From Paracoccus sp. (in: a-proteobacteria) (GTDB lineage Bacteria > Pseudomonadota > Alphaproteobacteria > Rhodobacterales > Rhodobacteraceae), in contig NZ_JAUNPC010000015.1 in assembly GCF_030536915.1 (NCBI RefSeq), forward strand, positions 1 through 44,074: 44,074 bases of DNA, written 5' to 3'. Below are positions 1 to 44,074 of the stretch, in pieces. Made by a program: the position numbers and the translations under genes. The notes under the pieces are model-generated. The model ran no database searches. It saw nothing but the letters and a program-made list of their open reading frames with translations, and was not told the DNA's origin. The stretch's first letter is position 1. The number at the start of each line of letters is the position of its first letter.

Positions 1-103
1 AAAGCGTGTTGTCGAGGTCGAAGATCCAGGCGCCCACGCCTGTGAAATCCGCCTGCAGGGCATGGGCGTCGATGTCGCGCAAGGGGCGAGAGGGCCTGTC
101 CAT
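1..103 (-). CDS. HAD-family hydrolase, probably pyrimidine 5'-nucleotidase (5' end only)
   Basis: Only the first 34 codons lie in the window; the gene runs off the left edge. The frame starts at the ATG complementary to 101-103 and reads MDRPSRPLRD and onward to WIFDLDNTL at residues 26-34. DxDxT is HAD motif I, in which the first Asp is the nucleophile that forms the phospho-aspartate. An aromatic residue just before this motif and a short N-terminal tail are typical of the pyrimidine 5'-nucleotidase branch seen in Rhodobacterales. It is divergent from the GntR-type gene, with about 29 bases between the two starts, so both promoters must sit in or overlap that gap. The family call is firm; the substrate is an inference from a very short fragment. 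Confidence 0.7.
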   Translation of the reverse strand, partial: MDRPSRPLRDIDAHALQADFTGVGAWIFDLDNTL

Positions 104-132
104 GCGCCACGGCTAGCGCGGGCGGCGCGGCC

Positions 133-816
133 TTGCAATCGCCGGGGCGTCCGTCCAACTCTGCCGCGATGAAAGACGCATACAGCCTGATCCTGTCGGC
201 CATTGACGACGGCACCTACCGCCCCGGCGACCGGCTGGTCGAATCGGAACTGGCCGAACGCTTCGGCGTCAGCCGCACCCCCGTGCGCGAGGCGCTGCAG
301 CGGCTGGAAACCCAGTCGATGCTGACCCGCGACGGCCGCAGCCTGATCGTGGCCACGCTGGACCACAACCAGCTGGCCGAGCTTTACACCGTCCGCACCG
401 AGCTTGAGGCGCTGGCCGCCCGCCTCGCCGCCCGCCATGCCACGCGCGAGGAAGTGCGGGTCCTGGGCCAGATGGTCGAGGACGACCACCGCATCGTGGA
501 CGACCCGCAGGCGCTGAGCCGGGCGAACCGCCGCTTCCACCACCAGATCCACCTTGCCTCGCACAACCGCTATCTGGTGCAGCAACTCGACATCGTGCAT
601 CGGACGATGGCGCTGATGGCCCGGACCTCGCTGGCGGCCGAGGGGCGCGGGGCGCGGTCCCTGGCCGAGCATCGCGAGATCGTCGAGGCCATCGCCTCGG
701 GCGACGGGGATGCGGCGGAAAAGGCTCTGCGCAACCACATCTCGACGGCCTTCGAAACGCGGCTGATGGAATCCGCCCGCGCCTGGGCCAGCACCATCGA
801 GCAGGGGCGGAAGTGA
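133..816 (+). CDS. GntR-family transcriptional regulator, FCD subfamily
   Basis: A 227-residue DNA-binding regulator. Residues about 15-80 form the winged helix: PGDRLVESELAERFGVSR followed by TPVREALQRLE is the standard GntR helix-turn-helix. Residues about 85-210 form the all-helical FCD ligand domain; His136 (RRFHHQ), His180 (AEHREI) and His202 (RNHI) sit where FCD proteins bind a metal ion. FCD regulators usually respond to small carboxylic acids or sugars; the effector here is unknown. The start shown is TTG at 133, chosen because the PGRPSNSAA leader looks conserved in relatives as I recall them; ATG at 169 is the alternative. Neither has a good Shine-Dalgarno. The stop overlaps the GTG of the glycosylase gene (GTGA), implying translational coupling. 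Confidence 0.85.
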   Translation: MQSPGRPSNSAAMKDAYSLILSAIDDGTYRPGDRLVESELAERFGVSRTPVREALQRLETQSMLTRDGRSLIVATLDHNQLAELYTVRTELEALAARLAARHATREEVRVLGQMVEDDHRIVDDPQALSRANRRFHHQIHLASHNRYLVQQLDIVHRTMALMARTSLAAEGRGARSLAEHREIVEAIASGDGDAAEKALRNHISTAFETRLMESARAWASTIEQGRK

Positions 817-1445
817 GCGGCTTCCGCGTGATCGAGGCCGAAGGCGACATCGCCGAGGGCGCGGCGCATCTTGCCGCCACCTGTCCCGTCTGGGCGCGCG
901 TCCTGCCCGAGCTTGGCCCCCTGCCGCTGCGCCGGCGCGAAGACGGCTTCGGCGCAGTCATGTCGGCCATCGTCTCGCAGCAGATCTCGGTTGCCGCCGC
1001 CGCCTCGATCTCGGGACGGCTGGCGGCGGCGGGGCTGGACCGGGCCGAGACGATCACGGCGGCCGAGGACGCGGCGCTGCGCGGCTGCGGGCTGTCGGGG
1101 CAGAAGGTGCGCTACCTGCGGGCGCTGGCCGGGGCGGGGATCGACTTCGACGCCCTGCGGGGGATGCCCGACGAGGAGGTGATCGCGACCCTGACCGCGC
1201 TGCCCGGCATCGGTCGCTGGACCGCCGAGATGTACCTGATCTTCGCCCTCGGTCGCGCCGACGCCTTCGCGCCCGACGACCTGGCCCTGCAGGAAGCGGC
1301 GCGGATCATGTACGCCTTGCCCGAGCGCCCGCGCGGCAAGGCTCTGGCCGAGATCGCGAAGCCCTGGGCACCGTGGCGCGCGGTTGCGGCGCGGGGGCTC
1401 TGGGCCTATTACCACCACGCCAAGGGACGCGAGGGGGTGACATGA
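813..1445 (+). CDS. AlkA-type DNA-3-methyladenine glycosylase (HhH-GPD superfamily)
   Basis: A 210-residue base-excision repair glycosylase that would remove alkylated purines from DNA. The helix-hairpin-helix is LPGIGRWTAE at residues 130-139, followed by the APDD segment; the second Asp (Asp156) aligns with the catalytic Asp238 of E. coli AlkA. SAIVSQQIS at 51-59 is also typical of the family. It is shorter than E. coli AlkA (282 residues) because it lacks the N-terminal beta domain, like many bacterial AlkA2-type enzymes. The start is GTG, overlapping the regulator stop by four bases, and its own stop overlaps the hydrolase start (ATGA), so the three genes form one translationally coupled operon. 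No Ada-like regulator is visible. Confidence 0.9.
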   Translation: MSGFRVIEAEGDIAEGAAHLAATCPVWARVLPELGPLPLRRREDGFGAVMSAIVSQQISVAAAASISGRLAAAGLDRAETITAAEDAALRGCGLSGQKVRYLRALAGAGIDFDALRGMPDEEVIATLTALPGIGRWTAEMYLIFALGRADAFAPDDLALQEAARIMYALPERPRGKALAEIAKPWAPWRAVAARGLWAYYHHAKGREGVT

Positions 1446-2098
1446 CGCGCGAGTTGCAATCGGATCGCCGCGGGCCTGCGAAGGCGGGCTCGGTCATCGT
1501 CTTCCTGCACGGCTATGGCGCGGATGGCGCCGACCTGCTGGGCCTGTCCGAGCCGCTGGGCCGCTACCTGCCCGACACCGCCTTCTACGCCCCGAACGCG
1601 CCCGAGCCTTGCGTCAACAATCCCTTCGGCTTCCAGTGGTTTCCGATCCCCTGGCTGGACGGCTCGACCGAGGCGCAGGCCCGCGCCTCGATGGAGAAAT
1701 CCATCGACGACCTGAACGCTTTTCTCGACGCCGTGCTGGCGCGCGAAGGGCTGACGCCTGACCGCATGGTGGTCGTCGGCTTCTCGCAGGGGACGATGAT
1801 GGCGCTGCATGTCCTGCCGCGCCGGGCGCAGGCCGTGGCGGGGATCGTCGGCTTCTCGGGCCGCCTGCTGGCGCCGGAACTGGTGGGCGAGGTCCGGGTC
1901 CGCCCGCCGGTCCTGCTGCTGCACGGCGACCAGGACCCGATGGTGCCATTCGCCGACATGGGGCTGGCGGAACGGGCGCTGTCCGGCGCGGGCTTCGACA
2001 TCGCGACCCATGTGATGCCCGGCACCGGCCACGGCATCTCGCCCGATGGCCTGGGCGCGGCGCTGAGCTTTGTCCGCAAGGTGCTGGGCGCGCTTTAG
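1442..2098 (+). CDS. Alpha/beta hydrolase, phospholipase/carboxylesterase family
   Basis: A 218-residue serine esterase of the carboxylesterase/thioesterase type (E. coli YpfH-like). The triad is visible: Ser115 in the nucleophile elbow GFSQG, Asp165 in HGDQDPMVP, and His197 in GTGHGIS. The oxyanion-hole strand is VFLHGYGADG near residues 20-29. There is no signal peptide, so it is expected in the cytosol. ATG at 1442 is chosen because it gives a four-base overlap with the glycosylase stop and starts just before the first beta strand; an in-frame start 69 bases upstream would lie wholly inside the glycosylase gene. The natural substrate is unknown. Its pairing with the glycosylase may be mere operon sharing. 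Confidence 0.88.
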   Translation: MTRELQSDRRGPAKAGSVIVFLHGYGADGADLLGLSEPLGRYLPDTAFYAPNAPEPCVNNPFGFQWFPIPWLDGSTEAQARASMEKSIDDLNAFLDAVLAREGLTPDRMVVVGFSQGTMMALHVLPRRAQAVAGIVGFSGRLLAPELVGEVRVRPPVLLLHGDQDPMVPFADMGLAERALSGAGFDIATHVMPGTGHGISPDGLGAALSFVRKVLGAL

Positions 2099-2191
2099 AA
2101 TCTGCGGCGTTGCCAAACGGTCACGTTGCCGTCATGCCGCGTTTACCTGCTTCCCCGATACCCCGCCACATGTAGAGCCTTGTCATGGTCG

Positions 2192-2215
2192 CGCCGCCCA
2201 ATATAGTCGGCGGCG
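2192..2215 (+). other. Hairpin in the leader of the HNH gene
   Basis: CGCCGCC (2192-2198) and GGCGGCG (2209-2215) form a perfect 7-bp stem with a 10-base AT-rich loop, ending about 31 bases before the HNH start codon. It has no T-run, so it is not a classical terminator for the preceding hydrolase gene; it could be a weak terminator or a leader structure. No function is assigned. Confidence 0.4.
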
Positions 2216-2246
2216 AGTCCTGAGGCGTGATGGCGGGGACAACCGG

Positions 2247-2849
2247 ATGCTTGACGACCCACATGTCGACGCCGACTTCCGCACCCAGTTCGTGCGCGAC
2301 CCCGCGTCGTTGCGGCGGAACCCGGCACTGGTCCTGAACGCGGACTATCGGCCGCTCAGCTATTATCCCCTGTCGCTGTGGCCCTGGCAGGAGACCATCA
2401 AGGCGGTGTTCCTGGACCGCGTGACGATCCTTGCCGAATACGAGGAGGTCGTGCGGAGCCAGAGGGAGGCGATACGCATCCCCTCGGTCGTGGTGCTGAG
2501 GGATTATGTCAGACCCAGGAAGCGCGTGGCATTCACGCGCTTCAATCTTTTCATGCGGGACGGATTCTGCTGCCAGTATTGCGGATCAAGGGGCGACCTG
2601 ACCTTTGACCACGTGGTGCCCCGGTCGCGCGGCGGCGTCACAAGCTGGGAAAACGTGGTCGCCGCCTGTTCGCCCTGCAACCTGCGGAAAGCGAACAAGA
2701 GCCTGCGGGCCTCGGGGCTGCGGCTGGCACGCGCCCCCCGCCGCCCCAGTTCCGAGGAAATGCACGCCATGGGCCGGCGCTTTCCGCCGAACCACCTGCA
2801 TGTGAGCTGGATGGACTATCTCTACTGGGACGCCGAACTGGAAAGCTGA
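2247..2849 (+). CDS. HNH endonuclease-domain protein
   Basis: A 200-residue protein with an HNH (beta-beta-alpha-metal) nuclease fold. Two zinc-knuckle pairs frame the fold: CQYC at 109-112 and CSPC at 141-144. The catalytic segment is TFDHVVPRSRGGVTSWEN (residues 119-136), with DH at 121-122 and Asn136. The N-terminal part (ALVLNADYRPLSYYPLS) is the conserved region of a stand-alone HNH family found throughout Rhodobacterales and other alphaproteobacteria, whose biological role I do not know. Start ATG at 2247 is chosen because homologues as I recall them begin just before the FRTQFVRDP segment; the open frame extends upstream without such support. It is not next to restriction, phage or toxin genes. 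It converges on the small membrane protein gene, with three bases between stops. Confidence 0.85.
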   Translation: MLDDPHVDADFRTQFVRDPASLRRNPALVLNADYRPLSYYPLSLWPWQETIKAVFLDRVTILAEYEEVVRSQREAIRIPSVVVLRDYVRPRKRVAFTRFNLFMRDGFCCQYCGSRGDLTFDHVVPRSRGGVTSWENVVAACSPCNLRKANKSLRASGLRLARAPRRPSSEEMHAMGRRFPPNHLHVSWMDYLYWDAELES

Positions 2850-2852
2850 GGC

Positions 2853-3038
2853 TCAGGCGTCGGGCGTGTGGCGCGGCCCGTTGCCGATGCGCGCCGACAG
2901 ATGCGCGACCGCCGCGGCGATCACCGTGCCAAGCGCCAGCACCTGCAGGGGAATCCCCAGCGACACGGCCACGACCAGCGTGACGCCCGCCGCCACGATC
3001 ACGGCCAGGACCAGCATCAGGAAATGGGGCAGGGGCAT
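2853..3038 (-). CDS. Small two-helix membrane protein, function unknown
   Basis: A 61-residue peptide. Residues about 5-28 and 31-48 form two hydrophobic helices (LVLAVIVAAGVTLVVAV; LQVLALGTVIAAAVAHL) with a short polar C-terminal tail, so it should be an inner-membrane protein. The start at 3038 is picked because AAGGAG sits six bases upstream, an ideal Shine-Dalgarno; the in-frame ATG at 3053 lies upstream of that site. No family is recognised. It is divergent from the radical SAM gene and shares the 120-base intergenic region that holds a GTTC-N7-GTTC candidate LexA site, so it could be damage-inducible; that is inference. Confidence 0.65.
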   Translation of the reverse strand: MPLPHFLMLVLAVIVAAGVTLVVAVSLGIPLQVLALGTVIAAAVAHLSARIGNGPRHTPDA

Positions 3039-3131
3039 CGCTTTCTCCTTCATGGCCTGAATATGTGGCGCGCTGCCTGAAATGGAAAGCCGCGAATGGC
3101 GCGAAATGTTCCCATGCGCAGGCTTGCCAAT

Positions 3132-3146
3132 GTTCCTGTTGTGTTC
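3132..3146 (+). promoter_or_regulatory. Candidate LexA (SOS) operator, GTTC-N7-GTTC
   Basis: GTTC at 3132-3135 and GTTC at 3143-3146 are separated by exactly seven bases (GTTCCTGTTGTGTTC), the direct-repeat operator described for LexA in Rhodobacter and other alphaproteobacteria. The same arrangement occurs upstream of recA in this window. The site is 12 bases before the ATG of the radical SAM gene and about 93 bases from the divergent small membrane protein start. With eight fixed positions, about one match per 44 kb on both strands is expected by chance, so position, not sequence alone, is the support. Confidence 0.5.
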
Positions 3147-3158
3147 CAGTCTTGGCCC

Positions 3159-4238
3159 ATGCTGCCGCCCCGCAACCCGGACGAGATCCTCAAGGCCCGT
3201 GGCGCCGCGCATCGCCCCGCCCCGCGGTTCGAGCCATACCAGCTTGTGCATGAGGATGACGGCTGGGCCGCGCCCCCCGACGAAAACCTGCTGCGGACCG
3301 AGATCACGACCGAGGCGCCGCGCCGGATCATCACCCGCAACGATTCGCCCGACGTGCCCTTTGACCGCTCGGTGAACCCGTACCGGGGCTGCGAGCATGG
3401 CTGCATCTACTGCTTCGCCCGGCCCACCCACGCTTGGCTGGGCCTGTCGCCGGGCCTCGACTTCGAAACCCGCATCGTCGCCAAGCCGGATGCGCCGAGG
3501 CTGCTGGAAGCCGAGATCGCCCGCCCCGGCTATGCCGTGGCCCCCATCGCCTTCGGCACCAACACCGACCCCTACCAGCCGGCAGAGGCGGGTCTGGGGA
3601 TCATGCGCGGCTGCCTGCAGGTGCTGCATGACTGGAACCACCCGCTCAGCATCGTGACGCGGGGGCGAGGGGTCCTGCGCGACCTCGACCTGATCGGGGC
3701 GATGGCGACCCGGGGGCAGGTCTTCGTCGGCATCTCGCTGACCACGCTGGACGCGGCATTGGCAAGGGCGATGGAGCCGCGCGCCCCCGCCCCCGCGACC
3801 CGGCTGAGGATGATCCGCGCGCTGGCGGATGCGGGCGTCCGCGTCCGCGTCATGCTGTCCCCCATGATCCCCGCGTTGACGGACCACGAGATCGAATCGC
3901 TTCTTGCCGCGGCGCGGGCTGCGGGCGCGGCCACCGCCAGCATGATCCCGATCCGCCTGCCGCTTGAGGTGGCGCCGCTCTTCCGCGACTGGCTGAACCG
4001 CCACCATCCGGGGCGCGCCGTCCATGTCATGTCCCGCATCCGGGCAATGCGCGGCGGACGCGACAACGATCCCCGCTTCGGCCACCGGATGCGGGGCGAA
4101 GGACCCGAAGCCGAGCTGATGCACCAGCGTTTCCGCGTTGCCCGCAAACGCCTGGGCTATGACGGCGAAAGCCCTCCTCTCGATTGCAGCCGCTTTGCCC
4201 CGCCGCCGCGCCCCGGCGACCAGCTTGCGCTGTTCTGA
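3159..4238 (+). CDS. PA0069-family radical SAM protein (spore photoproduct lyase-like)
   Basis: A 359-residue radical SAM protein. Cys78, Cys82 and Cys85 in RGCEHGCIYC form the CX3CX2C motif that binds the 4Fe-4S cluster and S-adenosylmethionine. The flanking NPYRG and FARPTHAWLGL, together with FGTNTDPYQP, are hallmarks of the PA0069 family, related in its core to spore photoproduct lyase. The reaction of this family is not established to my knowledge. The start is taken at ATG 3159: the frame is open upstream, but a candidate LexA operator overlaps it there, and homologues begin with a short tail before ARGAAHRPAPRFEP. No Shine-Dalgarno is evident at 3159. A DNA-repair or damage-response role is plausible only if the SOS site is real. 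Confidence 0.85.
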   Translation: MLPPRNPDEILKARGAAHRPAPRFEPYQLVHEDDGWAAPPDENLLRTEITTEAPRRIITRNDSPDVPFDRSVNPYRGCEHGCIYCFARPTHAWLGLSPGLDFETRIVAKPDAPRLLEAEIARPGYAVAPIAFGTNTDPYQPAEAGLGIMRGCLQVLHDWNHPLSIVTRGRGVLRDLDLIGAMATRGQVFVGISLTTLDAALARAMEPRAPAPATRLRMIRALADAGVRVRVMLSPMIPALTDHEIESLLAAARAAGAATASMIPIRLPLEVAPLFRDWLNRHHPGRAVHVMSRIRAMRGGRDNDPRFGHRMRGEGPEAELMHQRFRVARKRLGYDGESPPLDCSRFAPPPRPGDQLALF

Positions 4239-4259
4239 CAGTCAGGGCAGGCTGAAGCC

Positions 4260-4619
4260 ATGACGGTGATCTGGCACAATCCGAACTGTTCGACCTCGCG
4301 CAAGGTGCTGGCCGCGCTGCGCGAAAGCGGCGACGACCCCGAGGTGATCGAGTACCTCAAGACCCCGCCCGACCGCGAGACGATCCGGCAATGGACAGCT
4401 GACGCCGGGCTGACGGTCCGGCAGGCGCTGCGGCAGCGAAACACCCCCTATCACGACCTTGGCCTGGGCGATCCCGAACTGACCGACGACCAGCTTCTCG
4501 ATTCGATCGTGGCGCATCCGATCCTGCTGGAGCGCCCCTTCGTGCGGACATCGCTCGGCACCCGCCTCTGCCGCCCGCCCGAGCGCGTCTTCGAGATCAT
4601 GGCGAACCCGCCTGCCTGA
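4260..4619 (+). CDS. arsC: Arsenate reductase, glutaredoxin-dependent ArsC family
   Basis: A 119-residue thioredoxin-fold protein. NPNCSTSR (residues 7-14) carries the catalytic Cys10, equivalent to Cys12 of E. coli ArsC. Arg58, Arg92 and Arg105 (in RPFVRTSLGTRLCRP) align with the E. coli oxyanion-binding Arg60, Arg94 and Arg107, so the full active site is present. It would reduce arsenate to arsenite with glutathione and glutaredoxin. The E. coli protein is about 20 residues longer at the C terminus. No arsR, arsB or acr3 gene is adjacent, so this is an orphan; many such orphans are annotated ArsC/YffB-like and their role in resistance is unproven. It converges on trpS across a repeat-containing intergenic region. 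Confidence 0.85.
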   Translation: MTVIWHNPNCSTSRKVLAALRESGDDPEVIEYLKTPPDRETIRQWTADAGLTVRQALRQRNTPYHDLGLGDPELTDDQLLDSIVAHPILLERPFVRTSLGTRLCRPPERVFEIMANPPA

Positions 4620-4638
4620 TACCAGCCTCGCCGCGCAG

Positions 4639-4668
4639 GCTCGTTCTTCTTCGCTCAAATATCGCGGG
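4639..4668 (+). repeat. Intergenic repeat, copy 1 (CTTCTTCGCTCAAATATC core)
   Basis: This 30-base segment matches 6521-6550 at 28 of 30 positions, in the same orientation. Both copies lie between convergent gene pairs and are followed at once by GC-rich dyads. I associate similar CTTC-GCTCAAATATCC strings with intergenic repeats of Rhodobacteraceae, from memory only. It is likely part of a bidirectional 3'-end element. Confidence 0.7.
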
Positions 4669-4671
4669 GGA

Positions 4672-4702
4672 GCCGCAGAATGCGGCGGGGGCGGCAGCCC
4701 CC
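4672..4702. terminator. Two stacked hairpins between arsC and trpS, probable bidirectional terminator
   Basis: GCCGC-AGAAT-GCGGC occupies 4672-4686 and GGGGGC-GGCA-GCCCCC occupies 4687-4702. Both stems are perfect, and the second ends five bases from the trpS stop codon. They follow repeat copy 1 directly. There is no long T-run, so termination may need Rho or rely on stem strength. Confidence 0.5.
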
Positions 4703-4706
4703 ATGC

Positions 4707-5726
4707 TCACCGCGCCGCCGGGATCATCCCCATGATCCCGCGCGCTTCCGCCACGATGGGCGAGGCGATGGCATCGGCCTTCTCGGCGCCTGCCAGCAGG
4801 ATGCGGTCGATCTCGGCGGGATCGCCCATCAACTCGTTCATCCGCCGGGTGATCGGCGCCAGCACCGACACGGCGAGGTCGGCCAGCGCCGGCTTGAAGG
4901 CGCCGAAGCCCTGGCCCTCGAACCGCGCCAGCACCGCCTCCGGCGTCTCGCCCGAAAGTGCTGCGTGGATGTTGACGAGGTTCCTTGCCTCGGGCCGGTC
5001 CTTCAGCCCCTCCATGGAACTCGGCAGCGGCTCGGCATCGGTCCTTGCCTTGCGGATCTTCTGGGCGATGGCGTCGGCGTCGTCGGTCAGGTTGATGCGG
5101 CTGGCGTCCGAAGGGTCGGACTTGGACATCTTCTTCGTCCCGTCCCGCAGGGACATGACGCGGGTGGCCGCACCCTCGATCACCGGCTCGGGCGCGGGGA
5201 AGAAGTCGGTGCCGTAGTCGTGGTTGAACTTGGCCGCGATGTCGCGGGTCAGTTCCACGTGCTGCTTCTGGTCCTCGCCCACCGGCACATGGGTCGCCTG
5301 ATAGGCGAGGATGTCGGCCGCCATCAGCGCGGGATAGGCGTAAAGGCCAAGGCTGACCGCCTCGGCGTTCTTGCCCGCCTTGTCCTTGAACTGGGTCATG
5401 CGGTTCATCCAGCCCAGCCGGGCCACGCAGGACAGCATCCAGCCCAGTTCCGCATGGGCGGGAACGTGGCTTTGCACGAACAGGACCGATTGCGCGGGGT
5501 CGATGCCCGAGGCCAGGAAGGCCGCCGCCGCCTCGCGCGTCTGCTGGCGCAGCCGCTCGGGTTCCTGCCAGACGGTGATCGCATGCAGGTCGACGAGGCA
5601 ATAGACCGTCTCGACCTGCCCCTGCTTTTCGGCAAAGCGGCGGAGCGCGCCGAGATAGTTGCCCAGTGTCAGGCCGCCCGACGGCTGGATGCCAGAAAAG
5701 ATGCGCGGAGTGTGAACGCGTGCCAT
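4707..5726 (-). CDS. trpS: Tryptophanyl-tRNA synthetase
   Basis: A 339-residue class I aminoacyl-tRNA synthetase that charges tRNA-Trp. The HIGH-like signature is [13 protein letters not shown] near residue 16 and the KMSKS loop is KKMSKSDPS near residue 200. [15 protein letters not shown] is the conserved middle segment of bacterial TrpS. The length matches the usual 330-340 residues. The start at 5726 ([14 protein letters not shown]) begins just before the first strand of the Rossmann fold; a start 60 bases upstream would add an unsupported tail. It is divergent from the rhomboid-like gene (80 bases between starts) and converges on arsC. The Shine-Dalgarno is weak (AGCAGG). No attenuator is visible. 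Confidence 0.97.
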
Positions 5727-5806
5727 GCTGCTGCCTGCTGGAAAATCCGTCGGCGCCGGGATACCCCTTGCCCCTGACAGGCGCAACCGCGCCGGAAAGG
5801 ACCGCG

Positions 5807-6517
5807 ATGCGCGTCGGAATGAACGAAAGCCCCGTCAACAGCCTGCCCGCCGTGCTGTGGATGCTCGCGCTGCCCATCATCGCCGCCGAGGCGTATTTCG
5901 GCCTGGGCCGCCTGGGCTTTCTTGCGGGCGGCGTCAACGCGGGCCGGGCCGCGCGAGGGATCACCATCGAGCGCACCGCCTTCGCGCCCGAGTTCCTGGT
6001 CCGCGCCTTCGACCGCTCCTCGGTGGCGGGGGCCGAGCTTTACCGGCTGATCACCTATCCCTTCGTCCATTACTCGCTGACCCACGCGCTGTTCGTTCTC
6101 GTGTTCCTGCTGGCGTTGGGGAACATGGTGGCGCGATCCTTCCGCCCCTGGGCGGTGGTGGCGCTGTTCTTCGCCTCGGCCATCGGCGGCGCGGCGGTCT
6201 ATTCGGTTGCCGCGGGGCTGCTGCCGCTGTTCCACTTCGACCCGCTGGTGGGGGGCTACGCTCCGGTCTACGGCCTGCTGGGCGCCTTCACCTTCCTTTT
6301 GTGGACCCGGCTGGGTCAGGAAAATGCCAACCAGCTTCGCGCCTTCACGCTGATCGGGGTGCTGCTGCTGTTCCAGCTTGTGTTCGGCATCGCCTTCGGC
6401 GGCGCGGGCAAGAACTGGATCGCCGAGGTTTCGGGCTTCGTGATCGGCTTCGGGCTGTCCTTTGTGCTGATCCCCGGCGGTCTCGGCCGCGTGCGCCGAC
6501 GCATCCGGCAACGCTAG
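5807..6517 (+). CDS. Rhomboid-like membrane protein lacking the catalytic dyad
   Basis: A 236-residue protein with about six hydrophobic helices and the rhomboid layout: [20 protein letters not shown] at 81-100 carries the His88/His93 pattern of rhomboid helix 2. The position of the GxSG nucleophile is occupied by PVYG at 153-156, so the serine is a tyrosine, and the catalytic His of helix 6 (normally AH..GF..G) reads AEVSGFVIG at 206-214, with Glu207. It is therefore predicted to be an inactive, iRhom-like protein rather than a protease. Similar Ser-less members occur in other Rhodobacterales as I recall. ATG 5807 is preceded by GGAAAGGA at good spacing. It converges on murJ. Confidence 0.78.
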
Positions 6518-6520
6518 GCC

Positions 6521-6550
6521 GCTCGTTCTTCTTCGCTCAAGTATCCCGGG
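6521..6550 (+). repeat. Intergenic repeat, copy 2 (CTTCTTCGCTCAAGTATC core)
   Basis: Second copy of the 30-base repeat at 4639-4668, with two differences (A to G and G to C). It starts four bases after the rhomboid-like gene stop and lies between that gene and the convergent murJ. Copy 1 has the same orientation and the same kind of location. Confidence 0.7.
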
Positions 6551-6580
6551 ATCGTCGTATACGACGATGGGGCCGGCCCC
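6551..6580. terminator. Perfect 18-bp palindrome plus 12-bp palindrome, probable bidirectional terminator
   Basis: ATCGTCGTATACGACGAT at 6551-6568 is its own reverse complement, and GGGGCCGGCCCC at 6569-6580 is a second perfect palindrome abutting it. They directly follow repeat copy 2 and lie 17 bases from the murJ stop. As RNA each half could form a hairpin from either strand, which suits a convergent pair. The 18-mer could alternatively be a protein-binding dyad. Confidence 0.5.
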
Positions 6581-6597
6581 CGGTCCGGCGCCGATCC

Positions 6598-8130
6598 TCA
6601 GCGCCGCCGTCGGATGTTGGCGCGCAACTCGGCCGGGCTGATCGCGCCGGTCAGGAAGCTCAGCGCGAAATAACCCGCAGCCCCCCCGAAGACGAGGATG
6701 GCGAGGTCGGGGATGTCGCCCTCGCCGTCCTGCGCCAGCCAGCCGCGCAGCACCCACAGCCCCGCCGCCATCAGCGCCGAGGACAGTAGGATCCGCGGCG
6801 CCCGGGCGCGCAGCCGTCGGTCCAGCCGCGCCGACAGGCCCATGCCGCGCGTGCCCCGCCAGAGCTGCACGACCATGACCCAGGCGGCCACGGTCGTGCC
6901 CAGCGCGGCCGCCAGGAAGCCGATCAGCGGCATCAGCCCCACCGCCACGACCGCGTTCACGATCATCGAATGGACCGCGTAGCGGAAGGGTGTCCGCGTA
7001 TCCTCGCGCGCGAAATACAGCGGCTGCAGGATTTTCTGCAGGACAAAGGCGGGCAGGCCCAGGGCATAGACGACCAGCGCCCGCGCGGTCATCTGCGTGT
7101 CATGCGCGTCGAAGGCGCCGCGCTGGAACAGCGTGGCGACCATGGGCACCGCGATCACGGCGATGGCGAAGGCGGCGGGCAGCGTCAGGAACATCCCGAA
7201 CTCGGTCGCCCGCGACAGGGCCGACTGGCCGCCCGCATCGTCGCCCGCCCGCAGGCGGCGCGACAGTTCCGGCAGCAGCACGACCGCCACCGCCGCACCG
7301 ACCACCCCCAGCGGCAGTTGATACAGCCGGTCGGAATAGCTGAGCCAGCCGATCGCGCCCTCGAAGAAGGACCCGACCTGCCGCCCCACCAGCAGGTTCA
7401 CCTGCACGACGCCGCCTGCGAAGATCGCGGGCAGGGCGATCGACAGAAGCCGGCGCATGTCGGGGGTCAGCCTCGGCCTGCCGGGGACGAAGCGCCAGCC
7501 GGTGCGCGAGGCGTCCCACCAGACCAGCGCCAGTTGCGCCACCCCCGTGGCCGGCGTGGCCCAGGACAGCGTCAGCCCCAGGTCCCATCCCTGCCAGCGC
7601 CCCAGCAGCATGGCCAGGATGAACAGCAGGTTCAGCAGCACGGGCGCGGCCGCCGCGACCCCGAAGCGGCCATGGGCGTTCAGCACCCCCGAGATCATCG
7701 AGGCGAGCGAGATCAGCAGGATATAGGGAAACGTGATCCGCCCGTATTCCACGGCCAGGTCGAAGCGTTCGTCGCCCGCGAAGCCGGCCGCCATCAGCCA
7801 GACCAGCCCGGGCATCAGGATCATCGCGAGCGCCGAGAACACCGCCACCACGAACCCCAGCCCCGCGAAGGCATCGGCGGCGAAGCGCCGCGGCTCCTCG
7901 CCCGATTCCAGCTTCTTGGAAAACATCGGCACGAAGGCGGTGTTGAAGGCCCCTTCCGCGAAGAAGCGGCGGAACATGTTGGGCAGCGACAGGGCCACAA
8001 GGAAAGATTCGGCCTGCGCGCCGGTGCCCAGCCATGCCGCCATCAGGATATCGCGCACAAAGCCCGTCAGCCGGGACATGAAGGTCCAGAGGCCCACGGA
8101 GATGAACCCCCGCACCAGTCCGCCGCGCAT
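6598..8130 (-). CDS. murJ: Lipid II flippase MurJ (MviN)
   Basis: A 510-residue polytopic membrane protein of the MOP superfamily that moves lipid II across the inner membrane for peptidoglycan synthesis. The N terminus SRLTGFVRDILMAAWLGTG and FFAEGAFNTAFVPMF are signature MurJ segments, followed by about fourteen hydrophobic helices and QLPLGVVGAAVAVVLLPELS. The length is normal for the family. The start at 8130 (MRGGLVRGFISVG) is chosen because it begins just before helix 1; upstream in-frame codons lie inside glnD. The start follows the glnD stop by four bases, so the two are co-transcribed. The terminal dyads at 6551-6580 lie just past its stop. Confidence 0.96.
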   Translation of the reverse strand: MRGGLVRGFISVGLWTFMSRLTGFVRDILMAAWLGTGAQAESFLVALSLPNMFRRFFAEGAFNTAFVPMFSKKLESGEEPRRFAADAFAGLGFVVAVFSALAMILMPGLVWLMAAGFAGDERFDLAVEYGRITFPYILLISLASMISGVLNAHGRFGVAAAAPVLLNLLFILAMLLGRWQGWDLGLTLSWATPATGVAQLALVWWDASRTGWRFVPGRPRLTPDMRRLLSIALPAIFAGGVVQVNLLVGRQVGSFFEGAIGWLSYSDRLYQLPLGVVGAAVAVVLLPELSRRLRAGDDAGGQSALSRATEFGMFLTLPAAFAIAVIAVPMVATLFQRGAFDAHDTQMTARALVVYALGLPAFVLQKILQPLYFAREDTRTPFRYAVHSMIVNAVVAVGLMPLIGFLAAALGTTVAAWVMVVQLWRGTRGMGLSARLDRRLRARAPRILLSSALMAAGLWVLRGWLAQDGEGDIPDLAILVFGGAAGYFALSFLTGAISPAELRANIRRRR

Positions 8131-8134
8131 GAAT

Positions 8135-10927
8135 TCAGGCCTCCGCTCGTTCCGCGCCTTCGCGTATCGCCTGATGCAGCCTGCGTTCAAGGGCCTCTCG
8201 TTTCGCGGGCTGGGTCAGCTTCAGCCCGAAGGCGTCCTTGACGTAGAAGCTGTCCACCACCTGCGCGCCGTAGGTGGCGATCACGGCGCTGACGATCTGG
8301 ATGTGGTTCGCCGCCAGCGTCCGCGTCAGGTCATACAGCAGCCCCGGCCGGTCGCGGGTGTCCACCTGGATGATCGTGTGGATTTCCGATCCCTCGTTGT
8401 CGAAGGTGACATGGGTCGGGAAGCGGAAGGCGCGGTCGCGCTTTTTCGGCTTGTCGCGCTGGGTCAGGGCGTCGCGGGGCACGATCTCTCCAGCCAGCGT
8501 GCGGAAGATCATGCGCCGCAGTTGCGGCAGGCGGTCGGCGGCATAGGGCCGCCCCTCGGCATCCTGCACCCAGAACACGGCGGTCGCATAGCCGTCGCGC
8601 GTGGTATAGGTCCGCGCGTCCACCACGTTGGCGCCGACCAGCGCCAGGGCGCCGGCGAGGCGCGAGAACAGCCCCGGATGGTCGGCCATGACAAAGGCCG
8701 CGCGGGTGGCGTCCCGCCGCAGGTCGGGGTCGAGATCCATGCGGATCCCGTCGGCCGAGATGCCTTTCAGCAGCCGGGCGAAGACCTGCTGGGTGTCCGT
8801 GGGCAGGCCCTGCCAGTAGCTGTCGTAATGCCGCCTGGCCTCGGCGCGGATGTCGGCGGGCGCCCAGCCCTGCGCGGTCAGCAGGTGGCGCAGGCTGCGG
8901 CGCGCCTCGTCCACGCGCTGCTCGCGGTTGACGTCCTCGAGGCCATTTTCCAGCACGTCCGCCGTCAGCCGGTGCAGCTTGCGCAGCAGTTCCGCCTTCC
9001 AGTTGTTCCAGGTGGTCGGCCCCACGCCGCGGATGTCGCAGACCGTCAGCACCGCCAGCAGGTCCAGCCTGCTGCGGGATCGCACCGCCTTGGCGAAATC
9101 GCGCAGCGTGCGGGGGTCCGAGATGTCGCGCTTCTGCGCCACGTCCGACATCAGCAGGTGGTTGCGGATCAGCCATTCGACCAGTTCGATCCGGGCGGGG
9201 TCCAGTCCCAGCCGCTGGCACACCCGCCGGGCGATCTGCGCCCCGATGATCGAATGATCCTCGGGCCGTCCCTTGCCGATGTCGTGCAGCAGGGTGGCAA
9301 GATAGATCACCTTCCGGTCAAGCCTGCCCTCGGCCATGATGGCGCTGACGATGGGCAGGTCCTCGACCAGCTCGCCCCGTTCGATCTGCGCCAGCGCCGC
9401 CACGCATTGGATCAGGTGCTCGTCCACCGTGTAGTGGTGATAGACGTTGAACTGCATCATCGCGACGATGCGCTCGAACTCGGGGATATAGGCGCCCAGC
9501 ACGCCCAGCTCGTTCATGCGGCGCAGGGCGCGTTCGGGGTTCCCGTGCTTCAGCAGCAGGTCGAGGAAGATGCGCGCGGCCTCGGGGTCGGCGCGCATGG
9601 GGTCGTCGATGCGGTAAAGGTTCTGCGCCACCAGCCGCATCGCCTCGGGGTGGATCAGGATGCCGCTGCGGAGCGCCTCCTCGAAGACGCGCAGGATGTT
9701 CAGGGGATCGGCGAAGAAGCTGTCGGGATCGGCGATGGCAAGGCGCCCGGTCTCGACCCTGAAGCCCGCGGCGACCCTCGGCTTGCGGAACCGTTCCAGA
9801 AGCGGCGCGCGATACAGGTGGCGCTGTTCCAGCCCGGTCAGGAAGACGCGGGTCAGCTCGCCCACCTTCGTCGCGTGGCGGAAATAATCCTGCATGAAGA
9901 TCTCGACCCCGCGCCGCCCGCCCGCGTCGCGGTAGCCCATGCGCTCGGCCACCTCGATCTGCATGTCGAAGCTGAGCTTTTCCACGGCCCGGCCGGCGAC
10001 CAGATGCATGTGGCAGCGCACGGCCCACAGGAAATCCTCGGCCGCCCAGAAGGTCGTGTGCTCGGCGCGGGTGAAATGGCCGGCGTCCACCAGCTCGATC
10101 GCCCGGTCCACCTGGTGGATGTATTTCGCGATCCAGTAAAGCGTCTGCAGGTCCCGCAGCCCCCCCTTGCCTTCCTTGACATTGGGTTCCAGCACATAGC
10201 GCCGGCCGCCCTGCCGCCGGTGGCGCTCCTCGCGTTCTTCCAGCTTGGCCTCGATGAACTGGGGCACGCTGCGCTCGAACAGTTCCGGCCACAGCCGCTC
10301 GCGCAGGGTCTGTCCCAGCAGGGCGTCGCCGCAGACCAGCCGGTGTTCCAGCAGGCTGGTGCGGATGGTCATGTCGGCTTCCGCCAGCCGGATGCATTCG
10401 TCGACCGATCGCGTGGCCTGCCCGACCTTCAGCTTGAGGTCCCACAGCATGTAGAGCATCGATTCGATGACGCTCTCGATCCAGCCGGTGGGTTTCCAGG
10501 GCAGCAGGAACAGCAGGTCCACGTCGGAATGGGGCGCCATCTCGCCGCGCCCGTAGCCGCCGACGGCCAGCACCGCCAGCCGCTCGCCCTCGGTCGGCGC
10601 AAGGTTCGGATGCAGGCGGACGGTGGCGACATGGTGAATGGCGCGGACGGTGGCATCGGTCAGTTGCGCGATGGCGCGGACCGTCTCGCGCCCCTTGCGG
10701 GGGTGGCTGGCAAGGCCCGCGACGATGTCGGCCATCGCCTCGGCGCGGGCGGTGGACAGCAGCGCCACGGTGCGGGCGCGGATCTCGCGCGGGTCGGTCA
10801 GCCCGTGCAGCGCGGCGTCGAGCCCCGCGATCGCGGATTCGCTGTCAAACAACGGATGCGCCCCGGGCAGGGCCGGGGCGCTCTGGATCGGCTGGACGGG
10901 GGCGCCGTCCTCGTCGGATCGGATCAA
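8135..10927 (-). CDS. glnD: Bifunctional PII uridylyltransferase/uridylyl-removing enzyme
   Basis: A 930-residue nitrogen sensor that uridylylates PII proteins when glutamine is low and removes the UMP when it is high. Domains in order: a nucleotidyltransferase domain with GGYGRGEM at 123-130 and the DVD metal site at 135-137; an HD hydrolase domain with LLHDIGKGRPEDHS near residue 550; and two C-terminal ACT domains near 746 (ADHPGLFSRLAGAL) and 856 (RDRPGLLYDLTRTL) that sense glutamine. All active-site segments are intact and the length is typical. It starts two bases after the upstream lipoprotein gene stop and is followed after four bases by murJ, so all three form one operon. No glnB or glnA is in the window. 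Confidence 0.97.
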   Translation of the reverse strand: MIRSDEDGAPVQPIQSAPALPGAHPLFDSESAIAGLDAALHGLTDPREIRARTVALLSTARAEAMADIVAGLASHPRKGRETVRAIAQLTDATVRAIHHVATVRLHPNLAPTEGERLAVLAVGGYGRGEMAPHSDVDLLFLLPWKPTGWIESVIESMLYMLWDLKLKVGQATRSVDECIRLAEADMTIRTSLLEHRLVCGDALLGQTLRERLWPELFERSVPQFIEAKLEEREERHRRQGGRRYVLEPNVKEGKGGLRDLQTLYWIAKYIHQVDRAIELVDAGHFTRAEHTTFWAAEDFLWAVRCHMHLVAGRAVEKLSFDMQIEVAERMGYRDAGGRRGVEIFMQDYFRHATKVGELTRVFLTGLEQRHLYRAPLLERFRKPRVAAGFRVETGRLAIADPDSFFADPLNILRVFEEALRSGILIHPEAMRLVAQNLYRIDDPMRADPEAARIFLDLLLKHGNPERALRRMNELGVLGAYIPEFERIVAMMQFNVYHHYTVDEHLIQCVAALAQIERGELVEDLPIVSAIMAEGRLDRKVIYLATLLHDIGKGRPEDHSIIGAQIARRVCQRLGLDPARIELVEWLIRNHLLMSDVAQKRDISDPRTLRDFAKAVRSRSRLDLLAVLTVCDIRGVGPTTWNNWKAELLRKLHRLTADVLENGLEDVNREQRVDEARRSLRHLLTAQGWAPADIRAEARRHYDSYWQGLPTDTQQVFARLLKGISADGIRMDLDPDLRRDATRAAFVMADHPGLFSRLAGALALVGANVVDARTYTTRDGYATAVFWVQDAEGRPYAADRLPQLRRMIFRTLAGEIVPRDALTQRDKPKKRDRAFRFPTHVTFDNEGSEIHTIIQVDTRDRPGLLYDLTRTLAANHIQIVSAVIATYGAQVVDSFYVKDAFGLKLTQPAKREALERRLHQAIREGAERAEA

Positions 10928-10929
10928 GA

Positions 10930-12129
10930 TCAGAAACCGGCGCCGCGGAAGCTGCGGCTGGGCGGGTCGATGATGACAAGCTGCCCGTTCCGCAGGGTGG
11001 CGACCGCAAGCTGGCGCTGGTTGCCGCCGTCGGGCAGCAGGCGGAAGGCGCCCTGGATGCCGGCGAATCCGCTGCCGCGGGTCAGCCCGGCGGTGGTCAC
11101 GGCATCGCGCCGCCTGGCCCGGACCTGCGCCGCGATGGCCGAGACGCCGTCATAGGCCAAAGTCGCGAATTCATGCGGCTGCTCGCCGAAGGCGGCGCGG
11201 TAGCGGGCGTTGAACTCGGCGATGCGGGGCAGGTCGGGGACCGCGAACCAGCCGTTCTGCAACTGCGGCAGGCGGGCGCGATCAGACGGGATGTCCCAGC
11301 GGGTCAGGCCCATCAGCTGGATCGACTGCCCGCTCAGGCCCACATCCGCCAGCGCGCCGGTGATCTCGGGCAGGACGGCCACGTTGTTGCCGGTCAGGAA
11401 GATCGCCTGCGCCTGGTTGGCGGCGGCCGCCCGGGCGATGGTGGGGGCGATGCGGTCCATCTCGGCCCGCGTCGGACCGTGGCCGGTCTTTCCGACGGTG
11501 GTCGCGCGGTTGCGGGCGATGGCGCCCTCGATGGCATTGCCGCCGATCTGGCCTGCGACATCCGTTTCATGGACGATCAGGAACCGGCTGAGGCCCCGGT
11601 CCACGCCATAGGAAACCAGCCGGTTGGCGGTGTTCGCAAAGGTGTTGCCCAGCACGAACAGGTTGCCGCCCGCGATGTCGGCGTTGTTCGAGAATGACAG
11701 GACGTTCACCCGCCCCTGCACCGCATTGCCGACCGCGTTGGCCGATTCCGCGTGCAGCGGCCCGACGATGACCTTGGCGCCGTCGCTGACGGCGCGGTTG
11801 GCTTCCTGCACCGCGCGGGCCGCGTCGTCGCCGCTTTCATAGACCCGCAGGTCGATGCGGGCGCCCTGCGCGTCGGCGACCGCCATGCGTGCCGCATTTG
11901 CCATCGACCGCGCCATGTAGTCGTAGTTCGGATCGCCCGAGCCGCCCGGCACCAGCAGCGCCACCTGCACCGGCTGCGAGGGGTCGATGACCGGGCCGGT
12001 CTGCGGCCCCGAGGCCTGCTGCTGCACGGGCTCGCAGGCGGCCAGCGCCAGTGCCGAGACCAGCGCCGCCACGCGCATCAGGGGGCGGCGCCAGGACGCC
12101 GGGTCGAGCCGCAGGGGGATTGAGGCCAT
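10930..12129 (-). CDS. LpoA-like penicillin-binding protein activator (lipoprotein, type-1 periplasmic-binding fold)
   Basis: A 399-residue predicted lipoprotein. The signal peptide ends in LALAACEP with the lipobox Cys at residue 32; the Met at residue 18 is a possible alternative start that would give a shorter signal. The rest is a periplasmic-binding-protein type I fold (VQVALLVPGGSGD; VIVGPLHAESANAV; FATLAYDGVSAIAA), matching the C-terminal half of E. coli LpoA without its N-terminal TPR part, as is usual in alphaproteobacteria. LpoA activates the bifunctional synthase PBP1A; a similar role here is inference, and a branched-chain amino-acid binding protein is the alternative. AAGGGA lies seven bases before the start. 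It heads the operon with glnD and murJ and is divergent from rsmI. Confidence 0.82.
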   Translation of the reverse strand: MASIPLRLDPASWRRPLMRVAALVSALALAACEPVQQQASGPQTGPVIDPSQPVQVALLVPGGSGDPNYDYMARSMANAARMAVADAQGARIDLRVYESGDDAARAVQEANRAVSDGAKVIVGPLHAESANAVGNAVQGRVNVLSFSNNADIAGGNLFVLGNTFANTANRLVSYGVDRGLSRFLIVHETDVAGQIGGNAIEGAIARNRATTVGKTGHGPTRAEMDRIAPTIARAAAANQAQAIFLTGNNVAVLPEITGALADVGLSGQSIQLMGLTRWDIPSDRARLPQLQNGWFAVPDLPRIAEFNARYRAAFGEQPHEFATLAYDGVSAIAAQVRARRRDAVTTAGLTRGSGFAGIQGAFRLLPDGGNQRQLAVATLRNGQLVIIDPPSRSFRGAGF

Positions 12130-12228
12130 CGGGTGATTCCCTTGTTCTGGAATGCCGGTTCGGGCGGAAGGGTAGCCACAGACGGCGCGGCGTGGCAACC
12201 TGACGCCCCGGGTGACGAAAGGCCGTTG

Positions 12229-13185
12229 ATGCGCGAAGACGAACGATCCGGCCGCCACGAGGCGGCGCCCGCCGGGGCCGAGCCTGCGCGCGTCCTTGCG
12301 GCCTCGGTCCTCGCCGCAGGGCTCGATCCGGGGCTTTACCTTGTCGCGACGCCCATCGGCGCGGCACGCGACATCACGCTGCGGGCGCTGGACGTGCTGA
12401 ACGCCGCCGACCTGCTGGCGGCCGAGGACACCCGCACCCTGCGCCACCTGATGTCGATCCATGGCATCCCGCTGCGCGGGCGGCGCATCCTTGCCTATCA
12501 CGACCACAATGCCGACCGCGCCCGCCCCGCGATCCTGTCGGCGATCGCCGGGGGGCAGTCGGTCGCCTATTGCTCGGACGCGGGCACGCCGCTGGTGGCC
12601 GATCCCGGCTTCCGCCTGTCGCGCGACGTGGCGGGGGCAGGGGGGCGGGTCCATGCCGTCCCCGGCGCCTCGGCCCTGCTGGCGGCGCTGACGGTGGCGG
12701 GGCTGCCGACGGACCGCTTCCTTTTCGCGGGCTTCGCGCCGTCGCAGAAGGGCGCGCGGCGGCGCTGGCTGGAACGGCAGGCAAGGCTGGACGCGACGGT
12801 GGTGATCTTTGAAAGCCCCCGGCGCGTTAAGGACATGTTGAGAGATCTCTGCGAGATCGACGGGGACCGTGATATCGCGGTCTGCAGGGAACTGACCAAG
12901 AAGTTCGAGGAAGTGCTGCGCGGCCCGGCCCGTTCCGTGATGGGAATGATCCCCGACGAGGGACTGCGGGGCGAGATCGTGGTGGTCATGGCGCCGGGCG
13001 GCGAGGTGGCGGCGGATGACGAGGCGGTCCGTGCCGCGCTTTCCGGTCGGCTGGGCCGGATGACCATGCGGGACGCGGCCGCCGAGGTGGCGGCGGCGGT
13101 CGGCCGCCCGCGCAAGGATGTGTATCGCATGGCCCTGGCCATGCAGGAGGAACGGGACGATGACGGTGCTGATGCCGTGGATTGA
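12229..13185 (+). CDS. rsmI: 16S rRNA (cytidine-1402 2'-O)-methyltransferase RsmI
   Basis: A 318-residue SAM-dependent methyltransferase of the tetrapyrrole-methylase fold that modifies C1402 in the ribosomal decoding centre. Family segments are GLYLVATPIGAARDIT at 35-50, the AAEDTRTLRHLM motif, CSDAGTPLVADPG and FESPRRVKDML. The usual TPIGN Asn is Ala here, a minor change. About 30 residues precede the first strand, a longer tail than in E. coli. ATG 12229 is preceded by AAAGG. It is divergent from the lipoprotein gene (99 bases between starts) and overlaps yraN by 26 bases, a conserved pairing. Confidence 0.95.
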   Translation: MREDERSGRHEAAPAGAEPARVLAASVLAAGLDPGLYLVATPIGAARDITLRALDVLNAADLLAAEDTRTLRHLMSIHGIPLRGRRILAYHDHNADRARPAILSAIAGGQSVAYCSDAGTPLVADPGFRLSRDVAGAGGRVHAVPGASALLAALTVAGLPTDRFLFAGFAPSQKGARRRWLERQARLDATVVIFESPRRVKDMLRDLCEIDGDRDIAVCRELTKKFEEVLRGPARSVMGMIPDEGLRGEIVVVMAPGGEVAADDEAVRAALSGRLGRMTMRDAAAEVAAAVGRPRKDVYRMALAMQEERDDDGADAVD

Positions 13186-13579
13186 TGCCGCAAGGCCGCG
13201 TCGTTCCTCTCGGGGCCGTGTCGCGCGAGGGATTGCCGCCCATGCAAGCGGACATGCTGCCGAGCGGCTGGTGGCCGCGCGCTACGCCGAGCGCGGCTGC
13301 GCGATCCTGGAACACTGCTGGCGCAGCCCCGCGGGAGAGGTTGACCTGATCCTGCGGGATGGGGAAACCATTGTCTTCGTCGAGGTCAAGAAATCTGAAA
13401 CCCATGACATCGCCGCCCAGCGCATCTCGCGCCGGCAGATGGACCGGATCTGCCGGGCGGCGCTGCTGTATTCCGACCGCCTGCCCGGCGGATCGCTGAC
13501 CGAGATGCGCTTCGACGCGGCGCTGGTGGATGGCTCGGGCCGGGTCGAGATCGTGGAAAACGCCTTCGGCCTGAACTGA
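13160..13579 (+). CDS. YraN family (UPF0102) nuclease-fold protein
   Basis: A 139-residue protein. [20 protein letters not shown] near residues 70-90 is the PD-(D/E)XK-like core of the YraN family (E/D-x-D ... E-x-K), which resembles Holliday-junction resolvases; no activity has been settled for it to my knowledge. The start at 13160 has AGGAGG ten bases upstream, inside the rsmI 3' end; an ATG four codons later is possible. The 26-base overlap with rsmI in another frame is characteristic of this gene pair and implies coupled translation. The N terminus is rich in Arg. gshB follows after 70 bases containing a hairpin. Confidence 0.85.
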
Positions 13580-13592
13580 CCCCCCGCTTGCA

Positions 13593-13623
13593 TCGCCCGG
13601 ACGCCCGCGCCAGAACCGGGCGA
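13593..13623 (+). terminator. Hairpin after yraN, possible weak terminator
   Basis: TCGCCCGG (13593-13600) pairs perfectly with CCGGGCGA (13616-13623) across a 15-base loop, 14 bases after the yraN stop and 27 bases before gshB. It has no T-run, so it may attenuate rather than end transcription. Confidence 0.38.
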
Positions 13624-13649
13624 GTTCAACCCAAGCCCCGGAGCCGACG

Positions 13650-14606
13650 ATGCCCCTCAAGGTCGCCCTGCAGATGGACCCGATCGAGAATGTCTCGATC
13701 TCGGCCGACTCGACGTTCCGGATCGGGCTGGAGGCCGAGGCGCGGGGCCACAGCCTGTTCCAGTACACGCCCGATGCGCTGATCTTCGACGAAGGGCGGC
13801 TGTCCGCGCGCGGCCGCGACGTGACCCTGCGGCGGGAACAGGGCAACCATGTCAGCTTCGGGGAATGGCGGACCGCCGATCTGACCGAATTCGATGTCCT
13901 CTGGCTGCGCCAGGACCCGCCCTTCGACATGGGCTATGTCACGACGACGCATCTTCTGGACCGCATCCACCCGGATGTGCTGGTGGTGAACGATCCGTTC
14001 TGGGTCAGGAACTCGCCCGAAAAGCTGTTCGTGCTGGATTTCCCCGACCTGACGCCCCCCACCATGATCGCCCGCGACGTCGAGGCGATCCGCGCCTTCC
14101 GCCAGCGCCACGATGAAATCATCATCAAGCCCCTTTACGGCAATGGCGGGGCGGGGGTGTTCCATCTGCCGCAGGCCGACGCCAACCTTTCGGCGCTGCT
14201 GGAGCTGTTCGGCGGCCTCAGCCGCGAGCCGGTGATCGTGCAGAAATACCTGCCCGCCGTGGTCAAGGGCGACAAGCGCGTGATCCTCGTGGACGGGGAA
14301 CCGGTCGGCGCCATCAACCGCATCCCGGCCGAGGGCGAGGCACGATCCAACATGCATGTCGGCGGCCGCCCCGAGAAGGTGGACCTGACACAGCGCGAAC
14401 GCGAGATCTGCGCCGCCATCGGCCCGGTCCTGCGGGAAAAGGGGCTGATCTTCGTCGGCATCGACGTGATCGACGGCTGGCTGACCGAGATCAACGTGAC
14501 CTCGCCCACGGGCATCCAGGAACTCGAACGCTTCGACGGCATCAACGCCGCCGCCCTGATCTGGGAAGCGATCGAGCGCCGCCGCGCCGCTGCGCGGCAA
14601 GACTGA
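13650..14606 (+). CDS. gshB: Glutathione synthetase
   Basis: A 318-residue ATP-grasp ligase that joins gamma-glutamylcysteine and glycine to make glutathione in the cytosol. The N-terminal substrate domain begins [20 protein letters not shown]; the ATP-grasp core includes [14 protein letters not shown], the metal and nucleotide region [18 protein letters not shown], and the terminal [13 protein letters not shown] signature of the GshB family. The length equals that of E. coli GshB (about 316). The start at ATG 13650 has GGAG seven bases upstream. The order rsmI-yraN-gshB is commonly conserved in alphaproteobacteria. gshA is not in the window. Confidence 0.97.
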
Positions 14607-14632
14607 TGGCTCGTCGGTCAGGAATGCGGACC

Positions 14633-14656
14633 GGCCGTGCGATCATCGGCACGGCC
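14633..14656 (+). terminator. Hairpin downstream of gshB
   Basis: GGCCGTGC (14633-14640) and GCACGGCC (14649-14656) form a perfect 8-bp stem with an 8-base loop, 27 bases past the gshB stop. There is no T-tract, so this is a probable transcript-end structure rather than a textbook Rho-independent terminator. Confidence 0.5.
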
Positions 14657-15014
14657 TCCGGTTCGGCCGGCCGCGATCAACGGGAAGGCATCCGGAAGTA
14701 TCGGCGCTCTGCCGATGACGCTGCCTGATCCGAAAGGCAACAACGGTCGCGGCGCCATTGCTCCGCGCTGTTCGAGCGGGCGGTTGCCGCCACGGGCGCG
14801 ATAGCATGCCCTGACGGCTTTCTGCCCGGCCGTGTTATCGTGCTGGGCGCAAGGTCAGCAGCGCGTGGATGGCAGGACCCATGACGGCCGACGTGAGCTT
14901 CATGCGAAAGGCTGGTCATCACCCGTCACGTCCATGCCCGCCCCTCACGCGGCATCGGGATTGCGGGGGCAGCGCCTTTGCTTTGCGGGCCATTCCTGCC
15001 GATCCGTTTTGGCC

Positions 15015-15030
15015 TTAACCATTCCTAAAG
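15015..15030 (+). promoter_or_regulatory. CtrA-like element upstream of comM (imperfect)
   Basis: TTAA at 15015-15018, then seven bases, then TAAAG at 15026-15030, against the CtrA consensus TTAA-N7-TTAAC: seven of nine fixed bases match. It lies 41 bases before the comM start. TTAA is rare in this GC-rich sequence, and comM is reported to be CtrA-dependent in Rhodobacter capsulatus, where it serves recipients of the gene transfer agent. Confidence 0.35.
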
Positions 15031-15070
15031 GCTTTGGCCCTAAGCCGGTCGCGAACCGGACGGAGGGCAA

Positions 15071-16585
15071 ATGGTCGCGATCGCCTATACCGTCGCCTTC
15101 GACGGGATCGAGGCGCGGCTGGTCGAGGTGCAGGCGGCGGCCTCGCCCGGCCTGCCCTCCTTCACCATCGTGGGCCTGCCCGACAAGGCGGTCAGCGAGG
15201 CGCGGGAACGCATCCGCGCAGCCTTCGGGGCGATGTCGGTGGCGATGCCGAACAAGCGGGTGACGGTGAACCTGTCGCCGGCCGACCTGCCGAAAGAGGG
15301 CTCGCATTTCGACCTGCCCATCGCGCTGGCCGTGCTGGCGGTGCTGGAGGTTCTGCCCGCGGATGAGCTTGAGGGCGTGGTGTCCTTGGGCGAGCTTGCT
15401 CTGGACGGGCGGCTGGTGTCGGTCGCGGGTGCCCTGCCCGCCGCCATGGCCGCGGCCGAGGAGCAGCGGGTGCTGGTCTGCCCGCCCGCCTGCGGCGCCG
15501 AGGCGGCCTGGGTCGGCGCGGTGCCGGTGATCGCGCCGAAGGGGCTGCGGCAGGTGGTCGATCACCTGACCGGGCGCGCGCCGGTCGCGCCATCCGCGCC
15601 GGGACAGGTGGTGCGGGCGCCACGGCTGGCCGACATGGCCGACGTGAAGGGGCAGGAACGCGCCAAGCGGGCGCTCGAGATCGCGGCCGCCGGCAGGCAC
15701 CACCTGCTGATGGTCGGCCCGCCGGGGTCGGGCAAGTCGATGCTCGCTGCCCGGCTGCCGGGATTGATGCCGGAACTGACGCCGGTCGAGGCGCTGGAAA
15801 CCTCGATGATCCAGTCGCTGGCGGGGATGCTGACCGAAGGCGGGATCTCGCGCGAGGCACCGTTCCGCGATCCGCACCACACTGCCTCTATGGCCGCCAT
15901 CGTCGGCGGCGGCCGGGGGGCGAGGCCCGGAGAGGTCAGCCTTGCCCATAACGGCGTGCTGTTCATGGACGAACTGCCCGAGTTTCCACGGCAGGTTCTG
16001 GAAACCCTGCGTCAGCCGCTGGAAACCGGCGAGGTCGTGGTGGCGCGGGCCAATGCCCATGTGCGTTATCCCTGCCGCTTCCTGCTGATCGCGGCGGCGA
16101 ACCCCTGCCGCTGCGGGCATCTGGCCGATGCGGGCCGCGCCTGCGCGCGGGCGCCGCAATGCGGGGCCGATTACATGGGCAAGCTGTCCGGGCCGCTGAT
16201 GGACCGCTTCGACCTGCGGATCGAGGTGCCCGCGGTGGCCGTCAGCGACCTCGAAGGGCGGCCCGGCGGAGAGGCGTCACGCGAGGTTGCCGCGCGGATC
16301 GCGGCGGCGCGGGCGCGGCAGGCGGATCGCTTTGCCCGGCATCCCGGCATGCGGGTGAACGCCGATGCCTCCGGTCCCGTGCTGGAGGAGGTGGCAGCGC
16401 CCGACAGCGAGGGCCGCAGCCTGCTGCATCGCGCCGCCGAGCGGCTGGGCTTGAGCGCCCGCGGCTACCACCGCGTGTTGCGGACCGCCCGCACCATCGC
16501 GGATCTTGACCATTCCGGCGAGGTGCGCGCGCCGCACATCGCCGAGGCGATCGGCTATCGGCTACCGTTTGCGGCGGGGGTGTGA
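15071..16585 (+). CDS. comM: ComM/YifB-family Mg-chelatase-like AAA ATPase
   Basis: A 504-residue AAA+ protein. The N-terminal ChlI-type domain (FTIVGLPDKAVSEARERI; VNLSPADLPKEGSHFDLP) is followed by the ATPase core with Walker A GPPGSGKS at 216-223 and Walker B LFMDELPEF. A Cys cluster, NPCRCG through to APQC, is typical of the family, and a C-terminal domain ends the protein (SARGYHRVLRTARTIADL). ComM promotes branch migration when transforming DNA is integrated, and helps gene-transfer-agent uptake in Rhodobacter. GGAGG is four bases upstream of ATG 15071. It is followed by a 248-base gap before coaBC. Confidence 0.92.
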   Translation: MVAIAYTVAFDGIEARLVEVQAAASPGLPSFTIVGLPDKAVSEARERIRAAFGAMSVAMPNKRVTVNLSPADLPKEGSHFDLPIALAVLAVLEVLPADELEGVVSLGELALDGRLVSVAGALPAAMAAAEEQRVLVCPPACGAEAAWVGAVPVIAPKGLRQVVDHLTGRAPVAPSAPGQVVRAPRLADMADVKGQERAKRALEIAAAGRHHLLMVGPPGSGKSMLAARLPGLMPELTPVEALETSMIQSLAGMLTEGGISREAPFRDPHHTASMAAIVGGGRGARPGEVSLAHNGVLFMDELPEFPRQVLETLRQPLETGEVVVARANAHVRYPCRFLLIAAANPCRCGHLADAGRACARAPQCGADYMGKLSGPLMDRFDLRIEVPAVAVSDLEGRPGGEASREVAARIAAARARQADRFARHPGMRVNADASGPVLEEVAAPDSEGRSLLHRAAERLGLSARGYHRVLRTARTIADLDHSGEVRAPHIAEAIGYRLPFAAGV

Positions 16586-16700
16586 GGGGAAGATCCCCGC
16601 AAGGCCCGGATGGGCAGGGTTTCGGGCCGGAAGGCCGATCGGGTGCCGGCTTTGCGGCTGTGCCGTAACCGGCGGGATCACGCGAGTGGCGCTGCCGCAT

Positions 16701-16722
16701 GGGTATTTGACCCGGAAAGAAG
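16701..16722 (-). repeat. Degenerate third copy of the intergenic repeat, opposite orientation
   Basis: The reverse complement reads CTTCTTTCCGGGTCAAATAC, resembling the CTTCTTCGCTCAAATATC core at 4639 and 6521 but with three extra bases between the two halves. It lies in the gap between comM and coaBC, and the remaining intergenic sequence shows no gene. Similarity is by eye only. Confidence 0.4.
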
Positions 16723-16833
16723 CTGACGGGCGCTGCCTTCGGGACAGTTGAATGTTGCGGGCTTTCTTGCCCCGTGGGTCCCGGTCTTCTAAGTCTCGTC
16801 GCAGCCGCCACAAGCCAGGGACGAGGAACAGGG

Positions 16834-18123
16834 ATGCAGGGAAAGCGGGTTCTGCTGATCGTGGGGGGCGGCATCGCCGCCTTCAAGATTCCCGAACTCG
16901 TCCGGTTGCTGAAGGGCGCAGGGATGGGCGTGACAACGGTGCTGACCGAGGGGGGCGCGCAGTTCGTCACCCCGCTGACGCTGTCGGCCCTGTCGGGCGA
17001 GGTCTGCCATGCCGCCTTGTGGGACCTGACCCGCGAGGCCGAGATGGGGCATATCCAGCTGTCGCGATCCGCCGACCTGGTGGTGGTGGCGCCTGCGACC
17101 GCCGACCTGATGGCGAAGATGGCCGGGGGGCACGCGGACGACCTTGCCTCGACCCTGCTGATGGCGACCGACAAGCGGGTGCTGATCGCGCCCGCGATGA
17201 ACGTGCGGATGTGGGAACATCCGGCGACGCAGCGCAACCGCGTCACGCTGGAAGATGACGGGGTGCTGTTCGTCGGCCCTGATAAGGGCGACATGGCCTG
17301 CGGCGAATGGGGCGAGGGCCGGATGGCCGAGCCGGAGGCGATCTTCGATGCGATCCGCGATGCGCTGGAGGATGCGGATGCCGAGCGGCCCTTGCGGCTG
17401 ACGGGCGTCCTGCGGCTTCCGCCCGAGGCGGTCGTGGTGCCGGGGCTGGCCGCGGGGCCACTGACGGGGCGCCATGTCGTCGTCACCTCGGGGCCGACCC
17501 ATGAGCCGATCGACCCGGTGCGCTATATCGCTAACCGATCCTCGGGCGCGCAGGGCACGGCCATTGCGGCTGGCCTGCGCGACCTGGGCGCGCGCGTGAC
17601 CTTCGTGACGGGGCCGGCGAGCGTGCCGCCGCCTGCGGGGGTGCAGGTGGTGCGCGTGGAAACCGCGGCCGAGATGCGGGCGGCGGTCGAAGATGCGCTG
17701 CCTGCCGATGCGGCGGTGATGGCGGCGGCGGTGGCCGACTGGCGCGTGACCAGCGCATCTGACCGCAAGATCAAGAAGGACGGCTCGGGGCGCCCCCCGG
17801 CGTTTGAGATGGCCGAGAACCCGGACATCCTCGCCTGGGTCAGCCGGGCCGAGGCGCGGCCCGCGCTGGTCGTGGGCTTCGCGGCCGAGACGGATGACGT
17901 GGTCGCCAATGCCGCCGCCAAGCGCCGGCGCAAGGGCTGCGACTGGATCGTGGCGAATGACGTCAGCCCGGCCAAGGGGATCATGGGCGGGACCGAGAAC
18001 AGCGTCATCCTTGTGACCGAAACGAACACCGAGCATTGGCCACAACTGCCCAAGGAGGAGGTGGGCCGCCGCTTGGCCACGCGCATCGCCGACCGGCTGG
18101 CCAGCGGCTCGGGCAGCGAATGA
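16834..18123 (+). CDS. coaBC: Bifunctional phosphopantothenoylcysteine decarboxylase/phosphopantothenate-cysteine ligase
   Basis: A 429-residue two-domain enzyme of coenzyme A synthesis. The N-terminal CoaC flavoprotein (about 1-180) has the catalytic His73 (MGHIQLSRSADL), the PAMN substrate motif at 120-123 and Cys156 in ACGEWGEGRM, the catalytic Cys of the lid. The C-terminal CoaB ligase (about 190-425) has TSGPTHEPIDPVRYIANRSS and MAAAVADWRV, with the lysine-rich KIKK segment. The length is slightly above that of E. coli Dfp (406). GAGG precedes ATG 16834. Its stop overlaps the start of the following desulfurase gene (ATGA), tying CoA synthesis to the suf operon at least translationally. 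Confidence 0.96.
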   Translation: MQGKRVLLIVGGGIAAFKIPELVRLLKGAGMGVTTVLTEGGAQFVTPLTLSALSGEVCHAALWDLTREAEMGHIQLSRSADLVVVAPATADLMAKMAGGHADDLASTLLMATDKRVLIAPAMNVRMWEHPATQRNRVTLEDDGVLFVGPDKGDMACGEWGEGRMAEPEAIFDAIRDALEDADAERPLRLTGVLRLPPEAVVVPGLAAGPLTGRHVVVTSGPTHEPIDPVRYIANRSSGAQGTAIAAGLRDLGARVTFVTGPASVPPPAGVQVVRVETAAEMRAAVEDALPADAAVMAAAVADWRVTSASDRKIKKDGSGRPPAFEMAENPDILAWVSRAEARPALVVGFAAETDDVVANAAAKRRRKGCDWIVANDVSPAKGIMGGTENSVILVTETNTEHWPQLPKEEVGRRLATRIADRLASGSGSE

Positions 18124-19169
18124 GCCGCGTTTATCTCGACTGGAACGCCACCGCGCCGCTGTGCCCCGAGGCGCGAGCGGCGATGGCCGATGTGCTGGAC
18201 GTGACCGGCAATCCATCGAGCGTCCATGCCGAGGGGCGGGCGGCGAAGATGCTGTTGGAACGATCGCGCGAGGAACTGGCCGAGGCGTTGGGCGCATCCC
18301 GCGCCGACATCGTCTTCACCTCGGGCTCGACCGAGGCCGCCGCGCTGGCGCTGGACGGGCAGGGTCTTTCCTGCGCCGGGGTGGAACATGACTGCGTGCG
18401 GGCGTGGTGCGAGGAGACTCTGGAGGCGGATGCGAACGGCATCGTGTCGGTCCCCGACCCGGCCCGCGCCACGCTGCAGCTTGCCAACAGCGAGACGGGG
18501 GTGATCCAGGACCTGCCGCAGGGGCTGGCCGTCAGCGACATGACGCAGGGCTTCGGGAAGATCCCGATGGCCTTCGACTGGCTGGGGGTGCGGGCGGGCT
18601 TCGTCAGCGCCCACAAGCTGGGCGGACCGCGCGGCGTGGGCGCGCTGATCCTTGCCGAGGGCGAGGACCGGGCGGCGCGTCTGCGCGGGGGCGGGCAGGA
18701 AAGCGGCCGCCGGGCGGGCACGGAAAACCTTGCCGCCATTGCCGGTTTCGCCGCCGCCGCCAAGGCCGCGCAGCGCGACCTTGCGGCCGGAATCCCCGAA
18801 AGACTTGCCGGCATGCGAGAACATCTGCGCGAGAGGTTGGAAGATGCCGAGGGAAACACTATGTTTCCGGGGCGCGTATCCCGATGCCTGCCGCAGACGC
18901 TGTCCATCCTCACGCCGGGGTGGAAGGGCGAGACGCAGGTGATGCAGATGGACCTGGCCGGCTTTGCCGTCTCTGCCGGGTCGGCCTGCAGTTCCGGCAA
19001 GGTCCGGTCCAGCGGGGTGCTGCGCGCGATGGGCGTGGCCGAGGCGGATGCGGCTTGCGCGTTGCGCGTCTCGTTCGGCGGAACGACGACGCTTGAGGAA
19101 TTGGACCGCTTTGCCGAGGCGTGGCTTGCTGCCCGCGACCGATGGCGAAGCAAGCAGGGAAGAAGGTGA
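18120..19169 (+). CDS. Cysteine desulfurase, IscS/NifS-type (group I)
   Basis: A 349-residue PLP enzyme that takes sulfur from cysteine as a persulfide. YLDWNATAPL at the N terminus, His90 (GVEHDCV), the PLP lysine Lys166 in SAHKLGGPRG, and the catalytic Cys290 in SAGSACSSGKVRSS are intact. SxACSSG on a mobile loop identifies group I (IscS/NifS), unlike the SufS-type enzyme encoded about 5.8 kb downstream. It is short compared with E. coli IscS (404 residues). The start overlaps the coaBC stop by four bases; sufB follows after three bases. It is the first dedicated Fe-S gene of the operon; no iscR lies upstream within the window. Confidence 0.92.
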   Translation: MSRVYLDWNATAPLCPEARAAMADVLDVTGNPSSVHAEGRAAKMLLERSREELAEALGASRADIVFTSGSTEAAALALDGQGLSCAGVEHDCVRAWCEETLEADANGIVSVPDPARATLQLANSETGVIQDLPQGLAVSDMTQGFGKIPMAFDWLGVRAGFVSAHKLGGPRGVGALILAEGEDRAARLRGGGQESGRRAGTENLAAIAGFAAAAKAAQRDLAAGIPERLAGMREHLRERLEDAEGNTMFPGRVSRCLPQTLSILTPGWKGETQVMQMDLAGFAVSAGSACSSGKVRSSGVLRAMGVAEADAACALRVSFGGTTTLEELDRFAEAWLAARDRWRSKQGRR

Positions 19170-19172
19170 CCG

Positions 19173-20695
<1,523 letters not shown>

Positions 20696-20699
<4 letters not shown>

Positions 20700-21721
20700 C
20701 GCAAGAAGCCACTGGGGATGATGCGCAGCATTTCACCCTGTTCACAGCCGTGAAGAACGAGGCTCCATTCCTTCTGGAATGGATCGCCTATCACAAGGTG
20801 ATCGGCTTCGACAGGATTGCAATCGTCTCCAACCCGTCCAGTGACATGACGAATGAACTGCTGGATGCCTTGGCAGGGGCAGGCGAGATCATTCACACTG
20901 TTACGACTGTGCCCGAGGGCGTCGCTCCGCAGGCGGTCGCCGCGAAAATAGCCAATGAGGGCGGGTTCATCCGCAAGGGTGACTGGGCGATCTGGCTGGA
21001 TGCGGACGAATTCCTGAACATCCATGTCGGTGATGGTTTCGTCACCGACATGGTTCGTTTTCTCGGTCCGCGGCAGGCGATCATCATCCCGTGGCGGATA
21101 TTCGGAGACAGCGGAAACCAGGCATTCTCTGGCCGGTTCATCTCGAACAGCTTCTCGAGGGCAGCAGCGCTCGAATCCGAGGTCAATCTGAAGGTGAAGA
21201 CATTCTTCAGGATGAGCGACGCGGTGCTGGGCTTGTCGGGGCATTCCGTGCATCGGCCGCTTCTTTCCGGAACCCTGCCGATTGGAAGCTTCGCCGGCTG
21301 CGATGGGCAGGAACTGCGATCCAGCAACCGGGTTCACCGGAAGTGGGTCGAGGGACTGGATCGCTCGCGCGCGTCGCGGATTCCGCCGGAGGAAATCAGC
21401 TATGATGTCGCGCAAATCAATCACTACTGTGTCAGAACCCCCGAGCATTTCGCGCTGAAGCGAATTCGGGGACGCGGCTGGGCGGCAGCGCAGGCAGGCG
21501 CCTCGAACAAGCGCCACAATGCGGAATTCTACGTTCAGATGAACCGGAATGATTGCCCGGATCAAAGCATCCTCAGGCATGAGGATGCGGTGACCGCAGA
21601 AATCCAACGGCTGATGTCCATCCAGGGCCTAGGCGAATTGCAGCAAGAAGCCCTGCGGCGCGTTGCAGCGCAACTGAATGAAGCAACAGCAACTCACAAT
21701 GTGCCGGATGCAGTGAGCTGA
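20696..21721 (+). CDS. Glycosyltransferase-family-2-like protein (Glyco_tranf_2_4 type) inside the suf operon
   Basis: A 341-residue protein. [20 protein letters not shown] at 20-39, followed by [13 protein letters not shown], is the N-terminal signature of the GT2-like family that starts with NE-x-LLEW-xxYH, and DAD at 102-104 in WLDADEFL is the nucleotide-sugar/metal motif. The acceptor and sugar are unknown; there is no signal peptide or obvious membrane helix. The start is GTG at 20696, overlapping the sufB stop by four bases, with AAGGG upstream. Its base composition is lower than that of sufB (20821-20880 has 34 G+C in 60; 19621-19680 has 42 in 60), consistent with a later insertion. 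A 50-base gap separates it from sufC. It has no obvious Fe-S role. Confidence 0.82.
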
Positions 21722-21771
21722 ATGATCCGGTTCGGCAAACATCTGGTCAACGAACAATTGAGGAAATGAAC

Positions 21772-22525
<754 letters not shown>

Positions 22526-22533
<8 letters not shown>

Positions 22534-23863
22534 GGCCGCGACCATGACCATCCAGACCCCCGTGATCGAGGGCGCGCCGCGTTCCGCGCCTGCCGACGTT
22601 CAGCTTGCCGCGCGGCTTGACGCTGCGCCCGCGCCGATGTCCGGCGCCACCGCCGACGCCCGCGCCGACGCGTTGGCGCGGCTGACGGCGCAGGGCCTGC
22701 CCGGCCCGCGCCAGGAATACTGGCGCTACACCGATCCCGCGCCCTTCAACGCCGCCCGGCCTGATCCGCTACCGGCCGATGCCATCGGCGGCGAGCCGAC
22801 GCTGTTCGCCAATGTGGACAAGCTGCGGCTGGTCTTCACCGATGGCCGCTTTGACGCGGGTGCCTCGGACGATCTGGAACTGGCGGGGGTGGAAATCACC
22901 ACGCTGGCCCAGGCCGACGCGCAGGCGGGCCACTGGGTTGCCGAGGCCTACGGCAAGCTGGAGGCGCAAGGGCAGAAGCCCGTTGCCCGTCCCTTCGCGG
23001 CGCTGAACACGGCTGTGGCTACTGATGGTGTGGTGATCTGCGTCACCGAACAGGCCGCGCGGCCGGTGCAGGTGCTTTACCGCGTCTCAGACCCTGCGGC
23101 GGATGTCGTCGTGCACCACGTCCTGCGGCTTGAGGAAGGCGCGGACCTGACGCTGTTGGAAAACGGCCTCGTCGGGGCGCGCGGCAATGTGGTGATCGAG
23201 GCTGACCTCGCGCCGGGCGCGAAGCTGCACCACATCTCGGCCCACCGCGCCGGGATCGCCCGCGTCTTCAACAGCCACCTGTTTGCCCGCGTGGCCGAGG
23301 GCGCGTCGCTGAAAAGCTTCGAGCTGTCGGTCGACGGCCGCCACATGCGGTCGGAATCGGTGATCGAACTTGCCGGCGACGACGCCGTGGCCCATGTCGC
23401 CGCCGCCGTCCTGGGTGACGGCGACAACCTGCACCATGACGACACGGTCTTCATCACCCACGGCGGCTTGCGCGGCGAAAGCCGGCAGGTCTTCAAGAAG
23501 GTGCTCAAGAACGGCGCGACCGGCGTCTTCCAGGGCAAGATCCTCGTGAAACCGGGGGCGCAGAAGACCGACGGCTACCAGATCAGCCAGGCGCTTCTGC
23601 TGGACGAGACCAGCCAGTTCCTCGCCAAGCCGGAACTGGAAATCTACGCCGACGACGTGAAGTGCAGCCACGGCTCGACCACCGGCGCGCTGGATGAAAC
23701 GGCGCTGTTCTACCTGCGTTCGCGCGGGATTCCGCAGGAACGGGCGGTCGTGCTGCTGGTGCTCAGCTTCCTAGCCGATGCGCTGGAAGAGGTGGAGAAC
23801 GAGGATCTGCGCGCCGAGATCTCTGGGCGGCTCGAAGACTGGCTGACCGCCAAGGCCCGCTGA
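22526..23863 (+). CDS. sufD: Fe-S cluster assembly protein SufD
   Basis: A 445-residue SufB paralogue that pairs with SufB and SufC and is needed for iron entry during cluster assembly. The N-terminal QEYWRYTDPAPFN corresponds to the helical start of SufD; the beta-helix core contains VDGRHMRSESVIELAGDDA and GVFQGKILVKPGAQKTDGYQ, and the C terminus reads CSHGSTTGALDETALFYLRS followed by GIPQERA, as in all SufD. The start at 22526 has GAGG six bases upstream and overlaps sufC by eight bases; an ATG 18 bases later is possible. It is followed after one base by the first Yip1-like gene. Confidence 0.96.
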
Positions 23864-23864
23864 G

Positions 23865-24353
23865 GTGGCGCTGGTCCCGCGCATCCTGCAGACCTGGCGC
23901 AGGCCCGGCGCGGCGGTGCGCGGGATGACCGGCATCTCCGAAGCAGGGCTGCTGGCCCTGCTTCTGGGCACGATGGCGGTCTATTTCGTCGCGCAATGGC
24001 CGGCGCATGCGCGGGCCGCGGCGCTGGACCCCTCGGTGCCGCTGCAGGCGCGACTGGGGGGGGCGTTGCTGGCGACCCTGTTCCTGATGCCGCTGGTCGT
24101 CATGACAATGGCGCTGGTGATGCAGCTTCTCCTCCGCGCCTTCGGCACGCGGATCGAGGGCTTCGAATCCCGCCTGGCGCTGGTCTGGGCGCTGGCCGCG
24201 GCCTCGCCCATGATGCTGCTTCAGGGACTGACGCAGGGCTTCATGGGACCGGGTCCCGCCCTGACGCTGGTGAACCTGCTGGCGGGCGCGGCGTTTCTGG
24301 TGTTCTGGATCGCCGGGCTTCGCGCCCTGTCCCGCAAAAGGCACCCTGCATGA
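23865..24353 (+). CDS. Yip1-family-like membrane protein (first of two)
   Basis: A 162-residue membrane protein with about four hydrophobic helices (LLALLLGTMAVYFVAQW; LGGALLATLFLMPLVVMTMA; a third near 105-120; LLAGAAFLVFWIAGL). The N-terminal RILQTWRRPGAAVRGM and the overall layout match small Yip1-domain proteins that I recall next to suf genes in Rhodobacterales; the function is unknown. The start is GTG at 23865, one base after the sufD stop, and its stop overlaps the next start (ATGA). Its place between sufD and sufS suggests co-expression with Fe-S assembly, not necessarily a role in it. Confidence 0.75.
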   Translation: MALVPRILQTWRRPGAAVRGMTGISEAGLLALLLGTMAVYFVAQWPAHARAAALDPSVPLQARLGGALLATLFLMPLVVMTMALVMQLLLRAFGTRIEGFESRLALVWALAAASPMMLLQGLTQGFMGPGPALTLVNLLAGAAFLVFWIAGLRALSRKRHPA

Positions 24354-24928
24354 TAGAACTGATGAGGCTGACCGTCCGCGACCCGCAGACGGGATTCCGG
24401 ATGCTGCAAGCCAGGCCCTGGGGGCCGGGCGACCGCTGGGCGCTGATCTTCGCGACCGCCGCGGCCTCGGCCGTGCTGTCCTGGCTGGGCGCGGCCCTGA
24501 TGTCGGGACCCGAGGGCGGGGCGGGAATGCTCGGGATGCTCACGGCCTCGCCGATCTCGATGGCCTCGGTGCAGGTCGTCTCGGCCGCCTTCGGCGCCTA
24601 TCTGCTGGCCGAGGTCGGGCGCATCTTCGGCGGCACCGGCAAGTTCGCCGACGCGCTGCTGGCCGTCGGCTGGATCGAGGCGATCATGGTCGCCCTGCAG
24701 GCCATCCAGCTTGCCGTCACCGTGGTCCTGCCGCCGCTGGGGGCGCTGGTCGGCATTGCGACGCTGCTGCTGGCCGCCTATCTGATGGTGGCCCTGACGA
24801 TGGCGGTGCATGGCTTCCGCAATGCGCTGATGGTGGTGATGGGCATCCTTGGCACGATCATGCTGACGAGCTTTCTTCTGTCCATCCTCGCCGCCACCCT
24901 CGGGGTCCTGCCGGGAGCGCCCACATGA
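24350..24928 (+). CDS. Yip1-family-like membrane protein (second of two)
   Basis: A 192-residue protein with about five hydrophobic helices (WALIFATAAASAVLSWLGAA; VVSAAFGAYLLAEVG; LAVGWIEAIMVALQAIQ; LVGIATLLLAAYLMVALT; GILGTIMLTSFLLSILAA). RLTVRDPQTGFRML at the N terminus is typical of Yip1-domain proteins (R-DP-x-GFR). It overlaps the first Yip1-like gene by four bases and sufS by four bases, so it is translationally coupled on both sides. The two neighbours differ in length and sequence and may form a hetero-oligomer; that is inference. Function unknown. Confidence 0.78.
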   Translation: MIELMRLTVRDPQTGFRMLQARPWGPGDRWALIFATAAASAVLSWLGAALMSGPEGGAGMLGMLTASPISMASVQVVSAAFGAYLLAEVGRIFGGTGKFADALLAVGWIEAIMVALQAIQLAVTVVLPPLGALVGIATLLLAAYLMVALTMAVHGFRNALMVVMGILGTIMLTSFLLSILAATLGVLPGAPT

Positions 24929-26136
24929 GCTTTGACATCACCCGCGTCCGCGCCGATTTCCCGATCCTGTCGCGGCAGGTGAACGGGCGGCCGCTGGTCT
25001 ACCTGGACAGCGGCGCCAGCGCGCAGAAGCCGCAGGTGGTGATCGACGCGATCTCGGCGGCCTATGCGGGCGAATACGCCAACGTCCACCGGGGTCTGCA
25101 TTTCCTGTCGAACCTGGCGACCGACAACTATGAACGGGTGCGCGGGATCATCGCCCGCTTCCTGAACGCGCGGGACGAAAACGAGGTCGTCTTCACCAGC
25201 GGCTCGACCGAGGGGATCAACCTTGTCAGTTACGGCTGGGCCGCGCCGCGCCTGCAGCCGGGCGACGAGATCCTGCTGTCGGTGCTGGAACATCACGCCA
25301 ACATCGTGCCTTGGCATTTTCTGCGCGAACGCAACGGCGTGGTCCTGCGCTGGGTCGAACCCGAGCCCGACGGCAGCCTGCCTGCCGAAAAGGTGCTGGC
25401 GGCGGTGGGGCCGAAGACGCGGCTGATCGCCGTCACCCATATGTCCAATGTGACCGGCACGGTAGTGGACGTGGGCGCCATCGCGCGGGGGACGGACGTG
25501 CCGGTGCTGGTCGATGGCAGCCAGGCGGCGGTGCATATGCCGGTTGATGTCGATGCGCTCGGCTGCGATTTCTACTGCATCACCGGGCACAAGCTTTACG
25601 GCCCTTCGGGGTCCGGTGCGATCTGGATACGGGCCGAGAGGCAGGCCGAGATGCGCCCCTTTCTCGGCGGCGGCGACATGATCCGCGAGGTCTCGCGCGA
25701 GACCGTCACCTACGCCGACCCGCCCCTGCGCTTCGAGGCGGGCACTCCCGGCATCGTCAACCAGATCGGGCTTGGCGTGGCGCTTGAGTATATGATGGGC
25801 TTGGGGATGCAGAACATCGCCGCGCATGAGGCGGGTCTGCGCGACTATGCGGTCGAGCGGCTCGGTGGCCTGAACTGGCTGCAGATCCAGGGGACGGCGC
25901 CGGGCAAGGGCGCGATCTTTTCCATGACGATGGAAGGGGCGCATGCCCATGACATCGCCACGATCCTCGACCAGCGCGGCATCGCGGTGCGGGCGGGGAC
26001 GCATTGCGCCATGCCCCTGATGCAGCACTATGGCCTAGCCGCCTCGGCGCGGGCCAGCTTTGCCATGTACAACACCCGCGAGGACGTGGACGCGCTCGTC
26101 TCGGGGCTGGAATTCTGCCGCGAGTTGTTCGCCTGA
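24925..26136 (+). CDS. sufS: Cysteine desulfurase SufS (group II)
   Basis: A 403-residue PLP-dependent desulfurase. YLDSGASAQKP near the N terminus, His123 (LEHHANIVPW), the PLP lysine Lys223 in ITGHKLYGPSG, and Cys361 in VRAGTHCAMPLMQ are all intact; the RAG-x-HC loop marks group II (SufS/CsdA). Such enzymes usually need a sulfur acceptor such as SufE or SufU, and none is encoded here. The length equals that of E. coli SufS (406). ATG 24925 overlaps the preceding stop. It is the last suf gene in the window: no sufT or sufA follows, and the next gene is an unrelated transglycosylase after 54 bases. Confidence 0.96.
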   Translation: MSFDITRVRADFPILSRQVNGRPLVYLDSGASAQKPQVVIDAISAAYAGEYANVHRGLHFLSNLATDNYERVRGIIARFLNARDENEVVFTSGSTEGINLVSYGWAAPRLQPGDEILLSVLEHHANIVPWHFLRERNGVVLRWVEPEPDGSLPAEKVLAAVGPKTRLIAVTHMSNVTGTVVDVGAIARGTDVPVLVDGSQAAVHMPVDVDALGCDFYCITGHKLYGPSGSGAIWIRAERQAEMRPFLGGGDMIREVSRETVTYADPPLRFEAGTPGIVNQIGLGVALEYMMGLGMQNIAAHEAGLRDYAVERLGGLNWLQIQGTAPGKGAIFSMTMEGAHAHDIATILDQRGIAVRAGTHCAMPLMQHYGLAASARASFAMYNTREDVDALVSGLEFCRELFA

Positions 26137-26190
26137 CAACCGAATCTTAAGCCTGTCCTGCTATCCCCTTCCCATGTCCGGGGGTGGCTG

Positions 26191-26994
26191 ATGCGGTTGG
26201 TTCGGGTTCTTGCGCTGCTGTTCCTGCCTGCGCCGGCGTTGGCCGCGACCGGCCCGGCGGACCAGCCGGCGGCGGTCTGCGAATGGGCGGCGATGACGGC
26301 GGCGGCCGAGATGGGGGTGCCGCCCGACATCCTCGGCGCGCTGACCCTGACCGAAACCGGGCGGCGGCGCGGCGACCTCGTCCGCCCCTGGGCCTGGAGC
26401 GTGAATGCCGAAGGCGCGGGAAGCTGGTTCGATGACCCGGCCGAGGCGCTGGCCTTTGCGCAGGACCGCATCGAGCAGGGGCGGGTGAACCTCGACATCG
26501 GCTGCTTCCAGTTGAACTACCGCTGGCATGGCGAGAACTTCCCGTCCGTGGTCGAGATGTTCGACCCGCTGGAAAACGCCCGCTACGCCGCCCGCTTTGT
26601 CCGCGACCTTCACGCCGAGACGGGCGACTGGCGGCGGGCGGCGGGCGCGTTCCATTCGCGCACGGCTGTTCATGCGAACCGCTATCTCGCCCGCTTCGAC
26701 GAGTTGCGGGCGACATTCAAGGCGCAGGGGTTCCAGGGAATGACCGGCGCGCCGGAAACCTACAACAGCTTCGCCATGGCCGCGCCGGTCGCGCCGGAAA
26801 AGGTGGCGCGGGCGCGGCAACGCTTGACACTGCTGGGTGCGCCGCTGGGGTCGGAACGGACCGGCTCGCCGGGGTCGCTGGCGGTGGTGGGGCAGGGGCG
26901 CGGCCCGCTGATCGGCAGCAGCCGGGGCAGCCTGCTGGCCATGGGTCAGGGGCCGGAGGAACCCGAGGCCGAGGCGCCATCCGAGCCGCTGTGA
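26191..26994 (+). CDS. Periplasmic lytic transglycosylase (SLT domain)
   Basis: A 267-residue exported protein. Residues 1-19 form a signal peptide (VLALLFLPAPALA-AT). The SLT domain follows, with Glu55 in LTLTETGRR as the expected catalytic acid, INLDIG-type segment NLDIGCFQLNYRWHG, and NARYAARFVRDL near 130. It would cleave peptidoglycan between MurNAc and GlcNAc. The C-terminal 70 residues are low-complexity (Gly/Ser/Glu-rich) without a recognised domain. Similar proteins in Rhodobacterales sit near flagellar genes and may open the wall for the rod; here flgD is 17 kb away. The last 49 bases overlap, tail to tail, the 3' end of the histidine kinase gene. Confidence 0.85.
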   Translation: MRLVRVLALLFLPAPALAATGPADQPAAVCEWAAMTAAAEMGVPPDILGALTLTETGRRRGDLVRPWAWSVNAEGAGSWFDDPAEALAFAQDRIEQGRVNLDIGCFQLNYRWHGENFPSVVEMFDPLENARYAARFVRDLHAETGDWRRAAGAFHSRTAVHANRYLARFDELRATFKAQGFQGMTGAPETYNSFAMAAPVAPEKVARARQRLTLLGAPLGSERTGSPGSLAVVGQGRGPLIGSSRGSLLAMGQGPEEPEAEAPSEPL

Positions 26995-28622
26995 CCCGCC
27001 AGCGCCAGGGGAAAGGCGATGGTGACGACCATGCCGTCGGGCCCGAAGGCGCGGGCGAACGCGCCGTTCAGGTCGCCCTCGATCAGCGCATGGATCAGTT
27101 GCGACCCGAAGCCGCCATTTCCGTTCTGGTCCTCATGGCCGGGCGCCGGGCTGGCGTCCGGCTCGCTCCACCTCAGCACCAGCCAGTCGGCGCCGGCGCG
27201 TGGTTCAACCGTCCAATCGATGCGGATCGTCAGGTCGTCCGAGTTTTCCCCGTATTTCATCGCGTTGGTGCTGAGCTCATAGGCGACCAGCCCCAGGGCC
27301 TGCGCCTCGCGCCCGTTCAGCCGCACCGGGGGGCCGTTCAGCATCCCTTTGGCCTGCGCGGCGGCGACGACGCCGCCGACCTCGGCCCGCAGCAGCTCGG
27401 CAAGGTCCGCGGACCCCTGTTCGGCGCGGTTCACGGCATCCTGCGCCTTGGCCATCGCCGACAGCCGCGCGCCGAACACGCGCCCGAATTCCTGCAGGTC
27501 CGGGGCCGAGCGCATCGTCTGCCGGGCAATCGCCTGGATGCGGGCCAGGTGGTTCTTGATCCGGTGCTGCATCTCGCGCAGCAGCAGCGTGCGCTCATCG
27601 GCCTCGCGGGCGGACTGGGCGGCCCGCAACTCTGCCTCGCGCAGCGCGCGCATGAAGTTGCGCGTCGCCCCCGTCACCGCGATCAGCAGCAGAAGCGACA
27701 GCGCCCCGACCATCAGGCTGGCCGAGCGATCCTCGAGCCCCAGAAATCCGGGGGCGGGCACCATCGTCATCTGCCAGTTCCGCCCGGCGATGGCGATCTC
27801 GCGCATGGCGGCGCGGCTCAGCAGGCGGGCGGGCGCATCCTCGGGGATATTGTCGAACAACGGCTGGCCGGGGGACTGCCTGTCCACCGTCCGCAGCGAC
27901 AGCGGCAGGTCCGGCAGTTCGGCCAGCACCGCATGGTGCAGGTCGCCGGCGCGATAGGGCGCATAGACCCAGCCGCCGTCCCGGCCCTCGTGCATCCCGA
28001 ACAGCCCGCCCCGCGTGGGGATGTAGATCAGGAAGCCCGCCTGCTTTTCGGCGGTGATCTCCTGCACCAGTTCCACCGGCCCGGTCGCCTGCGCCTCGCC
28101 GCTTTCGAGGGCGGCGATCATCGCCTCGCGGCGGACGGGTTCCGCGAACATGTCATAGCCGATCGCCTGCCGGTTCCGCGCGTCCAGGGGTTCGAGCATG
28201 ACAATGGGACCGATGAGCGGCTGGTCGCCACCCGGCCGCGCAACCGCCGTCCAGCCGTGGTTGGCAGAGATCCGCTCAAGTGCCGGGGCCTGCCGCTCTG
28301 CCGGCAGCAGCGCGGCAAAGCCGATCCCCTGGATGCCGCGATAATCGCTTTGCAGTTCAAGCCCGGCGACATAGCGGCGGAACTCCTGCACCGAAACTGG
28401 CTGGTCCTGCGCGTCGAAATAGCTGCGCGTGCCCCGCAACAGGGCGACATGCTGGATCATCCGCTGCTCGATCCGGCTCGACACAAGGTCGGCAAGCCGT
28501 TCGAACCGCAGAACAGCGGCCCGGTTTTCCAGCCGGACGGTGAAGGCGGTCAGCCCGACGCCGAGCGCCAGAGTCACGAGCACCGCGCCCAACATCAGCA
28601 AGGTCTGGCGCGCGCGTGTCAT
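26946..28622 (-). CDS. Sensor histidine kinase, CHASE domain plus HWE-family kinase
   Basis: A 558-residue membrane sensor. TM1 is at about 8-28, a periplasmic CHASE domain runs to about 300 (SRIEQRMIQHVALLRGTRSY; IVMLEPLDARNRQAIGYDMF), and TM2 is at about 301-319. The phosphorylated His353 lies in LLLREMQHRIKNHLARIQA, the N-box is YELSTNAMKYG, and the HWE-type W-x-E is LRWSEPD, with GFGSQLI in the G-box; the HWE family therefore fits better than classical HisKA. The ligand is unknown. No response regulator is adjacent, so it is an orphan kinase. HWE kinases often feed PhyR-type general stress signalling, but no phyR or nepR is in the window. Its 3' end overlaps the transglycosylase gene by 49 bases. 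Confidence 0.88.
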   Translation of the reverse strand: MTRARQTLLMLGAVLVTLALGVGLTAFTVRLENRAAVLRFERLADLVSSRIEQRMIQHVALLRGTRSYFDAQDQPVSVQEFRRYVAGLELQSDYRGIQGIGFAALLPAERQAPALERISANHGWTAVARPGGDQPLIGPIVMLEPLDARNRQAIGYDMFAEPVRREAMIAALESGEAQATGPVELVQEITAEKQAGFLIYIPTRGGLFGMHEGRDGGWVYAPYRAGDLHHAVLAELPDLPLSLRTVDRQSPGQPLFDNIPEDAPARLLSRAAMREIAIAGRNWQMTMVPAPGFLGLEDRSASLMVGALSLLLLIAVTGATRNFMRALREAELRAAQSAREADERTLLLREMQHRIKNHLARIQAIARQTMRSAPDLQEFGRVFGARLSAMAKAQDAVNRAEQGSADLAELLRAEVGGVVAAAQAKGMLNGPPVRLNGREAQALGLVAYELSTNAMKYGENSDDLTIRIDWTVEPRAGADWLVLRWSEPDASPAPGHEDQNGNGGFGSQLIHALIEGDLNGAFARAFGPDGMVVTIAFPLALAGHSGSDGASASGSSGP

Positions 28623-28938
28623 GATCTGTTCAGAAAGCGGAGGCCGATGCGGAAATGCGACAAGGCCACGCGGATAAGCCAGCGGCGGCTTGGCCCTTCC
28701 CTACGATGGCGCGGGGGACCTGTCCAGCGGCTTCTGACCGGCCGCCGTGTTCCCGGCCTGCAGCCGTCCCGCTGTGACGCAACGGCCCCAGCCGAACGGA
28801 TCTGCACCCCGCGAGATCCTGCCCGGCCCATCCCCCGCTGCGGGTCAAAGATGCGGCGGGGCACCTGCGGGCGTGAGTTCTTCCCGCCGCGCGGCATGCG
28901 TATTCCCAGCCGGTCAGGCATGGACGCGGCGGGTTTCC
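28623..28938. other. Gene-free stretch between cckA and the HWE kinase gene
   Basis: A 316-base stretch between two minus-strand genes. A 100-codon minus-strand frame (28619-28921) overlaps the kinase start and is Arg-rich with no family resemblance, so it is taken as chance coding in GC-rich DNA. The stretch should hold the kinase promoter and the cckA 3' end; no clear terminator or operator was found by eye. Confidence 0.55.
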
Positions 28939-31011
28939 TCAGGCGCCCGGAAGGGCGCCATCGATGGGGCGGGCCGGGGCGGCGCTGCCCGCGAGATGGC
29001 TTTCCACGGTTGCGACGAGTTCCGACAGCGAAAAGGGCTTCGGCAGGAACAGGGCGTTGGGAATGGTCATGTTGTTGTCCGACAGGGTCGCATCCATGTA
29101 GCCCGACATGAAGATCACCCGCGTGCCCTCGCGCACCTGCAGGGCGGTGCGGACCCAGCCGGGGCCGTCGAGGCCCGGCATGACGACATCGGTCACGAAG
29201 ATGTCCACCGGCAGCGCGGCATCCGACAGGATCTCAAGCGCCCGTTCCCCGCTGTCGGCCTCGATCACCTCGAAACCGTGCAGCCGCAGGGCGCGGGCCG
29301 CGAAGGCGCGTACCGGGGCCTCGTCCTCGACCAACAGCACGGTGCGACGGCGGTCCTCGCCGCTGCGGGGCGCCGCGGGGCTTGCCGCCGGGGTAGGCGC
29401 GGACCTTTCCGCGGGACGCGGCCGCTGGGCCGGGAAATACAGCGCAAAGGTCGTGCCGTCGCCCGGGGTGCTGGTGCAGAAGATGTAGCCCCCCGTCTGC
29501 TTGACGATGCCATAGGCGGTCGAAAGGCCAAGGCCCGTGCCCTCGCCCTGCTTCTTGGTCGTGAAGAAGGGGTCGAAGATCTTGTCCAGCGTTTCGGGCG
29601 GGATGCCGCAGCCCTGGTCCGAGACGGTGATGCGGACATATTCGCCCTGGGGGATGCTGGCCCCTTCCAGCGTCAGCCCGGTGCGCAGCCTGACGTTCTC
29701 GGTGCGGATGGCGATCTCGCCGCCCTTCGGCATGGCGTCCCGGGCGTTCACGGCGAGGTTGATCAGCACCTGCTCGAACTGCCGCCCGTCGGCCCGGATC
29801 GGCCGCAGCGAGGGGTCGTTGGTGACGGTGACGACGACCCGCTCTCCGACCAGGCGGTTGAGCAGGTGGCTCAGGTCCGACAGGACGTGGCGCAGGTCGA
29901 TGATCTCGGGGCTGAGCGTCTGCTTGCGCGAGAAGGCCAGCAACTGCCGCACCAGCGCCGCCGCGCGGTTGGCGTTCTGCGAGATCTGGTGCAGGTCGGC
30001 GTAATCGGGATCGGTGTTGTCGCGCCGCAGCATCAGCAGGTCGCAATGACCGGTGATCGCCGTCAGCAGGTTGTTGAAATCATGCGCGATCCCGCCCGCA
30101 AGCTGGCCGATCGCCTGCATCTTCTGGCTTTGCACGAACTGCGCTTCCAGCGTTTTCAGCGCGCTCACGTCCGTCAGCACCGCGACGATCCGGTCGATGC
30201 CGGGGCTGGAGGCAAGCGTCACCTGCAGCGCGCGCTCGACATCGCCGGTGCGGGTCTGCAGAACCTCTCCGCGGCCGGTGTCGCGGCCCTCGCGGACCTC
30301 GGCCAGCCAGTCGCCCAGGGGCCGCCCGAGTCCGTCCAGAAGATCACCCAAAAAGGTGCCAGGGGCAACCGGGCCCAGCAGCGCCTCGGCCGCAAGGTTG
30401 GCGGTCAGCACATGGCCATCCGGGCCGAGGTCGAGAAGCGCGATGGGCACCGTGCGGTAATCGACGCCGATGCCCGCGGCCGTCCCGGCCGGTTCGGGCT
30501 GCGGCGTCTCGATGCGCCAGATCTGCAGCGTGCTGCCCGGAATGCGCCGCGCGTCCAGCGCCGAGCCATCGCCAAGCGGCAGCCGCAGGGGCCTGCCGTC
30601 GCCGACGCGCGCCAGCAGCGCGGCCGCAGCCGCGGCGGGGTGGGCGCGGTGCCCGGCCAGCAGCGCCGCCGCATCGCGCCCCGACAGGTCCCGCAGCCGT
30701 CCGGCCGCGGCCGACTGGCCGCGGATCGCGCCCCCGGACTCGACGATCCAGGCGCAGCCCGGCTCATCGGCAAGGGTGACGCGCGCCGCCCGGACCTGCC
30801 GCGCGACCGCAAGCCGATCCAGCAGCTGCCGCCCTGCGATCATCCCGCCCAGCAGATACCAGGCGACCGCCACCGTGCCCGCAACCACGAGAACCCGCGG
30901 CGGCACCGCCGCCGGCGCCAGCGCCAGCCACAGCGCCCCGAGCATCACCGGCAGCATCAGGACCGGCACCGCCGCCAGCCCGCCCGAGGACAAAAGCCCG
31001 CCCTGCTTCAT
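28939..31011 (-). CDS. cckA: Hybrid sensor kinase CckA of the CtrA phosphorelay
   Basis: A 690-residue hybrid kinase. Order: two membrane helices ([37 protein letters not shown]), PAS-like region(s) to about 290, HisKA with the phospho-accepting His near residue 310 in [20 protein letters not shown], a HATPase with [13 protein letters not shown] near 495, and a C-terminal receiver with VTDVVMPG (phospho-Asp near 610). HDFNNLL and the fused receiver are the CckA pattern. In alphaproteobacteria CckA passes phosphate through ChpT to CtrA, which controls motility, cell cycle and gene-transfer-agent genes. The start at 31011 is preferred because GAGG precedes it; an ATG at 31044 would add 11 residues. 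An exact CtrA box lies immediately upstream. Confidence 0.92.
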
Positions 31012-31057
31012 TCCCGCCTCGCCACCCGATTCGCGCCCGACCATAGCGTGCCGGAGG

Positions 31058-31073
31058 TTAACCGTCGTTTAAC
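31058..31073 (+). promoter_or_regulatory. CtrA-type box TTAA-N7-TTAAC upstream of cckA
   Basis: TTAA (31058-31061), seven bases, then TTAAC (31069-31073) matches the full CtrA consensus with no mismatch. It is the only TTAA-N7-TTAA I found by eye in sequence where TTAA is rare. It lies 14 bases from the ATG at 31044 and 47 bases from the preferred start at 31011, and it overlaps the stop codon of the upstream rRNA methyltransferase gene (31069-31071). On the cckA strand the order of the half-sites is reversed. Confidence 0.6.
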
Positions 31074-32214
31074 AGGTCATGAGCGCGTGGAAGAAACCGT
31101 CGCTTGCGGAAAGCGGTGTCAGGGTCGTCGCGCTCCCGAGGGTGAAATCAGGATGCCGTTCAAGGAAACGCGCGACCTGATCCTCGTTCTCGCGGGCGAA
31201 AAGCGAGCAGGTCATGTAGGCCAGCGTCCCGCCGGGCCGCACATGGCGCGCGGCGCGGTCGAGGATCGCGGCCTGCGTTTCGGCCAGCCTGTCCAGATCC
31301 GCGGGCGTCAGCCGCCATTTCGCCTCCGGCGTCCGCCGCCACGTTCCCGAACCGGAACAGGGCACGTCCGTCAGCACGAGATCATGAAACCCCTGCGGCA
31401 TTTCCGCGATCCTGATCCTGACCCCGGCACGGGCGGCGCGACCCGGAAGGTCGCGCATCCGGGCGGGCGCGGCATCCCAAGCCGTCACCCGCGCGCCCCG
31501 CGCCGCCAGCGCCAGCGCCTTCCCCCCGCCCCCCGCGCAGAAATCGAGCGCGGTCGTCCCCGGCGCGATCGGCAGCGCGGCGCAGGCCATCTGGGGCGAC
31601 AGGTCCTGCAGCTCGACCAGCCCTTCCCTGTAGGCGGCCGAGCCTTGGATGCGCCGCTCGCCCGCCGTCACCCGCAGGGCCGTGCCGCAGCGGGGATCGG
31701 GTTCGGCGGCGATGCCGTCAGCTTCCAGCGCCTGCCGGGCCTCGGCCGCGGTCGTCCGGGCAAGGTTCGCGCGCAGCCACACGGGAGCGCGGTCGCGCAA
31801 CGCCGCCGCGACCGGGGCGAAGCCGCTGCCGAGATCGGCTTTCATCGCCTCGGCGATCCAGTCGGGCAGGTCGGTGGCCTCGGATGGCACCGGCGCCCGC
31901 CCGCCCGCCCGTTCCGCCGCCGTTAGGGGCGCGGGCGCGTGGCCTTCGCCGGTGAAGATCGTGTCGGGATCGCTGCCGGTCTCGCGCAGGGCGCCGAGGA
32001 CCAGGCCGCGCCCGCTGTCCGCGCCTCCCAGGGCGGCACGGCTGCGCCGGCGCCGCAGCGTGTCATAGACGATGTCGCGCACCGCGGCGCGGTCGCCCGA
32101 GCCGGCAAAGCGGCTGGCGCGGGCCCAGCGGGTCAGTTGCGCCTCGGCAGGCTCTCCCTGCAGGATCGCGTCGAGGATCTGGATGGCCGCGGCGGCGCGG
32201 GCGGCGGGGGTCAT
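31069..32214 (-). CDS. RsmB/NOP-family rRNA cytosine-C5 methyltransferase
   Basis: A 381-residue SAM-dependent RNA m5C methyltransferase. The SAM-binding motif is DFCAGGGGK at 224-232. The two catalytic cysteines are Cys286 in DVPCSGSGTWRR (motif IV) and Cys336 in MTCSLF (motif VI), as in RsmB/RsmF; AKWRLTPADLDRLAETQ is the usual linker. The N-terminal 120 residues are NusB-like but short, so the RsmB label is better than RsmF, though the target base cannot be read from sequence. The start at 32214 (MTPAARAAAAIQ) is chosen over an upstream extension lacking support. It is divergent from recA, and its stop codon overlaps the CtrA box. Confidence 0.88.
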   Translation of the reverse strand: MTPAARAAAAIQILDAILQGEPAEAQLTRWARASRFAGSGDRAAVRDIVYDTLRRRRSRAALGGADSGRGLVLGALRETGSDPDTIFTGEGHAPAPLTAAERAGGRAPVPSEATDLPDWIAEAMKADLGSGFAPVAAALRDRAPVWLRANLARTTAAEARQALEADGIAAEPDPRCGTALRVTAGERRIQGSAAYREGLVELQDLSPQMACAALPIAPGTTALDFCAGGGGKALALAARGARVTAWDAAPARMRDLPGRAARAGVRIRIAEMPQGFHDLVLTDVPCSGSGTWRRTPEAKWRLTPADLDRLAETQAAILDRAARHVRPGGTLAYMTCSLFARENEDQVARFLERHPDFTLGSATTLTPLSASDGFFHALMTC

Positions 32215-32395
32215 CGCCGGAACCCGGCAGGCAGGGGCGACAGAAGATGCATGGCGCAAGAATACCGCGCCGGAATCCGGCCACAAGCGGGCCTTCGGAA
32301 GCCGCTCAACGGTTTGTTAAGATTCTTTCTGCAGAGTGCGATTCGAGGGCGGCATGTCCTTGTGGTCAGGCCGCAAAATCACCAGATGGCGTGCA

Positions 32396-32410
32396 GAACA
32401 TCAGGTGAAC
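32396..32410 (+). promoter_or_regulatory. LexA (SOS) operator of recA, GAAC-N7-GAAC
   Basis: GAAC at 32396-32399 and GAAC at 32407-32410 are separated by seven bases, the exact reverse complement of GTTC-N7-GTTC, the alphaproteobacterial LexA operator. It is 59 bases upstream of the recA ATG, in the only intergenic space available for the recA promoter. recA is a core LexA target across the class. Confidence 0.88.
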
Positions 32411-32469
32411 AAGGAATGGCTGCGCTGCATCGTTGTGCACGGTCCTGCGCTGCAATAGAGTAGGTGAAA

Positions 32470-33543
32470 ATGTCTGGGGCGAGCATCCTGAAGATGGACG
32501 ACAAACGCAGCGCGGACCGGCAGAAGGCGCTCGACAGCGCGCTGGCGCAGATCGAACGCCAGTTCGGCAAGGGCTCGATCATGAAGCTCGGCGCCGACAA
32601 CCCGGTGGCCGAGATCGAGGCGACCTCGACCGGCTCGCTGGGGCTGGACATCGCGCTGGGAATCGGCGGGTTGCCCAAGGGCCGCATCATCGAGATCTTC
32701 GGGCCGGAAAGCTCGGGAAAGACCACCCTGACGCTGCATGTCGTGGCCGAGGAACAGAAGAAGGGCGGCGTCTGCGCCTTCGTGGACGCGGAACACGCGC
32801 TTGACCCGCAATATGCCCGCAAGCTGGGCGTGAACCTGGACGAGCTGCTGATCAGCCAGCCCGACACGGGCGAACAGGCGCTTGAGATCGTGGATACGCT
32901 GGTCCGGTCCGGCGCGGTCAGCCTGGTCGTGATCGACTCGGTCGCGGCGCTGACGCCCAAGTCCGAGATCGAGGGCGACATGGGCGACATGCAGATGGGC
33001 AGCCAGGCCCGCCTGATGAGCCAGGCGATGCGCAAGCTGACCGCCTCGATCGGACGCAGCAACTGCATGGTGATCTTCATCAACCAGATCCGCATGAAGA
33101 TCGGCGTCATGTTCGGGAACCCCGAAACGACGACGGGCGGCAACGCGCTCAAGTTCTACGCCTCGGTGCGTCTGGACATCCGCCGCACGGGGTCGATCAA
33201 GGACCGCGACGAGATCGTGGGCAACTCGACCAAGGTGAAGGTGGTCAAGAACAAGGTGGCCCCGCCGTTCAAGCAGGTCGAGTTCGACATCATGTATGGC
33301 GAGGGGATTTCCAAGGTCGGCGAGCTGATCGACCTGGGCGTCAAGGCGGGCGTGGTGGAAAAATCGGGCGCCTGGTATTCCTATGGCGACGAGCGGATCG
33401 GGCAGGGGCGCGAGAACGCCAAGCAGTTCCTGCGCGACAATCCCCACGTGGCCTTGGCCATCGAGGACCGCATCCGAGCCAGCCACGGGCTGGATTTCGG
33501 CGCCAGCCCCGAAGAGGATGATGCCGCGCTGACCGAGGAATAA
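32470..33543 (+). CDS. recA: Recombinase RecA
   Basis: A 357-residue ATP-dependent strand-exchange protein that also triggers LexA self-cleavage. Walker A is GPESSGKT at 78-85, Walker B is [11 protein letters not shown], loop L1 is [16 protein letters not shown], and loop L2 includes [20 protein letters not shown]. The C terminus is acidic ([12 protein letters not shown]), as usual. ATG 32470 is preferred over GTG 32464 because TAGGTG then lies at normal spacing. Transcription is expected to be LexA-controlled through the box at 32396-32410. A strong terminator lies 12 bases after the stop, so alaS, the conserved neighbour, probably has its own promoter. Confidence 0.99.
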
Positions 33544-33554
33544 GCGTCAGCCAG

Positions 33555-33583
33555 AACGGCCGCCCCGCAAGGCGGCCGTTTTC
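33555..33583 (+). terminator. Rho-independent terminator of recA
   Basis: AACGGCCGCC (33555-33564) pairs perfectly with GGCGGCCGTT (33571-33580) across a 6-base loop (CCGCAA), and the stem runs into a short T-run (TTTTC). It begins 12 bases after the recA stop. It is the clearest intrinsic terminator in the window. Confidence 0.9.
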
Positions 33584-33675
33584 ATCTGCAGGGATCGCTG
33601 CCTTCCGCGTCATTCTGGACAGCGGGCGGGGGCATCGCTATCTCTGCCCGGCAGCATTTCCGCAGGACAGACGCC

Positions 33676-36333
33676 ATGGCCAGCCTGAACGACATCCGCT
33701 CGACCTTCCTCGACTTCTTCGAACGGAACGGCCACCGGCGCGTGGACAGCTCGCCCCTGGTGCCGCGCAACGACCCGACGCTGATGTTCACGAACTCGGG
33801 CATGGTCCAGTTCAAGAACCTGTTTACCGGGCTGGAACACCGCGACTATACCCGCGCGACCACGGCGCAGAAATGCGTGCGGGCAGGGGGCAAGCACAAT
33901 GACCTCGACAACGTGGGCTATACGGCGCGGCATCATACCTTCTTTGAGATGCTGGGGAACTTCAGCTTCGGCGACTACTTCAAGACCGAGGCGATTCCCT
34001 ATGCCTGGGAGTTGCTGACCAGGGACTTCGGTCTTGCCAAGGACAAGCTGCTGGTCACGGTCTATCACACCGACGACGAGGCGGCGGACATCTGGAAAAA
34101 GGTCGCTGGCCTGAGCGACGACCGCATCATCCGCATCCCGACCGACGACAACTTCTGGCGCATGGGCCCGACCGGTCCCTGCGGCCCCTGCACGGAAATC
34201 TTCTACGACCACGGCCCCTCGATCTGGGGCGGCCCGCCCGGCTCGGCCGAGGAAGACGGCGACCGTTTCATCGAGATCTGGAACCTCGTCTTCATGCAGT
34301 TCGAGCAGTTCGAGGATGGCACGATGAAGCCGCTGCCGAACCCATCGATCGACACCGGCATGGGGCTGGAACGGATCGGCGCGCTTTTGCAGGGCAAGCA
34401 CGACAACTACGACACCGACCTGATGCGGGCGCTGATCGAGGCCTCGGCCCATGTCACCAACTCGGACCCCGACGGGCCAGGCAAGGTGCATCACCGCGTC
34501 ATCGCCGACCACCTGCGGTCCACCAGCTTCCTGATTGCGGATGGGGTGATGCCCTCGAACGAGGGACGCGGCTATGTGCTGCGCCGCATCATGCGCCGCG
34601 CCATGCGCCACGCCCACATGCTGGGCGCGCAGGACCCGGTCATGCACCGGCTGGTCCCGGCGCTGGTCCGGCAGATGGGCGCGGCCTACCCGGAACTGAC
34701 CCGCGGCCAATCGATGATAGAGGAAACGCTGCGGGGCGAGGAAACGCGCTTCAAGCAGACGCTTGACCGCGGGTTGCGGCTGCTGTCGGATGAGGTCGCG
34801 CGACTGCCCGAGGGTGCCGACCTGCCGGGCGAGACGGCTTTCAAGCTGTATGACACCTATGGCTTCCCGCTGGATCTGACGCAGGACGCGCTGCGCGAGC
34901 AGGGGCGCGGTGTTGAGGTGGCGGGCTTCGACGCCGCCATGGCCGAGCAGAAGGCCAAGGCGCGTGCCGCCTGGACGGGTTCGGGTGAGACCACGGAGGC
35001 TGCGATCTGGTTCGATCTGGCCGAGCGGCACGGCGCGACCGAGTTCCTGGGCTATGACACGCAACAGGCTGAGGGTGTGATCCTGACGCTGGTGCAGGAC
35101 GGCGCCGAGATCGAGGCGGCGGGCGAGGGCCAGCAGGTTCAGATCATGGTCAACCAGTCGCCCTTCTATGCCGAAAGCGGCGGTCAGGTGGGCGACACCG
35201 GCCTGATCAAGACGGAAACCGGCGCGGCGCGGGTGACGGATACAAAGAAATCCGGCAGCCTGTTCATCCACTTCGCAGAAGTCACACTGGGCCAGATTTC
35301 GCGCGGGCAGGGGGCCACGCTGTCGGTGGACATCGACCGCCGCGGCGCGATCCAGGCCAATCACTCGGCCACGCACCTGCTGAACGAGGCGCTGCGGAAC
35401 GCGCTGGGCGAGCATGTCGCGCAGAAGGGCAGCCTGAATGCCGAGGACCGGCTGCGCTTCGACTTCAGCCACGGCAAGGCGCTGTCGCCCGAAGAACTGG
35501 CGCAGATCGAGACCGAGGTGAACGCGGTCATCCGCCAGAACTCGCCGGTCGAGACGCGGGTGATGGCGCCCGATGACGCCCGCGAGATGGGTGCGCAGGC
35601 GCTGTTTGGCGAGAAGTATGGCGACGAGGTGCGCGTCGTGTCCATGGGTCGGCGCGAGGGCTCGGGCAAGGGGACGAACCGCGACATCTATTCGATCGAG
35701 CTTTGCGGCGGCACCCATGTCAGCCGCACCGGCGACATCGGCGCCTTCGTCCTGCTGGGGGACAGCGCCTCCTCGGCCGGGGTGCGGCGGGTCGAGGCGC
35801 TGACCGGGCAGGCGGCGTTGGCGCATCTGCGCGAGGCCGAGCGGCAGTTGTCCGAGATCGCGGGGCTGCTCAAGGCGCAGTCGGGCGACGTGGTGGGCCG
35901 CGTCAAGGCGCTGGCCGACGACCGCAAGGCCATGCAGAACGAGATCGCCCAGCTCAAGCGCCAGCTGGCGATGGGTGGCGGCTCGGATGCCGCGCCCAAG
36001 GACATCGGCGGCGTGCAGGTGATCGCGCGGCGGGTCGAGGGCGTCTCGGGCAAGGAACTTGGCGCGCTGGCCGACCAGATGCGGTCAGGGCTGTCCACCG
36101 GCGCGGTCGTTGTCATGACCGAGGACAACGGCAAGGCGACGGTCGCGGCGACGGTCACGCCCGATCTTGCAGAGCGGGTCAGCGCGGTGTCGCTGGTCCA
36201 GGCGGCGGTCGCGGCGCTGGGCGGCAAGGGCGGCGGCGGCCGTCCCGACCGGGCGCAGGGCGGCGCGCCCTCGCTTGCGGCGCTCGACGACGCCATCGCG
36301 GCGGTCGAGAAGGTGATCGCCGACGCGGCATGA
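33676..36333 (+). CDS. alaS: Alanyl-tRNA synthetase
   Basis: An 885-residue class II synthetase. The aminoacylation domain opens with [20 protein letters not shown] and contains [30 protein letters not shown] and [11 protein letters not shown]. The editing domain has the zinc HxxxH (HSATH, His563 and His567) and the CGGTH segment (Cys677, His681) that clears Ser and Gly mischarging. The C-Ala domain follows a coiled segment (about 740-775). The length is typical (E. coli 876). ATG 33676 lies 132 bases after recA, beyond the recA terminator. A hairpin directly follows the stop. Confidence 0.98.
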
Positions 36334-36340
36334 TGAGGCC

Positions 36341-36371
36341 TGCGCGGGGTTGTGATCCATGGCCCCGCGCA
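36341..36371 (+). terminator. Hairpin after alaS, probable terminator
   Basis: TGCGCGGGG (36341-36349) pairs perfectly with CCCCGCGCA (36363-36371), a 9-bp stem with a 13-base loop, starting eight bases after the alaS stop. No T-run follows, so efficiency is uncertain. Confidence 0.55.
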
Positions 36372-36445
36372 AGGTCCAAGGAATCTGCTGATTTTCCGCC
36401 CGGCTGCTGCTAGTTTCCCGCAAAACACCAATGCGGGGGACAGGA

Positions 36446-37240
36446 ATGTGTCGCTGGGCGGCCTATCTGGGCAGGCCGATCTATCTTGAGGACATCGTCA
36501 GTCGGCCCGGCCATTCGCTGGTCCGGCAGAGCCACGGCGCCGTCCGCTGCCAGACGCCCGTGAACGCCGACGGCTTCGGCCTCGCCTGGTATGGCGAACG
36601 GGACGAGCCCGGCCTTTACCGCGACGTCATGCCCGCATGGTCCGATCCCAACCTGCGCAGCCTGACGGCAACGGTGAAGTCGCATCTGTTCATGGCCCAT
36701 GTCCGCGCCTCGACCGGGACGGCCACCAGCCGCAACAACTGCCATCCCTTTGCGGTCGGCCGCTGGTCCTTCATGCACAACGGCCAGTTCGGCGGCTATG
36801 ACACCTGGCGCCGCGCGGCCGAGGTGCTGATCCCCGACGAGCTTTACCCCCATCGCAAGGGCGCGACCGATAGCGAGGCGCTGTTTCTCGGCGCCTTGGG
36901 CGAGGGGCTGGTGGACGACCCCTGCGGCGCGCTGGCCCGCGCCACGGCGCGCTTCGAGGCGCTGGCGAGGCGGCGCGGCACCCTGCCTCATGTCCGCCTG
37001 ACCTGCGCCTTTTCGGACGGCCAGCGGCTTTATGCGGCGCGCTACGCCACGGATGACCATGCGCCGACGCTGTATCATCGCTGGTCAGAGACACGTCAGG
37101 GGCGCGCCGTCGTCTCCGAGCCGCTGGAGGCTGACGAGGCGGACTGGCTGGAAGTGCCGCCCGGCTCTTTCTGCGAATTCGAGGGCGACCGGGTGACCAT
37201 CACGCCCTTTGTCGTCGAGCCGCTGCGCGAAGCCGCGTAG
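36446..37240 (+). CDS. Class II glutamine amidotransferase (YafJ/EgtC-like)
   Basis: A 264-residue N-terminal-nucleophile hydrolase. Cys2, exposed once the initiator Met is removed (MCRWAAYLG), is the expected nucleophile; ADGFGLAWYG at 41-50, HVRASTG, NNCHPF and FMHNGQF at 109-115 form the glutaminase site. The start at 36446 is fixed by Cys2 and by a Shine-Dalgarno (GGGGGACAGGA) just upstream; ATG 36431 would mask the Cys. EgtC hydrolyses a gamma-glutamyl bond in ergothioneine synthesis, but no egtB or egtD is present, so only the general family is assigned. It converges on aroC with 21 bases between stops. Confidence 0.88.
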   Translation: MCRWAAYLGRPIYLEDIVSRPGHSLVRQSHGAVRCQTPVNADGFGLAWYGERDEPGLYRDVMPAWSDPNLRSLTATVKSHLFMAHVRASTGTATSRNNCHPFAVGRWSFMHNGQFGGYDTWRRAAEVLIPDELYPHRKGATDSEALFLGALGEGLVDDPCGALARATARFEALARRRGTLPHVRLTCAFSDGQRLYAARYATDDHAPTLYHRWSETRQGRAVVSEPLEADEADWLEVPPGSFCEFEGDRVTITPFVVEPLREAA

Positions 37241-37261
37241 GTGTCGCCATGCGGCGGGCGT

Positions 37262-38362
37262 TCAGCCGATCACCCCTCGCGTGCCGCCCGTCTGGGCGCG
37301 GTCCAGCAGCAGGTGGTCGAGGATCACGCAGGCCGCCATCGCCTCGGCCACCGGCACCGCGCGGATGCCGACGCAGGGATCGTGGCGGCCCTTGGTGACA
37401 AGCTCGATCTCCTCGCCTGCGCGGTTGATCGTCCGGCGCGAGGTCAGGATCGAGCTGGTGGGCTTCACCGCAAAGCGCAGCACGATGTCCTGCCCCGTGG
37501 AAATGCCCCCGAGGATGCCGCCCGCGTGGTTCGACAGGAACTCGGGTCCGTCCGGTCCCATGCGGATCTCGTCTGCGTTTTCGGTCCCGCGCAGGCGTGC
37601 CGCGGCCATGCCCTCGCCGATTTCCACGGCCTTGACGGCGTTGATCGACATCATCGCCGCTGCGAGATCGGTGTCGAGCTTTGCGTAGACCGGCGCGCCG
37701 AGGCCCGGCGGGCACCCCTGGATCAGCACTTCGACAACCGCGCCGACGCTGTCCTGATCCTTGCGGATGCGGGACAGGTAGTCGGTCCATTCGGGGACTG
37801 CCGCAGGGTCGGGAAGGAAGAAGTCATTGCGGTCTATTTCGCTCAGGTCAAAGCGCGTGTGATCGATGGTCAGTTCGCCCATCTGCACCATATAGCCTGT
37901 AATGGTCAGGTGTTGCGCCAATTCGCGCAGGACCGCGCGGGCGACGCCACCTGCCGCGACGCGGGCGGCGGTTTCGCGGGCGCTGGACCGGCCGCCGCCG
38001 CGATAGTCGCGGTGGCCGTATTTCAGGTGATAGGTGATGTCGGCATGGCCGGGGCGGAAGGCCTGGGCGATCTCGCCATAATCGCGGCTTCGCTGGTCGG
38101 TGTTCTCGATCATCAGCTGGATCGGGGTGCCGGTCGTGCGGCCCTCGAAGACGCCCGAGAGAATCCGAACGGAATCAGGCTCTTGCCGCTGCGTGGTCAT
38201 CTTCGACTGGCCGGGGCGGCGGCGGTCGAGGAAGGGCTGAATCGCGGCCTCGTCCAAGGGGATGCCGGGGGGGCAGCCGTCCACGGTGGCGCCGAGCGCG
38301 GGGCCGTGGCTTTCGCCCCAGGTGGTGACGGTGAAGATGCGGCCGAAGCTGTTGACGCTCAT
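37262..38362 (-). CDS. aroC: Chorismate synthase
   Basis: A 366-residue FMN-dependent enzyme that makes chorismate, the last step of the shikimate pathway. Signatures are [21 protein letters not shown] near the N terminus, [35 protein letters not shown] and [17 protein letters not shown], and [17 protein letters not shown] near the C terminus. The length equals the family norm (about 360). The start at 38362 (MSVNSFGR) has AAAGGGG upstream at moderate spacing. The divergent 227-base region towards the BrnA-like gene carries the 11-bp repeat array, so regulators bound there could touch both promoters. Confidence 0.98.
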
Positions 38363-38455
38363 GCGGAAAACCCCTTTGCGACGGCATAGGCGAGGGGGGC
38401 GCGCGGTGCAACGGGGCGCGCTTTCGGAACTCCGGCCCCTGCCTGTTGGGTCGGG

Positions 38456-38470
38456 ATTTCCCCGGGAAAT
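38456..38470. promoter_or_regulatory. 15-bp inverted repeat ATTTCCC-C-GGGAAAT
   Basis: ATTTCCC (38456-38462), a central C, and GGGAAAT (38464-38470) are perfect reverse complements. The element lies between the divergent aroC and BrnA-like genes and ends 15 bases before the ATGCAC array. It looks like a protein-binding dyad (no loop long enough for an RNA hairpin). The binding protein is unknown. Confidence 0.45.
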
Positions 38471-38484
38471 GCGCTGCATATCCG

Positions 38485-38528
38485 ATGCACGGGGGATGCA
38501 CACACCATGCACAAGTGATGCGAACGCC
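38485..38528 (+). repeat. Array of four direct repeats with an 11-bp period (ATGCAC core)
   Basis: ATGCAC begins at 38485, 38496 and 38507, and ATGCGA at 38518, each exactly 11 bases after the last. The five linker bases differ (GGGGG, ACACC, AAGTG, ACGCC), so the 6-base core, not the whole unit, is conserved. A weak fifth unit, CTGCAT, sits one period earlier (38474). Spacing of about one helical turn places the cores on one face of the DNA, as in operators for cooperative regulators. The array lies 62 bases before the BrnA-like gene. Confidence 0.65.
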
Positions 38529-38589
38529 GCGTTGAGGGGGCGTTAACCCCGTTCCGCCAGACTGCGGGCACAGGGGCAGGGGGGCGCGC

Positions 38590-39084
38590 ATGGGCGAGAC
38601 GAAGGCCGAGACGGCGAGGCGGATCAACTATCACTATATGGCCGACGCGATGCGGCGGCTGGAGTGGGACCTGCACCAGAAGGTCCTGACTGAGGGGCGC
38701 ATCCCCGAGGCCTGGCACGAGATCGCGCGCGAGCGCGGCGAGGCCAAGCGCATCCGGGTGACGATCGCGCTGGAGGAGGACGTGGTCCGCTTCTTCCGCG
38801 GCATGGGCGAGGGCTATGGCCCCCGCATGAACGCGGTCCTGCGCGCCTTCATGCACGCGCGGCTGGCGGGCCTTCTGCGCGGGGGCGAGACGATGGACTA
38901 CCTGTCCCGCCGCGAGGGCGAGGGGCTGGACGGCCGCAAGCCGGGCTGGGGCGAGGCGCAGGCGGCCTACGAGGACCTCGGCCCCGACGCCGCCCGGCTG
39001 ATGAGCGACGAGCCGGGGGTGCCTCTGGGTGAGGAGAAGCGGGCGGGGCGGGCGGATACGATGGCGTGGTTGAGGGGGAGGTAG
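38590..39084 (+). CDS. BrnA-like (ribbon-helix-helix) protein without a BrnT partner
   Basis: A 164-residue protein. Residues about 53-92 (RIRVTIALEEDVVRFFRGMG ... RMNAVLRAFMHARLAG) match the C-terminal BrnA antitoxin/DUF4415 pattern: a short beta strand followed by two helices, a ribbon-helix-helix DNA-binding fold. The N-terminal 50 residues (AETARRINYHYMADAMRRLE) and C-terminal 70 residues are extra; classical BrnA is about 80-100 residues. No BrnT toxin is next to it, and relatives with this long layout occur in Rhodobacterales as I recall. AGGGGGG precedes ATG 38590. RHH proteins often repress their own promoter, and the 11-bp array lies directly upstream. Function otherwise unknown. Confidence 0.7.
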   Translation: MGETKAETARRINYHYMADAMRRLEWDLHQKVLTEGRIPEAWHEIARERGEAKRIRVTIALEEDVVRFFRGMGEGYGPRMNAVLRAFMHARLAGLLRGGETMDYLSRREGEGLDGRKPGWGEAQAAYEDLGPDAARLMSDEPGVPLGEEKRAGRADTMAWLRGR

Positions 39085-39112
39085 GGTGAGGGTGCCACGC
39101 CGTTGCGGATTG

Positions 39113-39133
39113 GTGAGGTGAAACCCACCCCAC
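39113..39133 (+). terminator. Hairpin after the BrnA-like gene
   Basis: GTGAGGTG (39113-39120) pairs with CACCCCAC (39126-39133), seven of eight positions, across AAACC. It lies 28 bases past the stop and marks the approximate left edge of the low-GC cassette. The GTGAAACCCACC-like string resembles dispersed intergenic sequences in this group, from memory only. Confidence 0.4.
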
Positions 39134-39375
39134 ACTTGCTATGCTTGACGTCACCAACGCATTTGTGGAGATTTACTATCAAATAGCTGCTATAAGAATG
39201 CGTATGTGAGTGGCCTAGAAGGGAGCTAGTTAGTAATCGAGCCAATGACTTGAAACAATGCTCGCTTGGGCCTCAAGACTTGTTTCTTTGTGGCCCGTCG
39301 AATGTGGAGATATGTTGTCCTAGGTCATCTGTGCTGGTTTGCTGTCTGGCTGCATATGCGGGTGGGCAGGTCGTC

Positions 39376-39888
39376 ATGAATACTGTTCTGAACGAGCACT
39401 CGGTTCTGTACATTGTACTATCTGAGTGGGTTCCGCCACTGATTACAATTTTGATTGGTGGGGTTCTTGCATCTGTTTTGTTCCCTCGCTGGCAGGACCA
39501 GCATGCGCGCTACCATGCACGGGAAGATAGAAAGTTAGCTTTAGCCGAAGAATTTTCTCGAAACATAACTCGCTACTTGGTTTGTTGGAGGCGCTTAAGG
39601 ACTATTGCAGAACTTGAGCTGTCGCGCTCTGATGGGCTCACAGAGGCTGAATTTGAGCGCAAGAAGAAATTTGTGGAAGCGCGCGATACAGCTAGAGATG
39701 CCCTGATGGACACTCTTTGTAGTCTTGGAGTTTATTTTTCGAATAATGTTAGGGCATCGATAGACGATTTTATAAGATGGGACGAGGCGTGTTGCTCTAG
39801 TCGGATAAACGACTTGCCGCCTCGCGAGGATTACACAAAGAAACGTCAAGAACTAATAGCGGTTGTGCACAGAGAGGTTGCGAGATGA
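39376..39888 (+). CDS. Membrane-anchored helical protein of unknown function (low-GC cassette, gene 1)
   Basis: A 170-residue protein that I do not recognise. Residues about 11-35 (YIVLSEWVPPLITILIGGVL) form one hydrophobic helix; the rest is charged and mostly helical (RKLALAEEFSRNITRYLVCW; LTEAEFERKKKFVEARDTAR), ending VVHREVAR, so an inner-membrane anchor with a soluble helical domain is predicted. ATG 39376 is chosen because the helix starts soon after it and AGG lies upstream; an in-frame TTG 126 bases upstream would add a Cys-rich tail without support. The codon choice (TTA, ATA, AGA) and composition (26 G+C in 39541-39600) differ sharply from the neighbours, indicating transfer. It overlaps the next gene by four bases (ATGA). 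Confidence 0.65.
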   Translation: MNTVLNEHSVLYIVLSEWVPPLITILIGGVLASVLFPRWQDQHARYHAREDRKLALAEEFSRNITRYLVCWRRLRTIAELELSRSDGLTEAEFERKKKFVEARDTARDALMDTLCSLGVYFSNNVRASIDDFIRWDEACCSSRINDLPPREDYTKKRQELIAVVHREVAR

Positions 39889-40241
39889 TGCGCTTCCTCG
39901 TTGTTTTTGTGGGCTGTGTAATCGTTATATGCCATCCGGGTTCAAGTTCAGGTCAAGGATTTCTGCCTGGTCTGCTTCCCGATTTAGACTGTCCGGGTCC
40001 TGGATGCCCTGCAGGCAGCATAGGCCCTGCTCTAAGATTCCCAGAATCGGCTATAGGCCCGTCCTCTAAGCCACTAATTGGTCTAGATTGTCCGGACCCT
40101 GGGTGCCCTGCAGGCAGCATTAGCCCTGATCTAAGACTTCCAGAATCAGCTATAAACCCGGGCTCTAAACCATTAATTGATCTTGACTGTCCAGGCCCCG
40201 GCTGCCCGGGGCGCACAATATCTCCAAGTCTCAAGTTCTAA
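39885..40241 (+). CDS. Small secreted protein with 33-residue Cys/Pro/Gly repeats (low-GC cassette, gene 2)
   Basis: A 118-residue protein of unknown family. Residues 1-24 look like a signal peptide (MRFLVVFVGCVIVICHPGSS, then SGQG). The mature part is 2.6 tandem repeats of 33 residues beginning LDCPGPGCPAGSI; each carries a CPxPGCP pair, so the Cys residues fall at 36/41, 69/74 and 102/107, exactly 33 apart. Between them lies a stretch ending KPLI. The regular Cys pairs suggest disulfides or metal binding in the periplasm or outside; this is inference. Translation is coupled to gene 1 (ATGA), so the two are probably one functional unit. The Met at 39888 is an equally good start. It converges on carB, 23 bases away. 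Confidence 0.65.
   Translation: MMRFLVVFVGCVIVICHPGSSSGQGFLPGLLPDLDCPGPGCPAGSIGPALRFPESAIGPSSKPLIGLDCPDPGCPAGSISPDLRLPESAINPGSKPLIDLDCPGPGCPGRTISPSLKF
39984..40238 (+). repeat. Tandem 99-bp coding repeat, 2.6 copies
   Basis: Unit 1 spans 39984-40082, unit 2 spans 40083-40181, and a partial unit 3 spans 40182-40238. Units 1 and 2 agree at 81 of 99 bases by my count. Of the codons that differ, seven are silent and seven change the residue. The third unit keeps the Cys pair and ends in a divergent tail. This encodes the repeats of gene 2. Confidence 0.85.
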
Positions 40242-40264
40242 CTGTCCAAAACCTGCAGCAAGCA

Positions 40265-43603
<3,339 letters not shown>

Positions 43604-43644
43604 GGCTTCCCCTCGGGCGATTGTCGGCGTGCAAATCGTCGGGG

Positions 43645-43672
43645 GTTATAGACAGCGATGGCGCTTCCGCAA
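43645..43672 (-). promoter_or_regulatory. Candidate sigma-70-type promoter of carB
   Basis: On the minus strand TTGCGG (43672-43667) and TATAAC (43650-43645) are separated by 16 bases, and the -10 element is 42 bases before the carB start. TATAAC is unusual in this GC-rich sequence. Assigned by eye only. Confidence 0.4.
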
Positions 43673-43700
43673 GGGCGCGCGGGCCGGACGCGGCGTGAAC

Positions 43701-44074
43701 TCAGCGCGATTCGCGCAGGGCCGTCACCTCGCTTTCCAGCGCGCGCGCCCCGCCGGGCAGCGACAGCCTGACGCCCTCGGCGGTCAGTTCGGCCCCGGTG
43801 ACGCGGGCAAAGGCGCCCACGGCGCTGGTCCCGAGGATTTCGCTGCCACGATGGCTGACCAGCTTGAAGCTGTAGAGACCCTCGGCCAGCGGCCCTTCGG
43901 CTCTGCGGCCCACCCAGTCGACCTCGCCCGTCCCAAGGCCGATGCTTTCGCGCAGCACCTCACGCCCGTTGCGGTCAAGCGTGACCAGTTCGACCCGGTC
44001 GGCGGCGGTTTCGGGCTGGATGTCCAGCGTGATCGGCTGGCCGTCAAAGGCGACCGGAGCGGTGGTGCGGATAT
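43701..44074 (-). CDS. flgD: Flagellar hook capping protein FlgD (C-terminal part)
   Basis: The 5' end is outside the window; the visible 123 residues begin IRTTAPVAFDGQPITL. The segments VELVTLDRNGREVLRESIG, VDWVGRRAEGPLAEGLYSFK and VGAFARVTGAEL match the FlgD C-terminal region (a tudor-like and FNIII-like domain, with G-x-W/Y-x-G and Y-x-F motifs). FlgD caps the growing flagellar hook outside the cell. The protein is cut by the window edge, not truncated in itself as far as can be seen; the stop is at 43701-43703. carB follows after about 97 bases on the same strand, an unrelated neighbour. Confidence 0.82.
   Translation of the reverse strand, partial: IRTTAPVAFDGQPITLDIQPETAADRVELVTLDRNGREVLRESIGLGTGEVDWVGRRAEGPLAEGLYSFKLVSHRGSEILGTSAVGAFARVTGAELTAEGVRLSLPGGARALESEVTALRESR

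Follow-up and report, generated by a model that had tools for sequence, protein, structure and literature searches.

A recurring gene pair around the octapeptide DCPGPGCP in a variable chromosomal interval: a candidate envelope module

Short cassettes without mutual homology, lying in the core defence hotspots (cDHS) of Pseudomonas aeruginosa, have been termed 'replacement islands' (PMC10250203); E. coli defence islands and mobile hotspots have been described in turn (PMC10121019), as have T6SS hcp islands that carry cargo (PMC13098142). Overlapping genes for a membrane protein and an exported partner are familiar from the two-component spanins Rz/Rz1, in which the i-spanin is oriented N-in, C-out and the o-spanin is an outer-membrane lipoprotein, with unusual lipoboxes on record for some members (PMC6139136).

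The locus described here lies in a 44,074-nucleotide stretch of Paracoccus DNA, the whole of which we refer to as 'the window'. It is like the cDHS and the E. coli islands in that core genes flank cargo that differs from one genome to the next, known anti-phage genes among it; it is unlike them in that the interval is just ~1–3 kb long with one to three genes, and in that the window has no tRNA and no repeats flanking the insert (nor was an integrase recognised by eye). The likeness to the hcp islands is that four of ten modules adjoin hcp; the difference is that hcp was not found near the window pair or the other five, and that no effector domain was found. Among the literature matches listed there is no direct precedent for the module and no naming of the BrnA-like/carB site as a hotspot, and a literature search for an alphaproteobacterial hotspot with dGTPase, DRT2 and dCTP deaminase cargo found none. 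What is new, as judged from comparison of sequences, is that the pair recurs, though rarely, as a module built around DCPGPGCP.

The insert and its variable site

The insert occupies positions 39085–40264 (1,180 bp; no strand), between a BrnA-like gene and carB, its borders being set by nucleotide comparison: identity with genomes G033 and G020 ends at the stop codon of the BrnA-like gene (39084) and resumes at 40264/40265. Its G+C content is 0.497 against 0.68 in the surrounding DNA, the lowest value among the other 1,180-bp stretches sampled in the window being 0.581. An earlier note on this DNA had singled out positions 39541–39600 and the use of TTA, ATA and AGA codons; the exact count there is indeed 26 of 60 bases, and the three codons make up 13 of 171 in the first gene (P1) and 9 of 119 in the second (P2) versus 1 of 417 in aroC and none in either the BrnA-like gene (165 codons) or carB (1113 codons), or 76 per thousand for the pair against 0–2.4 in the three neighbouring genes counted. 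The two ORFs were also where that note had placed them: P1 (39376–39888, + strand; 170 aa) is a predicted single-pass inner-membrane protein with a helical bundle, and P2 (39885–40241, + strand; 118 aa) a predicted exported Cys/Pro/Gly repeat protein, their reading frames overlapping by ATGA.

The setting beside core genes likewise holds, with Pfam matches for chorismate synthase (aroC, E 5.5e-136) on the flank and for the BrnA-family gene that forms the left border of the variable interval (38590–39084, + strand; PF14384, E 5.6e-11); the right border is a 1112-aa ORF (40265–43603, − strand) that we take, from its sequence, to be carB. No BrnT toxin gene was recognised by eye alongside the BrnA-family antitoxin gene. 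A reading of the pair itself as a BrnTA toxin–antitoxin system was set aside: P1 and P2 have no BrnT or BrnA match in Pfam, and the BrnA-like gene next to them is distinct from both. An Rfam scan of 38300–40400 gave no match, and a simple scan matched no promoter or terminator near the pair. Elsewhere in the window, a lower-GC glycosyltransferase-like frame (~20690–21721) sits, by eye, between sufB-like and sufC-like genes.

P1 and P2 have no match above noise in Pfam, NCBIfam, PHROGs or PADLOC: PADLOC-DB 2.0.0 returned zero families for either at E values up to 1, and when all nine sequences in the P1 alignment were scanned against Pfam only two noise matches came up, each in a single member. 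By sequence, P1 and P2 are without a known family among the libraries searched, as the earlier note had suspected, and no homologues were found at the same locus in the relatives searched.

That note had also proposed comparing the carB–aroC interval between sister genomes. The carB C-terminus was searched for in 61 genomes of the genus, our own included, and found in 60; downstream stretches (1–7.4 kb) were taken from 56 of the 59 other matched genomes, G814, G029 and G031 being left out. Half of these (28/56) are uninformative, since neither aroC nor the BrnA-like gene was found in them. In three of the 56 aroC directly adjoins carB, leaving the interval empty; the gap between border genes is 1.1–3.3 kb in 23, 330 bp in one and 6.2 kb, at high G+C, in another. 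The BrnA-like gene lies near carB in 21 stretches, whose intervals have a G+C content of 0.48–0.57 in 17 cases and 0.59–0.62 in four. Neither P1 nor P2 turned up in any of the 56.

The cargo set comprised 32 ORFs of at least 100 aa from 20 intervals (26 submitted to Pfam, 30 to PADLOC, 10 repeated singly). PADLOC matches occur in six of the 21 intervals with the BrnA-like gene near, a count that applies to the BrnA-like/carB interval alone. They include the Drt2 reverse transcriptase (four PADLOC members in two intervals, best E 3.2e-124), which we take, from the Pfam matches, to be L049 and pieces of L092; a dCTPase (dCTP deaminase; L053, E 2.7e-132); PD-T4-5/AbiD together with Pfam Abi_2 (L054); NsnA/PD-T4-2_A together with GmrSD_N (L057); and a dGTPase (L082, E 3.3e-63) whose best NCBIfam model is a general one and not the anti-phage one. 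The Drt2-like genes appear broken, that of L049 (266–2668) running into a transposase-like frame and that of L092 (5535–6736) being split in three pieces. Further cargo consists of a Pfam SLFN_AlbA_2 gene with no PADLOC match (L050), an MFS transporter (L089), a sulfatase (L096), a transposase (L100), a pentapeptide protein (L104), trypsin-like and CHAP proteins (L060), DUF4365 (L093, below the cut-off) and TIGR04255 (L081), and in L055, L056, L071, L073, L084 and L102 of genes without a family. The BrnA-like/carB interval is, on these predictions, variable: empty, or filled with unrelated and mostly low-GC cargo, with putative anti-phage genes in some relatives. Some sister intervals are empty and others hold known defence genes unrelated to the pair, and it is this differing, unrelated cargo between genomes that leads us to liken the interval to the 'replacement islands' of PMC10250203; the mobile hotspots of PMC10121019 come to mind as well.

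The two predicted proteins

The membrane helix of P1 (39427–39483, + strand) spans residues 18–36, the most hydrophobic 19 residues in a hydropathy scan. There are no Lys/Arg residues in the 15 positions before it and five in the 25 that follow, a segment of net charge 0, so positive-inside counts predict an N-out, C-in topology, a prediction that extends to nine of nine family members. The AlphaFold2 model is all-helical (mean pLDDT 84.8), in keeping with the one-helix anchor and helical domain first proposed for this protein. When the top Foldseek chains were re-compared with the model they proved to be generic helical bundles only, a result that covers those chains and not families outside them. 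The four-helix-bundle sensor domains of Tsr, Tar and NarQ are periplasmic and sit between two membrane helices; P1, by contrast, has a single hydrophobic helix, its bundle is predicted to be cytoplasmic, and its likeness to those domains is within background for helical bundles. Between R960 and R970, dN for P1 is 0.136 and dS 0.901, substitution values by which P1 is judged to be under purifying selection.

Row ends in the P1 alignment (A4) were set by hand: the L175 and L113 rows start within longer frames, that of L158 is truncated where its locus ends, and L175 was cut at the position of L113's stop, dropping ~50 residues. In Leisingera daeponensis (L175, 633–1397) the P1 frame lacks that stop and continues across the P2 start. 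Separately, a 241-aa frame of L211, opening at 1399 and adjoining (by eye) MoxR/VWA-like genes, has a membrane helix followed by WQ...ERR..IAEE and scores 17 bits against the P1 profile; it and P1 may perhaps belong to a wider superfamily.

P2 opens with a hydrophobic, signal-like N-terminus recognised by eye (39885–39956, + strand; ~residues 1–24, the cleavage site being a guess) and has no lipobox consensus. What follows is a 99-bp tandem repeat (39981–40207, + strand; 2.3 copies, 33-aa units), bearing out its initial description as a signal-peptide protein of Cys/Pro/Gly repeats. Within the units lie three DCP[GD]PGCP motifs, all on the + strand: DCPGPGCP at 39987–40010 and again at 40185–40208, each found by pattern match, and DCPDPGCP at 40086–40109, read from the translation. 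Weak matches to P2 occur elsewhere in its own genome.

The proteins encoded beside P1 in G749 and G655 share little with the P2 of the window except DCPGPGCP. In an alignment of nine P2 rows invariance is limited to the octapeptide, a single Cys column upstream and a Met column; for the octapeptide it is in part built in by construction, the eight rows other than the window's having been fetched via the peptide. Three of the nine partners (both Leisingera and G655) have a lipobox and the remaining partners look secreted by eye, start sites in L137, L146 and L159 having been chosen by hand. A stretch in these last three resembles, by eye, a peptidoglycan-binding repeat; two of the three proteins, when tested, gave no Pfam match, and one no PDB sequence match. 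Rates of change also vary: dN is 0.465 and dS 1.371 between R960 and R970, dN exceeds dS in the Leisingera pair (0.062 and 0.041), and L137 and G749 differ with dN 0.012 and dS 0. As far as sequence comparison can tell, P2 differs between genomes in its length, its anchoring and its sequence, and its constant part is the octapeptide DCPGPGCP; the string is in no paper of the one literature collection searched, a negative that holds for that collection.

Pairing and distribution

A search with P1 of 394 genomes of the family (393 genera) found two besides our own, G749 (35% identity, E 2.1e-23) and G655 (28%, E 1.9e-13), and in both the ORF next to P1 carries the octapeptide and looks exported by eye. 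Because these two were found from P1 alone, the 2/2 pairing is free of the peptide-fetch construction noted above. The back-translated octapeptide by itself matched four of the 394 genomes: our own, G749, G655 and G759, in the last of which it sits in a 22-aa frame. The chance that both P1 genomes fall among the three other octapeptide genomes of 393 is p 3.9e-5.

An octapeptide scan of genome_contigs returned 102 stretches, eight of which match the P1 profile, and in all eight the octapeptide ORF lies directly downstream of P1. They come from two Leisingera, three uncultured Rhodobacteraceae, Phyllobacterium brassicacearum, a Rhodocyclales MAG (P1 cut by the locus edge) and G655 again. The other 94 are, by eye, short, antisense-like or Pro/Gly-rich frames; one octapeptide stretch, L203, has a lipobox-like string. 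The module has thus been seen in 10 genomes, from Rhodobacteraceae, Phyllobacterium and the Rhodocyclales MAG, though these do not amount to 10 independent cases, since G749 and L137 are near-identical. P1 and P2 overlap by 4 nt in five of the 10, and by more in most others. Going by these sequences, it is shown that P1 and P2 are encoded together and that the pairing is repeated in distantly related bacteria, which upholds the earlier coupling of a membrane protein with an exported partner.

P1 was not found in 60 other genomes searched, 36 of them of the same genus. A P1 profile search of 295 family genomes recovered our own and G655 only, G749 evidently lying outside the sample, and one of 385 class genomes recovered nothing credible besides our own; a class-level match in G109 (E 6.1e-4) was dropped as lying within a phage-portal-like ORF (by eye), as were the weak class-level matches L209–L213 (10–20 bits). 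The family looks rare, to judge from these searches. The window P1 has no match in plasmids, phages, genome_contigs or viral contigs (the last search reaching close relatives only), the window P2 none in plasmids or viral contigs, the Phyllobacterium P1 none in plasmids or phages, and the Leisingera P1 none in plasmids; two octapeptide matches in viral contigs are both without P1. With the window P1 unmatched in plasmids and phages, and P2 in plasmids, no transfer vehicle was seen. Acquisition of the pair by horizontal transfer, as originally suggested, is supported by its low G+C, its absence from the 36 further genomes of the genus that were searched and the variable site, all of them signs read from sequence.

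Elsewhere the module has other homes. In both Leisingera it lies 3' of uvrB (a UvrB Pfam match in L113, the L175 gene being assigned by the same sequence), and in G655 it is near uvrB and a transposase-like piece (by eye), with a putAbiC gene (PF16872, E 1e-19) ~1 kb away. In G749, L137, L146 and L159 it sits between genes for trigger factor and 5'-nucleotidase. P1 has a G+C content of 0.47 against 0.68 for its locus in the window, 0.45 against 0.60–0.64 in Leisingera, 0.43 against 0.53 in G655 and 0.48 against 0.54 in Phyllobacterium (whose P2 is at 0.55); by these values the lowering is clear-cut in three lineages but borderline in Phyllobacterium. In the hcp group the values are host-like (0.57–0.61 against 0.57–0.59). 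A conserved group of hcp, P1, P2 and a third secreted protein, the last with no Pfam match, is seen in L046 (8948–11118), L137, L146 and L159.

Possible roles in the envelope

The earlier note held that function could not be inferred from sequence, a view that now seems partly too pessimistic: comparison has given a constant octapeptide and a variable site. We favour, with a probability of roughly 0.4, a horizontally moving two-gene envelope module that is most likely an immunity (anti-phage) cassette. P2 would be exported and display the octapeptide, with its two cysteines, on the outer membrane or within the periplasm; P1 would cross the inner membrane once, its N-terminus out and its helical bundle in the cytoplasm. 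P2 might then act as bait, sensor or restraint: an incoming phage, or some other envelope attack (the trigger is a guess), would engage it, and P1 would change state, blocking infection or halting the cell, both the P1–P2 contact and the action of P1 being guesses. The earlier note had suggested a surface, effector or immunity-type module; immunity or competition is our best guess because the interval is variable and holds anti-phage genes in some relatives, and because of the putAbiC gene of G655 and the hcp genes of four genomes. The same reading is weakened by the interval's non-defence cargo and genes without a family, by the lack of a PADLOC match for P1 and P2 (and likewise for L050) and by the general model that best fits the dGTPase; the P2 substitution values of the Leisingera pair and of L137 versus G749 are counted against it as well.

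A second, tentative and rather doubtful reading is that of a new envelope immunity in which a constant DCPGPGCP display peptide is carried on fast-changing exported scaffolds (secreted, lipid-anchored, longer secreted, or in tandem copies) and watched by a cognate single-pass inner-membrane P1. The octapeptide itself would be the working part, since only it and the membrane protein are conserved.

Two alternatives without phage defence draw on the hcp group, where the module is chromosomal, of host-like G+C and beside hcp, so that competition or a settled envelope role fits better in those four genomes. The first, unlikely but to be taken seriously, is envelope maintenance or sensing, with P2 binding something periplasmic through its two cysteines and P1 relaying the signal or serving as an anchor. 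The second, which we rate as distinctly unlikely, is contact competition, P1 and P2 protecting against or assisting a T6SS effector, with P2 as periplasmic immunity or accessory protein and P1 as its membrane partner. It draws on the hcp gene that lies divergent just upstream of P1 in G749, L137, L146 and L159 (PF05638, E 5.5e-33 in G749, the other three copies being 57–99% identical to it), on the third secreted protein downstream, and on the T6SS sheath gene VipB found in G749 (E 7.6e-122). Yet hcp was found near just four of the 10 modules, all in one synteny group (stretches of 8–20 kb, the window being 44 kb), searches for VipB came back empty both for G655 (100% complete) and for the genome of the window (86% complete), and no toxin-like gene was recognised by eye beside the window pair.

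A captured phage spanin pair, with P1 as helical i-spanin and P2 as small o-spanin, is very improbable. Like Rz/Rz1 (PMC6139136), P1 and P2 are overlapping genes for a protein with an N-terminal membrane helix and helical domain and for a small, Pro/Cys-rich exported partner, with a lipobox in three of nine partners; unlike them, P1 has the opposite predicted topology in nine of nine, six of nine partners, that of the window included, lack a lipobox consensus (though unusual ones occur, according to PMC6139136), and the pair is chromosomal. There is, moreover, no PHROG match, the phage and viral-contig searches found no close relative, the flanks are aroC/BrnA-like and carB in place of a lysis cassette, and no holin or endolysin gene was recognised by eye beside the window pair; we reject spanin membership on predicted topology, lipobox and context. 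Decay or chance ORFs, for which the missing promoter-like match and the low complexity of P2 might speak, we consider scarcely credible, given homologous pairs, purifying selection on P1, a recurring octapeptide and P2 repeat units (1 versus 2) that differ more at synonymous sites (dN 0.135, dS 0.460).

What was an orphan pair is now a family that can be defined and searched for by its signature, and the BrnA-like/carB site appears to take up anti-phage genes in several species of the genus. Should the pair prove to be immune machinery, it would act at the level of the envelope and centre on a single short peptide, which would set it apart from the other cargo of this site, with its reverse transcriptase, deaminase, dGTPase and GmrSD-like genes; its small size and single conserved motif make the module cheap to test.
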